DNA from: Nocardioides sp.
GTDB lineage: Bacteria; Actinomycetota; Actinomycetes; Propionibacteriales; Nocardioidaceae
Assembly (NCBI RefSeq): GCF_014360585.1
Contig: NZ_JACIXG010000002.1
Span: forward strand, 1 to 64,000
Reading direction: 5' to 3'
DNA: 64,000 nucleotides
Below, in pieces: positions 1-64,000 of this stretch (position 1 is its first letter; every line of letters begins with the position of its first letter). Under the pieces are notes generated by a model that ran no database searches, was not told where the DNA came from, and was given only the letters and a program-made list of their open reading frames with translations. The position numbers and the translations under genes were made by a program.

Positions 1-10
1 TCCGATCCGG

Positions 11-44
11 GCCGGTCGGGCAGTCCAGGGACTGCCCGACCGGC
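11..44 (-). terminator. Intrinsic terminator-like hairpin downstream of the ABC transporter gene
   Basis: Perfect 15-bp inverted repeat GCCGGTCGGGCAGTC / GACTGCCCGACCGGC with 4-nt loop, immediately 3' of the minus-strand CDS ending at 54. Confidence 0.7.
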
Positions 45-53
45 TCTTCGTGT

Positions 54-1796
54 CTACTCTCCGGCGAGGAGCCGCCAGCCCTCGGCCTGCGTACGCTCGC
101 GCCAGAAGTCGAGGTAGCGGCCGCCGTGCGCGAGCAGCTCGTCGTGGCTGCCGCGCTCCACGATCCGCCCGCCGTCCAGGACGACGATCTGGTCGGCGGC
201 CACGACGGTCTGCAGCCGGTGGGCGATGACGATGACCGTACGGTCGGCGGCGAGCGCGGTCAGCGCTTCCTGGACCGCGGCCTCGTTCTCGGCGTCGAGA
301 GCAGCCGTCGCCTCGTCCAGGAGGACGACGGGGGCGTCCTTCAGCAGCGCCCGGGCGATGGAGACCCGCTGCTTCTCACCGCCGGAGAGCGTCGACCCGG
401 CTTCGCCGATCCGGGTCTGCCAGCCGTGCGGGAGACGCGCGACGATGTCGTCGACCCGGGCCAGCCGGGCAGCCTCCCGCAGCTGCTCGTCGGTGGCGTC
501 GGGGCGCGACATCATCACGTTGTCGCGCAGGCTGCCCTCGAAGAGGTAGACGTCCTGGAAGACGATGGAGACGCGCCGCATCAGGGCCTCGGTGCCGAGA
601 TCGCGTACGTCGACGCCACCGAGCCTCACCGAGCCCGCCGTGACGTCGTGGAACCGGGCGACCAGGCGCAGCAGAGTGCTCTTCCCGGAGCCCGACGGAC
701 CCACCACCGCGGTCAGCGAGCGTGGCGGCGCGGTGAGGGAGACCTGGTCGAGGACCTGGGTGGTGCCGTCGTAGGAGAAGGCCACGTCCCGCAGCTCGAT
801 GCCGCTGTCGGCCGGCTCTGCGGGGGTGGTCGGCTCGGGGAGGGGCTCGAGGGCCAGGACGTCGAGGACACGTCGCAACGAGCCCTCCGCGATCCGCAGC
901 GCGCTGGAGAGCTCGCCGTAGTCGATGAGCGACTCCACGAACCGCACCGTGAGAACGAGAAGACCGATCGCGGTGGCCGGGGCGAGCGTGCCGCCGAGGC
1001 TGAGCTGGACGGCCAGCGCGATCACCACGGTGAGCAGCGCCTGGATGGCGAGCAGCTGGATCCCGAGGCCGCCGAAGCCGGTCACCAGCAGCCGTCGGGA
1101 GGCCCGCTTCTGCTCCTTCAGCGCGGTCTCGACGAGCTCGTTGCCGTGAACGGTGCGTCCGAAGACCCGCAGCGCCGGCTGGTTGAGGGCGAACTCGACC
1201 ACGCGCGCCGAGCCCTCGGCCATCGCGGCGTCGTAGGCGCCCTCGCCGCGGCCGACGATCGCCGCGAGGAGCCGGGTGGCGGCCAGCACGGCGAGGACCC
1301 CGGCGAGGAGCGCGAGCGCGAGACGCCACTCCAGGAACGCCATCGCGACGATCACGGTGACCGGGCTGACGACGGCGGCGATCAGCGGCCGCAGCAGATG
1401 GCCCGGCACCGAGGCGATGTCGGTGGCGCCCTTGGAGGCCATCCGGGAGAGCTGTCCGGTGCGGTCCTGGTCGTACCAGCCCAGCGGCAGCCGTACGGTG
1501 TGGTCACCGAGCCTGGCCAGGGTGATGTCGAGCAGGTCGCAGGCCAGGTCGTAGCCGTCCAGGTTGCCCACCGCCAGAGCGACATGATGAGCCACGAAGA
1601 GGCCGGCGAGCACCATCAGCCATGTCGCCGCGGCGTCCCAGTCCTGACGCAGCGCGGCGTCCAGGACCGGTACGACGCAGGCGAAGGCCAGACCCTGGAG
1701 CACCCCGGTGGCGACGAACATCGCCACCACGCGGGCGAGCTGACGCTGGTGCGGGCGGTCCACGAGGGCCGCGAGCAGACGGACGATGGTGATCAT
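54..1796 (-). CDS. ABC transporter ATP-binding/permease protein (exporter half-transporter)
   Basis: Starts MITIVRLLAALVD; TM domain followed by Walker A GPSGSGKST, signature LSGGEKQR, Walker B VVLLDEATAAL. ORF track extends further upstream but that part overlaps the next gene. Confidence 0.9.
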   Translation of the reverse strand: MITIVRLLAALVDRPHQRQLARVVAMFVATGVLQGLAFACVVPVLDAALRQDWDAAATWLMVLAGLFVAHHVALAVGNLDGYDLACDLLDITLARLGDHTVRLPLGWYDQDRTGQLSRMASKGATDIASVPGHLLRPLIAAVVSPVTVIVAMAFLEWRLALALLAGVLAVLAATRLLAAIVGRGEGAYDAAMAEGSARVVEFALNQPALRVFGRTVHGNELVETALKEQKRASRRLLVTGFGGLGIQLLAIQALLTVVIALAVQLSLGGTLAPATAIGLLVLTVRFVESLIDYGELSSALRIAEGSLRRVLDVLALEPLPEPTTPAEPADSGIELRDVAFSYDGTTQVLDQVSLTAPPRSLTAVVGPSGSGKSTLLRLVARFHDVTAGSVRLGGVDVRDLGTEALMRRVSIVFQDVYLFEGSLRDNVMMSRPDATDEQLREAARLARVDDIVARLPHGWQTRIGEAGSTLSGGEKQRVSIARALLKDAPVVLLDEATAALDAENEAAVQEALTALAADRTVIVIAHRLQTVVAADQIVVLDGGRIVERGSHDELLAHGGRYLDFWRERTQAEGWRLLAGE

Positions 1797-3694
1797 GCCG
1801 ACTCCTCCTCGCCGTCGCCGGTCGAGCCGCCGGAGCCGCTCGGCGAAGGCGTGTCGAGACCAACACGGTTTCTGCCCGTGCTCATGACGACTGTGTTGGT
1901 CTCGACGCGCTCGGCCGCGGGCGGCCTCACGGCTCGACCGACGGGGGCCGGGTGGGCGCGCTGGTCGGCGGCCCAGAGCCGGGCGTAACGCCCGCCGCGG
2001 GCGAGCAGCTCCTCGTGGGTGCCGCGCTCGGCGACCCGGCCCGCGTCGAGGAGCACGATCTGGTCGGCCGCGGTGACCGTCGAGAGCCGATGGGCGATCA
2101 CCAGCAGCGTACGTCCGGCGACGAGGCGGGACAGTGCCCGCTGGACGAGGGCCTCCGACTCGGGGTCGGCCGCGGCGGTGGCCTCGTCGAGGACGAGGAT
2201 CGGGGTGTCGGAGAGGAGGGCGCGGGCGATCGCGACCCGCTGCCGCTCGCCTCCGGAGAGCTGGGCGTCCTCGCCGACCACCGACTCGTAGCCGCGTGGA
2301 AGCTCGTCGATGCGGTCGGCGATCTGCGCGGCCGCCGCCGCACGGCGTACGTCCTCGTTGGCTGCCTGGGGGTGGGCCAGCCGGATGTTGTCCCGGATCG
2401 AGGTACGCAGCAGCCCGGTGTCCTGGAAGACGAAGGAGACCTGCTCGTAGAGCTGTGCGCTCGTCAGCTCGCGCAGGTCCACCCCGTCGATGGTGATCCG
2501 GCCGGCCGTCGGGTCGGCGAAGCGGGGCAGCAGCTTGGCGAGCGTCGACTTGCCTGATCCGGAGTGGCCGACGAGCGCGGTCACGGTGCCGGGCTCGAGG
2601 ACCAGGTCGATGTCGTGCAGCACCGCAGCGTTGGTGGGGGAGTAGGCGAAGGAGACGGCCTCGAGCTCGACTCGCGCCGAGGTCGGCGCGGCGGCGGGGA
2701 GCGCGGGCTCGGGAAGCTCCGGCTCGGCCAGGAGCCGCTGGATGCGGCGCGCCGCCTCGGTCGCCTCGCGCAGCTCGCGGGCGGCGTAGCCGGCGACGGT
2801 GACCGGTGCGGTCATCGCCAGCCCGAGGACGAGGAACGGGACCAGGTCCGGCCCGGTGAGCCAGCCGGCCCGCAGCATCCAGACCCCGCCACCGAGGACG
2901 AGCACGAGGGTGAGCGCGGGGGTGAGCGCGAGCTCCATCAGCAGCATGCCGAGGGCGGAGTGACGCATCCAGGCGCGGTTGAAGCCGCCGAACCGGGTGG
3001 CGACCTCGGCCAGGCGCCGGTGGGCCTGCCCGGTGGCACCGAACGTCTTGATCTCCGCGATCCCGCCGCTGTTCTCGACCGTCGCCGCGGCGAGCTCGGC
3101 CAGCCCGGCGTCGTAGTCGCGGTAGAGCGCACCGGCGCCCCGCATCGTGATCCGGAACCCGATCAGGCCGAGCGCGAGCGGGACGAGCGTGACCAGCGCG
3201 AGCGGCGGGGAGACGACGCAGAGGTAGACGGCGACGACGGTCGGGAGCGTGATCGCCGCGGTGAGCTCCATGACCGAGTGGGCGACCAGATGGTGCAGCG
3301 CGGCGACGTCGTCCTGCACCGCCTTCTTGACCGTGCCGGAGTTGCGCTCGGTGAACCATGCCAGCGGCACCCGGCCGAGCCGCGCGACCAGCAGCCGGCG
3401 CAGATGGATGGAGAGGTCGAGGTCGGCGACGTGGGAGAGCCAGGACGAGCCGAGCACCGTCGCCAGGCGCACCAGCAGCGCGGCGACGCTCACCCAGACC
3501 ACGACCCAGGCGCGGTCGGCGTCCACCGCAGAGCCGGGGCCGCCGGTGACCGCGGGCAGCAGGATCCGGGCGAGCTCGACGATCCCGACCAGGGGCACCA
3601 GGCCAGCGACGGTCGAGACGACCATCAGCAGCAGGCTGGCGATCAGCCTTCCCTGGACAGGGCGCAGCGTCTGGAGGAGGGGAGAGCGAGCCAA
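1793..3694 (-). CDS. ABC transporter ATP-binding/permease protein, partner of the downstream half-transporter
   Basis: TM domain plus Walker A GHSGSGKST, signature LSGGERQR, Walker B LVLDEATAA; 4-bp overlap with next gene. Start uncertain; TTG at 3694 preceded by AGGA is a plausible start. Confidence 0.85.
   Translation of the reverse strand: MARSPLLQTLRPVQGRLIASLLLMVVSTVAGLVPLVGIVELARILLPAVTGGPGSAVDADRAWVVVWVSVAALLVRLATVLGSSWLSHVADLDLSIHLRRLLVARLGRVPLAWFTERNSGTVKKAVQDDVAALHHLVAHSVMELTAAITLPTVVAVYLCVVSPPLALVTLVPLALGLIGFRITMRGAGALYRDYDAGLAELAAATVENSGGIAEIKTFGATGQAHRRLAEVATRFGGFNRAWMRHSALGMLLMELALTPALTLVLVLGGGVWMLRAGWLTGPDLVPFLVLGLAMTAPVTVAGYAARELREATEAARRIQRLLAEPELPEPALPAAAPTSARVELEAVSFAYSPTNAAVLHDIDLVLEPGTVTALVGHSGSGKSTLAKLLPRFADPTAGRITIDGVDLRELTSAQLYEQVSFVFQDTGLLRTSIRDNIRLAHPQAANEDVRRAAAAAQIADRIDELPRGYESVVGEDAQLSGGERQRVAIARALLSDTPILVLDEATAAADPESEALVQRALSRLVAGRTLLVIAHRLSTVTAADQIVLLDAGRVAERGTHEELLARGGRYARLWAADQRAHPAPVGRAVRPPAAERVETNTVVMSTGRNRVGLDTPSPSGSGGSTGDGEEESA
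1853..1906. repeat. Perfect 14-bp inverted repeat inside the 3' end of the ABC transporter CDS
   Basis: GTCGAGACCAACAC (1853-1866) and GTGTTGGTCTCGAC (1893-1906). Confidence 0.9.
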
Positions 3695-3743
3695 CTGATG
3701 TCCTGCCGAGATCGGGGGGTTGCGGCGTACGAGATCCTCGGCG

Positions 3744-4415
3744 TCAGCCGGGGTGACCGGCCGGCGCAAGAAGACGCTCGAGCTCGTCCTCCTGCTCGGT
3801 GGGCACGACGAAGAGGAGCTCGTCGCCCTGCTCGAGAGGCTGCTCGGGCGTGGGTACGTAGACCTGACCGTCACGCAGGAGCGTGACCAGCGCGCAGTTC
3901 TCCGGGAACGGCACCAGGCCGGTCGGCTTGCCGACATAGGGCGAGTCGGCGGGCAGGGTGATCTCGACCAGGTTGGCCTGTCCCTGCCGGAAGGTGAACA
4001 GCCGCACCAGGTCGCCCACCGTGACGGCCTCCTCGACCAGCGCGGACATGATCCGCGGTGTCGAGACGTTGACGTCGACTCCCCACGCCTCGGTGAAGAG
4101 CCACTCGTTGTTGGGGTGGTTGACCCGGCCGACGGTGCGCGGCACGGCGAACTCGGTCTTGGCCAGCAGCGAGCAGACCAGGTTGGCCTTGTCGTCGCCG
4201 GTCGCGGCGATGACCACGTCGCAGTTGTCGAGCCTGGCCTCCTCGAGCGAGGAGAGCTCACAGGCGTCGGCGAGCAGCCACTCCGCGTCGGGCACCCGCT
4301 CGGGCTTGATCGAGCCCGGGTTCTTGTCGATGAGGAGCACCTCGTGGCCGTTGGTGATCAGCTCACGGGCGATGGACCTGCCGACTGCCCCGGCTCCCGC
4401 AATCGCTACGCGCAT
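3744..4415 (-). CDS. TrkA family K+ uptake regulatory protein (RCK_N/RCK_C), CeoC-like
   Basis: MRVAIAGAGAVGRSIARELITNGHEVLLIDKNP Rossmann fold; C-terminal RCK_C; overlaps preceding trkA by 1 bp. Confidence 0.9.
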   Translation of the reverse strand: MRVAIAGAGAVGRSIARELITNGHEVLLIDKNPGSIKPERVPDAEWLLADACELSSLEEARLDNCDVVIAATGDDKANLVCSLLAKTEFAVPRTVGRVNHPNNEWLFTEAWGVDVNVSTPRIMSALVEEAVTVGDLVRLFTFRQGQANLVEITLPADSPYVGKPTGLVPFPENCALVTLLRDGQVYVPTPEQPLEQGDELLFVVPTEQEDELERLLAPAGHPG

Positions 4416-5077
4416 CACTCCTCCTCGGGACCGTTCTTGATCGTCTGGTACGCCTGTGCGGTGTTCTCCTCGCGCATCACGACGTGGAGCACGTCGCCCT
4501 CCTGGATCACGCTCTCGCGGACCGGCAGCATGCCCTCGCCGAGCCGGTCGATCCAAGCGATGCGGCTTCCGGACTGGCGCTGGAACTTGATGGTCCGCTC
4601 GCCGACCCAGGACTCGGGCATGACGACCTGGTCGATGCGGATGTTGCCCGACATGTCCCGGAAGTCGGGCTCGGCGCCGGCCGGGAGGAGCCGGCGGAGC
4701 ACCTGGTCGGCGGTCCACTTCACCGTCGCCACCGTGCTGATCCCGAGGCGCTGGTAGACCTCGGCGCGGCCGGGGTCGTAGATGCGGGCCACGACCTGCT
4801 GGATGCCGAACTCCTCGCGCGCGACCCGGGCGGAGATGATGTTGGAGTTGTCGCCGCTCGAGACCGCCGCGAACGCCTCGGCCCGCTTGATGCCGGCCTT
4901 GAGCAGGACCTCCCGGTCGAAGCCCATTCCGGCGACCTTGTCGCCGTTGAAGCCCGGTCCGAGCCGCCGGAACGCTTCGGAGTTCTGGTCGATGACCGAG
5001 ACCGTGTGGTTGCGGTCCTCGAGGCTCCTGGCCAGGGTCGAGCCGACCCGGCCACAGCCCATGATCACTACGTGCAC
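4415..5077 (-). CDS. TrkA family K+ uptake regulatory protein (RCK), CeoB-like
   Basis: MHVVIMGCGRVGSTLARSLEDRNHTVSVIDQN; NAD-binding GxGxxG and RCK_C. Confidence 0.9.
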   Translation of the reverse strand: MHVVIMGCGRVGSTLARSLEDRNHTVSVIDQNSEAFRRLGPGFNGDKVAGMGFDREVLLKAGIKRAEAFAAVSSGDNSNIISARVAREEFGIQQVVARIYDPGRAEVYQRLGISTVATVKWTADQVLRRLLPAGAEPDFRDMSGNIRIDQVVMPESWVGERTIKFQRQSGSRIAWIDRLGEGMLPVRESVIQEGDVLHVVMREENTAQAYQTIKNGPEEE

Positions 5078-5196
5078 CGTGTCATGATTGCACTCGCTCG
5101 GCCTGCGCGTCGCCTACGCCCTCGAAGTTGGCGTGTTCGGTGCGATGGCGATCCGGAAGCGCGCGGAAGGCGCTATGTGCCGTAGCGTCTTCCGTT

Positions 5197-7212
5197 GTGG
5201 GTGTTGGTGATGTCTCCAAGCGGATTCTGATCGGCCGCAAGCTCCGCAGCTCGCAGCTGGGTGAGACGCTGCTGCCGAAGCGCATCGCGCTACCCGTCTT
5301 CGCCAGCGACGCGCTCTCCTCGGTGGCCTACGCGCCCGACGAGATCTTCATCATGCTCTCGGTCGCCGGCGCCTCGGCGTACGTGTGGTCGTGGAAGATC
5401 GCGCTGGTCGTCGTCTGCGTGATGATCGCGGTGATCGCCTCCTACCGGCAGACCGTGCACGCCTACCCGTCGGGTGGCGGCGACTACGAGGTCGCGACGG
5501 TCAACCTGGGTGACAAGGCCGGCACGACGGTCGCCAGCGCGCTGCTGGTCGACTACGTCCTCACCGTGGCGGTGTCCATCTCAGCAGGTGCCAACTACGC
5601 AGCGTCCGCGCTCCCGCTCCTGCGCGACTACGAGGTGGCCGTCGCCGTCGGGCTGGTCGTCCTGCTCGCCGCGATGAACCTGCGCGGCGTGCGCGAGGCC
5701 GGGGCGACGTTCGCCATCCCGACCTACCTGTTCATGTTCGCCATCGCCGCGATGGCTGTCACCGGGTTCGTCCAGATGATGAGGGGCGATCTGCCACAGG
5801 TCGAGAGCGCGGCCTACGACATCGCACCGGTTCCCGGCTGGGACGGTCCGCTCACCGCGTTGGCCCTGGCCTTCCTCCTGGCGCGGGCGTTCTCCTCGGG
5901 GTCCGCGGCGCTGACCGGTGTGGAGGCCGTCTCCAACGGCGTACCGGCCTTCCGCAAGCCCAAGTCGAAGAACGCTGCCACGACGCTGGCCATGCTGGGG
6001 CTGATCGGCATCGCCATGATGATGTCCATCATCGTGCTGGCCCGCGAGATGGGCATCCGGATGGTCGACCCCGGCGAGCAGAACCGCCTCCTGCTGAACG
6101 GGGTGCCGCTGTCGGACAGTCACGTCCAGGATCCGGCGATCGCCCAGATCGGGCGGGCCGTCTTCGAGGGGTTCCCGCCCGCCTTCTATCTGGTCGTGGT
6201 GGTCACCGGGCTGATCCTGGTGCTGGCTGCCAACACCGCGTTCAACGGCTTCCCCGTCCTCGCCTCGATCCTGGCCAAGGACGGCTACGCCCCGCGTGCC
6301 CTCGGTTCCCGGGGCGATCGGCTGGCCTACTCCAACGGCATCGGATTCCTGGCGATCATGGCGATCGTCCTCATCCTCGTCTTCGAGGCCGAGACGACCC
6401 GGCTGATCCAGCTCTACATCGTCGGCGTCTTCGTCTCGTTCAACCTCAGCCAGCTCGGCATGATCCGCCATTGGACCCGCGAGCTGAAGTCCGAACGTGA
6501 TCCCGGTGAGCGGATGCGGATGCAGCGCTCCCGACTGATCAACACGATCGGTCTCTGCATGACCGCCGCGGTGCTGGTCATCGTGTTCGTGACGAAGTTC
6601 CTCGCCGGTGCCTGGATCGCGATCCTGGCGATGGTGATCTTCTACTCCGGCATGCGCAGCATCAAGCGACACTATGACAACGTCGCCGCGGAGCTGGCCG
6701 CCGACGAGCGCGACCGGGTGCTGCCGACCCGGGTCCACGCGATCGTCCTGGTCTCCAAGCTCCACAAGCCGACGCTGCGAGCGCTGGCCTTCGCCCAGGC
6801 GACCCGGCCCAACGCGCTCGAGGCGGTGACCGTCTCGACCACCGACTCCGACACCGCCGAGCTGCTGAAGCAGTGGGACGAGCGCAACCTGCCGATGCCG
6901 CTGAAGGTGCTCCACTCGCCCTACCGCGAGCTGATCCGCCCGGTCGTGGAGTACGCCTCGGCGATCCGCGACGCCAACCCGCGTGGAGTCGTGGCCGTCT
7001 ACATCCCGGAGTACGTCGTCGGCCGCTGGTGGGAGCAGTTCCTCCACAACCAGACTGCGCTGCGGCTCAAGGGCCGGCTGCTGTTCACGCCGGGCGTCAT
7101 GGTCATCTCGGTGCCCTACCAGCTGGCATCGGGCAAGGAACGCGCGGAAGAGTTGCGCGAAGAATACTGGCTGGCCCCCGGGCTGCGCCGAGGAAGCGAC
7201 GGACGACGATGA
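5197..7212 (+). CDS. APC superfamily transporter, KimA/YdaO-like K+ importer
   Basis: RILIGRKLRSSQLGETLLPKRIALPVFASDALSSVAYAPDEI, SYRQTVHAYPSGGGDY and the hydrophilic C-terminal domain resemble KimA. GTG at 5197 is the likely start; the tracked start at 5128 seems too far upstream. Confidence 0.82.
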   Translation: MGVGDVSKRILIGRKLRSSQLGETLLPKRIALPVFASDALSSVAYAPDEIFIMLSVAGASAYVWSWKIALVVVCVMIAVIASYRQTVHAYPSGGGDYEVATVNLGDKAGTTVASALLVDYVLTVAVSISAGANYAASALPLLRDYEVAVAVGLVVLLAAMNLRGVREAGATFAIPTYLFMFAIAAMAVTGFVQMMRGDLPQVESAAYDIAPVPGWDGPLTALALAFLLARAFSSGSAALTGVEAVSNGVPAFRKPKSKNAATTLAMLGLIGIAMMMSIIVLAREMGIRMVDPGEQNRLLLNGVPLSDSHVQDPAIAQIGRAVFEGFPPAFYLVVVVTGLILVLAANTAFNGFPVLASILAKDGYAPRALGSRGDRLAYSNGIGFLAIMAIVLILVFEAETTRLIQLYIVGVFVSFNLSQLGMIRHWTRELKSERDPGERMRMQRSRLINTIGLCMTAAVLVIVFVTKFLAGAWIAILAMVIFYSGMRSIKRHYDNVAAELAADERDRVLPTRVHAIVLVSKLHKPTLRALAFAQATRPNALEAVTVSTTDSDTAELLKQWDERNLPMPLKVLHSPYRELIRPVVEYASAIRDANPRGVVAVYIPEYVVGRWWEQFLHNQTALRLKGRLLFTPGVMVISVPYQLASGKERAEELREEYWLAPGLRRGSDGRR

Positions 7213-8405
7213 GCGGCACACGCAGACCCCCACGCGGGCGGCGGCCACGTCCGAAGGCCGCGAAGGGCGAGTCCTACGTCGGTCGGCGCTTCGAGGTCGA
7301 GGTCGGGCCGGTCGCGCACGGCGGTCACTTCGTCGCCCGGGTTCAGATCGAAGCCGGCACGTCCAAGGAGGGCTCTCGCGTCGTCTTCGTACGCCACGCC
7401 CTGCCCGGCGAGCAGGTGGTCGTCGAGATCACCGAGGGCACCGCCGGTGACCGGTTCTGGCGCGGCGACGCGGTCTCGGTGCTCGAGGAGTCACCGGAAC
7501 GCGTCGTTCCGCCGTGTCCGTACGCCGGCCCCGGGCTCTGCGGCGGCTGCGACCTCCAGCACGTCTCGCTCTCGGGGCAGCGCGACCTGAAGGCCACGGT
7601 CCTGCGGGAGCAGCTGGTGCGGCTGGGTGGCCTCGACGCCGCTGACCCACTGCTGACCGCCCTCGTCGTCGAGGCCGTTCCCGGCGATGTCGACGGCCTG
7701 CGGTGGCGTACGCGTCAGCGCTATGTCGCCGCGCCAGGCGGTGGACGCGGGATGCGGAAGTATCGCTCGCACGAGGTGATCCCCGTCGACGACTGCCTGA
7801 TCGCCGCTGTCGACGCGCGCGAACCCGCTCCCGGGACCGTCGTCGAACGAGTCGACGTCGGGGGAGTCGCGCACACCTTCGAGGTCGCCACCGACGGCTT
7901 CTGGCAGGTGCATCCCGGTGCGCCGGAGGCGTTGGTCTCGGCTGTGCTCGCAGCGCTCTCGCCGGCCCCGGGCGATTCCGCCCTGGACCTCTACGCCGGT
8001 GTGGGTCTCTTCTCCGCCTATCTCGCCGACAGGGTGGGACCCTTCGGGAAGGTCGTCGCCGTCGAGGGAGACCGGACCGCGTCCGCGCTCACCGCGAGCA
8101 ACGTCCCATCCGCCGAGGCGATCGCAGGCGACGTCGGCACCGTCCTGGCCGACCTGGGGGAGCGGTCGTTCGACCTGGTCGTCCTCGACCCACCCCGCGA
8201 GGGCGCTCGACGAGCCGTCGTCGAGGCCGTCGTCGCGCGCACGCCCCGGAAGGTCGCCTACGTCGCCTGCGACCCCGCGGCGCTGGCTCGCGACGTAGCG
8301 ATCTTCGCCGAGCACGGTTACCGGCTGCGCTCCCTGCGCGCCTTCGATCTCTTCCCGATGACTCATCACGTCGAGGCCGTCGCACTGCTGGAGAGGACCG
8401 ACTGA
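7209..8405 (+). CDS. TRAM domain-containing class I SAM-dependent RNA methyltransferase (RumA/TrmA type)
   Basis: TRAM domain; CPYAGPGLCGGCDLQHV cluster; LDLYAGVGLFSAYL; LDPPREG; YVACDPAALARD. Confidence 0.9.
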   Translation: MSGTRRPPRGRRPRPKAAKGESYVGRRFEVEVGPVAHGGHFVARVQIEAGTSKEGSRVVFVRHALPGEQVVVEITEGTAGDRFWRGDAVSVLEESPERVVPPCPYAGPGLCGGCDLQHVSLSGQRDLKATVLREQLVRLGGLDAADPLLTALVVEAVPGDVDGLRWRTRQRYVAAPGGGRGMRKYRSHEVIPVDDCLIAAVDAREPAPGTVVERVDVGGVAHTFEVATDGFWQVHPGAPEALVSAVLAALSPAPGDSALDLYAGVGLFSAYLADRVGPFGKVVAVEGDRTASALTASNVPSAEAIAGDVGTVLADLGERSFDLVVLDPPREGARRAVVEAVVARTPRKVAYVACDPAALARDVAIFAEHGYRLRSLRAFDLFPMTHHVEAVALLERTD

Positions 8406-8655
8406 CCGGCTGCGTACAGGCCCAACTCCTTCAGGTCGGTTCCACAGGGCGCTGAAGGCGACCGGCGCGCTGTCGACGGTGAACTCGGACATCGGCATGC
8501 CGAACCCACGGACGACGTCGACCAACGGGTTGTCGTCGATGGTCACCGCCAGGATTATCCTGGAGTCGCCGGCGCTGTCCTGGTCCTGTGCGCCGTCGCG
8601 CTCGACCGCACCTATATCGGTTGCGCATCGTGGACATCGGCGCTGAGATGCTGTC

Positions 8656-9489
8656 GTGAGCGATGACCTGTGGGGGACCGACCGGCTCGATCTGACCGCC
8701 TATCTGGAGCGGATCGGGGTGGCTGAGCCGCCCGGTCCCTCGCGCGAGGTCCTGGAGGAGATCTACGACGCACACCTGCGCACCTTCACCTTCGACAACA
8801 TCGACGTGCTGCTGGAGCAGCACCCTGGCGTCGACCTGGCGGACGTGCAGACGAAGTTCGTCGGGCGGGGGAGAGGCGGCTACTGCTTCGAGCACGGGAC
8901 GCTCCTCGCGGCAGCGCTCGAGCAGTTGGGATACGCCGTCGAGCGACGGCTCGCGCGGGTCGGTGACGACCCGACCGGCGCCGGACGTACGCATCTGGTG
9001 GCCGTCATCGATCTCGACGGCGAGCGGCTGCTGGCGGATCCCGGGTTCGGGCTGAGCGTGTGGCGGCCGATCCCGCTGGTCGACGGGGCCGTCGACCAGC
9101 TCGGCGGCATCACCCATCGGGTGCGGTGGACCGAGCTCGGCTGGGCGCTGGAGCGGGCGAAGGGCGAGGGGTGGGATCTGATGCACACCCACGACGAGGC
9201 GCTGGTGGTGCCCAGCGACGTCGCGCTCGGCCACCACTACACCAGCACCCACCCGACGGTGCACTTCCGCCACCGGCTGATCGTGACCAAGCTCCTCGCC
9301 GACCGTCACGTCAGCCTCACCCACGACACCGTCACCATCCGCCGTGCGGGCGAGGACACCGAGCACCGCGAGATCGGGCTGGACGAGGCGATGGCCTACG
9401 TCGAGGAGCTCGAGGTGCCGCTCACCGACGACGAGCGTGTCCGCCTGCGCGAGCGCCTGGAGACCCTCGAGTCCCAGGCGAGTCGCTAG
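8656..9489 (+). CDS. nat: Arylamine N-acetyltransferase
   Basis: FTFDNIDVLL, VGRGRGGYCFEHGTLLAAAL (catalytic Cys), RTHLVAVIDLDGERLLADPGFG (His/Asp). Confidence 0.88.
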   Translation: MSDDLWGTDRLDLTAYLERIGVAEPPGPSREVLEEIYDAHLRTFTFDNIDVLLEQHPGVDLADVQTKFVGRGRGGYCFEHGTLLAAALEQLGYAVERRLARVGDDPTGAGRTHLVAVIDLDGERLLADPGFGLSVWRPIPLVDGAVDQLGGITHRVRWTELGWALERAKGEGWDLMHTHDEALVVPSDVALGHHYTSTHPTVHFRHRLIVTKLLADRHVSLTHDTVTIRRAGEDTEHREIGLDEAMAYVEELEVPLTDDERVRLRERLETLESQASR

Positions 9490-9917
9490 CGGGCGGCGTC
9501 GTCGGTGATGGCGCGCATCGCCATCGTCGGGTCCTCGGAGAGGTCGGTGATCAGCTGCTTGCGGTCGAGGACGGCCTCATCGAGGTGAGGGCCGAGGGAG
9601 CCGAGCAGCTCCCTGGTCGTCGCGGTCGGCACCGTGTCGAGCACGCGCGTGCCGCGCCGGTGTGAACGAGGCACTACGCGGGCGAGCGCATCCGCCACCG
9701 ATCGGGTCGCGCCGGCGAACGGTGCTGTGATCGGCTCGGTGATCGGGCCGAGCCAGTTCGCGGCGCGCTCGGCCTCGGCGTGAGATGTGCGCGCCTTCAG
9801 GTCCCCGAGGCGTACGTCCTCCAGAGCCTGCTCCAGAAGATGCTGCTCCCGGAGGGCGAGAGCGACGACGACGGCAGCGCCGAGTGCGGCGAGCAGAGCG
9901 AGGCTAGCGACCAGCAT
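9486..9917 (-). CDS. Hypothetical protein with N-terminal TM segment
   Basis: MLVASLALLAALGAAVVVALALREQ hydrophobic N-terminus; overlaps the adjacent minus-strand ORF. Confidence 0.6.
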   Translation of the reverse strand: MLVASLALLAALGAAVVVALALREQHLLEQALEDVRLGDLKARTSHAEAERAANWLGPITEPITAPFAGATRSVADALARVVPRSHRRGTRVLDTVPTATTRELLGSLGPHLDEAVLDRKQLITDLSEDPTMAMRAITDDAAR

Positions 9918-10275
9918 GGACCTTGACCTCGGCCACGACACCCTCGTCGGCGAGCCGTTCGCGCAGCGACTCGGCGGCTTGGTCGTAGACCATCTTCGAG
10001 AGCAGCGCGGGGCGCACCCGGTGCAGCATCGTGGCCGCCTTGGTCTGGGCGGAGGCCAGCTCGAGCGGGTTGAGGATGCGGATGCTCAGCAGTCGGTCCT
10101 CGGGCGGGAGCTCGGCGTAGGCGTTTCGCGGCGCCGTCAGATCGGCCTGCTCCAGCCGCCACAGCAGCCCGATGGTCTCGGCGCGCAGGGCCTTGTTGGA
10201 CCGCCGCAGGCGCCAGGCGACAGCGGCGGCGGCCGCGGCGACCACCAGTGCCACGACAGCGATCAGGGTGCTCAA
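9904..10275 (-). CDS. Hypothetical single-TM protein
   Basis: TTG start giving LSTLIAVVALVVAAAAAAVAWRLRR; 14-bp overlap with downstream gene. Confidence 0.55.
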   Translation of the reverse strand: MSTLIAVVALVVAAAAAAVAWRLRRSNKALRAETIGLLWRLEQADLTAPRNAYAELPPEDRLLSIRILNPLELASAQTKAATMLHRVRPALLSKMVYDQAAESLRERLADEGVVAEVKVHAGR

Positions 10276-10427
10276 GGCTCTCCTCGCATCATTACTGGTT
10301 TCCGGCGAGCAGCGGCCCGCCGGGAGGCCCGGTCGGAACAATCATGGAGCATCCGAGGATCGCTGTCAGCGGCGGTGGTCACAACGCGGCGCGCCGGGTG
10401 ATTCGAATTGTCGTTCGACATCATGTA

Positions 10428-10441
10428 TCTTGATATCAAGA
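10428..10441. promoter_or_regulatory. Perfect 14-bp palindrome, candidate operator upstream of acnA
   Basis: TCTTGATATCAAGA, self-complementary, ~120 bp upstream of the acnA start. Confidence 0.6.
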
Positions 10442-10463
10442 GATTGGGCGGGTGGCCGCCACA

Positions 10464-10482
10464 AAAGGTTAGGTGAGCCTTT
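10464..10482 (+). promoter_or_regulatory. Candidate DtxR/IdeR-type iron box upstream of acnA
   Basis: AAAGGTTAGGTGAGCCTTT is 19 bp and resembles TTAGGTTAGSCTAACCTAA in its core (AGGTTAG...CCT). Confidence 0.5.
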
Positions 10483-10560
10483 GTTTTCCCGGCGCGGGTA
10501 GCCGGGGCAGGATGGGTTCCAAAGACTTGAATTCGTACGTCTGTAGACGCGAGCAAGGAG

Positions 10561-13248
<2,688 letters not shown>

Positions 13249-13263
13249 CCCTCCACCTCCTGC

Positions 13264-13304
13264 AGGCCGGGCCCGTTGCTCCGATGGAGCGACGGGCCCG
13301 GCCT
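13264..13304 (+). terminator. acnA intrinsic terminator-like hairpin
   Basis: 19-bp stem AGGCCGGGCCCGTTGCTCC / GGAGCGACGGGCCCGGCCT (one G-U), loop GAT, 16 nt after the acnA stop. Confidence 0.8.
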
Positions 13305-13392
13305 CATGACATCTGGGCGAACGCCGGGCGAACATGCCCGCTGGAGGCCGAGATGAGTGCTCGCCGGGGATGACGGCGTCCTAGATTTGGGT

Positions 13393-14904
13393 GTGCCCAA
13401 TCGCAGAGCGTTTCTGCTGGTCGGCCTCGTGGTCTTCGTGCTGTGCCTCCAGACGGCTGTCGCGACCGCGCCGCTGCACCAGGCCGACGAGCGTGCCCAC
13501 GCGGGCTACGCGGAGGTGCTGTACCGGGGACAGCTGCCGACGATCGACACCCCGATCCCGGCGGAGCCGAACGCCTACCCGCGGATGTCGGCGATCCTGG
13601 CGACCAAGGACGAGGCGCACAGCGCGGTCTGGGTCGCCAACCATCCGCCGCTCTTCTACGTCCTGTCGCTGCCGATGGTCGCGCTGGGTGACGTCACCGG
13701 TCATCCAGGGGTCACCTACTTCGGCATGCGGCTGCTCAACGGCATCGGTCTGACCCTCTCGGTCCTCCTGGTCGGGCTGATCTCGCGTGAGCTGGTGCCT
13801 CGACGCCCGGCGGTGCCGCTCCTCGCCGCGGCTCTCGCGCTCTCCTGCGGTGCGATCCCCTACCGCGGCGGCGGCATCTACAACGACGGCCTCTCCGTCG
13901 TGACCATGCTGTTCGTGGTGCTGGTGGCGCTGCGGATGGTCAGAGCGGGGGTCACCCCAACCCGGATCGCGCTGATCACAGCCGCGGCCACCGCCTCGGT
14001 GGCGACCCGGTCGACAGGGGTGATCGCGGTGGCGCTCGCCTGCCTGGTCGTGGTCGGCGCGACGTGGCTGCACCGGCGCAGCCGCGCGGGTCTGGTGCGC
14101 GGTCTCGTGGGCGGTTTCGTGGTCGGCATCGTGCCGGTGGTGGCGGTCGCCTGGTTCTACGTACGCAACATCCGTCTCTACGGCGACCCGACGGCCTCGG
14201 CAGCTCTCTTCGAGAAGTTCGGCCGGGAGCCCTCGGGCACCACGCTCGGCACCCTGCTCGACCCGACGTTCCACTGGCAGCTCTTCGCCTCGCTGTGGAT
14301 CGACGAGCGGCTGCTCGACGTGCTCGTCGTGGTGCCGGTCCTGGTGCTCGCGATCATGCTCGCCGCGGTCTGGGCCGAGGCCCGCGCGCGGCACCGTCAG
14401 CGCATCGGCCGGCCGGCCCTCCAGCGCTGGGCCCGCACCGTCTCCGCGGAGGACTGGGCAGCGTGGGGTGTCGTGGTGGGCTACTCGGCGCTGGTGGTCG
14501 CCAGCGTCGCCTCCTTCATCGCCGGCGGCGGCTGGATCCATGCTCGATACGCGATGCCGCTGCTGCCGCTGACGGCCACCCTGGTGGCTCTGGCCGTGCT
14601 ACGCCTGGCCCGGGCGCTGGCGCCAGGGGCAGAGCCTGCTGCGCTGGAGTCGAAGGTGGCGTACGTCTTCGTCTCGATCATGCTCGCCGCGGCCCTGGTC
14701 GCCCACGTTCTGCTGCAGACCCAGCTGACCGGTCCGGTGCACAGCCTGCTCGGCGGCGGCCTCTTCGTGATCGGCGACGCGGTCGTGCTGGCGGCAGCGG
14801 TGGCGCTGGTGCGTGCGCTGCGAGCTCAGCCGGTGCAATCGGAGAGCGAGACGACCTCGATCTCGGGGCCAGGGCGCTCGAACGCGAGCGGGTACCAGTC
14901 GTAG
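13393..14904 (+). CDS. Polytopic membrane protein, GT-C-like glycosyltransferase (PMT/DUF2142-like)
   Basis: N-terminal TM then HQADERAHAGYAEVLYRGQLPTID, many TM helices; GTG start at 13393 likely. Confidence 0.65.
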   Translation: MPNRRAFLLVGLVVFVLCLQTAVATAPLHQADERAHAGYAEVLYRGQLPTIDTPIPAEPNAYPRMSAILATKDEAHSAVWVANHPPLFYVLSLPMVALGDVTGHPGVTYFGMRLLNGIGLTLSVLLVGLISRELVPRRPAVPLLAAALALSCGAIPYRGGGIYNDGLSVVTMLFVVLVALRMVRAGVTPTRIALITAAATASVATRSTGVIAVALACLVVVGATWLHRRSRAGLVRGLVGGFVVGIVPVVAVAWFYVRNIRLYGDPTASAALFEKFGREPSGTTLGTLLDPTFHWQLFASLWIDERLLDVLVVVPVLVLAIMLAAVWAEARARHRQRIGRPALQRWARTVSAEDWAAWGVVVGYSALVVASVASFIAGGGWIHARYAMPLLPLTATLVALAVLRLARALAPGAEPAALESKVAYVFVSIMLAAALVAHVLLQTQLTGPVHSLLGGGLFVIGDAVVLAAAVALVRALRAQPVQSESETTSISGPGRSNASGYQS

Positions 14905-16484
14905 CTGAAGTCGAAGGAGAAGCTCGGCGCGCTCGCTCCGTCTCGGTAGGGCGAGATCGTCACGATCTGGTCTGCCTCGCGTCGCAGCCGATCGTAGTAG
15001 GCGGCGGCGCCGCTCAGCCCGGCGGCGAGGCCGCGGTCGCGCTGGTGGCTGGTGACCAGCACCCAGCAGTAGCCCTCCTCGCGGTAGGTGTCGACGAGCT
15101 CGGGACCCAGCCGTGACTCGTACTCCTGGAACGGCCGCGCGACCGGCCGTTGCACGACGTCTGCGGAGTCGAGGTACGCCGCCGGGAAGGCCGGCTCGAC
15201 CACGATCCGGGCTCCGGGCGGGAGGTTGTCGCGGAGGTGACCGAGGGCAAGGGCTCGGGTGTCGGTGCGGGTGAGGATGACGGAGTTGCGCACCGAGTCG
15301 GCCAGGGGCTGGGCGAGCACGAGAAGTGCAACCGCCGGCAGTGCCAGCTCGGCAAGGCGGGTCCGCCCCCGTTCGGTGAGACGCCTGGCGATCCAGCCGG
15401 CCAGGACGACCGCCCCGAGCCCGGCCAGGACGGCCAGGAGCGGGTAGGTCGGCAGCATCCAGCGGGCGAAGAACCGACCTTGGGTGGAGGCGTAGAGGTA
15501 GAGCACGACGGGGAAGAGAACCAGCAGCAGCGTACGGCCCCGGTCGCTGCGCAGCCCGGATATCGCGCCGAGCAGCGCCATCGCGACCGGCACCACACCG
15601 AGCCCCCAGAGGAAAGAGTACGGGTAGTAGGACCAGGCGGCGCCGCTCTGCCCGATCTTGCCGGCGGGGAGCTGCGCCGACTGCCCGCTGTACTGGCGGA
15701 CCGCGTAGTCGAAGTCGATCACCAGGAACGGGTTGACCAGCACGAACGCCGCGAAGCAGGCCACCCCTGAGCAGACGAGGACGGTGAGGGTCGGGAGCAC
15801 CCGGTCCCTGCGCTCGAGGAGACGCAGGAGGCCGGCCAGCCCGACGACCAGCGCGACCGGTCCGGCGGAGTACTTGGTGCCGGCGGCGAGCCCGACCATC
15901 GCGCCGGCGAGCGCGAAGTCGGCCAGGCGGCCGTCCTCGTAGGCGCGCAGCGATGCCCAGATCGCCAGCGACACCGGGATCAGCGTGACGATGTCGTTGA
16001 GCGCCTGATGGCTGTAGAAGACGGGGAGGAAGGCGAAGCCCAGCAGGGCACCGGCGATCAACCCGGCGGCGGCGCCGTAGAGCCGGCGTCCGAGCCGGTA
16101 GACGACGTAGACCAGGACGGTCGCCAGGGTTGCGACCACGACCCGTGACACCCAGAAGACCTCGCCGGGATCGGCTGCCAGCTGATCGGTCACGTCTTGG
16201 CCGATGTAGACCACCCGCAGCATGATGGCCAGCAGGTAGGTCAGCGCCGACGGGTTCTGGAAGTAGCCCGGGTTGAGGTCGCCGTCCGCGGCAGCCGCGG
16301 CCTGCGGGACGAAGTGGAGCTCCTCGTCGGGGTTGTAGACCTGCGGCAGACCATGGTCGATGCCGACCAGACGCAGCGCGAAGGACCCGGTCAGCAGCGC
16401 TCCGAGCAGCAACCTGATCCGCCCCTCGCCCCCGTCCCGGTGGTCCGGGAGGAGGGGAGGGTGCGGCAGATGGACAGTGGACAC
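14826..16484 (-). CDS. Glycosyltransferase family 39-like (GT-C) membrane protein
   Basis: ALRLVGIDHGLPQVYNPDEELHFVPQA (GT-C DE motif), NPSALTYLLAIMLRVVYIG, polytopic TM pattern. Confidence 0.75.
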   Translation of the reverse strand: MSTVHLPHPPLLPDHRDGGEGRIRLLLGALLTGSFALRLVGIDHGLPQVYNPDEELHFVPQAAAAADGDLNPGYFQNPSALTYLLAIMLRVVYIGQDVTDQLAADPGEVFWVSRVVVATLATVLVYVVYRLGRRLYGAAAGLIAGALLGFAFLPVFYSHQALNDIVTLIPVSLAIWASLRAYEDGRLADFALAGAMVGLAAGTKYSAGPVALVVGLAGLLRLLERRDRVLPTLTVLVCSGVACFAAFVLVNPFLVIDFDYAVRQYSGQSAQLPAGKIGQSGAAWSYYPYSFLWGLGVVPVAMALLGAISGLRSDRGRTLLLVLFPVVLYLYASTQGRFFARWMLPTYPLLAVLAGLGAVVLAGWIARRLTERGRTRLAELALPAVALLVLAQPLADSVRNSVILTRTDTRALALGHLRDNLPPGARIVVEPAFPAAYLDSADVVQRPVARPFQEYESRLGPELVDTYREEGYCWVLVTSHQRDRGLAAGLSGAAAYYDRLRREADQIVTISPYRDGASAPSFSFDFSYDWYPLAFERPGPEIEVVSLSDCTG

Positions 16485-16571
16485 GCGCGGACGGTAACCG
16501 CAGGCCCGCGCGAAGGTGCGCTCGATCCGCCGCTGTTCGACAGATTGTCACCGGATGGCCAGGTTCCGGCC

Positions 16572-17258
16572 TCAGGCGAGCGAGGCGATCCTGGCGCGGC
16601 TGTCCTCGCTCAGGGTGGCCAGGAGGGCCTCCGCGGCCTCGCCCTGGTCGGCGGTGGCGGCCACCACCTCGGTCAGGGTCTCATCGGAGAGGCCGGCGAG
16701 GAGCGGGTCGAGCACCGAGGTGTCGTCGAGGAAGAGCGCCACCTGGAGGATCTCGGCGCCGGAGGCGCCGTCCATCACCTGGAGCGAGGTCTCGGGACCG
16801 ACGACGCCGGTGAACCGCGCCAGCGTGAGGACGTGACCGTCGGCCAAGAGCCGGCGGCCGACGTCGACGACCAGAGCCTGGTCGAGCTTGGCGATGATCG
16901 CCTCGACCCGGCTCGGATCGAGGTGGACGGAGAGCTCGGCGAGGAACTCCGGTTTCAGGTGGCCGGCCAGCTTCGCAGCGTCGGCGGGATCCATCACCGC
17001 AGCCACGCGGGCGCTGAGCATCGGACCCATCGCGATCTCGGTGATCTTCGCGGTGACCGCCGCGGGGAGCTTCTTGCTGACCGCGGCCAGCCCTTTGACC
17101 CGGGACTCGTGGCGGCTGAACATCGCGTGCGAGACGATCCCGCGCAGGTCGCGGAGGTCGTCGGGGGAGGTGGTGGCGAGGAACGCGAGCTCGGCCTCGT
17201 CCACATGCATCTCGTGGGCGAGCTTGGTGATCTCCAGCGCGCTGGTCAGAACTGTCAT
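16572..17258 (-). CDS. Conserved hypothetical protein with MgtE-N-like/HEAT-like helical repeats
   Basis: 228-aa ORF; repeated LxxxLDxxLVVDVGRRLLADGH-type helical units; 4-bp overlap with next gene. Confidence 0.6.
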   Translation of the reverse strand: MTVLTSALEITKLAHEMHVDEAELAFLATTSPDDLRDLRGIVSHAMFSRHESRVKGLAAVSKKLPAAVTAKITEIAMGPMLSARVAAVMDPADAAKLAGHLKPEFLAELSVHLDPSRVEAIIAKLDQALVVDVGRRLLADGHVLTLARFTGVVGPETSLQVMDGASGAEILQVALFLDDTSVLDPLLAGLSDETLTEVVAATADQGEAAEALLATLSEDSRARIASLA

Positions 17259-17482
17259 CGGGCACCTCCGAGCATCCTCTGGACGACCCCGCGCAGCATC
17301 TTCGGGACCATCTTCAGCGCCTCGTCGAGAGAGGCGTCGAACGCCTTGTCCTCCGCGGTCATCACGCCCCGGACCAGATCGTCGAAGCGGTCCAGCTGCT
17401 GGTCGTCGTACGCCTCCAGCGGTGCGAGCCGCGTGGCCGGCACGCCGAGCGTGGCAGCGAGCCGGTCGAGTCCCTCACTCAT
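17255..17482 (-). CDS. Small hypothetical protein
   Basis: MSEGLDRLAATLGVPATRLAPLEAYDDQQLDRFDDL...; translationally coupled to the 16572-17258 gene. Confidence 0.55.
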   Translation of the reverse strand: MSEGLDRLAATLGVPATRLAPLEAYDDQQLDRFDDLVRGVMTAEDKAFDASLDEALKMVPKMLRGVVQRMLGGAR

Positions 17483-17582
17483 CGCCTTCCTTCCCGCCGG
17501 CTGTGGCACGTTCGGCCCCCGGCGGCGCCACTATATGCAGGCGACGGAGGCAGTTGCAGAGGCAGTTGGATATCGTCTCGGC

Positions 17583-17888
17583 ATGCTCGTCGCCTTCTCG
17601 ATCGCCCCGACGACCTCCGACGACCCCGATGGCTCGGTGGCCGCCTCCGTCGCGGAGGCGATCCGCATCGTCCGCGAGTCCGGACTGCCCAACGAGACCA
17701 ACGCCATGTTCACCAACCTGGAAGGTGAGTGGGACGAGGTCATGGGTGTCATCAAGCAGTGCGTCGACGCGGTCGCCGCCGTCTCCCCGCGGGTCGGGCT
17801 GGTGCTCAAGGCCGATATCCGGCCCGGCTACACCGGCCAGCTCACCGCGAAGGTCGAGCGGATCGAGCAGGAGCTCTCCGGAGACTGA
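17583..17888 (+). CDS. MTH1187/YkoF-like thiamine-binding protein
   Basis: MLVAFSIAPTTSDDPDGSVAASVAEAIRIVRESGLPNETNAMFTNLEGEWDEVM, family-typical small protein. Confidence 0.8.
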   Translation: MLVAFSIAPTTSDDPDGSVAASVAEAIRIVRESGLPNETNAMFTNLEGEWDEVMGVIKQCVDAVAAVSPRVGLVLKADIRPGYTGQLTAKVERIEQELSGD

Positions 17889-17890
17889 GG

Positions 17891-18382
17891 CTAGAGCCCG
17901 CGGGCCATCGCGTCCTGTCCGGTCTTGATGGCCTCCCGGATCCGGGAGTACGTCCCGCAGCGGCAGACGTTGCGGATCGTGTCGAGGTCGGCCTCGGTGA
18001 TGGCGCGGCCCTCCTTGCGGACCTTGTTGACGAGGGCGACCGCGGTCATGATCTGGCCGGGCTGGCAGTAGCCGCACTGGGCGACGTCGTGCTCGAGCCA
18101 GGCCTCCTGCATCGGGTGCAGGCCGTCGCCCGGGGCGGTGTCGGCGAGACCCTCGATGGTGGTGATCTCGTCGTCGGTGCCGATGTCGGCGACCCGCACC
18201 GAGCACGGGTTGAACGCCTTGCCGTTGATGTGCGACGTACAGGCCTTGCAGACGTTGATGCCGCAGCCGTACTTCGGGCCGGTGACACCGAGGACGTCGC
18301 GCAGCACCCACAGGATGCGTACGTCGTCCTCGACGTCGACGGTGACGGTCTCGCCGTTGAGCTGGAAGGTGTGAGAAGGCAT
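17891..18382 (-). CDS. (2Fe-2S)-binding subunit of molybdenum hydroxylase, IorA-like
   Basis: CGINVCKACTSHINGKAFNPC and CGYCQPGQ...CRCGTYSRIREAI 2Fe-2S motifs. Confidence 0.88.
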   Translation of the reverse strand: MPSHTFQLNGETVTVDVEDDVRILWVLRDVLGVTGPKYGCGINVCKACTSHINGKAFNPCSVRVADIGTDDEITTIEGLADTAPGDGLHPMQEAWLEHDVAQCGYCQPGQIMTAVALVNKVRKEGRAITEADLDTIRNVCRCGTYSRIREAIKTGQDAMARGL

Positions 18383-18390
18383 CGGTGACC

Positions 18391-20712
18391 TCAGAAGGTG
18401 TAGGCGAGGCCGTCGGTCGGCGACTCGGGGACGGACGGGATGAAGGACTTGGGCTTGAAGTGGATCGGCTCGTTGAAGTTGATCGGGAATTCCGTCGGCA
18501 TCTCGCCGGTCGCACGTGCGTAGGCGCAGGCGACCGCGGCCATCGAAGCGGCCACACCGGCCTCACCGACACCACCGGGCTGGCCGCCGTGCGACTCCAT
18601 CACCTCGCACTCGAACTCGAACGGCGTGTTCCACTGCCGGGTGTAGGCCGAGTTGTCCCAGCTGGCCTCCAGGAACTGACCGTCGACCAGGTGGTTGCTG
18701 TAGGTCAACGCCTGGCACATACCGTCGGAGAAACCCCCCATCATCTGGGCGTTCACGCCGGCAGGGTTGATCACCAGGCCGACGTCGGCGACCACGACGG
18801 CCTTGGTGATTCGAGGCCCGGTGACCGCGTCGCGCACCTCGCGGTTGACGGTCTCGGGGCGGCAGTCGATCTCGACGAGGACGGCGGTGGCGCCCTTGTA
18901 CTCCTTGTGGACGGCGATGCCCTGTGCCGTTCCTGCGGGCATCGATCGACCCCAGTCGCCGAGCTCGGCGGCACGGTCGAGCACCCGCTTGACGGCGTCG
19001 CTCTTGAGGTACCTGCGCCGGAAGACGACCGGGTCCAGCTTCAGCTTCTTGGCCAGCTGGTCGACCATCAGCTCGCTGGCCGTGGCGACGTCGGGGGAGT
19101 AGATGTTGCGCACCGAGCTGGTGTTGAACCGGTCGACCTCGGGCTTCGGCTCGTTGAGCAGCTGGGTGACCACACCGAAGTTGTAGGGCAGCTCCTGGCT
19201 GAGCAGGAAGATCGACTCCGAGAAGCTCAGGTTCGACAGACCGGTCGGCAGCGCCGCCACCTCGGCGGTCAGCCGCTCGCCGAGCCCGTGGGTGAAGTCG
19301 GTGGCGACGCTGGAGTGGCGCTGCTCGAAGGTGAGGATGCTCCCGGCCAGCACCGTCGCCCGGACCTTGGAGACCGCCATCGGGTGCACCCGGCCCTGGC
19401 GCGGCTCGTCGGCGCGGTGCCACATCAGCTTCACCGGCGCACCGAAGGCCTTGGAGGCGAGGGCGGCCTCGACGGCGGCGTCACTGAACAGCTTGCGGCC
19501 GAAGGAGCCGCCGCCCTGGACCACGTTGACCGTGACCTTGGTCTGCGGGAGGCCGAGCGCCTTGGCGATCCGGCCCTGGGCGTCGATCGGCGACTTCAGG
19601 CCGCCCCAGACGGTGGCCTCGCCGTCGCGTACGTCGGCGACCGCACAGTTCGGCTCGAGGGCCGAGCCGCTGCGGAAGTGGAAGGTGAACTCGCCGTCGA
19701 CCGAGGTCGCCCCGATCTTCGGCACCGCGAGCGGGATCTGTCCGTCCTTGAGCTCGGCCTTGATGTCCTTGGCCGACAGCCCGCCGACCGTGCCGGAGTT
19801 CCAGGTGACGTCCAGCGCGCGTACGGCGTCGATGCACTGCCCGAACGTCTTGGCCCGGACCGCGACACCGGTCGGGATGATCGCGACGTGGGTGACGCCC
19901 GGCATCGTCTCGACCTCGCCCTTGTTGCTGATCGACTCCGGCGTCCCGTTGAGCTCGGGCGCGCGGCACACCATGGTGGGCAGGGCGTCGGGGATGTCGA
20001 GGTCCATCGCGAACTGCTTCTTGCCGGTGACCGCCTCGCGCGCGTCGATGCGCCGATGGGGTTTGCCGACGACCTTGTGGTCGGAGGTCTTCTTCAGCTC
20101 GACCTCGACCTTCTCGGTCGTCGGCTTCGCTGCCTTGGCAGCGGCTTCGCCGTACGTCACCGACGAGCCGTCCGGGAGGCTGATCACGCCTTCCTTGGTG
20201 GTCAGCTGGGTCACCGCGCCCCCGAGCATGATCGCGGCCGCCTCGAGCAGCGCCTTGCGGGCGATGGCGGCGGCGACCCGGACCGGGGTGTAGACCGAGA
20301 CGATCGTGTTGGACCCGCCGGTCAGCTGGTTGAACAGCAGCTCCGGGCGAGCAGGTGCCAGCGTCACGTGCACGTGGCCGACCGGGAGCTCGAGCTCCTC
20401 GGCGATCAGCATCGCGACGGCCGTGGTGATCCCCTGGCCTACCTCCATCCGCGGCAGCGCGAAGTGGGCGTGCCCCTTCTCATCGACCTCGATCGCGATC
20501 AGGTTCGAGGTCGGCATCGCGCAGTGCGTGAGGAAGTCGTTGAGGTCGTAGACCTCGGGGATCTGCGGCACCGACGGGATCGGTGCCGCGTTGGCCGCCG
20601 ACGGCGTCAGGCCCAGATCGGCTGCCGCGATCAGGGTCGCGCCGCCGATGACGTAGCCGACGAACGAACGTCTGGAGACCCGAGACGGGCCCTCAGCGGG
20701 ATGATTCTCCAT
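18391..20712 (-). CDS. Tat-exported molybdopterin-binding oxidoreductase large subunit, IorB-like
   Basis: Twin-arginine SRRSFVGYVIGGATLIAAADLG; RMEVGQGITTAVAMLIAEEL, GGSFGRKLFSDAA, GVGEAGVAASMAAVA. Confidence 0.88.
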   Translation of the reverse strand: MENHPAEGPSRVSRRSFVGYVIGGATLIAAADLGLTPSAANAAPIPSVPQIPEVYDLNDFLTHCAMPTSNLIAIEVDEKGHAHFALPRMEVGQGITTAVAMLIAEELELPVGHVHVTLAPARPELLFNQLTGGSNTIVSVYTPVRVAAAIARKALLEAAAIMLGGAVTQLTTKEGVISLPDGSSVTYGEAAAKAAKPTTEKVEVELKKTSDHKVVGKPHRRIDAREAVTGKKQFAMDLDIPDALPTMVCRAPELNGTPESISNKGEVETMPGVTHVAIIPTGVAVRAKTFGQCIDAVRALDVTWNSGTVGGLSAKDIKAELKDGQIPLAVPKIGATSVDGEFTFHFRSGSALEPNCAVADVRDGEATVWGGLKSPIDAQGRIAKALGLPQTKVTVNVVQGGGSFGRKLFSDAAVEAALASKAFGAPVKLMWHRADEPRQGRVHPMAVSKVRATVLAGSILTFEQRHSSVATDFTHGLGERLTAEVAALPTGLSNLSFSESIFLLSQELPYNFGVVTQLLNEPKPEVDRFNTSSVRNIYSPDVATASELMVDQLAKKLKLDPVVFRRRYLKSDAVKRVLDRAAELGDWGRSMPAGTAQGIAVHKEYKGATAVLVEIDCRPETVNREVRDAVTGPRITKAVVVADVGLVINPAGVNAQMMGGFSDGMCQALTYSNHLVDGQFLEASWDNSAYTRQWNTPFEFECEVMESHGGQPGGVGEAGVAASMAAVACAYARATGEMPTEFPINFNEPIHFKPKSFIPSVPESPTDGLAYTF

Positions 20713-20892
20713 GGTGTGCTCACTCCTGGTTGGGCAAGGCCGAGATATTTGTGACCCCCGACACATAGCACCATTCAGCAGCCCTCGCTTGTTTGGGAAG
20801 GGCGCGTCGGGAAATGTGTGAGGCCGCTATAAATCGGATGGTGACGGACAATAAAAGGGTTTCGATGCCGGCCTGGGTATCCGGTTTCGAGG

Positions 20893-20985
20893 TCAGTTCG
20901 AAACTGCCGACGAATCGATCTCGCGGCGCAGGATCTTGCCGGTCGGGCCCTTGGGGAGCTCCGGCATGATCCAGACGTGACGCGG
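20893..20985 (-). pseudogene. C-terminal remnant of an AMP-dependent acyl-CoA synthetase
   Basis: Minus strand reads ...NPRHVWIMPELPKGPTGKILRREIDSSAVSN-stop, the adenylate-forming A10 C-terminal motif. No upstream coding body; abuts the MFS stop. Confidence 0.8.
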
Positions 20986-20987
20986 GT

Positions 20988-22313
20988 TCAGGCCGTCGTG
21001 GCTGGGGAGACGGGATCGGCGTCCAGCACCTGGCCGCGGGTCTCGCGCAGCGCGAGGAGGCACGCGGTGCTGAGCACGGCCAGGACCGTCACGAAGCCGG
21101 CGAGGCCGCTGGTGCCCCAGCGCTCCAGCAGCGCGCCGCCGATCACGAGCGGCAGCGCGCCGCCGATGATCCCGGCCAGGTTGTAGGCCATCCCGGCACC
21201 GGTATAGCGGTACTCCGCCCGGAAGAGCTCCGGAAGGTACGCCGCGGCCGGCCCGTAGGGGATGCCGATGGCGATCATCAGCACCGCCAGCGCCAGGGTG
21301 AAGGAGCCGGCGTCACCGGGGGTCAGGATCGCGAACGCCACAGGGCCGGCGATCAGACCGAAGACCGTCCCGGTCATCAGCACGGCGCGTCGGCCGACCC
21401 GGTCGGAGAGCAGAGCGGACCCGATCACCGCGACGCAGAGGACGAGGCCGGCCACCATGTTGGCCGTCAACATCTGGTTGAGGGTGAGGCCGAGTCCGTT
21501 CTCCTCGGGCGGCCTGGTGGCGATGCCGCCGAGGAAGACCACGGCGAGGTAGAAGGCGCCGAACGTCATCGCCAGCATCCCGCCGCCGAGCAGGATCTGC
21601 CTCCACTGGTCGCGCAGTGCGGCGGCGAACGGGAAGGACACCGTGGCTCGAGCGGCGGTGACCTTCGAGAACGACGGTGTCTCGGCGATGTTGAGCCGGA
21701 CCCAGAGGCCGAGCGCGATGAGCACGATGCTGACCAGGAACGGCACCCGCCAGGCCCACTGCTGGAAGGCCGCCAGGCCGAGCACCTGGATCGTGAGCAG
21801 GAAGGTCCCGCTGGCGATGATCACGCCGAGGCCGGGTCCGAGCTGGGGGAACAGGCTGTAGCGCCCGCGCTTGCCCTCCGCGGCGTACTCGGAGGTGAGC
21901 AGCGCGGCTCCTGCCCACTCGCCGCCGAGCGCGGTGCCCTGGGTCGCCCGCAGGAGCACCAGCAGCAGCGGCGCCGCCGCTCCGATCGCGGCGGCCGTCG
22001 GGATCAGGCCGATCGCGAAGGTCGCACCACCCATCATCAGCAGCGTCGTCACCAGGGTGCGCTTGCGGCCCAGCCGGTCGCCGAAGTGCCCGAACACCAC
22101 GGCGCCCAGCGGGCGGAAGACGAAGGCGACCCCGAACGTCGCGACGGATGCCCAGGTACCCGCGGCGCTGCCGAGCGAGGGGAAGAAGAGCGGTCCGAAG
22201 ACCAGTGCGGCGGCGTAGCCGTAGATGAGGAAGTCGTAGAACTCGATGGTCGTGCCGACCAGCGATGCCATCGCGATCCGTGACATCGACCGGGGCTGGG
22301 TCGTTGTGGTCAT
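20988..22313 (-). CDS. MFS transporter, metabolite:H+ symporter (MHS)-like
   Basis: GTTIEFYDFLIYGYAAALVFGPLFFP, RPLGAVVFGHFGDRLGRKRTLV, 12-TM pattern. Confidence 0.9.
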   Translation of the reverse strand: MTTTTQPRSMSRIAMASLVGTTIEFYDFLIYGYAAALVFGPLFFPSLGSAAGTWASVATFGVAFVFRPLGAVVFGHFGDRLGRKRTLVTTLLMMGGATFAIGLIPTAAAIGAAAPLLLVLLRATQGTALGGEWAGAALLTSEYAAEGKRGRYSLFPQLGPGLGVIIASGTFLLTIQVLGLAAFQQWAWRVPFLVSIVLIALGLWVRLNIAETPSFSKVTAARATVSFPFAAALRDQWRQILLGGGMLAMTFGAFYLAVVFLGGIATRPPEENGLGLTLNQMLTANMVAGLVLCVAVIGSALLSDRVGRRAVLMTGTVFGLIAGPVAFAILTPGDAGSFTLALAVLMIAIGIPYGPAAAYLPELFRAEYRYTGAGMAYNLAGIIGGALPLVIGGALLERWGTSGLAGFVTVLAVLSTACLLALRETRGQVLDADPVSPATTA

Positions 22314-22461
22314 GTGCCTGCCTCTGTGTCCGTCCCGCCGTGTGCGGCAGGATGTCGGGTGTGACAGGCATCACTGTGCGGTCGCGACGGGCCTCGGGGC
22401 CACGAGTACGAGCCACAGAACTCGTTGTGGTCGGCCCACAACTCCGGACGAGGAGGTCCTG

Positions 22462-23697
22462 ATGAGCACCGATCCGATCAAGCGCATCGTCGCCGGCGTG
22501 CGAGACCGCCTGCCGACGACCGTCGAGGTCTTCCTGACGCGCACCTGGGAGCAGGTCCCGGCCTACGCGGCCAGCCGCGACCCCAACCTGCGCAGCGATG
22601 TCGGCCGCCATGCCGAGGCGGTCTTCCATGCGGTGCTGATCACTCTCGAGGAGGGCCGCGACGCGGTCCGCGAGGACTTCCCCCTGAGTGCCGGTCAGGC
22701 GGCCAACCGGGTGCGCCAGGGGGTCGCGCTAGCTGACTTCCTGCACGCGTTCCGGCTGGGGCAGGTCGCGTTGTGGGAGCGAATCGTCGAGATCGCTGCC
22801 TCGGACCCAGAGACCAGCCAGGCGGCGCTTGCCGCGGCCTCGCGCGTGATGCAGGTGATCGAGGTGGGGAGCACGGTCGCTGCCGAGGCCTACCTCAACA
22901 CCCAGCAGCTCGAGCTTGCCGAGGGGGACCGGATCCGGCGGGACCTCGTCGAGGATCTCCTGGCCGGACGTGAGGTCCCGGCGGGTCCGAGGCTCGATGT
23001 CGCTCGCTCGTGCGGGCTCGAGCGCGACGGACGGGCGGTGGTGATCATCGCGGTCCCGGTGCGCCCCCTACGTGTCGGCCAGAGTCTGCGCGAAGCGCTC
23101 CGGGTCATCCGCACCGAGCTCGGTCCGGAGCAGGAGGGCGTCGCGGTGATCCAGCAGGAGCAGATGATCGGAATCCTGCCGGCGGCCACCGACGACGTAC
23201 AGGCTCTCGTGCCCGATCTACGCCGGGTGCACCGCCAGCTCGCCCGTCAGGGCATCGATCTGGCGGTCGGCGTCAGCACCGTCCACACCGGCTGGGCAGA
23301 TGTCCCGGCGGCGTACGCCGAGGCCGGGATCGCCCGCGACTCCCTGGCGGATGAGCCGGGTGTGGTGGCGCTGCCGATGCTCTCGACGGTCGACTATCTG
23401 GTGCTGCGCGAGGACGCCACCGTCCGTCGGCTGATCCGTCCGGAGCTGCGTCAGTTCGTCACCGACGACCTGGCGCGCGACGGGGCGATGATCGAAACGA
23501 TGCTGGCCTACGTGGCCAGCGACATGAATGCGAAGCTCGCCGCGGAGCGGCTGCACATGCACGTCAACACCGCCTACTACCGGCTCGAGCGGATCGCCGA
23601 GCGCTCCGGCTGCGACCTGCGGCGGTTCGCCGATGTCGAGGAGCTGATCTTCGCGATCCGGCTCCTCACCAAGCCTCGCGGCGTTTCGAGGACCTAA
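22462..23697 (+). CDS. PucR/CdaR family transcriptional regulator (C-terminal HTH_30)
   Basis: Starts MSTDPIKRIVAG after AGGAGG; C-terminal LAAERLHMHVNTAYYRLERIAERSGCDLR. Confidence 0.88.
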   Translation: MSTDPIKRIVAGVRDRLPTTVEVFLTRTWEQVPAYAASRDPNLRSDVGRHAEAVFHAVLITLEEGRDAVREDFPLSAGQAANRVRQGVALADFLHAFRLGQVALWERIVEIAASDPETSQAALAAASRVMQVIEVGSTVAAEAYLNTQQLELAEGDRIRRDLVEDLLAGREVPAGPRLDVARSCGLERDGRAVVIIAVPVRPLRVGQSLREALRVIRTELGPEQEGVAVIQQEQMIGILPAATDDVQALVPDLRRVHRQLARQGIDLAVGVSTVHTGWADVPAAYAEAGIARDSLADEPGVVALPMLSTVDYLVLREDATVRRLIRPELRQFVTDDLARDGAMIETMLAYVASDMNAKLAAERLHMHVNTAYYRLERIAERSGCDLRRFADVEELIFAIRLLTKPRGVSRT

Positions 23698-23903
23698 GCC
23701 TGCGCCGGCTTGCGGCCGTAGAACCAGTAGACCGCCGCGCCGAGCAGGTTGGTGCTGCCCCACAGTCGCCACAGCATCCGCGGCCCGCGGAGTTCGTCGT
23801 CGGAACGCTTCTGCAGGTCGCGCAGGATCACCGGGGCGACCGCCGCCTGGGCCACGAGCGCGCTGGTGGACAGGATCGCCTTCTGCTTCTTGGTCAGTGC
23901 CAT
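23694..23903 (-). CDS. Small membrane-associated hypothetical protein
   Basis: 69 aa, KAILSTSALVAQAAVAPVILRDLQKR...WRLWGSTNLLGAAVYWFYGRKPA. Confidence 0.6.
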   Translation of the reverse strand: MALTKKQKAILSTSALVAQAAVAPVILRDLQKRSDDELRGPRMLWRLWGSTNLLGAAVYWFYGRKPAQA

Positions 23904-23951
23904 ATCGCCAGTCTTTGCCGTCGTTTGCTTTGCGTCAAGCGTCCTGGCCGA

Positions 23952-24782
23952 TCAGGCGGCCGATCGAGCCCAGGGTGGGATCACGACGATGCCCTCGATC
24001 GGGAAGGTGCCGTCGCGGTCTCGGCGCAGCCACACCGGGCCCAGGCGCTGGGTGCGTAGGTGGGCCCGCCACATGCTTCGGCGGTTGACGTTGTCACCGC
24101 CATCCTGGCCCAGGACGATCTGCCTCGTCCCTGTCGAGTTCATGCCGATGACTCGCGGCGTGAAACCCCAGTAGGACGAGATCGAGTATGGCGCCGGCCG
24201 TCCCAGAACCCAGACGTCGCTGCCCTTGGGCACATGCCGGAGGACCAGCTGGCCGCCGCCGTCGAGCTCGGAGGCGACCCCGTGCCAGAACCGCTTCGCA
24301 CGGACCGTCTTGACCGCGCCCTTGCGCTCTAGCTGGCTGTCGTCGAAGAAACGTGCGATGCACGTCGTATGACCCCAGGGCCCGACGCGCCCCGCGGCGT
24401 CGACGGCCCGGGCTCCGACGCACGAGCCATGACCCTGGTTGATGCCGACGGTGATCTGGCTCGTCCGCGACGTCGAGGTCAGCCCGACGCGCTGTAGGTG
24501 CGACGGATAGGTCCATGCCCGTCGGCCGGTCGAGGTGAGGGGTGTCTTCGAGACCCGCACCTGGACGTAGGCAGGCTTGCCGCCGGCCGCCAGGTCGCTG
24601 CCGGCGTACGCCTCGTAGGTGACCTTGAAGCTCGGCGCGAGGGTGAAGCCATAGGTGGGTCGAGCGACGGTCTGGACGCTCGGCCCAGAGGTGGCTGCCT
24701 GCGTGGCGGGCGCGGGGCTCATGGTTGCCAGGAGAGCGATCGCGACGGCTGTCGCCACGCGCGGCAGGGTTCGGTTGGGCAT
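23952..24782 (-). CDS. Secreted hypothetical protein
   Basis: Signal peptide MPNRTLPRVATAVAIALLATMSPAPATQA then Fn3-like extracellular sequence with Cys pairs. Confidence 0.7.
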   Translation of the reverse strand: MPNRTLPRVATAVAIALLATMSPAPATQAATSGPSVQTVARPTYGFTLAPSFKVTYEAYAGSDLAAGGKPAYVQVRVSKTPLTSTGRRAWTYPSHLQRVGLTSTSRTSQITVGINQGHGSCVGARAVDAAGRVGPWGHTTCIARFFDDSQLERKGAVKTVRAKRFWHGVASELDGGGQLVLRHVPKGSDVWVLGRPAPYSISSYWGFTPRVIGMNSTGTRQIVLGQDGGDNVNRRSMWRAHLRTQRLGPVWLRRDRDGTFPIEGIVVIPPWARSAA

Positions 24783-24845
24783 GCGGCGGAGGGTATCTCT
24801 GGCTGGGGGTCCGCGGCGACCGTTTTCGCCGGTTTTGTCGACGAG

Positions 24846-25529
24846 TTACAGCAGGCTCGGCAGGTCGGCCGTCGAGGGCAGGAGATGGGTGCGGGACTCG
24901 CCGGCGAGCTGGTCGTGGGTGAAGGAGCCGGTGGCGACGCCGACGACGAAGCCCGCTCCGGCGTTGGTGCCGGCCCCGAGGTCGTTGGGGGTGTCCCCGG
25001 CGACCAGCACGCGGCGTACGTCCTGGACGCCGGTCGCCTCCATGCAGCGGAAGACGAGGTACGGAGCGGGGCGGCTGGCGGGGACGAGGTCGGAGGTGAT
25101 CACGGCGTCGACGGTCGAGCCGGTGTCCGCGCCGACGGTCCAGCCGAGGCCGTCGAGGATGGCGGCGGCGATCTCGGTGGAGTAGCCGGTCTGCAGCGCC
25201 ACCTTCACGCCCCGCGAGCGCAGGGTCGCGAACATCTCGGGAACGCCGGGGATCGGCTGCGGCGGGCTCTCCCGGTAGGCGGTGACGAGACGCTCGCCGA
25301 AGCCGTCGAAGATCTTGTCGACCTGGGCGGTGCTCGGGTCCTGGCCGAGCCCGCGCAGCAGCCCCTGGATCGCCTCCCGCTTGGAGGTGCCCTTCCACTG
25401 CTGCAGCAGATCGCGGGGGACCGGCTCGCCGGCGGCGTCGGCGACGGTGGTCTCGAGGACGTCGTAGACCAGCCCGCCCTCGTCGACGGTGGTGCCGGCC
25501 ATGTCGAGGGCGGCGAGCTGGAAGTTCAC
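24846..25529 (-). CDS. Phosphonatase-like HAD hydrolase (PhnX-like)
   Basis: LDMAGTTVDEGGLVYD nucleophile motif, ALQTGYSTE, VLVAGDTPNDLGAGTNAGAGFVVGV; GTG start. Confidence 0.85.
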   Translation of the reverse strand: MNFQLAALDMAGTTVDEGGLVYDVLETTVADAAGEPVPRDLLQQWKGTSKREAIQGLLRGLGQDPSTAQVDKIFDGFGERLVTAYRESPPQPIPGVPEMFATLRSRGVKVALQTGYSTEIAAAILDGLGWTVGADTGSTVDAVITSDLVPASRPAPYLVFRCMEATGVQDVRRVLVAGDTPNDLGAGTNAGAGFVVGVATGSFTHDQLAGESRTHLLPSTADLPSLL

Positions 25530-26284
25530 GAGATCTCCTTGAGGATGCGTACGTCGGTGCGGACCCCGGCCGCGGAGGGGCGGGCGTTGTCGATGGTGAA
25601 GGTGACCCGGTCGGGGCGGTAGCGGTCGTCGGCGTACTCCAGCGGGACCCCGTCCGAGGATGTCGCCCGGCGACGCTCGCGCAGCAGCGGGCCGCCGACG
25701 GCGATCTCGAGCAGGTCGGCGTCGGTCTCGTCGGCCGCGACCGCGTCCATGGTGTGGCGGGCCGCGTGCAGGTCGACGCCGGCGGCGGTGAGGTAGCCGT
25801 AGAGCGACCCGGAGTCGGGGTCGAAGTCGAACAGGAGGCGCCCGACGCTCTCGACGAAGGTGCTGCGCTCCAGCATCGCGGGCTGACCGTCGAGCAGGCG
25901 AAGCCGCAGCACGTCCACCACCGGGTCGCCCTCGTCGATGTCGAGCGCCTCGGCGGCAGCTGCGGTGGCGCCGCGCCGGGCGACCTCGATGGTGCGCTGG
26001 CCGGCGGTGTGGCCGATCTGCTGCACCCACGCGCTGAACGAGATCAGCTGCTCGAAGGGCTGGCCGAGGGCGGTGTCGCGCACGGTCGGCGGGCGTCCCT
26101 GGCCGCCGCTGAGCAGGCCTTCGCGACGCAGGCTGGCCAGCGCCGTACGGATGGTGCCGCGGGAGGCGCCGAACTGCGCGCAGAGCTGCGCCTCCGAGGG
26201 GATCGGGGCGCCGGTCGGCAGCTCGCCGCCGACGATCCGCGCTCGGATGGCCTCGGCGACCTGGACGTGCAGCGGACTACTCAT
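25526..26284 (-). CDS. GntR family regulator with UTRA domain
   Basis: N-term HTH QVAEAIRARIVGGELPTGAPIPSEAQLCAQFGASRGTIRTAL; UTRA C-terminus. Confidence 0.9.
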   Translation of the reverse strand: MSSPLHVQVAEAIRARIVGGELPTGAPIPSEAQLCAQFGASRGTIRTALASLRREGLLSGGQGRPPTVRDTALGQPFEQLISFSAWVQQIGHTAGQRTIEVARRGATAAAAEALDIDEGDPVVDVLRLRLLDGQPAMLERSTFVESVGRLLFDFDPDSGSLYGYLTAAGVDLHAARHTMDAVAADETDADLLEIAVGGPLLRERRRATSSDGVPLEYADDRYRPDRVTFTIDNARPSAAGVRTDVRILKEIS

Positions 26285-26299
26285 GAAGGCAGGCTACAA

Positions 26300-26401
26300 C
26301 TTGACCAGACAAGAGCGCGGAAGAGCTTCGTGAACAACCGGAGAACGCCCAACCGGTCAAACAGGTCGCAGGAAAACGACCGGTTAACTTGTCTGTACAT
26401 G
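26300..26401. promoter_or_regulatory. Candidate GntR operators in the divergent phosphonate promoter region
   Basis: CTTGACCAGACAAG (26300-26313; complement CTTGTCTGGTCAAG) and CTTGTCTGTACATG (26388-26401), plus AACCGGTC (26351-26358)/GACCGGTT (26378-26385). Confidence 0.55.
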
Positions 26402-26451
26402 TTGCTCGATCCTGTTGACCAAGGCCGCTGCGAGACAGAAGTGTTCGGGCT

Positions 26452-27609
26452 GTGCCAACTCATACGTCCACCCCCGACGGTGCCGCCGACCTCGTTGTCG
26501 TCGGTGCCGGGATCGTCGGCCTCGCGCATGCCGTCGAAGGGCTCGCGCGCGGTCTGAAGGTCCATGTCGTCGAGCGGGACGAGCGCGCCGTCGGCGCCTC
26601 CATCCGCAACTTCGGGCACATCTGCACCACCGTGCAGTCGGGCCAGGCGCTCGCCTACGCCGTCCCGTCCCGGGAGCGCTGGCTCGCCCTCGCCGCCAAG
26701 GCGGGCTTCGGTCTCCGGGAGACGGGGACGCTCGCCCTGGCCCGCTCCGAGGCGGAGATGGCCGTGCTCGAGGAGTTCGCCGCCGCCCGCGGCGCCGAGC
26801 AGGCCCGTGTGCTGAACGCCGCCACCGCCCGCGAGCTGTTCCCGCCGGCAGCCGCCGACGTCCTCGGCGGCGCCCACCTGCCGCTCGACCTCCGGGTGGA
26901 CCCGCGCGAGGCGCTGCCCGCGATCGCCGCCTGGCTCGAGGCCCAAGGCGTCCGGTTCAGCTGGGCGACCCACGTCGGCGCCATCGACCCGGTCGCTGAT
27001 GGGATCGAGGTCCGCACCAGCCGCGGAACGATCCGTTCCGCACGCGTCGTGCATGCCGCCGGCCATGACGTCGACCGGCTCTTCCCGCGGGCGGCCGAGG
27101 AGGCGGGCGTACGCCGCTGCCGCCTGCAGATGCTCGAGGTCGCGCCCCCGGGCGACGTCGAGATCGGGCCGGCGGTGCTGACCGGGCTCTCGATGCTGCG
27201 CTACGGCGGGTTCGCCGAGACCGCGGCCGCGGCCGACGTACGCAGGCAGCTCGAGCAGACCAGCCCGGAGCTCCTCGACGTCGTCATGAACCTCATGCTC
27301 ACCCAGCGTCCCGGCACCGGCGGCCGGCCGGGCTCGATCGTCCTGGGAGACACCCACCACTACGACCGCACGCACCTGCCCTTCGACGACGAGCACGTCG
27401 CCGACCTGGTGCTGCGAGAAGGGGCGCGGCTGCTCGGGGCTCCGCTCACCGTCCGACGTCGCTGGCGAGGGGTCTACGCGGACTCACCGCTCACCGACTT
27501 CCTCATCGAGGAGCCGTTCCCGGGACTCCGGGTCGTCTCAGTGACATCGGGCATCGGCATGACCACCGCACTGGGCCTCGCGCCCGACGTCCTCGACCAG
27601 CTGCTCTGA
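26452..27609 (+). CDS. TIGR03364-type FAD-dependent oxidoreductase (phosphonate-linked)
   Basis: DLVVVGAGIVGLAHAVEGLARGLKVHVVERDERAVGASIRNFGHIC; gene context with PhnD/C/E and PhnX-like HAD. Confidence 0.82.
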   Translation: MPTHTSTPDGAADLVVVGAGIVGLAHAVEGLARGLKVHVVERDERAVGASIRNFGHICTTVQSGQALAYAVPSRERWLALAAKAGFGLRETGTLALARSEAEMAVLEEFAAARGAEQARVLNAATARELFPPAAADVLGGAHLPLDLRVDPREALPAIAAWLEAQGVRFSWATHVGAIDPVADGIEVRTSRGTIRSARVVHAAGHDVDRLFPRAAEEAGVRRCRLQMLEVAPPGDVEIGPAVLTGLSMLRYGGFAETAAAADVRRQLEQTSPELLDVVMNLMLTQRPGTGGRPGSIVLGDTHHYDRTHLPFDDEHVADLVLREGARLLGAPLTVRRRWRGVYADSPLTDFLIEEPFPGLRVVSVTSGIGMTTALGLAPDVLDQLL

Positions 27610-27627
27610 CCCACAGGAGAAACCGAC

Positions 27628-28569
27628 ATGTCCACGCTGCGCTCCCTCACCGCGCTCGCCGGCGCCGCCACCCTGAGCCTCGCCCTGGCCGCCTGCGGTG
27701 GCGAGGCGGCCCCTCAGCAGGCCGCCGCCGGCGGCGAGATCGGCCCCGACCAGATCTGCCCCGACGGCACCCTCACCATGGGCGTCGAGCCCTTCGAGGA
27801 CCCCAAGACCCTCATCCCCGTCTACGAGACGCTGGGCAAGGCGCTCGGTGAGGAGCTCGGCTGCGAGGTCGAGGTGCAGATCTCCGACACGTACGTCGCC
27901 GAGATCCTCGCCATGCAGAACGGCAAGCTCGACATCGGCCAGTTCGGTCCGCTGGGCTATGTCTTCGCCCAGAAGCAGGCCGGCGCCACACCGCTGGCGT
28001 CCTTCGCCGGCGAGGACGGCAAGGTCTCCTCCTACACCGGCGGCATCTGGGTGCCGAAGGACTCGCCGATCCAGTCCGTCGACGACCTCGCGGGCAAGAC
28101 GCTGGCGCTCTCCGAGTCCGGCTCCACCTCCGGTGACGCGGTGCCGCGCATGGCTCTCATCGACGCGGGGATCGAGAAGGACGTCAGGGCCGAGTACGCC
28201 GGTGGCCACACCGAGGCCCTCCTGGCCCTGGTCAACGGCAAGGTCGACGCGGCCGAGATCAACAGCCAGACCCTGGTCTCGGCGACGGCCGAGGGCCAGT
28301 TCGACGAGACCGCCTTCCGTCAGATCTGGGAGTCCGAGCCGATCCTGAACGACCCGATCACGGCGGGACCGAACATGACGCCCGAGGTGTCTGCGGCCGT
28401 CCAGGAGGCGCTGCTGAACCTGCCGGCCGAGACGGTCGCGGAGATCGGTGAGTACCTCGACTTCACCCCGCCGGCCGGCAAGCCGGCGATGGTCGCGGTG
28501 ACCGAGGAGGACTACCAGCCCGTCGCGGACCTCGCCGAGGCCCTCGACCTGACCACGGACGATCTGTGA
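27628..28569 (+). CDS. phnD: Phosphate/phosphite/phosphonate ABC transporter substrate-binding lipoprotein (PhnD-like)
   Basis: Lipobox LALAACGG; MGVEPFEDPKTLIPVYETLGKALGEELGCEVEVQISDTY; AEINSQTL. Confidence 0.85.
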   Translation: MSTLRSLTALAGAATLSLALAACGGEAAPQQAAAGGEIGPDQICPDGTLTMGVEPFEDPKTLIPVYETLGKALGEELGCEVEVQISDTYVAEILAMQNGKLDIGQFGPLGYVFAQKQAGATPLASFAGEDGKVSSYTGGIWVPKDSPIQSVDDLAGKTLALSESGSTSGDAVPRMALIDAGIEKDVRAEYAGGHTEALLALVNGKVDAAEINSQTLVSATAEGQFDETAFRQIWESEPILNDPITAGPNMTPEVSAAVQEALLNLPAETVAEIGEYLDFTPPAGKPAMVAVTEEDYQPVADLAEALDLTTDDL

Positions 28570-29354
28570 GCGAGCACGCGGCCACACTGAGTATCGAGGG
28601 CCTGAGGAAGGCGTTCGGGGAGAAGACGGTCCTCGACGGCCTCTCCTTCCAGGTCGCCTCCGGGGAGGTGGTCAGCCTCCTCGGGGCCAACGGCTCGGGC
28701 AAGTCCACCTCGTTGCGCTGCGTGGTGGGTCTGGAGCGCCCCGACGCCGGCACGATCACCGTCGGCGGGGTCACCGCCAAGCCCGGCGAGGCGGTGCCGG
28801 AGGTGGCGATGGTCTTCCAGAAGATCCATCTGGTGCCCCGCCGCAGCGTGCTCGACAACGTCTGCGCGGGCGCCCTGGGCCGGCTCGGCCTGAGCCGGTC
28901 CTGGTCGGTGCTGGCCTTCCCGCGCGAGGTGCAGGCCGAGGCGATGGCCTGCCTGGACCGGGTCGGCCTCGCCGACCGGGCCCGGGAGAAGGCCGGTCGC
29001 CTCTCCGGTGGCCAGCAGCAGCGAGTCGCGGTCGCCCGGGCACTGTGCCAGCGCGCCAAGGTGCTGCTCGCAGACGAGCCGGTCTCGGCGCTCGACCCGG
29101 CCGCCTCCGAGCAGGTCATGAACCTCCTCCGGTCGCTGGCCGACGACGACGGCCTCGCCGTGGCCGCGGTGTTGCATCAGCCCGACCTGGCGCGCCGCTT
29201 CTCCGACCGGATCCTCGGGCTGGCCGGCGGCCGGCTCGTCTTCGACAGCAGCGCCGAGGTCACCGACGAGGCCGTCGCCGACCTCTATCGGCCAGCCCTC
29301 GAGGCCGCTGCCTCGATGGCCTCCACGGGCACCGCGACGAAGGAGTTCGCATGA
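28566..29354 (+). CDS. phnC: Phosphonate ABC transporter ATP-binding protein
   Basis: LLGANGSGKSTSLRC Walker A, LSGGQQQRVAVARAL signature, LLADEPVSALDP; 4-bp overlap with phnD. Confidence 0.85.
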   Translation: MSEHAATLSIEGLRKAFGEKTVLDGLSFQVASGEVVSLLGANGSGKSTSLRCVVGLERPDAGTITVGGVTAKPGEAVPEVAMVFQKIHLVPRRSVLDNVCAGALGRLGLSRSWSVLAFPREVQAEAMACLDRVGLADRAREKAGRLSGGQQQRVAVARALCQRAKVLLADEPVSALDPAASEQVMNLLRSLADDDGLAVAAVLHQPDLARRFSDRILGLAGGRLVFDSSAEVTDEAVADLYRPALEAAASMASTGTATKEFA

Positions 29355-30226
29355 GCGGCCTGACCACCGCCCCGAGGCCTCGCCTCGACATCCCGCCGCG
29401 CTTCCGTCCGTCCGGCGTCGCCGCCGCGGCGCTCATCACGGTCGCCCTGGTCCTGGTGCACTGGTACGCCGCGGTGCAGACCAACACCTCGCCCAAGGAG
29501 CTGCTCGAGGGCTGGCGGGGGCTGTGGAGCTTCCTGTTCGGCGTCGACCGCACCTACCCGAACGGCAAGACCATCCATCAGGACGGTGCCTTCCCGCTCG
29601 ACCTGCGCTGGGCCGAGACGATCCGGCCAGGACTGGAGTACTGCCTGCTGACGATCTGGATCGGCCTGCTCGGGACGACCCTCTCGATCCCGGTGGCGCT
29701 CTTCTTCGCGGTCATCTCGTCGCGGACGACCAACCGGTTCGTGCCGCTGTGGTTCCTGGGACGCGGGGTGATGTCGGTGCTGCGCGCCGTCCCCGAGACC
29801 GTGTACGCGCTGATGTTCATCGCCGCGGTCGGCTTCGGTGCCTTCCCGGGTGTGATCGCGCTGGCGATCCACAACGTCGCGGTCATGGGCAAGCTGTGGT
29901 CCGAGGCGATGGACGAGGTCGACCAGGGGCCCGTCGAGGCGCTCCGCGTCGCCGGGGCCTCGCCCACACAGTCGGCCGCGCACGCTGTGCTGCCCGCGGT
30001 GATGCCGTCGCTGCTAGGTCTGCTCCTCTATCGGTTCGACACCAACGTACGCAGCTCGGTGATCCTCGGCACGGTCGGCGCCGGCGGCATCGGCTTCTTC
30101 ATCAAGACCGAGGTCGACAGCTTCCACTTCGACACGATGATGACCTACGTCTGCATGGTGATCGTCCTGATCATCGTCATCGACCTGTTCAGCGCCTGGC
30201 TGCGCCGGAAGGTCGGCACGGTCTGA
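29351..30226 (+). CDS. phnE: Phosphonate ABC transporter permease
   Basis: TM protein with EAA-type loop MDEVDQGPVEALRVAGASPTQSAAHAVLPAVMPSLLGLLLYRFDTNVRSSVILGTVGAGGIG. Confidence 0.88.
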   Translation: MSGLTTAPRPRLDIPPRFRPSGVAAAALITVALVLVHWYAAVQTNTSPKELLEGWRGLWSFLFGVDRTYPNGKTIHQDGAFPLDLRWAETIRPGLEYCLLTIWIGLLGTTLSIPVALFFAVISSRTTNRFVPLWFLGRGVMSVLRAVPETVYALMFIAAVGFGAFPGVIALAIHNVAVMGKLWSEAMDEVDQGPVEALRVAGASPTQSAAHAVLPAVMPSLLGLLLYRFDTNVRSSVILGTVGAGGIGFFIKTEVDSFHFDTMMTYVCMVIVLIIVIDLFSAWLRRKVGTV

Positions 30227-30256
30227 CGGGCACGGTCTGACAGCGCGGTCTGACGG
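30216..30256 (+). repeat. Three tandem ~14-bp repeats spanning the phnE stop
   Basis: GCACGGTCTGACGG GCACGGTCTGACAG CGCGGTCTGACGG. Confidence 0.85.
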
Positions 30257-30288
30257 CACCGCCGGCGGAGGAACTAGGCTCGCGCCCC

Positions 30289-30741
30289 ATGACCGAGTTC
30301 GCCGCTGTGATCCTTGTCGACCGTCGTGGCTGGGTGCTGCTCCAGGAGCGTGACGAGCGCCCCCGCATCGCGCCGGAGAAGTGGTCCTTCTGCGGCGGCC
30401 ACCTCGAGCCCGGTGAGGATCCGCTGGCCGGCGCCGCGCGTGAGCTCGAGGAGGAGACCGAGATCCGGGTGAGCCCCGCCGACCTGCACCTGGTCGCCGT
30501 CCACGACGTCCACCATCCCGAGACGGGGACCGACGACAAGCTTCATCTGTACGCCGCCGGAGTCGACCTCACCGACGCCGACGTCGTGTGCCACGAGGGC
30601 CGGCAGATCGTCTTCGTCGACCCGGCGAAGGCACCTGACCTGGACCTCAGCGACTCGGCTCGGATCGGGCTCGGGCAGTTCCTCGGATCGCGCCAGCACC
30701 TGGCCCTATCCGGGTCGGCGAGCCTCAGGATGGAGACGTAG
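30289..30741 (+). CDS. NUDIX hydrolase
   Basis: Nudix box [23 protein letters not shown]. Confidence 0.9.
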
Positions 30742-30752
30742 AATCCCCTCTT

Positions 30753-32678
30753 ATGGGTCTCCTCGAACGCATCGCCGCGCCGCAGGATCTTCGTGATCTC
30801 TCCGACGACCAGCTCGAGCTCCTCGCGAGCGAGATCCGGGACGTGATGATCCGGACGGTGGCCACCAACACCGGCCATCTGGGGCCGAACCTCGGTGTGG
30901 TCGAGCTGACGCTGGCCATGCACCGGGTCTTCGACAGCCCGAGCGACAAGATCGTCTTCGACACCGGCCATCAGTCCTACGTGCACAAGCTCGTCACCGG
31001 ACGGGCCGGCGACTTCTGCACGCTGCGCCGCGAGGGCGGGATGAGCGGCTACCCGAGCCAGTCGGAGTCGGACCACGACGTGGTCGAGAACTCCCACGCC
31101 TCCACCTCGCTCTCCTACGCCGACGGGCTGGCCAAGGCCTACACGATCCGCGGCGAGGACCGCCACGTGGTCGCCGTGATCGGCGACGGCGCGCTGACCG
31201 GCGGGATGGCCTGGGAGGCGCTCAACAACATCGCGATCCAGCACGACTCCAAGCTGGTCATCGTGGTCAACGACAACGGCCGCTCCTACACCCCGACCAT
31301 CGGTGGCCTGGCCACGGCGCTGACCTCGCTGCGTACGAACCCGCGCTACGAGCTCGTCCTCGACATGGTCAAGCGCCGCCTCAACGCGGTGCCCGGGATC
31401 GGCGCGATGGCCTACGACGCGCTCCACGCGGTCAAGAAGGGGCTCAAGGACGCGGTCGCGCCTCAGGGCCTCTTCGAGGACCTCGGGCTGAAGTACGTCG
31501 GGCCCGTCGACGGCCACGACCGGCACGCTCTGGAGCAGGCCCTGACGAGCGCCAAGAAGTTCGGTGGCCCGGTGATCGTGCACGCGATCACCCGTAAGGG
31601 CTACGGCTACGACCCGGCCGAGCGCCACGAGGCCGACCAGTTCCACTCGCCGGGTCCGTTCGACGTCCAGACCGGCGCCGAGAAGCCGAAGGGCCGGATC
31701 TGGACCGACCACTTCTCCGACGCGATGGTGCGGCTGGGGGAGAGCCGCCAGGACATCGTCGCGATCACCGCGGCGATGATGCACCCGGTCGGCCTCGACG
31801 GGTTCCAGGCGCGGTTCCCGAAGCGCACCTTCGACGTCGGGATCGCCGAGCAGCATGCCGCCACCTCGGCCGCCGGTCTCGCGATGGGGGGCCTGCACCC
31901 GGTCTTCGCGGTCTACGCCACCTTCCTCAACCGTGCCTTCGACCAGGTCCTGATGGACTGCGCCCTGCACCGCGCCGGAGTGACGTTCGTCCTCGACCGG
32001 TCCGGGGTGACCGGTGACGACGGCGCCTCCCACAACGGCATGTGGGACATGTCGCTCCTCCAGATCGTGCCCGGGCTGCGCCTGGCCGCGCCCCGCGACA
32101 TCACCCGACTGAACGAGCTGCTCGACGAGGCGGTCGACGTCGATGACGCGCCCACCGTCGTACGTTTCCCGAAGGGTCCGCCGCCCGAGGACATCCCCAC
32201 GATCGCCAAGCTCGGCGGCGCCGACGTGCTGGTCCGCAACGGGACCAAGGATGTCCTGGTCCTCGGTGTCGGCTCGATGGCCGAGGTCGCCATGGGTGTC
32301 GCGGAGCGGCTCACCGCGCAGGGCATCGGCGTCACCGTCGTCGACCCGCGCTGGGTGAAGCCGGTCGACCCGGCTCTCGTCGAGGCGGCCGCCGACCACA
32401 GGCTCGTCGTCACCATCGAGGACAACGGCGTCGCCGGCGGCGTGGGCGCCTCGTTCCTGCAGACCCTGACCGCAGCCGGCGTACGCACGCCGGTGAAGAT
32501 CCACGGGATCCCGCAGGAGTTCCTCGACCACGCCAAGCGTCCCAAGATCCTGGAGGCGATCGGCCTGACTCCGCAGGCGATCACCCTGGACACCATCTCG
32601 GTGCTCGAGGGCTTCCTCCGTGGCGACACCGTTCCTCCTCTGGACGAGGGGCGCCTCTCGCACCAGGAGCAGCTCTGA
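30753..32678 (+). CDS. dxs: 1-deoxy-D-xylulose-5-phosphate synthase
   Basis: [67 protein letters not shown]. Confidence 0.97.
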
Positions 32679-32740
32679 CCGGTGCGGTCGGCACCGCTCA
32701 CCTGACCGCGGAGCTGGCGCATCAGGTCGTCGAACGGACC

Positions 32741-33799
32741 ATGGGCGTCATCGGTCACAACGTGAACGTGATGGACGCGGCCGGAGTGATCCTCGCCTCG
32801 GGCCAGGACGACCGGATCGGCACCGTGCACGAAGGGGCCCTGCTGGCGGCGCAGCAGGACCGGGTGGTGGAGATCGCGCACTCCGACGCGCTCGCGCTGC
32901 GTGGCGTCCAGCCCGGCATCAACCTGCCGCTACGGTGCCACGGCCGGCTGGTCGGGGTCGTCGGCATCACCGGTGACCCGGGGCAGGTGCGCGTGCTCGG
33001 CGACCTCATCCGGGTGACGGCGGAGCTGATGGTGGACCAGGCCCAGGTGGCCGAGTCCCGGCAGTGGCGCTACCGGGAGCGGGAGGAGTTCGTCGGCCAC
33101 GCCGCCGCCGGACGGCTCGCTCCGCGTGAGCTCGCCGAATGGGCGGCCGGGCTGGGCATCGACCTCGAGGTGCCGCGACGTGCGACCGTGGTCGCACCGG
33201 CGTCCCGCACCCAGGAGCACACCGAGGCCCTGCGGGGGTTCCAGCGGGACGTGCTGCAGGTACGCGGTGTCCTGGTCGGACGGGTGGAGCCGCAGGAGCT
33301 CGTCGTCTTCAGCCCCGCCGGGCGCTCCCCGGGCCCCAACGAGGATGTCAGCGCGCTGCTGCACGCTTCCGAAGGTCGTCTCCGGCATGCCACCGGGCGA
33401 GCCTTCGCCGGGCCCAGCACCTTCGAGCATGCGTACCTCACCGCCAGCGACACGCTGGCGGTCACCGGTCTCGTCGGCACGGTCGGCGGGTACGACTTCG
33501 ACGACGTTCCGCTGCTCGCCCTGGTCAGGGGCATGGGCGAGGGCTGGCGAGGTGACCTGCTCGCGGAGCCGTGGCAGCGGCTGGTCGCGGCGGACCGCTC
33601 CGGCGAGCTCGTGGCCACCTTCAGCGCCTACATCCAGCACCATGCCAGCGCGACGGCGGCGGCCGGGGCCCTGCACGTCCATCGCAACACCGTCCGATAC
33701 CGCCTCGCCCGGATCGGCGAGATCACCGGGCTGCGGATGGACCACCTGCCGGACGTGCTGATCCTCTATCTCGGTCCGGTGCTCGGCTCGGAGGGGTAG
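32741..33799 (+). CDS. CdaR family sugar-diacid regulator
   Basis: MGVIGHNVNVMDAAGVILASGQDDRIGTVHEGALLA (diacid_rec) and C-term ATAAAGALHVHRNTVRYRLARIGEITGL (HTH_30). True N-terminus probably slightly upstream. Confidence 0.88.
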   Translation: MGVIGHNVNVMDAAGVILASGQDDRIGTVHEGALLAAQQDRVVEIAHSDALALRGVQPGINLPLRCHGRLVGVVGITGDPGQVRVLGDLIRVTAELMVDQAQVAESRQWRYREREEFVGHAAAGRLAPRELAEWAAGLGIDLEVPRRATVVAPASRTQEHTEALRGFQRDVLQVRGVLVGRVEPQELVVFSPAGRSPGPNEDVSALLHASEGRLRHATGRAFAGPSTFEHAYLTASDTLAVTGLVGTVGGYDFDDVPLLALVRGMGEGWRGDLLAEPWQRLVAADRSGELVATFSAYIQHHASATAAAGALHVHRNTVRYRLARIGEITGLRMDHLPDVLILYLGPVLGSEG

Positions 33800-33973
33800 C
33801 CCGGCGCGGTTTGTGCAGATGCACAAGATCCGGGCCGCAGGCCTTGGCCATCTGCCTGTGGACGCCGTCACATCGCGACGCCGATGCTGTGCAGCGTATG
33901 CCTGACGCGTGCCTGGCGCGCGGGCACCATCTTGCCCGACCGGCGCGACCCGGTACGACGACGAAGGACTTCC

Positions 33974-35347
33974 ATGGCCGACCTGCTGATTCTGATCGCC
34001 CTGGTGATCGGGCTGATCCTGCTCACCGCGTGGGCACGGGTGCATCCGTTCCTGGCGCTCCTGCTGACCGCGTTGGTCGGCGGCCTGGCCTTCGGGCTGC
34101 CGCCGCTGACCGACGGTGACACCCCGGGCGTGGTCGCGATCGCCACCGGCGGTTTCGGCAGCACGCTCGGCGGCATCGGGATCGTCATCATCCTCGGCAC
34201 GATCATCGGCGTCTTCCTCGACCGGTCCGGCGCGGCGATCACGATGGCCGACGCCATCGTGAAGGTGCTCGGCCGACGGTTCCCGACGCTGACGATGAGC
34301 ATCATCGGGTACGTCGTGTCGATCCCGGTCTTCTGCGACTCCGCCTACGTCATCCTCAACTCGCTCAAGGAGTCGATGGCCGCCCGCACCCGCACCAGCC
34401 CGGTCGCGATGTCCGTCGCCCTGGCCACCGGCCTCTACGCCACCCACACCCTCGTCCCGCCCACCCCTGGCCCGATCGCCGCGGCCGGCAACCTGGGCCT
34501 CGACGCGCAGCTGGGCCTGGTGATGGCCCTGGGTCTCGTGGTCGGGCTCGTCTCCGCTGCGGCCGGGGCGCTGTGGGCGATGCGGTTCCGCGACGTCCAG
34601 CCCGACGGTGTCTCGGATGCCGAGGTCGACCGCCGGATCGCCGAGTTCGAGAAGCTCGCCGACACCGTCCAGCGTCCGGGCACCGCCATGGCGTTCGCCC
34701 CGATCGTGGTCCCGATCCTGCTGATCATGCTCGGCTCGGCGATGTCGCTCCCGTTCCTCCCCGGCACCGAGACCGTGGCCGCTGACGTGCTGCGCTTCGC
34801 CGGCCAGCCCGTCATCGCGCTGCTGATCGGCCTGGCGATCGCGATCGCGGGCCTCCGCCCGACCAACCACGAGAAGACCGTGACCGACCGGGTCGGGGAA
34901 GGCATCGTCGACGCCGCGCCGATCCTCCTCATCACGGGCGCCGGAGGCGCGTTCGGTGCCGTCATCCAGGCGACCGACATCGGCACCTACCTCGGCACCG
35001 AGCTGTCGGCGCTGGGCATCGGGATCATGGTGCCGTCCCTGATCGCGGCCGCACTGAAGACGGCGCAGGGCTCCTCGACGGTGTCGATGGTGACCACCTC
35101 CGCCCTGGTCGCGCCGCTGGTGGCCGACCTGGGGCTCGGCAGCGACCTCGGACGTACGCTGGTCGTGCTCGCGATCGGGCTGGGGGCGATGACGGTCTCG
35201 CACGCCAACGACAGCTACTTCTGGGTGGTCAGCCAGTTCAGCCGGATGAGCGTGCCGCAGGCCTACCGCGCCCAGACGATGGCGACCCTGGTCCAGGGCA
35301 TCGCCGGTATGCTCGTCGTCCTTCCGCTCTCCCTGCTGATCGTCTGA
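33974..35347 (+). CDS. GntP family gluconate/organic acid:H+ symporter
   Basis: MADLLILIALVIGLILLTAWARVHPFLALLLTALVGGLAFG; polytopic; HTLVPPTPGPIAAAGNLG. Confidence 0.9.
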   Translation: MADLLILIALVIGLILLTAWARVHPFLALLLTALVGGLAFGLPPLTDGDTPGVVAIATGGFGSTLGGIGIVIILGTIIGVFLDRSGAAITMADAIVKVLGRRFPTLTMSIIGYVVSIPVFCDSAYVILNSLKESMAARTRTSPVAMSVALATGLYATHTLVPPTPGPIAAAGNLGLDAQLGLVMALGLVVGLVSAAAGALWAMRFRDVQPDGVSDAEVDRRIAEFEKLADTVQRPGTAMAFAPIVVPILLIMLGSAMSLPFLPGTETVAADVLRFAGQPVIALLIGLAIAIAGLRPTNHEKTVTDRVGEGIVDAAPILLITGAGGAFGAVIQATDIGTYLGTELSALGIGIMVPSLIAAALKTAQGSSTVSMVTTSALVAPLVADLGLGSDLGRTLVVLAIGLGAMTVSHANDSYFWVVSQFSRMSVPQAYRAQTMATLVQGIAGMLVVLPLSLLIV

Positions 35348-35350
35348 GCC

Positions 35351-36502
35351 GTGCGCGTAGTCATCGCTCCGGACTCGTTCAAGGGCAGCTGCGACAGTCC
35401 CGCGGCGGCCGCTGCCATCGCCGCCGGCTGGCGGCGCGGGGCCCCCGACTCGGAGACGGTGTGCCTGCCCGTCGCCGACGGGGGAGAGGGGACGCTGCAC
35501 GCCCTGGTCGGCTCCCTCGGCGGCCGGATCACCCGGCACACCGTCACGGGCCCGCACGGCCGGCCGGTCGGCGCCGAGCTCGGGCTGATCCCTGCCGAGG
35601 AGGCCGGGGGCCGGCTCACCGGGGTGGTCGAGATGGCCTCCGCCTCGGGGCTGCACCTGGTCGATCCGACGCCGGCGAGCGCCGCGGCTGCCACCTCGTA
35701 CGGCACGGGGGAGCTGATCAAGGCGGCTCTGGACGCCGGGGCCGAGCGCCTCCTGCTCACGCTGGGGGGAAGCGCGACCACCGACGGTGGCGTCGGGATG
35801 GCCCAGGCTCTGGGGGTGCGCTTCAGCTCCTCGACCGGAGCGAGCATCGCTCCCGGAGGCGCCGGCCTGCACGACGTCGCCACGGTCGACCTCGGTGGCG
35901 TGCACCCAGGTCTGGCTCGCTGCGAGGTGGTCGCCGCCTGCGACGTGGACAGCCCGCTGCACGGTCCGCGGGGCGCGGCGTACGTCTTCGGCCCGCAGAA
36001 GGGCGCCGACGAGGCGACGGTCCGGATGCTCGACGACGGTCTGCGCCGGCTCGGCGAGGTGTGCGGGGAGCTCGCGGACCCCGAGGCCCCGGGCGCCGGT
36101 GCGGCGGGCGGCCTCGGGTTCGCGGCGCTCGCGTTCCTCGGTGCCGATCTGCGCTCCGGCTTCGACCTCGTCGCGGAGGCCGTCGGTCTCGCCTCCGCGA
36201 TCGCCGCAGCCGATCTGGTGATCACCGGCGAGGGCAGGCTGGACACGCAGTCTCTCGGCGGCAAGACGCCGGTCGGTGTGATGAGGCTCGCCCAGGCACA
36301 CGACGTCCCGGTCGTCGTGATCGCCGGCGACGTGTCGCAGGGCGCGGATCAGGCGATCGCGGCCGGCATGACGGCGGTCTTCTCCGCCGCACCCGGCCCG
36401 GGTCCGCTGCACGAGGCGCTGGACCGCGTCGAGAGCGATCTGTCCCGGACCGCGGAGTCGATCGCGCGGGTGTGGAGCGTCGCAGCCGGCGCGCGTCTCT
36501 GA
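35351..36502 (+). CDS. Glycerate kinase
   Basis: MRVVIAPDSFKGSCDSPAAAAAIAAGWRR, PVADGGEGTLHALV, LTLGGSATTDGGVGMAQALG. Confidence 0.93.
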   Translation: MRVVIAPDSFKGSCDSPAAAAAIAAGWRRGAPDSETVCLPVADGGEGTLHALVGSLGGRITRHTVTGPHGRPVGAELGLIPAEEAGGRLTGVVEMASASGLHLVDPTPASAAAATSYGTGELIKAALDAGAERLLLTLGGSATTDGGVGMAQALGVRFSSSTGASIAPGGAGLHDVATVDLGGVHPGLARCEVVAACDVDSPLHGPRGAAYVFGPQKGADEATVRMLDDGLRRLGEVCGELADPEAPGAGAAGGLGFAALAFLGADLRSGFDLVAEAVGLASAIAAADLVITGEGRLDTQSLGGKTPVGVMRLAQAHDVPVVVIAGDVSQGADQAIAAGMTAVFSAAPGPGPLHEALDRVESDLSRTAESIARVWSVAAGARL

Positions 36503-36698
36503 CCCTGAGACATGGCCTATGGCCGACGCAGAGCCGGTTCTCGCAGGTCAGGACGGGGCGGCTCGCGATCGAGACCGGACTTCACGTGTGGCGGTCCATC
36601 AGATGGGGGCGGGTCCCGGTCTAGAGTGTCATTGGTCCCGGGACCGACAGACTCCCGGAACCATCACCACCGTCACCAATCAGCACTCGGGGGAATCC

Positions 36699-36920
36699 AT
36701 GCTCTACGACGATCTCGTGGCCGAGTTCCACTGGTCACCAGAGCAGATGTCCGCGCCGTTCGACCTGCGAGCGGCTGACGAGAAGGTCCGCAAGAGGATC
36801 GAGAGCCGGCGCCGCTCCGCCCAAGGCATGGATCAGCAGCGGCCTCGCTCGCGGCAGAGGACCGTGAAGCCGGACGTGGCCGGCGGCCCGGGCAGCGCGT
36901 ACGTCAACAACCGCGTCTGA
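36699..36920 (+). CDS. Small hypothetical protein
   Basis: MLYDDLVAEFHWSPEQMSAPFDLRAADEKVRKRIESRRRSAQG... Confidence 0.45.
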   Translation: MLYDDLVAEFHWSPEQMSAPFDLRAADEKVRKRIESRRRSAQGMDQQRPRSRQRTVKPDVAGGPGSAYVNNRV

Positions 36921-36938
36921 GCCCGGGCTGGGCCTGAA

Positions 36939-36968
36939 CCAGCCCTGACCAGCCCTGACCAGCCCTGA
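36939..36968 (+). repeat. Three perfect 10-bp tandem repeats
   Basis: (CCAGCCCTGA)x3. Confidence 0.9.
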
Positions 36969-36976
36969 ATACGAAA

Positions 36977-37005
36977 CGCCGCCGACCACATCGTGGCCGG
37001 CGGCG
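36977..37005. terminator. Bidirectional terminator-like hairpin between convergent genes
   Basis: CGCCGCCGACCAC / GTGGCCGGCGGCG, one mismatch, 3-nt loop. Confidence 0.7.
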
Positions 37006-37019
37006 GATTCGTCGAGGGG

Positions 37020-39113
37020 TCAGTGGAACTTCTTGCCGGTGACCTTTTCGGAGATGCCCTCACGGTCGAGCAGTCGGGTGATACCGCCGTTCCAGAACTG
37101 GAAGCCGGCTCCCGTGATCATCGCCAGGTCGATGTCCTCGGCGGCCTGCGCGACGCCCTCCTCGAGCATGCGGCCGATCTCGTCGGCGATGGCCTCCAGC
37201 GCCTGCCGGCGGGTCTCCTCGGCCGTCTTGACGACGTCGCCGGTGACCAGCAGCGCCTCGACCTCGGGGTCGAGCGTACGACCGTCGGGACCGAAGAACG
37301 AGCTCTTCTTGGCCTCGACGACGCGGTGGAGGTTCTCGGAGAGGTAGAACCGGTCCGGGAAGGCCTTCGCCAGCGTCTCGTTGTTGTGGTACGCGATGGC
37401 GGGACCCACCAGGCCGATCAGCGCGAACGGGCCCATCGGCGCGACACCGGCGAAGGCGGCCTCGACGACGTCGACCGGGGTGCCCTCGTCGGCGACCTTG
37501 GAGACCTCGCCCATGAAGCGGCCCAGGAGCCGGTTCACGATGAAGGACGGGCTGTCCTTGACCAGGATCGAGGTCTTCTTCAGCGACTTCGAGACCGAGA
37601 ACGCCGTGGCCAGGGCCGCGTCGGAGGTCTTCTCGCCGCGGATGATCTCCAGTAGCGGCATGACCGCGACCGGGTTGAAGAAGTGGAAGCCCACGACCCG
37701 CTCGGGGTTCTTCAGGTCGGCCGCCATCTCCGTGATCGAGAGGCTCGAGGTGTTCGTGGCGAAGACCGCTGTCTCCGGGGCGACCGCCTCGGCGTTGGCG
37801 AAGACGGTCTTCTTGACGCCCATCTCCTCGAAGACGGCCTCGATGATGAAGTCGGCGTCGGAGAACGACTCCTCGTAGTCGATCGAGGAGGTCACCAGCG
37901 CCTTGAGACGGTTGGTCGCGTCCTGGCTGGCACGACCCTTGGCCAGCTTCTTGTCGAGCTCGGCGTGGACGTACGCCACGCCCTTGTCGGCGCGGTCCTG
38001 GTCGAGGTCGACCATGACGACCGGCACCTTGAGGCGCTGGACGAAGAGCAGCGCGAACTGCGAGGCCATCAGCCCGGCACCGATGATGCCGACCTTGGTG
38101 ACCTTCTGCGCGAGCGCCTTGTCGGGCGCGCCGGCGGGACGCTTGGCCCGCTTCTGCACCAGGTCGAAGGAGTAGAGCGAGGCGACCAGTTGCGGGGTCT
38201 TCGACATCGCCACGAGCGCGTCGTCCTCGGCCGCGAAGCCCTCGTCGCGCGACGCGGTCTTGGCCAGGGTGAGCAGCTCGACGGCCTTCTTGGCTGCCGG
38301 GGAGGCGTCACCGGTCTTGGCCCAGGCGAAGAAGCCGGCGTTCTTGGCGGCCTCGTCCCAGGCGTCACCCCGATCGATCGGCTCACGCTCGACCGACACG
38401 TCGCCGGTGAGGACCTTGTCGGCCCACAGCAGCGACTGCTCGAGGTAGTCGGCCCCACCGAACATCGCGTCCGCGATGCCCAGGTCGTAGGCCTCGGCGC
38501 CCTTGAGCACCTTGCCGTTGTTGAGCGGGTTCTCGATGAAGACCTTGGCGGCCTTCGCCGGACCGATCAGGTTCGGGAGCAGGTAGCCACCGCCCCAGCC
38601 GGGGATCAGGCCGAGCATGACCTCGGGCAGGCCGACGGCCGGCACCGAGTCCTGGATGGTGCGGTAGTCGGCGTGCAGCGCGACCTCGAGGCCGCCACCG
38701 AGCGCGAGCCCGTTGATGAACCCGAAGGACGGCTTCTTGGTGGTGCCGTCACCGTCACCGAGCTTGCGGAAGACCGCGTGACCCAGCTCGGCGATCGTCC
38801 GGATCCCGTCGGCGCCACCCGCCTGCAGCGAGGTCAGGTCGGCACCGGCCGCGAGGATGAACGGCTTGCCGGTCACCGCGATCGCGTCGATCTCGGGGTC
38901 GGCCAGGGCCGCGTCGTACGCCGTGTTGAGCTCGACCAGCGACTTCGGCCCGAAGGTGTTCGGGCGGGTGTGGTCGTGACCGTTGTCGAGGGTGACCAGG
39001 CCGAGCACCTTGCCGGAGGGCAGGTTGACCTTGGCCAGCTTGGCCGCGGTGACGACCTCGTCGTCGGAGAAGAGCTTCTCTACGTCCGCGAGAAGAGTGT
39101 TGATGTCAGTCAC
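37020..39113 (-). CDS. fadB: Trifunctional-type 3-hydroxyacyl-CoA dehydrogenase/enoyl-CoA hydratase (FadB/FadJ)
   Basis: Crotonase domain TGKPFILAAGADLTSL and HCDH domain VGIIGAGLMASQFALLF, VGFHFFNPVAVMPLLEI; GTG start in GTGA overlap with fadA. Confidence 0.93.
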   Translation of the reverse strand: MTDINTLLADVEKLFSDDEVVTAAKLAKVNLPSGKVLGLVTLDNGHDHTRPNTFGPKSLVELNTAYDAALADPEIDAIAVTGKPFILAAGADLTSLQAGGADGIRTIAELGHAVFRKLGDGDGTTKKPSFGFINGLALGGGLEVALHADYRTIQDSVPAVGLPEVMLGLIPGWGGGYLLPNLIGPAKAAKVFIENPLNNGKVLKGAEAYDLGIADAMFGGADYLEQSLLWADKVLTGDVSVEREPIDRGDAWDEAAKNAGFFAWAKTGDASPAAKKAVELLTLAKTASRDEGFAAEDDALVAMSKTPQLVASLYSFDLVQKRAKRPAGAPDKALAQKVTKVGIIGAGLMASQFALLFVQRLKVPVVMVDLDQDRADKGVAYVHAELDKKLAKGRASQDATNRLKALVTSSIDYEESFSDADFIIEAVFEEMGVKKTVFANAEAVAPETAVFATNTSSLSITEMAADLKNPERVVGFHFFNPVAVMPLLEIIRGEKTSDAALATAFSVSKSLKKTSILVKDSPSFIVNRLLGRFMGEVSKVADEGTPVDVVEAAFAGVAPMGPFALIGLVGPAIAYHNNETLAKAFPDRFYLSENLHRVVEAKKSSFFGPDGRTLDPEVEALLVTGDVVKTAEETRRQALEAIADEIGRMLEEGVAQAAEDIDLAMITGAGFQFWNGGITRLLDREGISEKVTGKKFH

Positions 39114-40309
39114 TTCGACTCCCCAGTCCAGTTCGGGTTCTCCCAGATGACCGTGCCGCCCATACCCAGGCCGATGCACATGGTGGTGAGGCCGTAGCGG
39201 ACCTCGGGGCGCTCCTCGAACTGGCGCGCGAGCTGGATCATCAGCCGCACACCGGAGGAGGCCAGCGGGTGACCGAACGCGATCGCGCCACCGTAGGGGT
39301 TCACGCGGTCGTCGTTCTCGTCGATGCCGAAGTGGTCCAGGAACGCGAGCACCTGGATCGCGAAGGCCTCGTTGACCTCGAAGGCCTCGATGTCGTCGAT
39401 CGTCAGCCCGGCCTTGGCCAGCGCCTTCTCGGTCGAGGGGATGGGGCCGACGGCCATGACCTCGGGGGCGACGCCGGCGAAGGCGTACGAAACCAGTCGC
39501 ATCTTGATCGGCAGACCGAGCTCCTTCGCGACCTCCTCGGAGGCCAGCAGCGAAGCGGTCGCACCGTCGTTGATGCCTGCCGCGTTGCCCGCGGTGACGC
39601 GGCCGTGCGGCCGGAACGGGGTCTTCAGCTTGGCCAGGTCCTCCGTGGTGGTGCCGGGACGCATCGGCTCGTCGGTGGTGGCCAGGCCCCAGCCGTTCTC
39701 GGCCGAGCGCGTGGCGACGGGAACCAGGTCGGGCTGGATCTTGCCGTCGGCGTACGCCTTGGCTGCCAGCTCCTGGGAGCGGACCGCGAACGCGTCGGTG
39801 CGCTCCTTGGTGATCGCCGGGTAGCGGTCGTGCACGTTCTCGGCGGTGTTGCCCATGACGAGCGCGCTCGGGTCGACCAGCTTCTCGGAGATGATCCGCG
39901 GGTTCGGGTCGACGCCCTCGCCCATCGGGTGGCGGCCCATGTGCTCGACACCGCCGGCGATGACGACGTCGTAGGCACCGAAGGCGATGCCGCCGGCAGT
40001 CGCGGTGACCGCGGTCATCGCGCCCGCGCACATCCGGTCGATCGCGTAGCCCGGCACGGACTGCGGCAGCCCGGCGAGCAGGCTCGCGGTGCGGCCGATG
40101 GTCAGGCCCTGGTCGCCGATCTGTGTGGTCGCGGCGATGGCGACCTCGTCGATCCGCTCCGGGGGAAGGTCGGGGTTGCGGCGCGTGAGCTCACGGATGA
40201 GCTTGACGACCAGGTCGTCCGCGCGGGTCTCGGCGTACTGGCCCTTAGCCTTGCCGAAAGGTGTGCGTACGCCGTCGACGAAGACGACTTCTCGCAGCTG
40301 TCGGGTCAC
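39110..40309 (-). CDS. fadA: Acetyl-CoA C-acyltransferase
   Basis: IDRMCAGAMTAVTATAGGIAFG active site, NVHDRYPAITKERTDAFAVRSQ, YGGAIAFGHPLASSGVR, CIGLGMGG. Confidence 0.93.
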   Translation of the reverse strand: MTRQLREVVFVDGVRTPFGKAKGQYAETRADDLVVKLIRELTRRNPDLPPERIDEVAIAATTQIGDQGLTIGRTASLLAGLPQSVPGYAIDRMCAGAMTAVTATAGGIAFGAYDVVIAGGVEHMGRHPMGEGVDPNPRIISEKLVDPSALVMGNTAENVHDRYPAITKERTDAFAVRSQELAAKAYADGKIQPDLVPVATRSAENGWGLATTDEPMRPGTTTEDLAKLKTPFRPHGRVTAGNAAGINDGATASLLASEEVAKELGLPIKMRLVSYAFAGVAPEVMAVGPIPSTEKALAKAGLTIDDIEAFEVNEAFAIQVLAFLDHFGIDENDDRVNPYGGAIAFGHPLASSGVRLMIQLARQFEERPEVRYGLTTMCIGLGMGGTVIWENPNWTGESK

Positions 40310-40393
40310 CGTGTCACTCCATGTGGGTTGCCGGTCGGTCGCCGCTTGAGCGGCGTTGTCGATGCGGGCACGGGGTGGTGCCCGAGGAGTACA

Positions 40394-40407
40394 TTACCCG
40401 CAAGTAA
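40394..40407. promoter_or_regulatory. Candidate TetR-type operator upstream of fadA-fadB
   Basis: TTACCCGCAAGTAA inverted repeat ~85 bp upstream of the fadA start. Confidence 0.5.
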
Positions 40408-40620
40408 CAACGGCGCCGCTCAGGGGTCGGTCGCGGCGGATGTCCGAGGTGTTCTGCCCGTGCCCGCGCGTCGGCTTGGGAATATCGGGGGCCTCCAGGA
40501 TGCTGCCCTGTCGTCATGTGGAAGCGTGTATTGAGAAGGATGAGCCCCAGGGTCGAGACCCCGGGCGAGGCAGATGACGGCGAGGCCCGTGCGGGCCGTA
40601 CGCGACGGGAGGAGACACCG

Positions 40621-41580
40621 ATGTCCGGATCGCGACTTGTGCACATCGTGGACGACCTGCCCGAGGAGGTCGTCCTCGCAGGTGGCGACCGGCTTCCGAT
40701 GGTGGTGGTCCTGGACGGATTCCTCGATGCCGGCAAGGCCGTGGAGCGAGCCACGGCCCACCTGCTCCAGGCCTCCAGGCGGGCGCCGGTGGTGGCGACC
40801 TTCGACGTGGACGAGCTGCACGACTACCGGGCCCGGCGGCCGGCGATCTCGTTCGTCAGCGACCACTACGAGTCCTTCGACGCGCCGCGGCTGGTCGTCC
40901 GGCTCCTCAAGGACACCGGCGACAACCCCTACCTGCTGCTGCACGGTCCCGAGCCGGACAACCGCTGGGAGGCGTTCGCGGGCGCCGTGCGCGACGTCAT
41001 CGAGCGCCTGGGCGTGACCGAGGTGATCTCGCTCGGCTCGGTGCCGATGGCGGTGCCGCACACCCGTCCGCTGACCACGACCCGACACGCCAACGACCCG
41101 GCCCAGGAGATCGCGGGCCAGGTCTGGGAGAGCCCGTGGAAGGGCGAGATCCGGATCCCGTCCTCGGCTCAGGCCCTGGTGGAGGTACGCCTGGGGGAGT
41201 GGGGCCACCCCGCGGGCGGCTTCGTGGTGCACATGCCGCACTACCTGGCGCAGAGCGACTACCCGGCCGCAGCGGTCGTGCTCGTCGAGGCGCTCGAGCG
41301 CGCGGCGCGGCTGACGATCCCGGTCTCCGACCTGGAGGCCGAGGCGCAGCGCCGCGAGGAGGAGATCGCCTCCTACATCGAGGAGAACGCCGAGGTGCGG
41401 GAGGTCGTGGCCGCGCTCGAGCGGCAGTACGACACCTTCCAGCGCGGCGAGGAGTCCGGACGCTCCCTGCTCGCGCCCGACGAGCCGCTGCCGACCGGTG
41501 AAGAGCTCGGCGAGCAGTTCGAGCAGTTCCTGGCCGGGCTGAACGGCCCCGACCCCGATGACGACCCTGAGAAGGACTGA
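40621..41580 (+). CDS. PAC2 family protein (proteasome assembly chaperone-like)
   Basis: MVVVLDGFLDAGKAVERATAHLL, FDVDELHDYRARRPAISFV, LHGPEPDNRWEAFAGAV. Confidence 0.88.
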   Translation: MSGSRLVHIVDDLPEEVVLAGGDRLPMVVVLDGFLDAGKAVERATAHLLQASRRAPVVATFDVDELHDYRARRPAISFVSDHYESFDAPRLVVRLLKDTGDNPYLLLHGPEPDNRWEAFAGAVRDVIERLGVTEVISLGSVPMAVPHTRPLTTTRHANDPAQEIAGQVWESPWKGEIRIPSSAQALVEVRLGEWGHPAGGFVVHMPHYLAQSDYPAAAVVLVEALERAARLTIPVSDLEAEAQRREEEIASYIEENAEVREVVAALERQYDTFQRGEESGRSLLAPDEPLPTGEELGEQFEQFLAGLNGPDPDDDPEKD

Positions 41581-41595
41581 GGGAAACTCACTCAC

Positions 41596-42474
41596 ATGAC
41601 GACCGAGGCCGTAGCGGCGGATCAGGCAGTGGCGGAGCTGGTGGGCGTGCTCGACCTGGTCGAGATCGACAAGGATCTCTTCCATGGCGCCACCACGACC
41701 CGCAACTCACGCGGGCGCGCCTACGGCGGCCAGGTGGCCGCGCAGGCGCTGATGGCCGCGATTCGATCCGCCGACGACGCCTACACGGTGCACTCGATGC
41801 ACTCCTACTTCCTGCTCCCGGGTGACCCGTCCTACCCGATCGTCTACGAGGTCGAGCGGATCCGCGACGGCCGCTCCTTCGAGACCAGGCGGGTCCGCGC
41901 GCGCCAGAAGGGGCGCGACATCTACTACCTCACCGCCAACTTCCAGCGCGAGGAGACCGGCTTCGAGCACCAGGACGCGATGCCGTCGGTGCCGCCGCCG
42001 GAGAAGTGCATCGACTTCCTGAAGATGATGGCCGACTCCGGCAGCCCGGAGGCGGTCTCGCTGGCTCGCGAGTGGGAGGCGGTCGAGGTGCGCGCCGTCG
42101 GCAACTCCCTGCTCGGCATCGAGCCCGACCCGACCCGGCCCGCGCAGCAGCGGCTGTGGATCCGGCTGGGCGCGGAGCTCCCCGACGATCCTGACATCCA
42201 GCGCGGTGCCTTCACCTGGGCCTCAGACATCTCGCTCCTCGGTGCCTCCCTGGCTGCTCACTCCCTGGACCACAAGGGCATCCAGATGGCCTCGCTGGAC
42301 CACACCATCTGGTTCCACCGGCCCTTCCGCGCCGACGAGTGGTGGCTCTACGACCAGGAGAGCCCCTCGGCCTACGGCGGCCGCGGCCTGTCCATCGGTC
42401 GCGTCTTCACCGCCGATGGCACCCTCGCCGCCACGGTTGCCCAAGAGGGCCTCATCCGCCCTCCGCGCGACTAG
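41596..42474 (+). CDS. tesB: Acyl-CoA thioesterase II
   Basis: RGRAYGGQVAAQALMAA, VHSMHSYFLLPGDPSYPIVYEVERIRDGRSFETRRV, SLDHTIWFHRPFRADEWWLYDQESP. Confidence 0.93.
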   Translation: MTTEAVAADQAVAELVGVLDLVEIDKDLFHGATTTRNSRGRAYGGQVAAQALMAAIRSADDAYTVHSMHSYFLLPGDPSYPIVYEVERIRDGRSFETRRVRARQKGRDIYYLTANFQREETGFEHQDAMPSVPPPEKCIDFLKMMADSGSPEAVSLAREWEAVEVRAVGNSLLGIEPDPTRPAQQRLWIRLGAELPDDPDIQRGAFTWASDISLLGASLAAHSLDHKGIQMASLDHTIWFHRPFRADEWWLYDQESPSAYGGRGLSIGRVFTADGTLAATVAQEGLIRPPRD

Positions 42475-42488
42475 CACGTCCTAGGGGG

Positions 42489-42552
42489 CGCCGAGTCGGC
42501 TCGTCCTGACGGGAATCGACGGGTATTTCGGTCAGAACGAGCCGGCTCGGCG
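42489..42552. repeat. CCGAGTCGG-anchored intergenic inverted repeat (site A)
   Basis: CGCCGAGTCGGCTCGTCCTGAC / GTCAGAACGAGCCGGCTCGGCG, 20/22 paired, 20-nt loop. Confidence 0.85.
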
Positions 42553-42580
42553 TGAACCTGTCATCGGCATGCTCAGAATA

Positions 42581-42632
42581 GGTCGGCGCACTATCGCACA
42601 CCCTGGTTGCCTGCCGCGATAGCGCACCGACC
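42581..42632. repeat. Second intergenic inverted repeat
   Basis: GGTCGGCGCACTATCGC / GCGATAGCGCACCGACC, 15/17 paired. Confidence 0.8.
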
Positions 42633-42652
42633 CCGCGGGCTAAGGTGGCGGC

Positions 42653-43003
42653 GTGGATCAGATCACCGTGTACGAGAAGCCGACCTGCACGACCTGTCGC
42701 AACCTGTTCGCCCTTCTCAAGGAGGAGGGCGTCGACTTCGAGAAGGTCGACTACCACGTGCTCGGCCTGCGGGCCGAGGAGGTCAAGGACATCCTCGCCA
42801 AGACCGGACTGAGCGCTCACGAGGTGCTGCGCAAGCGCGAGCCGGTCTACAAGGAGCTCGACCTGGGCAAGCGCGACCTGTCCGAGGACGAGCTGGTCGA
42901 CCTGATGGTGAAGCACCCGGCTCTGCTGGAACGCCCGATCGTGCTCAAGGGCGACCGTGGCGTGCTGGCCCGGCCGATCGAGAAGGTCCGCGAGCTCTTC
43001 TGA
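42653..43003 (+). CDS. ArsC/Spx-family arsenate reductase-like protein
   Basis: ITVYEKPTCTTCRNLFALLKEEGVDF (CxxC), LLERPIVLKGDRGVLARP. Confidence 0.88.
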   Translation: MDQITVYEKPTCTTCRNLFALLKEEGVDFEKVDYHVLGLRAEEVKDILAKTGLSAHEVLRKREPVYKELDLGKRDLSEDELVDLMVKHPALLERPIVLKGDRGVLARPIEKVRELF

Positions 43004-43009
43004 GCCAGC

Positions 43010-43423
43010 TCAGGCACGCAGCCGCTCAGCCGGCTGACCGGTGGTGCGGGTGATGAGGTCGACGTCGTTGTCGGCGTGGAGCACGGTGAGATCGGCCTCC
43101 TCGGCGACCGCCGCGACGAGCAGGTCCGGGACCGACGGCGCCCGTTGACGGCCGGTCTTCAGCACGATGCGCTGGATCTCGAGGGCTCGCGCCTCCGTAC
43201 GAGGGGTGAGGGTCGCGAGCGGCATGTGGATCACCGGCACGTCCTCGACGAGCTCGGACCATTCGCGCTCCGAGCGGGCCAGGTGGCCGATCTCGAGCAG
43301 CGTGGTGGTGGTGATGCGTACTTGTCCCAGCTCGATCAGGCGGGACCACTTCTCAGCGTCGGGGCTGGTGGACATCCGGGCGAGTGCCGACCGGTGCATC
43401 AGCCAGGGTCGCCTCACGACCAT
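43010..43423 (-). CDS. PIN domain toxin (VapC-type)
   Basis: C-terminal LLVAAVAEEADLTVLHADNDVDLI PIN acidic motif; overlaps RHH antitoxin. Confidence 0.85.
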   Translation of the reverse strand: MVVRRPWLMHRSALARMSTSPDAEKWSRLIELGQVRITTTTLLEIGHLARSEREWSELVEDVPVIHMPLATLTPRTEARALEIQRIVLKTGRQRAPSVPDLLVAAVAEEADLTVLHADNDVDLITRTTGQPAERLRA

Positions 43424-43632
43424 GCGTCACGCATCAGACCCCGGTCGGCGAGCGGGGCGAACTTCGCGAAGTCTGCGCCGGCCACGGGTCGCGCGGGCGG
43501 CAGCGGACGCAGCGCGTCCTGCGTGAACCACCTGCGGAGATACTCGTTGCGGGTGAGTCCGAGCCGCGTCGCCTCGGTGTCGATCCGCGTGAGCTCGCCA
43601 TCCGAGAGGCCTCGGATCAGTACGTCGGACAT
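43414..43632 (-). CDS. Ribbon-helix-helix antitoxin (VapB-type)
   Basis: MSDVLIRGLSDGELTRIDTEATRLGLTRNEYLRRWF, directly upstream of the PIN toxin with 10-bp overlap. Confidence 0.85.
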   Translation of the reverse strand: MSDVLIRGLSDGELTRIDTEATRLGLTRNEYLRRWFTQDALRPLPPARPVAGADFAKFAPLADRGLMRDAWS

Positions 43633-43680
43633 GTCTGTCCACCTCCTGGACGCAAGATGCTAGCGGAGCGGTGCAGTCGG

Positions 43681-43729
43681 TCGGGTGATGCCCGGTGTGT
43701 GGGCATGGCGCGCGCCGGGCATCACCTGA
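43681..43729 (-). terminator. Terminator-like hairpin after the MaoC dehydratase gene
   Basis: GGTGATGCCCGG (43684-43695) / CCGGGCATCACC (43715-43726) perfect 12-bp core, extendable with wobbles to ~19 bp. Confidence 0.7.
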
Positions 43730-43731
43730 CC

Positions 43732-44598
43732 TCAAAGAGCGGTCGTGCGCCCCACCAGGTGGAGGGTGTCGGAGCCACGCTTGTGGAGTGAGAAGTCGTA
43801 GCCGTCCAGGTGCTTGAGCGACCCGAACGCGACCGAGGAGGGCAGGAAGACCGGCTTCTTGAACGCCACGTCCACGCGTACGGACCCGGGCAGGCGGTTC
43901 TCCAGCGCCGCGATGCAGCGCGCCTTCGTCCACATCCCGTGGGCGATCTGCCGCTTGAACCCGAGCGCCTTCGCGGTCAGCGGGTACAGGTGGATCGGGT
44001 TGTAGTCGCCGGCGACCTTGGCGTAGCGCCGGCCCAGGTCGGCCGCGAGCGGGAAGACCGGGCCCGAGGGCTCCACCTCGGCGAGGTCCGAGCGCCACGT
44101 CACCTCCGGGTTCCGCTTGCCCCGGACCAGGTACGTCGAGGTCGACTCCCACACGACCTCACCCTCCACGGTGGCGACCGTCAGGAACCGGTACGCCTGG
44201 CCGACCGGGTGCGGTTCGGGCTGCCCCACGGTGGCGGTGACCGCGACCGCCTCGTCGACCGAGATCGGGCGGTAGCCGCTGATCGAGTTCTCGATGTGGA
44301 CCATCCCCATCGCGGGCGAGGGGAAGTCGGGTGAGGACATCAGCGCCATGTGGAGCGGGAAGGCCAGCATGTGCGGGTAGGGGAGCGGCACGGTGTCCTT
44401 GATCGGGAAGCCGCACAGCTCGGCGTAGGCGTCGACCGCACCCCGCTCGAGGACGACGGGCTCGCGGGCCAGGCTGAGCTCCTCGTAGGCGACGCCGGTC
44501 TTCTTGATCCCCGGCAGGGCGTTGACGCCCGGGACCGCGGGGAGTGCAGCCCTGATGAGCATCCCGGGACCGGACCTGCCTGTGAAGATGTCGCTCAT
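43732..44598 (-). CDS. MaoC-like (3R)-hydroxyacyl-thioester dehydratase, HtdX-like
   Basis: YPLTAKALGFKRQIAHGMWTKARCIAAL hydratase-2 motif; coupled to fabG4-like gene. Confidence 0.85.
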   Translation of the reverse strand: MSDIFTGRSGPGMLIRAALPAVPGVNALPGIKKTGVAYEELSLAREPVVLERGAVDAYAELCGFPIKDTVPLPYPHMLAFPLHMALMSSPDFPSPAMGMVHIENSISGYRPISVDEAVAVTATVGQPEPHPVGQAYRFLTVATVEGEVVWESTSTYLVRGKRNPEVTWRSDLAEVEPSGPVFPLAADLGRRYAKVAGDYNPIHLYPLTAKALGFKRQIAHGMWTKARCIAALENRLPGSVRVDVAFKKPVFLPSSVAFGSLKHLDGYDFSLHKRGSDTLHLVGRTTAL

Positions 44599-45920
44599 CA
44601 GGCCCCCAGCATCATCTGGCCGCAGACACGCACGACGTTGCCGTTGACCGCGGTGGAGGCCGGCGAGGCGTACCAGGCGATGGTCTCGGCGACGTCGACC
44701 GGCAGGCCGCCCTGCGACATCGCGTTGAGCCGCTGGCCGACCTCGCGGGTCGCGAACGGAACGGCGGCGGTCATCTGGGTGATGATGAAGCCCGGCGCGA
44801 CCGCGTTGATGGTGATGCCGTCGGGGAGCTCCTCGGCCAGCGAGTCGACGAAGCCGATGACGGCGGCCTTCGACGCGCCGTAGGAGGTCTGGCCCAGGTT
44901 GCCGGCGATGCCGGCGATCGAGGAGACGCCGAGGATGCGTCCGTTGGGGCGGATCAGGTTCTGCTCGAGCAGCTTGGCGGTGATTCGCTCCGGGGCGGAG
45001 ATGTTGATCTCCAGCACGGTGCCGAAGCGGTCGGCCTTCTGGTTCGCGAGCTTCTTGTCGAGGGTGACGCCGGCGTTGTGGACGACGATGTCGACGCCGC
45101 CGAACTTCTCCTGGAGGTAGGAGGCGATGTTCCCCGGGGCGTCGGCGGCGGTGATGTCGGCGGTGATGTAGTCCGCGGTGACCTTCTTCAGGTCGTCCTC
45201 GGACGGCGGGATGTCGAGACCGACGACGGTCGCGCCGTCGCGCTGCAGCACCTTAGCAATCTCCTCGCCGATGCCGCGCGCGGCGCCGGTGACGAGCGCG
45301 ACCTTGCCGGTCAGCGGCTTCTTGGGATCGACCTGCTCGGCGGCGGGGGAGGCGTTCTTGGTGCCGATCCGGACGACCTGACCGGAGACGTAGGCGCTCT
45401 TCGGTGAGAGCAGGAAGGCCAGCGTGGAGAGCAGCGAACCCTCGAAGCCCTTGGCGACGTAGACGAGCTGGACGGTGCCGCCCTTGCCGATCTCCTTGCC
45501 GAGGCTGCGGGTGAAGCCCTCCAGCGCCCGCTGGGCGACCCGCTCGCGGCCGCTGAGCTGCTCGGGCGGGGTGCCGATCACGACTACGCGCGGGTTGTTC
45601 TCCAGGCTGCGCATCACGGGGGTGAAGAACTCCTGGAGCGCGACCAGGTCGCTGGTGGAGGTGAGGCCGGTGGCGTCGAAGACCAGGCCCTTGAAGCGCG
45701 CGCCGGCTGCCGCGGTGTCGGTCGAGGCCACGTCCAGCTCACCGAGGAGCCCGCCCAGCGACTCGGCCAGACGGCCGCGGCCGCCGATGAGGACCGTGCC
45801 CTTCACGAGCGGTGCACCGGCTGCGTACCGCTCGAGCTTGGCGGGGCTCGGCAGCCCGAGGTTCTTGACGAGGACCTTGCCGATCGCCGACTGGGTGAAG
45901 CTCTGGTACTTGTCGCTCAT
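44598..45920 (-). CDS. High-molecular-weight 3-oxoacyl-ACP reductase, FabG4-like
   Basis: ~440 aa with N-terminal flavodoxin-like region and SDR domain KVALVTGAARGIGEEIAKVL, YGASKAAVIGFVDSLAEEL. Confidence 0.9.
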   Translation of the reverse strand: MSDKYQSFTQSAIGKVLVKNLGLPSPAKLERYAAGAPLVKGTVLIGGRGRLAESLGGLLGELDVASTDTAAAGARFKGLVFDATGLTSTSDLVALQEFFTPVMRSLENNPRVVVIGTPPEQLSGRERVAQRALEGFTRSLGKEIGKGGTVQLVYVAKGFEGSLLSTLAFLLSPKSAYVSGQVVRIGTKNASPAAEQVDPKKPLTGKVALVTGAARGIGEEIAKVLQRDGATVVGLDIPPSEDDLKKVTADYITADITAADAPGNIASYLQEKFGGVDIVVHNAGVTLDKKLANQKADRFGTVLEINISAPERITAKLLEQNLIRPNGRILGVSSIAGIAGNLGQTSYGASKAAVIGFVDSLAEELPDGITINAVAPGFIITQMTAAVPFATREVGQRLNAMSQGGLPVDVAETIAWYASPASTAVNGNVVRVCGQMMLGA

Positions 45921-45982
45921 GGTCTGCTCTGATCCTTCTGGACGTGGTCTCTGAACGTGGTCTCTGAGGCGTACGTTGGTAT

Positions 45983-46013
45983 GTTACTGACCAGTTGTAA
46001 CTACAGGTGTAAC
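45983..46013. promoter_or_regulatory. Candidate TetR-type operator in the fabG4/fadA2 divergent region
   Basis: GTTACTGACCAGTTGTAAC (45983-46001) dyad plus a further TGTAAC direct copy ending 46013. Confidence 0.5.
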
Positions 46014-46084
46014 TCGGTGTCCACTTTTCGTGATCTCCCTGACATACCCTTCTCCAAAGCGCGTCATCAGACAAGGATGTACTC

Positions 46085-47380
46085 ATGACCACCACTCGCC
46101 GTGTCGCCATCGTGGGCGGCAACCGTATTCCTTTCGCCCGCTCCAACGGCGCATACGCGACCGCGTCCAACCAGGAGATGTTCACCGCCGTCCTCGACGG
46201 TCTCGCCGCTCGCTTCGGCCTGGAGGGCGAGCGCATCGGTGAGGTCGCCTCCGGCGCGGTGCTCAAGCACTCGCGCGACTTCAACCTGACCCGCGAGTCC
46301 GTGCTCGGCTCCAAGCTGGCTCCTGAGACGGCGGCCGTCGACCTCCAGCAGGCCTGCGGCACCGGCCTCCAGGCGGCGACCTACATCGCCAACAAGATCG
46401 CGCTCGGCCAGATCGAGTCCGGCATCGCCGGCGGCACCGACACCACCTCCGACGCGCCGATCGCGCTGGGCGAGAAGCTCCGCAAGATCCTGCTCGAGGC
46501 CAACCGCGCCAAGAGCAACGTCGACCGCGTGAAGGCGTTCGCCAAGCTCCGCCCGGCCGACGTCATCCCCAACATCCCGGCCAACGTCGAGCCGCGCACC
46601 AAGCTCTCCATGGGTGAGCACGCCGCGCTGACCGCGCAGGAGTGGGGCATCACCCGCGAGGCCCAGGACGAGCTGGCGGCCGCGTCCCACCAGAAGCTGG
46701 GCGCTGCGTACGAGGCCGGCTGGTTCGAGGACCAGATCACCCCGTTCCGTGGCCTGGAGAAGGACAACAACCTCCGTCCGGGCTCGACCGTGGAGAAGCT
46801 CTCGACCCTCAAGCCCGTCTTCGGGGCAAAGGGCGAGAACCCGACCATGACGGCCGGCAACTCGACGCCGCTGACCGACGGTGCCTCCGCCGTGCTCTTC
46901 GCGAGCGAGGAGTGGGCCATGGCCAAGAACCTTCCGGTCCTGGCCTACTTCGTCGACGCCGAGGTCGCCGCTGTCGACTACGTCGCCGGTGGTGAGGGCC
47001 TGCTGATGGCGCCCGCCTACGCCGTCCCGCGCCTGCTCGCCCGCAACGGCCTGACCTTCGACGACTTCGACTTCTTCGAGATCCACGAGGCCTTCGCCTC
47101 CCAGGTCCTCTCGACCCTCGCCGCCTGGGAGTCCCCGGACTTCTGCAAGGACAAGCTCGGCCTCGACGCCCCGCTCGGCACCGTCCCGCGCGAGAAGCTC
47201 AACGTCAAGGGCTCCAGCCTGGCGGCCGGCCACCCCTTCGCCGCCACCGGCGGCCGGATCATCAACAACCTCGCCAAGCTGCTCGACGAGAAGGCTGCGT
47301 CGACCGGTGAGGGTGCCCGCGGCCTGATCTCCATCTGCGCCGCCGGCGGCCAGGGCGTAGTGGCCATCCTGGAGAAGTAG
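46085..47380 (+). CDS. Acetyl-CoA C-acetyltransferase (FadI/FadA2-like)
   Basis: VDLQQACGTGLQAATYIANKIALGQIESGIAGG; HPFAATGGRIINNL; SICAAGGQGVVAILEK. Confidence 0.92.
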   Translation: MTTTRRVAIVGGNRIPFARSNGAYATASNQEMFTAVLDGLAARFGLEGERIGEVASGAVLKHSRDFNLTRESVLGSKLAPETAAVDLQQACGTGLQAATYIANKIALGQIESGIAGGTDTTSDAPIALGEKLRKILLEANRAKSNVDRVKAFAKLRPADVIPNIPANVEPRTKLSMGEHAALTAQEWGITREAQDELAAASHQKLGAAYEAGWFEDQITPFRGLEKDNNLRPGSTVEKLSTLKPVFGAKGENPTMTAGNSTPLTDGASAVLFASEEWAMAKNLPVLAYFVDAEVAAVDYVAGGEGLLMAPAYAVPRLLARNGLTFDDFDFFEIHEAFASQVLSTLAAWESPDFCKDKLGLDAPLGTVPREKLNVKGSSLAAGHPFAATGGRIINNLAKLLDEKAASTGEGARGLISICAAGGQGVVAILEK

Positions 47381-47397
47381 GAAAACGCAAGACGTAC

Positions 47398-47425
47398 GCG
47401 GCGCCCGGCTCCTGCCGGGCGCCGC
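47398..47425 (+). terminator. Terminator-like hairpin after the thiolase
   Basis: GCGGCGCCCGGC tcct GCCGGGCGCCGC, perfect 12-bp stem, 18 nt after stop. Confidence 0.75.
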
Positions 47426-47436
47426 AGTCATTCCCG

Positions 47437-47648
47437 CCGAGTCGGTAGTTGTGGCGTACCGAGTCGTTAGTTCTGGCCGCCGAGACCGTAGTTGTGGCGT
47501 GCCGAGTCGGTAGATGTGGGCGGCGAGTGGGTAGTTATGGGCGACGAAAGTCGAGTTTCGTCGCCCATAACTACCCACTCGACACGCCAGAACTACCGAT
47601 TCGGCGCGCCGAAGGTGCGGTTTCGGCACGCCAGAAGTGCGGTTTCGG
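47437..47648. repeat. Head-to-head array of nine ~22-bp repeats with a 26-bp perfect palindromic junction
   Basis: Direct units at 47437, 47459, 47480, 47502, 47524 (consensus CCGAGTCGGTAGTTNTGGCGNN); inverted units to 47581, 47604, 47626, 47648; stem 47524-47549/47556-47581 perfect, loop GTCGAG. Confidence 0.92.
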
Positions 47649-47654
47649 CGAGGG

Positions 47655-48392
47655 CTATTTTGCGGTGAGGGCCAGGGCCGAGGTGACCAGGAAGTCGCGG
47701 ACCTGGTCGGGGGAGACGGAGCCGACGGTGGGTACGCCGGGGGCGGACTCGGAGACCAGGATGCCGACGCGGGCGAGCTGGAGAGCGCCCAGGCCGGAGG
47801 CGTAGAGCGTGTTGGCGAGCAGGTTGGCGTCCTTGACGTGGAGCTGCCCGGATGCGGCGCCGTCCTCGAGGACCTTGGTGAGGATGGTGAGGCAGCCGTT
47901 CATCGCCCGCCCGAGGCGGAACAGGGCGCTCTCGGAGAGCTCGTCGAGGAGGTCGGAGCCGCTGCGGCGCATCAGCGTCTGGGCGCAGTCGACGAAGGCG
48001 GGATACTCGATCCCGTAGTCGACGAAGGTGCCGACGACATCGCGGACGACGTCGGTGGGTGCGCTGTCGCCCTCGGTCGCGACCAGCATCCGCTCGCGGA
48101 GCTCGTCGAGATAGCCGACCAGGGTCAGCGCGAAGATCTCGTCCTTGCCGGTGAAGTGCCGGTAGACGATCGCCCGGTTGATGCCGACGGCCTTGGCGAT
48201 GTCCTCGATCTGCGCATCGCTGACCCCGCGCTCGTCGAAGAGCCTGCGGGTTGCCGCAACGATGTCTGCCTCGCGTGCGCGGCGGCGGGCGGCTGCGGCC
48301 GACCGGCGGCCGTCGGGCTCGGATCCGTTTGCTGACGCGGCGCCAGAGATGGGTGGTCGGATGCTCACAGGCACACTGTACGCCGTGTGCAA
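47655..48392 (-). CDS. TetR family transcriptional regulator
   Basis: ADIVAATRRLFDERGVSDAQIEDIAKAVGINRAIVYRHFTGKDEIF HTH. Confidence 0.9.
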   Translation of the reverse strand: MHTAYSVPVSIRPPISGAASANGSEPDGRRSAAAARRRAREADIVAATRRLFDERGVSDAQIEDIAKAVGINRAIVYRHFTGKDEIFALTLVGYLDELRERMLVATEGDSAPTDVVRDVVGTFVDYGIEYPAFVDCAQTLMRRSGSDLLDELSESALFRLGRAMNGCLTILTKVLEDGAASGQLHVKDANLLANTLYASGLGALQLARVGILVSESAPGVPTVGSVSPDQVRDFLVTSALALTAK

Positions 48393-48450
48393 CTCCGAGT
48401 TGCACCACGAGTGCGCCTAGTCACATGCGTCGGCCGACGTCGTGATCGGG

Positions 48451-49956
48451 CTAGCCGAGGAACTGCTGCACCGTCGCGAGGGTGTCCGCCTCGGCCGCGG
48501 TCTTGTCGTCGCGGTAGCGCACCACGCGGGCGAACCGCAGCGCGACCCCACCCGGATAGCGGGTCGAGCGCTGCACCCCGTCGAAGGCGATCTCGACCAC
48601 CTGCTCGGGCCTGACCTCGACAACCCAGTCACTGTGCGGGTCGGTGACGGCGAGCTCGGTGAATCGTTCGGTCTGCCAGGCCAGCATCTGGTCGGTCATC
48701 CCCTTGAACGTCTTCCCGATCATCACGAACCCGTCCGGTCCGCGCGCGCCGAGGTGGATGTTGGAGAGCCAGCCCTTGCGGCGCCCCGAGCCCCATTCGA
48801 CCCCGAGCACGACCAGGTCAAGGGTGTGGACCGGCTTCACCTTGACCCACCCCGAGCCGCGTCGACCAGCCTCCCAGGGCAGGCCGACCCCCTTGAGGAC
48901 GACTCCCTCGTGGCCGGCCGCGAGCACGTCCGCGGCGAACCGCTCCGCCTCCTCGGAGTCGACGGTCAGCAGCCGCGGAGCCCGGTGCTGCTCGGGGACG
49001 ATCCGGTCGAGCTCGGCGAGGCGCTGGTCGAGTGCATGATCGAGGAGGTCGAGACCGTCGAGGTGGAGGATGTCGAAGAAGTACGGGGCCACGACCGTCT
49101 CGGAGGACGACCGTGTCGCCGTGCGCGAGGCGGTCTCCTGGAACGGCCGCGGTCGCCCGTCGGGGCCGAGGGTCATCGCCTCGCCATCGAGCACGAGCGT
49201 CTCGGCCGGCAGGGCGCCGACGATCTCCGCGACCTCGGGCAGCCGCGCGGTGATGTCCTCCAGGGTGCGCGTCGCGATGCGGACCTCCGAGCCGGACTTG
49301 TGGGCCTGGATCCGGATGCCGTCGAGCTTGGTGTCGACCACGACCGCCTCGCCGAGCTTGGCCATGGCCTCCTCGACCGAGCCGGCGGACGAGGCGAGCA
49401 TCGGCAGCACCGGCCGTCCGACGACCAGCCCGACCTCGTCCAGCGCGTCGGTGCCGTCGAAGGCGAGGCCCGCGACCGCGACGGTCGAACCGGAGAGCAT
49501 CGCGGCGCGGCGTACGGCCGGCAACGGCACCTGCGCAGCCACTGCCAGCGCCTCCTGGACCAGCGAGTCGAGTGCGCCTTGGCGGACCTCTCCGGTCACC
49601 ACGCCCCGCAGCCAGGTCTGCTCCGCCTCGATCGCGGAACCGAACAGCATCGCGGTCTCGCGCGCCCGCTCGCTCTGCGAGCCGACGCCGGCCAGCCGGG
49701 AGATCCGCTCGAAGGCCTCGTGCACGCCCTCGACGGTCAACGACGGCTCGGCTGCCGGAGCGGGGAGCGAGGTGAGCGAGCGCCATCCCAGGCCGGTACG
49801 CCGCTGCAGCAGCGAGCCGCCGAGATAGGCCGTCACCACCGGCAGCTCCTCGCGCGTGGCCGCGCCGAGGCACGTCGCCAGCGCGGCGACCTTCGCTTTC
49901 CGTGACCGAGTCGCGGCGACGGCGTTCGAGGTGGAGACGATGTCGGCGAGCAGCAT
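48451..49956 (-). CDS. ATP-dependent DNA ligase (LigB-like)
   Basis: AVVVDTKLDGIRIQAHKSG (KxDG nucleotidyltransferase), LVLDGEAMTLG, EGVVLKG, GSGWVKVKP. Confidence 0.9.
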   Translation of the reverse strand: MLLADIVSTSNAVAATRSRKAKVAALATCLGAATREELPVVTAYLGGSLLQRRTGLGWRSLTSLPAPAAEPSLTVEGVHEAFERISRLAGVGSQSERARETAMLFGSAIEAEQTWLRGVVTGEVRQGALDSLVQEALAVAAQVPLPAVRRAAMLSGSTVAVAGLAFDGTDALDEVGLVVGRPVLPMLASSAGSVEEAMAKLGEAVVVDTKLDGIRIQAHKSGSEVRIATRTLEDITARLPEVAEIVGALPAETLVLDGEAMTLGPDGRPRPFQETASRTATRSSSETVVAPYFFDILHLDGLDLLDHALDQRLAELDRIVPEQHRAPRLLTVDSEEAERFAADVLAAGHEGVVLKGVGLPWEAGRRGSGWVKVKPVHTLDLVVLGVEWGSGRRKGWLSNIHLGARGPDGFVMIGKTFKGMTDQMLAWQTERFTELAVTDPHSDWVVEVRPEQVVEIAFDGVQRSTRYPGGVALRFARVVRYRDDKTAAEADTLATVQQFLG

Positions 49957-49992
49957 GTGTCCAGTGAACCTCACGCCACCGACATCCGAGCC

Positions 49993-50078
49993 TTGCCCGG
50001 CGCTTGCGCAGGGCAAACGGGAGGAGGTCGAGCGAGCGCAGCGGGTGAGCCTGCGAACCCGCGAAGCGGGTCGAGACC
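49993..50078. repeat. Intergenic palindromic repeats (compound hairpins)
   Basis: TTGCCCgGCGCttGCGCaGGGCAA at 49993-50016; GGTCGAGCGAGCGCAGCGGGT...ACCCGCGAAGCGGGTCGAGACC at 50026-50078. Confidence 0.75.
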
Positions 50079-50086
50079 ACTTTGCG

Positions 50087-50671
50087 CTACCCCATTGCGG
50101 TCCACGCGGGGTCACGCCCGAGAAGGCGTAGTGCGTTGTTCCACGGGTCATCGCCACTCATGGACAGCGGCGTGGCGAAGACGGGGGTGCCGCCCGGCGA
50201 GGAGGCGATCTGGCGAGCGATGTCGTGGACGTGGGTGACCGTTGGTTCGTCTGGCCGGTAGGTCTTCCCGAGCGCAGTCGCGACATCCCAGTTGTGCACG
50301 GCGGCGTCCAGCAGCTGCATCCCCAGCGCCATCGTGACGGTCGGGTGGAAGCCGAACTCGGCCAGATGGATCGTCGCCTCCGGATCGGCTGCGCCGAACG
50401 CATCCCGGACCCGTGTGGCCGACTCCTGCCACCTGCGGGCGACGTCCTCGCTGTCGACCGGCACGGACTCGTACGCGGCGACCGGTGCGTCGCCGTCGGC
50501 GACCGCGGCGGCGAAGCCGAGGTTCTGCCCGACCATGTGCCCGAACAGGTCGGCGAGGTCCCAGTCGGCGCACGGGGTGGGGATGGTCAGGTCGTCGGCC
50601 GCGGAGGCGAGCGTGGCGGTGTCGTCCAGGGCGCGGTCGTAGGCCGCGAGCGTGTCGTGAAAAGTAAGCAT
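50087..50671 (-). CDS. TIGR03086-type DinB-like/maleylpyruvate isomerase-like metal-binding protein
   Basis: IPTPCADWDLADLFGHMVGQNLGFAAAV, LLDAAVHNWDVATALG. Confidence 0.82.
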   Translation of the reverse strand: MLTFHDTLAAYDRALDDTATLASAADDLTIPTPCADWDLADLFGHMVGQNLGFAAAVADGDAPVAAYESVPVDSEDVARRWQESATRVRDAFGAADPEATIHLAEFGFHPTVTMALGMQLLDAAVHNWDVATALGKTYRPDEPTVTHVHDIARQIASSPGGTPVFATPLSMSGDDPWNNALRLLGRDPAWTAMG

Positions 50672-50723
50672 CTGTTGATCGTAGGCGCAAGTAGACGATC
50701 TGTCGACCGGTTAGGCTTCTGCG

Positions 50724-51140
50724 GTGGATCGACCCGAGCTCGGCTTCCTGCTGTCCCGTCTGATGCGCGAGGTGATGGCTCGCGAGAAGCCGATCCTCGA
50801 CGCCGCTGGGCTGGAGATGTGGGACTACGCGGTGCTGACCGCGCTGGCTGAGTCGGACGCGCCTACCCAGGCCCACCTCGCCGCGACGACGGGCCGTGAC
50901 AAGACCCGGCTGATCGGCAACCTGGACCGGCTCGAGGCCGAGGGCATGGTCGCTCGCCAGCCCGACCCGGCCGACCGGCGCAACCGGATCGTCTCCTTGA
51001 CCCCCGGCGGCGCCGAGATCCTCCGCAGGTGTCGCGAGGCCATCGAAGCCATGGAGACCGAGCTGCTGGCCGGTCTCGACCCGGCCGACCGGGCGGCGTT
51101 CGAGCGCGCGCTGACGGCTCTCGCCGAGGCCGGCCGATGA
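50724..51140 (+). CDS. MarR family transcriptional regulator
   Basis: YAVLTALAESDAPTQAHLAATTGRDKTRLIGNLDRLEAEGMVARQPDPADRRNRIVSLTPGG. Confidence 0.92.
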   Translation: MDRPELGFLLSRLMREVMAREKPILDAAGLEMWDYAVLTALAESDAPTQAHLAATTGRDKTRLIGNLDRLEAEGMVARQPDPADRRNRIVSLTPGGAEILRRCREAIEAMETELLAGLDPADRAAFERALTALAEAGR

Positions 51141-52540
51141 GCTCTCGTCCCAGCTCCCTCGCCGCCACCCGCGCCTGGCTCCAGGACGAGCTGCCGAGCC
51201 TGCTGCGACGGCGCCGGGTTCCCGCCGCGGCCGTCGGAGTCCTCCGCGACGGACAGGTCGTCGACCACGCGAGCGGCGTCCTCAACCTCGACACCGGCGT
51301 GGAGGCGACCACCGACGCGCTGTTCCAGGTCGGTTCGATCACCAAGCTGTGGACCACCGACCTGGTGATGCAGCTCGTCGACGAGGGCCGGGTCGGCCTC
51401 GACGACGAGATCATCAGCCACCTGCCGGGCTTCGCGGTCGCCGACGAGGAGGCGACCCGGACGATCACCGTCCGTCACCTGCTCTCCCACACGGCCGGCT
51501 TCGAGGGCGACGTCTTCACCGACCACGGGCCTGGCGACGACGCGGTCGAGCGGTTCGTCGCCTCGATGGGCGACCTGCCGCAGATCTTCGCCCCGGGGGA
51601 GCGGTTCTCCTACTCCAACACCGGGTTCGCCGTCCTCGGGCGCCTCGTCGAGGTCCTGCACGGAACCACCTGGGACCGCGCGCTCCAGGAACGGCTCGCG
51701 GCGCCGATGGGCCTCACCCACATCGCCACCACTGCCTACGACGCGATCAGGTTCCGCACCGCGATGGGGCACATCGACCCGGCTCCCGACCACGTGCTCC
51801 GCCCGGGCCCGGCCTGGGGGATGGCCCGTGCCAGCGGCCCGGTCGGGGCGATGCTCTCGATGCGCGTACGCGACCTGCTCGGCTATGCCGCGATGCATCT
51901 GTCGGGCGGCGTCGCCCACGACGGCTCCCGGGTCGTCTCGGCAGCCTCCTGCGCCGAGGTGCTCGCGCGGCAGGTCGACCATCCCGCCTCCACCCGATCC
52001 GACGCGCGCGGCCTGGGCTGGTCCCTCGACGACCTCGGCCAGGGGATCGTCGGCCACGACGGCCAGACGATCGGGCAGTCGGCGTTCTTCCGGATGGTGC
52101 CCGAGCACGGCCTGGCGGTCGCGCTGCTCACCAACGGCGGCGACACCTACGGGCTCTACCACGACGTCGTCGGCCATCTCCTCGACGACCTCGCCGGCGT
52201 CCGGATCGTGCCCCACCCGGTGCCACCGCGGCAGCCGCCGCCCGGGTTCGATGCCGACCGCCTGCTCGGCACCTACCGCGCCCGCATCGTCGACTGGACG
52301 CTGCGCCGGCATCCCGACGGCCGGCTGTGGGTCGAGGAGGTCCCGGGCCCCGAGGCCGCCGCGGCCGGCGACGAGCCGGTGCGCTACGAGGTGCTCCCGT
52401 ACGCCGCCGACCAGGTCGTCACTGCCGACGCCCTGCACGGAGCCCACCATGTCTTCGGCTTCACCGGTCGAGATCCGTCCGGCCGGGCGACCCATCTGAC
52501 GACCAGTCGGGTCATCCCGCGGGCTGGCCTCGAAGCATGA
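51137..52540 (+). CDS. Serine hydrolase, beta-lactamase/class C-like
   Basis: LFQVGSITKLWT (SxxK), FSYSNTGFAVLGRLVE (YxN), GHDGQTIGQSAFF. Confidence 0.88.
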   Translation: MSSRPSSLAATRAWLQDELPSLLRRRRVPAAAVGVLRDGQVVDHASGVLNLDTGVEATTDALFQVGSITKLWTTDLVMQLVDEGRVGLDDEIISHLPGFAVADEEATRTITVRHLLSHTAGFEGDVFTDHGPGDDAVERFVASMGDLPQIFAPGERFSYSNTGFAVLGRLVEVLHGTTWDRALQERLAAPMGLTHIATTAYDAIRFRTAMGHIDPAPDHVLRPGPAWGMARASGPVGAMLSMRVRDLLGYAAMHLSGGVAHDGSRVVSAASCAEVLARQVDHPASTRSDARGLGWSLDDLGQGIVGHDGQTIGQSAFFRMVPEHGLAVALLTNGGDTYGLYHDVVGHLLDDLAGVRIVPHPVPPRQPPPGFDADRLLGTYRARIVDWTLRRHPDGRLWVEEVPGPEAAAAGDEPVRYEVLPYAADQVVTADALHGAHHVFGFTGRDPSGRATHLTTSRVIPRAGLEA

Positions 52541-53442
52541 GCGAGCAGCGGACCGTCCGCCCCGGCCATGCCGTCGGCCTGGCCGCGATGTTGCGCCCGC
52601 TTCGCCGCGGGCCGGGCGACCCGACGTACAAGATCATCGGCGAGGACCACTGGCGAGCCATGCGTACGCCGCAGGGCCCTGCCACGCTCAGGCTGCGCCA
52701 GCGTGGCACCGACGTCGAGGCCGAGGCCTGGGGAGCCGGTGCCGAGTGGGCGCTGACCCACGTACCGGCCCTCCTCGGCGCGGACGACCGCCCCGAGGAG
52801 TTCCACACCGACGACCCGGTGCTGATGACGCTGATGGAGCGCTTCGAGGTCCCCCGTTTCGGGCGGACCGGGCTGGTGATGGAGGCACTGGTGCCCGCGA
52901 TCCTCGAGCAGAAGGTGACCAGCACCGAGGCGTTCCGCGGCTTCGGCAACCTGGTCAGGCGATTCGGCGAGGTCGCTCCCGGTCCGGGTGCCGACCACGG
53001 GCTGCGTCTGCAGCCGTCACCGGAGCGGCTCCGGACGGTCCCGAGCTGGGAGTGGCTGCGTCTGCCGGTGGACCACGCCCGCTCCAAGACCGTTCTCCAG
53101 ACGGCGCGCGTCGCGCCGGCAATCGAGCGGACTGCCGGCCTGCCTGGCGAGGAGGTCGAGCGCCGACTCACCACCATCCCGGGGATAGGGGAGTGGACCG
53201 TGGCCGAGGTGCGTCAGCGAGCGTTCGGTGACCCCGACGCGGTCAGCTTCGGCGACTACCACGTCGCCAAGGACGTCGGCTGGGCGCTGACCAACGAGCC
53301 CTGGGACGACGAACAGCTCCGTGACTATCTGGAGCGGTTCCGGCCGCATCGTGCGCGCGTCATCACCCTCATCTACCGGGGTGCCGGAAAGCGGCCGCGC
53401 CGGGGGCCGCGGATGTCGCCGCGGACGCACTTGCCTCGCTGA
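52537..53442 (+). CDS. DNA-3-methyladenine glycosylase (AlkA-like HhH-GPD)
   Basis: ILEQKVTSTEAFRGFGNL, LTTIPGIGEWTVAEVRQRAFGDPDAVSFGDYHVAKD HhH-GPD. Confidence 0.88.
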   Translation: MSEQRTVRPGHAVGLAAMLRPLRRGPGDPTYKIIGEDHWRAMRTPQGPATLRLRQRGTDVEAEAWGAGAEWALTHVPALLGADDRPEEFHTDDPVLMTLMERFEVPRFGRTGLVMEALVPAILEQKVTSTEAFRGFGNLVRRFGEVAPGPGADHGLRLQPSPERLRTVPSWEWLRLPVDHARSKTVLQTARVAPAIERTAGLPGEEVERRLTTIPGIGEWTVAEVRQRAFGDPDAVSFGDYHVAKDVGWALTNEPWDDEQLRDYLERFRPHRARVITLIYRGAGKRPRRGPRMSPRTHLPR

Positions 53443-53456
53443 GTTGCCGTTTTGAG

Positions 53457-53531
53457 TGCCGAGTCGGCGCATCCGCCCCCTCTCGCTCGCTTCGCTTCGC
53501 GAGGCACGGGGGCAGATCCGCCGACTCGGCA
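53457..53531. repeat. CCGAGTCGG-anchored intergenic inverted repeat (site C)
   Basis: TGCCGAGTCGGCG / CGCCGACTCGGCA perfect 13 bp, extended by partially paired CCCCC/GGGGG and CTCGC/GCGAG inner stems. Confidence 0.85.
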
Positions 53532-53547
53532 GACCTGGGGGCAGGCT

Positions 53548-54798
53548 CTACAGCAGGGGCCGCAGGGGGGTCAGGACGAGCTCGGTGAACTTGCGGTGGA
53601 TCTCGCGCGCCGCCCACTCGTCGGCGGTGAGTTCGATCGCGTTGGACTCGTCGCGGGAGAAGATCTCCTCCATCTGCTTGGCGACGGCGCGGTCGAAGAT
53701 CTCCAGGTTGATCTCGTAGTTGCCGGTCAGCGAGAGCCGGTCGATGTTGGCGGTGCCGACGGTCGACCAGTGGCCGTCGACGGTGGCCGTCTTGGCGTGG
53801 ATCATCGCGTCCTTGAAACGCAGGATCCGCACGCCTGAGCCGAGCAGATGGGAGAAGTAGCCTCGTGAGATCCAGTCGGCGACGATGTGGTTCGACTTCA
53901 GCGGCAGCAGGATGCGTACGTCGACCCCACGCTGTGCCGCGGCCTTGAGCGCGTCCACGAAGTCCTCGTCGGGGACGAAGTAGGCGGTGGTCAGATAGAT
54001 GTTGCGGGAGGCCCGGTTGATCGCCTCGAGATACATCGAGCGGATCGGGAACATCCACAGCCGGGGTACGTTGCGGTGGAATCGGATGTCGGGGTCCCAG
54101 GAGGGGGCGGTCTCGATGAGCAGCGGGCCCTCGTGGGCGGTGCGGCGAGACAGCGGGTGCGGCCGGCGCCGGTTGAGGTTCCAGAAGTCCGCGAACGCGC
54201 GGCGCAGGTCCCACACCCCGGGGCCGGTGATGCGCACGTGTGTGTCGCGCCACTCGGTGGCGTACGCATCCCCGATGTTGTAGCCGCCGACGAACCCGAC
54301 GGTGTCGTCCACGACCAGGATCTTGCGGTGGTCGCGGCCGTAGCGGGAGAGGTCGAAGAAGCGCCAGCCCGCCGCGTAGGTGGGGTAGCGCAGGACGTGC
54401 ATCCCCGGGGGAAAGCGCTTGAAGCGGGCCGGGACCACCAGGTTGGCGAGCTCGTCGTAGATGCAGTAGACCTCCACCCCACGCTCGGCCGCGGCCGCCA
54501 GCGCCTGCTTGAACCGCTGGCCGATCTCGTCGCCCTTCCAGATGTAGGTCTCGAGGAGGACCTGCTTCTTGGCGCCTTCGATCGCGGCGATCATGTCCTC
54601 GTAGAGGTCGTTGCCGAAGGTGTAGGTCGTCACCGTGCCGTCGCCGACGCTGTTGGTCAGCGGCGGTGTCACCGGGAACGGCTTGGCTCGTCTGCCGTTC
54701 TTCCCGCGGCTGCGGTAGGCGTCGACGAGGCTCATCACGACGGCGAGCGCCAACGGCACGCCGAACACGGCGAGGAGCAGGCGGCGTAGGAACCTCAT
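53548..54798 (-). CDS. Phospholipase D-like/cardiolipin synthase family protein
   Basis: Two HKD motifs: HRKILVVDDTVGFVGGYNIGD and HAKTATVDGHWSTVGTANID; N-terminal TM. Confidence 0.92.
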   Translation of the reverse strand: MRFLRRLLLAVFGVPLALAVVMSLVDAYRSRGKNGRRAKPFPVTPPLTNSVGDGTVTTYTFGNDLYEDMIAAIEGAKKQVLLETYIWKGDEIGQRFKQALAAAAERGVEVYCIYDELANLVVPARFKRFPPGMHVLRYPTYAAGWRFFDLSRYGRDHRKILVVDDTVGFVGGYNIGDAYATEWRDTHVRITGPGVWDLRRAFADFWNLNRRRPHPLSRRTAHEGPLLIETAPSWDPDIRFHRNVPRLWMFPIRSMYLEAINRASRNIYLTTAYFVPDEDFVDALKAAAQRGVDVRILLPLKSNHIVADWISRGYFSHLLGSGVRILRFKDAMIHAKTATVDGHWSTVGTANIDRLSLTGNYEINLEIFDRAVAKQMEEIFSRDESNAIELTADEWAAREIHRKFTELVLTPLRPLL

Positions 54799-55077
54799 GA
54801 CGCCCCCCGGCGACAATCTCATCACATTCCCCAATCTAACGGGCGCACCGCGTTGAGACACACCGGTGCCGTCCGCTGCTCGATGCCGATGCGCGTGCCC
54901 ATGCTCCCAGCCTGCCCGACCGCCCCCGACCAGCATGCGGGAACACCCTTCACGACCCTGGCGCAGGGGTGGACGATCCTGTGACTCCCGTCACCTACTG
55001 ACGGGTAAGTCGTTGGAACCAGATACCTCCCACCCTGTTCGGCGACATGTCGAGGGACGGGTCGTTGCCCTCGGAAC

Positions 55078-55091
55078 TGAAACATGTTCTA
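55078..55091. promoter_or_regulatory. Predicted KstR operator upstream of yrbE-mce operon
   Basis: TGAAACATGTTCTA matches TNNAACNNGTTNNA at every fixed position, 50 bp upstream of the first gene. Confidence 0.7.
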
Positions 55092-55141
55092 CTACAGGCC
55101 TGAAACGTGAGCCGAGTCACAAGACCCGCGGAAGGTGAACT

Positions 55142-55915
55142 ATGGCAGTGCAGTTCGTCTCGCTGGTGCGAGGCGTCGGCGGGATGGGCCTGATGACCGG
55201 AGAGGTCGTCAAGGGGGCCTTCACGACCAAGTTCCAGTTCCGCGAGTTTCTCGAGCAGGCCTGGTTCATCGCCAGCGTGACGATGCTGCCCGCGGTCCTG
55301 GTCTCGATCCCGTTCGGCGCGGTCATCTCGCTGCAGGTCGGCAACCTCGCCGGTCAGCTCGGGGCGCAGTCGTTCGCGGGTGCGACGGCGGTGCTCGCGG
55401 TGGTCCGGGAGGCGGCGCCGATGGCGGCCGCGCTGATCATCGCCGGAGCCGCCGGGTCGGCGATCTGCTCCGACATGGGATCGCGCAAGATCCGCGAGGA
55501 GATCGACGCCATGGAGGTGCTGGGCATCGACCCGGTGATCCGGCTGGTGGTCCCTCGGGTGCTCGCCTGCCTGTTCGTCTCGGTGATGATCAACGGGATC
55601 GTCATCGCGACCGGGATCGGTGGCGGCTACTTCTTCACGGTGATCATCCAGGGCGGCTCGGCCGGTGCGTTCCTGTCGAGCTTCACGGCCCTCGCAAGTC
55701 TTCCGGACCTCTACATCTCGATGGTCAAGGCAGCGCTGTTCGGCTTCCTGGCCGCGATCATCGGCGCCTACAACGGCCTCAACGCCCAAGGCGGCCCCAG
55801 CGGCGTCGGCCGAGCGGTCAACGAGGCCGTGATCATCGCGTTCATGATGCTGTTCGTCCTGAACTCCATCATGACCGCCATCTACTTCCAGATCGTTCCT
55901 CAGGACGGGTTGTGA
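55142..55915 (+). CDS. YrbE/MlaE-family ABC permease, first subunit
   Basis: MlaE permease signature DMGSRKIREEIDAMEVLGIDPVIRLVVPRV. Confidence 0.93.
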   Translation: MAVQFVSLVRGVGGMGLMTGEVVKGAFTTKFQFREFLEQAWFIASVTMLPAVLVSIPFGAVISLQVGNLAGQLGAQSFAGATAVLAVVREAAPMAAALIIAGAAGSAICSDMGSRKIREEIDAMEVLGIDPVIRLVVPRVLACLFVSVMINGIVIATGIGGGYFFTVIIQGGSAGAFLSSFTALASLPDLYISMVKAALFGFLAAIIGAYNGLNAQGGPSGVGRAVNEAVIIAFMMLFVLNSIMTAIYFQIVPQDGL

Positions 55916-55922
55916 TCCCCCG

Positions 55923-56765
55923 GTGTCCAACACGCTCGCCCAGGTGGGCAACCAGATAATCAAGGAGCAGCGCCAGGCCGTCGAGGGCTATGGCGACCAG
56001 CTGCTCTTCTACGCCAAGGCCCTGGCCTGGGCGCCACGCACCATCCGACGCTACAAGCGGGAGGTGCTCAACATCCTGGCCGAGGTCGCCTTCGGCGCCG
56101 GTGGCCTGACGATGATCGCCGGCACCGTCGGCGTGATCGCCTTCATGGCCTTCTTCGCCGGCTCCGAGGTCGGCATCCAGGGCTATGCGAGCCTGAGCCA
56201 GATCGGTGTCGCGAAGTTCTCCGCGTTCATCTCGGCCTTCTTCAACACCCGCGAGGTCGCGCCGCTGATCTCCGCGATCGCCCTCGCCGCGACCGTCGGC
56301 TGCGGCTACACCGCGAGGCTCGGCGCGATGCGGATCTCGGAGGAGATCGACGCGCTCGAGGCGATGGGCGTGCCGAGCCTTCCCTACCTGGTCACCACCC
56401 GGATGATCGCCGGGTTCCTGGCCGTCATCCCGCTCTACGTCGTCGCCCTGTGCGCCTCCTACCTCAGCCCCCGGCTGATCACCACGCTGATGTACGGGCA
56501 GTCCGGCGGCACCTACGACCATTACTTCCTGGCGTTCCTGCCGCCGATCGACATCCTCTACAGCTTCCTCAAGCTGATCATCCTCGCGGTCGCGATCATC
56601 CTGATCCACTGCTACTACGGCTACACCGCCTCCGGCGGCCCGGCCGGGGTCGGCATCGCGGTCGGCAAGGCGATCCGTACGTCCATCGTCACCGTCGTGG
56701 TCGCGGACTTCTTCCTGAGCTTCGCGATCTGGGGCTCGACGACCACCGTGCGGATCACGGGATGA
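55923..56765 (+). CDS. YrbE/MlaE-family ABC permease, second subunit
   Basis: ARLGAMRISEEIDALEAMGVPSLPYLVTTRMIAG; GTG start. Confidence 0.93.
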   Translation: MSNTLAQVGNQIIKEQRQAVEGYGDQLLFYAKALAWAPRTIRRYKREVLNILAEVAFGAGGLTMIAGTVGVIAFMAFFAGSEVGIQGYASLSQIGVAKFSAFISAFFNTREVAPLISAIALAATVGCGYTARLGAMRISEEIDALEAMGVPSLPYLVTTRMIAGFLAVIPLYVVALCASYLSPRLITTLMYGQSGGTYDHYFLAFLPPIDILYSFLKLIILAVAIILIHCYYGYTASGGPAGVGIAVGKAIRTSIVTVVVADFFLSFAIWGSTTTVRITG

Positions 56766-56781
56766 GGGTGGGGCGATCCAC

Positions 56782-57924
56782 ATGCTGATGGGAATCCAGC
56801 GCGACACCCGCGCCGAGCACACCAAGCTCTTCGTCTCCGGGATCGCCTTCACGGTGACCCTCGCCCTGCTGATCGCCCTCTGCGTGGCGATCTACCAGAA
56901 GGCGTTCGTGCAGTTCACCACGGTCAGCGTGCAGGCCGACCGGGCCGGCCTGCAGCTGCCGCGCTACGGGGACGTACGCATGCACGGCGTCATCGTCGGG
57001 CAGGTCCGCGAGATCCGCCAGGACGGCAAGCTGGCCGTCATCGAGCTCGGTCTGGAGCCGGAGCAGGCCGAGCAGATCCCCGCCAACGTCAGCGTCGCGA
57101 TCAAGCCGACGACGCTGTTCGGGCAGAAGTACGTCGAGTTCATCGACCCCGAGGGGGAGCGGACCGGCGCGCTGAGCGACGGCACCGTCATCACCGCCGA
57201 CCGGGTCCGCACCAGCGTCGAGCTCGACGTGATCCTGGCCCGGCTCTTCCCGCTGCTGAAGTCCATCCGGCCCCAGGACCTCAACAGCACCCTGCACGCC
57301 CTCGCCACCGCGCTCTCCGGCAACGGGGAGAAGCTCGGCGAGACGATGGTCCAGCTCAACGACTACCTCGAGAAGATGAACGTCCACCTCCCCACCCTCG
57401 AACGCGACCTCGAGGACATGGCCGACGTCGCGGAGACCTACTCCATGGCCGCCCCCGACCTCGTCAAGGTCCTCGAGAACACCACGACCACCGCCAACAC
57501 CGTGACCGAGCAGCGAGCCCGTCTCGGCGGCCTGCTCACCTCGGTCACCGGGGTCGCCAACTCCTCCAAGGACCTGCTCGCCGAGAACGAGAAGGCGATC
57601 AGGTACGAGACCGAGCTGGCGGTCCCGCTCCTCAAGCTGCTCGCCGACTACTCCCCGGAGTACACCTGCCTGCTGCGCGGCCTCGACGACTACACCGAGC
57701 TGCTGGCGACGGTCTTCCAGCAGAACCGCGTGCGTCAGACGATGGTCCTCGACGGCACTCAGAAGCCGTCGTACGGCCGCGACGACCGCCCCGAGTGGGG
57801 CGAGATCGGTCACGGGCCCTGGTGCGCCGGGCTGCCGAACCCGAAGGTGCCGGCCGAGCCGAACGAGCTGGAGAACGGCACCGAGGACGTGCCGTGGGCA
57901 CCCGGGAACGGGGGTCTGCAGTGA
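56782..57924 (+). CDS. MCE family protein MceA
   Basis: N-term TM; MlaD/MCE domain VQADRAGLQLPRYGDVRMHGVIVGQVREI, TTLFGQKYVEFIDP. Confidence 0.92.
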   Translation: MLMGIQRDTRAEHTKLFVSGIAFTVTLALLIALCVAIYQKAFVQFTTVSVQADRAGLQLPRYGDVRMHGVIVGQVREIRQDGKLAVIELGLEPEQAEQIPANVSVAIKPTTLFGQKYVEFIDPEGERTGALSDGTVITADRVRTSVELDVILARLFPLLKSIRPQDLNSTLHALATALSGNGEKLGETMVQLNDYLEKMNVHLPTLERDLEDMADVAETYSMAAPDLVKVLENTTTTANTVTEQRARLGGLLTSVTGVANSSKDLLAENEKAIRYETELAVPLLKLLADYSPEYTCLLRGLDDYTELLATVFQQNRVRQTMVLDGTQKPSYGRDDRPEWGEIGHGPWCAGLPNPKVPAEPNELENGTEDVPWAPGNGGLQ

Positions 57925-59021
57925 ACAAGCGCGATCTGAAGACCACGGTGGCCGGGACCAAGCTGGTCATCTTCACCGTCCTGTCGATCATCGTCACCGG
58001 CACCCTGGCCTCGATCATGGGAAACCTCGGCTTCGGCGACCGGGTGCCCTACCGGGCCGAGTTCACCACCGCCTCCGGCCTGAGCGAGGGAGACGACGTA
58101 CGCATCGCCGGCATCACCGTCGGAGAGGTGCTCACCGTCGAGATCGAGGGCGGGGACCACGCGATGGTCACCTTCCGGATCGACGAGACGGTGCCGCTGA
58201 CGACCGCCAGCGGTGCCCAGGTCCGCTACCTGAACCTCGTCGGCGACCGCTATCTGGCGCTGACCCAGGACGCCGGCTCGCAGGAGCCCGGGGAGGACGC
58301 GGCGCCGTTGCGCAAGGGCCAGACGATCGCGATGGCCAACACCACCCCGGCGCTCGACCTGACCGAGCTCTTCAACGGCTTCCAGCCGCTGTTCCAGGCG
58401 CTGCAGCCCAAGGACGTCAACAAGCTCTCGCTCAACCTGATCCGTGTGCTGCAGGGGGAGGGCGGCACGGTCGCAAGCCTCCTCTCGGAGACGGCGGAGC
58501 TGACCAGTGCCCTGGCCGAACGCGACCAGCTGATCGGGGACGTGATCACCAACCTGTCCAAGACGCTCAACACGGTCAACGAGCACCACACCGAGCTGGC
58601 CGAGCTGATCCAGCAGCTCAGCGGCTGGATGAAGGACCTGGCGCGGGACAAGGAGGCGATCGGGGACTCGATCTCCTCGATCGGCGACCTCACCGACGAG
58701 CTGGCCGGGCTGCTCACCGACGTACGGCCGTTCCTCAAGGAGGACATCAAGCAGCTCAAGCGCGTGGTGGACATCCTCAACAAGCCGGGCAACCAGAAGC
58801 TGCTCGACAAGACGCTCGAGCGGCTCCCGGAGACCCTGGAGTCGCAGGCACGGATCGGCAGCTACGGCTCTTGGTACAACTACTACCTCTGCGACCTCGA
58901 CTTCTCGATCAAGCTGCCCTCGCTCGGTGAGCTGCTCGACAACTCGCCCGCCGTCAAGGCGATCCAGAAGCAGCTCGACAACGTGGCCTTCTACAGCCGG
59001 GCAGAGAGGTGCAAGCTATGA
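57921..59021 (+). CDS. MCE family protein MceB
   Basis: YRAEFTTASGLSEGDDVRIAGITVGEVLTVEI; GTG start overlapping mceA stop. Confidence 0.92.
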   Translation: MNKRDLKTTVAGTKLVIFTVLSIIVTGTLASIMGNLGFGDRVPYRAEFTTASGLSEGDDVRIAGITVGEVLTVEIEGGDHAMVTFRIDETVPLTTASGAQVRYLNLVGDRYLALTQDAGSQEPGEDAAPLRKGQTIAMANTTPALDLTELFNGFQPLFQALQPKDVNKLSLNLIRVLQGEGGTVASLLSETAELTSALAERDQLIGDVITNLSKTLNTVNEHHTELAELIQQLSGWMKDLARDKEAIGDSISSIGDLTDELAGLLTDVRPFLKEDIKQLKRVVDILNKPGNQKLLDKTLERLPETLESQARIGSYGSWYNYYLCDLDFSIKLPSLGELLDNSPAVKAIQKQLDNVAFYSRAERCKL

Positions 59022-60007
59022 GCCGACACTCAGACACCAAGCTCACGCGCACCGGCGTGATCACGATCGTCGCACTCGCGCTGGCCCTCACCGCGGCGTT
59101 CAACCTGCGCAAGCTGCCGTGGCTCGCCGGCACGACCTATCAGGCCGAGTTCTCCGACGCCAGCGGCCTGCACGTGGGCAGCCGGGTGGAGGTCGCCGGC
59201 ATCCGGGTCGGCCGGGTCAGCGACATCGAGATCGAGGGAGCCAAGGTGGTCGTCTCGTTCTCGGTCGAGGGCACCGAGATCGGCCACCGCAGCGAGGCGT
59301 CGGTCGGCGTGCTCAACCTGCTGGGGGAGAAGTACCTCGACATCACCCCGCAGGGCGGCCGGAACCTCGACGCCGGATCGACGATCCCGCTGGCCCGCAC
59401 CAGCGCAGGCAGCGACATCGTCGGCACCTTCGGTGATCTCGCCGAGACGACCGAGGCGATCGACACCCAGCAGCTGGCCAAGGCGCTGACGACGATGTCG
59501 GGCACCCTCGAACAGGCCGGGCCCGAGGTGCAGGGTGCCTTCCAGGGCATCGCCGCGCTGTCCCAGACGATCGCCGCCCGCGGCGACGAGCTGGAGTCTC
59601 TCCTGCAGGACGCGGAGAAGGTCGTCCAGCTCGTCAACGAGCGCAAGCAGGACATCGTCAGCGTGATGAAGAACGGCGACCAGGTCTTCGCCGAGCTCAT
59701 CTCGCGCCGCGAGGCCATCCACCAGCTCCTGGTCAACGCCACCGCCCTGGCCGAGCAGCTGCAGGCCCTGGTGAAGGAGAACGAGAAGCAGATCGGTCCC
59801 GCGCTGGACGCGCTCAACCAGGCGCTGAAGTTCCTCAACGCCCGCGACGAGGACCTGACCAAGACCATCCAGAACTACGGGCCGTACGCGTCGATCCTGA
59901 TCAACATCATCGGCACCGGGCCCTGGTTCGACGCCTACCTCGCCAACCTCACCGGGATCGTGAGCGGGGAGTTCGTGCCCGGACGACGACCAGGGATCGT
60001 GGAATGA
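59018..60007 (+). CDS. MCE family protein MceC
   Basis: YQAEFSDASGLHVGSRVEVAGIRVGRVSDIEI. Confidence 0.92.
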   Translation: MSRHSDTKLTRTGVITIVALALALTAAFNLRKLPWLAGTTYQAEFSDASGLHVGSRVEVAGIRVGRVSDIEIEGAKVVVSFSVEGTEIGHRSEASVGVLNLLGEKYLDITPQGGRNLDAGSTIPLARTSAGSDIVGTFGDLAETTEAIDTQQLAKALTTMSGTLEQAGPEVQGAFQGIAALSQTIAARGDELESLLQDAEKVVQLVNERKQDIVSVMKNGDQVFAELISRREAIHQLLVNATALAEQLQALVKENEKQIGPALDALNQALKFLNARDEDLTKTIQNYGPYASILINIIGTGPWFDAYLANLTGIVSGEFVPGRRPGIVE

Positions 60008-61260
60008 CAAAGAACTTCTGGGGCCGAAAGTGGGCCGCGCTGCCGATCGCGCTGGTGCTGATGTGCGGGCTGCTGCTGATCTCCGAGGTGGCCTCGCCCG
60101 ACACCAAGACGCTGACCGCGAGCTTCCCGCAGGCGGTGAGCGTCTACGAGGGCTCCGACGTGGTCATCATGGGCGTCAAGGTCGGCAAGGTCGTCTCGCT
60201 GGAGACGAAGGGCGACCACGTGGACGCGGTGATCGAGTACCAGAGCGACTACAAGCTGCCCGAGGACGTCAAGGCCGCGATCGTGACCCCGACACTCGTC
60301 GCCGACCGGTTCATCCAGCTGACCCCCGCCTATACCGGCGGGCCCGCGATGGCAGACGGCGGCGAGATCCCGATCGAGCGCACCGCGGTGCCGGTCGAGC
60401 TCGACCGGATCTATGCCAGCCTCTCCGAGCTGGCCACCTCGCTGGGACCCAACGGGGCCAACAAGAACGGCGCGCTCAGCGACGTCCTGCGTGAGGGCGC
60501 GGACGCGCTGGAGGGCAACGGCAAGATCGGCAACCAGGCGATCGCCGACATGTCCGAGGCGGCCCAGGTGCTCGGCGGCAACTCCGAGCAGCTCTTCAGC
60601 ACGCTCACCCAGCTCTCCGAGGTCACCACGACGCTGGCGCGCAACGACGAGACGACCGAGCAGTTCCTGACCAGCCTCTCGACCGTCTCCACCCAGCTGG
60701 CCGGTGAGAGCGACGAGCTCGACCAGGCGCTGGCGGCGATCGCGCAGGCGGTGAAGGTGACGAAGTCGTTCGTGGAGAACAACTCCGACGCTCTGGTCGG
60801 CGACGTCAAGGAGCTCAACAAGACGCTCAACATCCTGGCCAAGGAGGAGGAGACCCTCGGCACCGTCATCGACCTGGCGCCGCTGGGGATCGGCAACCTG
60901 GCCGAGTCCTTCGACCCCGCCTCCGGATCGGTCGGCTTCCGGCTGCAGGTGGGGCCGATCGGCTCGGACCTGTCCAACATCCTGTGCATGGTCGTCGAGA
61001 ACGACAAGATCCCCGGAGCCAAGGAGATCTGCGCGCTGTTCAAGGCGCTGCTGCCCACCGGCTCCACCGCTCCGCTGGGCGAGGCGCTCACGGATGCCGC
61101 GGCGCCCACCGACCGCGACACGGCGACCGGGCTGCCGTTCGGGGCTCCGAACGAGACCAAGGCCAAGCAGCCGGAGGTGAAGCCCGAGGTGGTCTCCGAG
61201 GGCGGCATCACCGAGCTCAGCGGGTCGCTGCAGGACCTGATGTCGGGAGGCAAGAGATGA
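60004..61260 (+). CDS. MCE family protein MceD
   Basis: TASFPQAVSVYEGSDVVIMGVKVGKVVSLE; TPTLVADRFIQLTPAYTGG. Confidence 0.92.
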   Translation: MTKNFWGRKWAALPIALVLMCGLLLISEVASPDTKTLTASFPQAVSVYEGSDVVIMGVKVGKVVSLETKGDHVDAVIEYQSDYKLPEDVKAAIVTPTLVADRFIQLTPAYTGGPAMADGGEIPIERTAVPVELDRIYASLSELATSLGPNGANKNGALSDVLREGADALEGNGKIGNQAIADMSEAAQVLGGNSEQLFSTLTQLSEVTTTLARNDETTEQFLTSLSTVSTQLAGESDELDQALAAIAQAVKVTKSFVENNSDALVGDVKELNKTLNILAKEEETLGTVIDLAPLGIGNLAESFDPASGSVGFRLQVGPIGSDLSNILCMVVENDKIPGAKEICALFKALLPTGSTAPLGEALTDAAAPTDRDTATGLPFGAPNETKAKQPEVKPEVVSEGGITELSGSLQDLMSGGKR

Positions 61261-62627
61261 GATCTCGGATCCGGACGTTCGTCGCCGTGCTCGGCGTCAT
61301 CGCCGTGGCGAGCGGGTGCGGCGTACAGGCCTATGACCTGCCGCTCCCCGGCAAGGAGGTCGGTGAGGGCGACGGCTACGTCGTCACCGCCGAGTTCAAC
61401 GACGTCGTCGACATCGTGCCGCGCACGAAGGTGATGGCCAACGACGTCCCGGTCGGCCAGGTCGACAAGGTGGAGCGGGAGGGCTGGCATGCGAAGGTCA
61501 CCATGACCGTCCGCAAGAACATCGAGCTTCCGGCCGACGCGCTGGCCAACGTACGCCAGACCAGCCTTCTCGGGGAGAAGTACATCGCCCTGGTGGTTCC
61601 CGAGGGTTCCACCGTCGCCAAGGCCGGAAAGCTCGGCGACGGCGCCACCATCGGGCTCGAGCGCACCAACCGCAACCCCGAGGTCGAGGAGGTGCTCGGC
61701 GCGCTCTCCTTCCTGCTGGCGGGTGGTGGTGTCGGCCAGCTGAAGACGATCAGCGACGAGCTCAACACCATGATGGACGGGCGCACCGATGACATGCGCT
61801 CGCTGCTGGGCAACCTGGAGACGACGGTGGCCTCGCTCAACCAGCAGAAGGGCTCGATCATCAAGGCGATGGAGCAGGTCGACCGGCTGACCCGCACCCT
61901 CAACAGGGAGTCCAAGTCGATCGAGGCCGCCATCGACTCCTTCGGTCCGGCGCTCGAGGTGCTCCGCCAGCAGCACGCGGACATGCTGAAGATGATGAAG
62001 GCGCTCGACCGGCTCGGTGTGGTCGCGACCCGCGTGATCAACCAGAGCGGCGCCAACCTGACCACGGCGCTGGAGGAGCTGGCGCCGACGCTGCGCGAGC
62101 TGGCCGACGCCGGCGACTCGCTGCCGCGCGGACTGATGATGGCGGCCAGCTTCCCGTTCCCGGAGAACGCCGCCGGCCTGGCGATGGGCGACTACTCCAA
62201 CGCCCTGTTCCACATGGACCTCGACCTCGGCAAGCTGGTCGGCAGCCTCACCAACGGCGAGTCCAGCGGCATCGTGCCGCAGGTGTTCCAGATCTGCCTG
62301 TCCTACTCCAAGGGCTGCCGGGCGATCCAGCCGCTGGCCAAGGCGCTGTGCGACCTGACCAACCTGCAGCTGGTCTGCTCGGTGGTCGGCAAGGAGGACA
62401 CGAAGGCGAAGCCGGGGGAGAAGACGCCCAAGCTGCCCGACATCTCCGACCTGCTGCCCAAGAGCTCGACCTCGACCTCGACCAAGACGCCAGGACTCAA
62501 CGGCCTGGTTCCCGAGATCACCGAAGGGCTCTCGACGCCCTCGGCGACCGAGACACCCACAGCCGAGCCGACGACCGGTGGCCTGACCGGTCTCCTCGAG
62601 GGACTCCTGGGAGGGGGCACCAAATGA
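61257..62627 (+). CDS. MCE family lipoprotein MceE (LprK-like)
   Basis: Lipobox VIAVASGCG; VTAEFNDVVDIVPRTKVMANDVPVGQVDKVE; Ser/Thr-rich C-terminus. Confidence 0.92.
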   Translation: MRSRIRTFVAVLGVIAVASGCGVQAYDLPLPGKEVGEGDGYVVTAEFNDVVDIVPRTKVMANDVPVGQVDKVEREGWHAKVTMTVRKNIELPADALANVRQTSLLGEKYIALVVPEGSTVAKAGKLGDGATIGLERTNRNPEVEEVLGALSFLLAGGGVGQLKTISDELNTMMDGRTDDMRSLLGNLETTVASLNQQKGSIIKAMEQVDRLTRTLNRESKSIEAAIDSFGPALEVLRQQHADMLKMMKALDRLGVVATRVINQSGANLTTALEELAPTLRELADAGDSLPRGLMMAASFPFPENAAGLAMGDYSNALFHMDLDLGKLVGSLTNGESSGIVPQVFQICLSYSKGCRAIQPLAKALCDLTNLQLVCSVVGKEDTKAKPGEKTPKLPDISDLLPKSSTSTSTKTPGLNGLVPEITEGLSTPSATETPTAEPTTGGLTGLLEGLLGGGTK

Positions 62628-63901
62628 CGCGGAGCGTACGCACCAAGCTGGTCATCTTCCTTGTCCTCGCCGCGGTCGGGATCTTCTACGTCTCGGCCGC
62701 CTACCTCGGCATCGTCGACCGCGTGCTCGGCCGGCACGTGAACGTCTCGGTCGACCTGCCGGCCTCCGGTGGCCTCTACGAGGGCAGCGAGGTCAACTAC
62801 CGCGGCATCGGCATCGGCCGGGTGGCCACCATGAAGGTCACCGAGGAGGGCGTCCGCGCCGAGCTGGAGCTCGACCCCGGCACCGAGGTGCCGAGGAACG
62901 CCAAGATCGAGGTCCACAACCTCTCGGCGGTGGGGGAGCAGTACATCAACTTCATCCCCGACTCGGCCGCCGGCCCCTACCTCGCCGAGGGCGATGTGGT
63001 GAGCGCCGGGCCCGAGTCGATGCCCGGCACCACCGATCAGCTGCTCACCGAGCTGGACAGCTTCACCACCTCGATCGACGGCGAGGACCTGAGCACCGTC
63101 GTGGCCGAGCTCGGCACGCTGTTCCGCGGCAACGCCGAGAACCTGCGTACGCTGCTCGACTCGGGTGCCACGCTGGTCGATGAGGCCTCCGCGCACCAGA
63201 AGGAGACCGTGCGCCTCCTCGAGACCAGCCAGACCGTCCTCCAGACGCAGAAGGACCACAGCGGTGACATCCGCGAGTTCGCGGACGGGCTCGAGGAGGT
63301 CACCGCGACCTTGGACAAGCGTGACCCGGAGCTGCGCGAGATCCTGCAGGGCGGCGAGGCGACGGCGGTCCAGGTGCAGTCGCTGGTCGACGGCCTGCAG
63401 CCGCTCCTACCCGTGTTCCTGGCCAACCTCACCACCGTCAACGAGGTGCTCACCGCCCGGCTCCCCGCGATCGAGCAGACTCTGGTGACCTTCCCGCAGG
63501 TCGTGGCGACGGGGTGGACCGGCTCACCCGGTGACGGCTACGGTCACCTCTCGATGGGCTTCGTCTACACCACACCGCCGTGCCAGGAGGGCTATAAGCC
63601 CCCTGACCAGTGGATCCCCGGCACCGTGATGGAGGACCAGCCGCTCTACCCGGCCAAGTGCACCGACAAGCGCGCGCAGCCCGACTACGAGGGCGACAAC
63701 CCGATCATGCAGCGGGGTGTCAACATGGTGCCGAAGCCCGAGGGCGTCGAGAAGTACGTGACGAGCTACGACCCCAAGACCGGCCGCACCAAGCTCCCCG
63801 ATGGAAAGACGGTCACGATGTCCGCCCCGACCGATGACGGAGGCCTGGTCTCCGCCCTGTCCGACGACTCCTGGCGATCGATGATCCTGGGAGAGGAGTG
63901 A
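62624..63901 (+). CDS. MCE family protein MceF
   Basis: VSVDLPASGGLYEGSEVNYRGIGIGRVATMKV; last position in mceA-F order. Confidence 0.92.
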   Translation: MTRSVRTKLVIFLVLAAVGIFYVSAAYLGIVDRVLGRHVNVSVDLPASGGLYEGSEVNYRGIGIGRVATMKVTEEGVRAELELDPGTEVPRNAKIEVHNLSAVGEQYINFIPDSAAGPYLAEGDVVSAGPESMPGTTDQLLTELDSFTTSIDGEDLSTVVAELGTLFRGNAENLRTLLDSGATLVDEASAHQKETVRLLETSQTVLQTQKDHSGDIREFADGLEEVTATLDKRDPELREILQGGEATAVQVQSLVDGLQPLLPVFLANLTTVNEVLTARLPAIEQTLVTFPQVVATGWTGSPGDGYGHLSMGFVYTTPPCQEGYKPPDQWIPGTVMEDQPLYPAKCTDKRAQPDYEGDNPIMQRGVNMVPKPEGVEKYVTSYDPKTGRTKLPDGKTVTMSAPTDDGGLVSALSDDSWRSMILGEE

Positions 63902-63906
63902 GTCCC

Positions 63907-64000
63907 GTGCCTGAACCTGCCGAGCTGGCCCACAATCGCCTCGACGTCAAGATGTCCGTCGCCAGACTGGGGCGGGTCAACACCGTCCTCGCGGCGGTGG
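63907..64000 (+). CDS. Partial CDS, probably Mce-associated membrane protein (truncated by window end)
   Basis: GTG start: VPEPAELAHNRLDVKMSVARLGRVNTVLAAV..., open to window end, downstream of mceF. Confidence 0.5.
   Translation, partial: MPEPAELAHNRLDVKMSVARLGRVNTVLAAV

Follow-up and report, generated by a model that had tools for sequence, protein, structure and literature searches.

Two kinds of known element are the closest to those reported here. REP, BIME and REPIN elements (E. coli, Pseudomonas and others) are short units containing a palindrome that are present in tens of intergenic copies and form head-to-head groups; they are found at 3' ends and in convergent gaps, as species-specific families (PMC3733652, PMC3116915). 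The CGTC-tagged REPs of alphaproteobacteria are reported to lack a dedicated transposase (PMC3733652). Nocardioides goes unmentioned in the main text of a 2025 survey of REPs (PMC12306157). The second kind is the intrinsic terminator. Hairpin clusters that lack U-tracts have been reported as terminators (PMC8355165), and 3' ends in Streptomyces avermitilis commonly lack a U-rich motif (PMC8780764).

In this report, we describe tandem arrays of short, helically phased units at gene ends in Nocardioides. They form a REP/BIME-like system of actinobacteria that lacks the usual transposase and whose several sequence families share both their site and their two-turn layout. A long-standing question thereby becomes directly testable, namely whether such repeats persist because they function at gene ends or are simply tolerated in that position. 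The arrays are also candidate strong bidirectional terminators for high-GC hosts.

Anatomy of the array

The array under study lies between convergent thiolase and TetR genes in the window, i.e., the whole 64,000-nucleotide stretch of Nocardioides sp. DNA that was analyzed. It comprises nine units of 21-22 bp, five direct and four inverted, and a degenerate tenth at the center. The scores below are from a unit matrix built from units of the same genome, with a threshold of 14.

46085-47380, + strand: thiolase gene (ORF; Pfam Thiolase_N, Thiolase_C), 3' end towards the array
47398-47425, + strand: plain GC hairpin past the thiolase stop, a 12-bp perfect inverted repeat
47437-47458, + strand: direct unit 1, score 28.6
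47459-47479, + strand: direct unit 2, score 25.4
47480-47501, + strand: direct unit 3, score 27.2
47502-47522, + strand: direct unit 4, score 24.2
47523-47542, + strand: direct unit 5, which forms the outer stretch of the central stem, score 18.8
47524-47581, no strand: central hairpin, 26-bp stem; covariance model match at 47522-47583, E 7.8e-19
47543-47562, no strand: degenerate self-palindromic central unit, matching the unit matrix
47563-47582, - strand: inverted unit 1, score 21.3
47585-47604, - strand: inverted unit 2, score 29.4
47607-47626, - strand: inverted unit 3, score 17.7
47629-47648, - strand: inverted unit 4, score 23.8; ends 6 bp short of the TetR stop codon
47655-48368, - strand: TetR-type regulator (Pfam TetR_N; start codon uncertain), convergent with the thiolase gene

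The stem pairs perfectly over exactly 26 bp (47524-47549 with 47556-47581) and closes on the loop GTCGAG (47550-47555). The original prediction, made from the sequence of the locus, had correctly described the nine units, this stem and loop, the GC hairpin, and the flanking thiolase (stop 47380, + strand) and TetR (stop 47655, - strand) genes; the central tenth unit is new. The direct units start, as stated there, at 47437, 47459, 47480 and 47502, and the fifth starts at 47523/4. The inverted units end at 47582, 47604, 47626 and 47648, and the first of these ends had been placed at 47581. The consensus first proposed, CCGAGTCGG, occurs exactly in only two of the nine units, and we replace it with CCGARWCNGTAGTTNTGGCG.

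At the heart of the stem, positions 47543-47562 are a degenerate unit turned self-palindromic, and the phase of the array is therefore unbroken through its center. The hairpin core, GGGCGACGAAA-n6-TTTCGTCGCCC, is conserved across copies. At a matrix score of at least 14, ten sites fall in the array and none elsewhere in the 64-kb window; shuffled windows yield 0-2. The predicted period of 21-22 bp extends to the whole family, which we term type A: same-strand units are spaced by 21 bp in 73 cases and by 22 bp in 39. As also predicted, units abut at this period without spacers, which rules out CRISPR; the likeness to CRISPR is limited to tandem short repeats, and the arrays differ further in their inverted halves and their dispersal at gene ends.

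Copies and taxonomic spread

A search of the window genome (G000) with the unit consensus found further arrays, and the core palindrome GACGAAA-n-TTTCGTC occurs 17 times there, compared with 0 for the reversed control. The window genome holds about 28 copies of type A; G015 has about 33, the complete genome G089 has 42 and G011 has 14. A covariance model comprising the core and the flanking half units gave 55, 65, 84 and 28 matches in these four genomes, respectively, 25 weak matches in G174, two in G001, one each in G018 and G013, and none in G020, G012, G024 or G014; because the palindrome is matched on both strands, copies are about half of matches, and all of these counts depend on models made from the clade of the window species, with several arrays lying at contig ends of the draft genome. 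The genome-wide search proposed with the original prediction thus yields tens of type A copies, mostly at gene 3' ends. That prediction had also allowed for a local duplication accident, should there be no other copies and no conserved phase; dozens of copies with their 21-22-bp spacing kept rule this out.

In a scan of GTDB (one genome per species), the core motif is confined to Nocardioides, one unrelated chance match aside, with exact occurrences in N. turkmenicus, N. albus, two N. luteus strains and Nocardioides sp. YR527. A strict two-unit pattern matched 7 of 200 congeners, a figure that gauges one consensus and not the architecture. A plasmid or phage origin was rejected, as only weak chance matches were found. 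No known Rfam RNA matched above its gathering score, the sub-threshold matches being miRNA precursors aligned to the long hairpin only, and we found no Nocardioides repeat of type A in the open-licence literature.

Position relative to genes

Genes were called by a codon-usage model trained on the window rather than taken from annotation. In G089, 22 of 27 arrays are convergent, five are codirectional and none is divergent, whereas convergent junctions make up 56 of 365 (15%) in a 400-kb stretch of that genome. A gene 3' end is faced by 49 of 55 array sides, at a median of 10 bp past the stop codon. A first, mixed set of 49 arrays gave 18 convergent cases among the 34 arrays with both neighbors (8 of 55 junctions in the window are convergent) and 62 of 82 sides facing a 3' end. 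Sides that face a gene start stay at least 49 bp away, one mis-assigned gene excepted, and in codirectional gaps the arrays sit close to the upstream stop codon. Single-direction arrays showed a suggestive, but not significant, sense orientation with respect to the closest stop codon.

In 26 of 44 convergent arrays, no more than 25 nt is left outside the array on either side, which makes the array the sole candidate 3' structure of either gene there. A separate plain hairpin is found in 4 of 25 convergent gaps with an array, compared with 41 of 69 others (p = 2e-4; 400 kb from each of four genomes, pooled); since arrays leave less room in the gap, this scarcity is supporting rather than conclusive. 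An ordinary hairpin does accompany the array at the thiolase-TetR junction and at two other loci (L005 and L013). The earlier claim that the array is not needed as the terminator of the thiolase gene is upheld at this junction, but the filled gaps and scarce hairpins elsewhere show that it is not general.

One type A array, kept in three species (L012, L037 and L080), breaks this pattern: its junction is divergent, and on one side a gene starts 58-80 bp downstream of it.

Turnover between species

The thiolase-TetR junction, whose comparison among related strains had been suggested at the outset, carries different structures by species. G001 has the GC hairpin alone and no array; G011 and G015 have type B arrays immediately past the stop, with nothing else in G015; the window species has the plain hairpin and type A. 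In Nocardioides sp. YR527 (L139, 3590-3860), types B and A are joined or nested, with hybrid units. The type B unit is CCGAGNCGTCRCTCCCGTCGG, with the center CCGAGYTGGCA..TGCCARCTCGG. At a second junction, type A in G000 gives way to type D (CCGAAGAGTCACTTACGCAGG) in G001 and to type B in both G011 and G015. A third junction has type A in G000, G015 and G089 and a plain hairpin in G001. Thus, the array layout outlives its sequence, as families are swapped by species while the same plan is kept. The unit sequence differs between families, a CCGA-like start aside. Over the few orthologous junctions compared, orthologous arrays are 68-94% alike and no closer than paralogues (66-82%), and their flanks match mostly at about 80-97%. 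G018 and G020 have purely direct 22-bp arrays, in which the long hairpin cannot form.

The window genome also holds type C arrays, whose units (GCCGAGTCGGCGCGAACTGACGAG...) measure about 31 bp, near three helical turns:

L019, 1500-1640 (G000:C73:98922): type C array
L011, 1440-1535 (G000:C72:25708): type C array

At another convergent junction of the window (53443-53547), an inverted element bounded by GCCGAGTCGGCG...CCGACTCGGC resembles type C.

Folding, covariation and period

Predicted folding energies of the window array with its neighboring hairpin are -190.8 kcal/mol (+ strand) and -169.5 kcal/mol (- strand), both far below those of shuffles (z of -16.1 and -14.8). Of the intergenic classes, the convergent one is the most structured, with medians of -0.56 and -0.63 kcal/mol per nt versus -0.35 to -0.39. 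In an alignment of 35 cores, 94% of the cells in the inner 18 bp are paired, with two-sided changes at six pairs, the clearest being C-G to U-A at the stem foot. The outer ten positions are 68% paired and do not covary; conservation of the outer CCGARWC is therefore at the level of sequence and not of a stem. For the whole 28-bp structure, mirror pairing and covariation do not exceed those of shuffles, and the core alone supports structure. In the units flanking the core, alignment columns 7 and 56 (A1) tend to have different bases (A against T) at the same unit position, which leaves the full hairpin mismatched there; at one outer position, mismatch is commoner than expected, weakly so with orthologues removed (p = 0.037). 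G.U mismatches outnumber A.C mismatches in codirectional arrays by 14 to 9, which is not significant. The sequence contains no U-tract, and a scan found no T-tailed site within the array.

The period also emerges when no motif is assumed. Self-identity was pooled by lag over every intergenic stretch 50-500 bp long within 400 kb of each genome. The top lag of convergent stretches is 21 in G001 (z 5.7) and G089 (z 8.4), and 22 in G174 (z 3.8) and G013 (z 4.8), above every shuffle in each case. G026, of another genus of the order, has no 21-22 peak and no strong repeat in its 26 convergent stretches. The unit families behind these lags differ among the tested genomes, and some families have a period of 31-32 bp; the two periods correspond to about two and three turns of B-DNA.

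Discussion

The arrays have the tens of dispersed intergenic copies and the preference for 3' ends and convergent gaps that mark REP and BIME elements. They differ in their strict 21-22-bp period without spacers, and in that families replace each other at one junction. Further, the unpaired GTAG/CGTC tag of REPs is missing: the GTAG of type A lies at the paired foot of the core stem, where its T/C position covaries, and types B and D have no GTAG. Neither RAYT (PF01797) nor another Y1 transposase was found in any of 40 genomes, with 5 of 14 controls positive, and a RAYT-driven REP is therefore not supported. Some REP genomes have lost their RAYT, and its absence is thus not an absolute criterion. 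The IS91-type Y2 transposase (PF04986) had no match, and its control likewise matched nowhere. Lacking both the unpaired tag and the RAYT, the arrays are not filed here as a REP family, although they are REP-like in distribution. From the CGTC-tagged REPs they are separated by phylum and by the tandem phased array, which the passages on those repeats do not describe (PMC3733652).

With intrinsic terminators the arrays share a stable predicted hairpin within about 10 nt past the stop codon, which can be read from both genes; unlike them, they form a dispersed repeat family of phased units, are much longer than termination needs and have no U-tract. If they are terminators, the arrays would fall in with the reported clusters of hairpins devoid of U-tracts (PMC8355165). 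We favor, at about even confidence, the interpretation that they are REP/BIME-like bidirectional 3'-end elements, and likely terminators that act without a U-tract. Units of two helical turns face inward from each stop codon to a self-complementary central unit, so that whichever gene is transcribed, a long hairpin would open its 3' RNA. The likeliest job would be bidirectional termination of transcription, together with 3'-end protection, between convergent genes; at the thiolase-TetR junction, the array could be a second, stronger or bidirectional stop beside the ordinary hairpin. The position of the arrays, their substitution for plain hairpins and the covarying core all favor RNA folding at transcript ends, and from these we infer that RNA polymerase is stopped there. 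Against a terminator stand the lack of a U-tract, the outer CCGARWC kept without pairing, the pairing of the whole 28-bp structure at no more than shuffle level, the direct-only arrays, the ordinary hairpins alongside and the non-significant G.U excess. Among the three roles originally proposed, that of terminator or RNA element is thus the one favored, and mobility by a RAYT is unsupported.

The main rival explanation, somewhat unlikely in our estimation, is that these are tolerated selfish REP-like repeats that spread by some route and survive only where they are harmless. Dispersed copies in tens per genome, species specificity and quick turnover would all be expected of such repeats, as would the joined or nested families at L139, and REPs elsewhere also favor convergent and codirectional gaps (PMC3733652). 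However, no Y1/RAYT transposase accompanies the arrays in the 40 genomes, though this absence alone is not decisive, recent identical copies were not seen in the compared set, different families reach one plan at the same junction, and codirectional arrays hug the upstream stop codon rather than lying anywhere.

That the layout is constant while the repeat sequence changes by species suggests that the layout itself has a function at gene ends, most likely that of halting transcription from both sides. A broader, rather doubtful proposal is that the arrays mark a genus-wide boundary for convergent transcription, in which the phased inward-facing layout would be selected and the unit sequence replaceable, the array possibly being read by a protein or gyrase on one DNA face as well as through RNA folding.

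Recognition of the DNA alone is unlikely as the full explanation. Here, phased units containing CCGA would be bound on a single helix face by a protein or gyrase, which would relieve positive supercoils, or obstruct RNA polymerase, where genes converge. Gyrase binding is known for the BIMEs of E. coli, and the periods near two and three turns, the conserved outer motif that does not pair and the direct arrays without a long hairpin all fit this idea. The variation of the unit sequence by family, its CCGA-like start aside, is hard on a specific binder, and the compensatory changes in the core stem also argue against it. Nonetheless, recognition at the DNA level may contribute, as argued by the phasing to the helix, the conserved motif that does not pair and the purely direct 22-bp arrays. 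Quite improbably, the arrays are a by-product of replication, in which hairpin-templated slippage and template switching lengthen and symmetrize palindromes where selection permits; this would account for exact 22-bp direct arrays, near-perfect arms and rapid in-place change, but leaves unexplained both the consensus shared at dozens of unrelated loci and the strong enrichment in convergent over divergent and codirectional gaps.

The arrays also bear on genome assembly. Contigs C36, C37, C59, C60, C77 and C79 (the last at both ends) of the draft window genome start or end in or beside arrays, as do C104, C115, C147 and C157. The long hairpins probably disrupted assembly or sequencing at these points, and the arrays may account for the breaks of this draft assembly at such sites.
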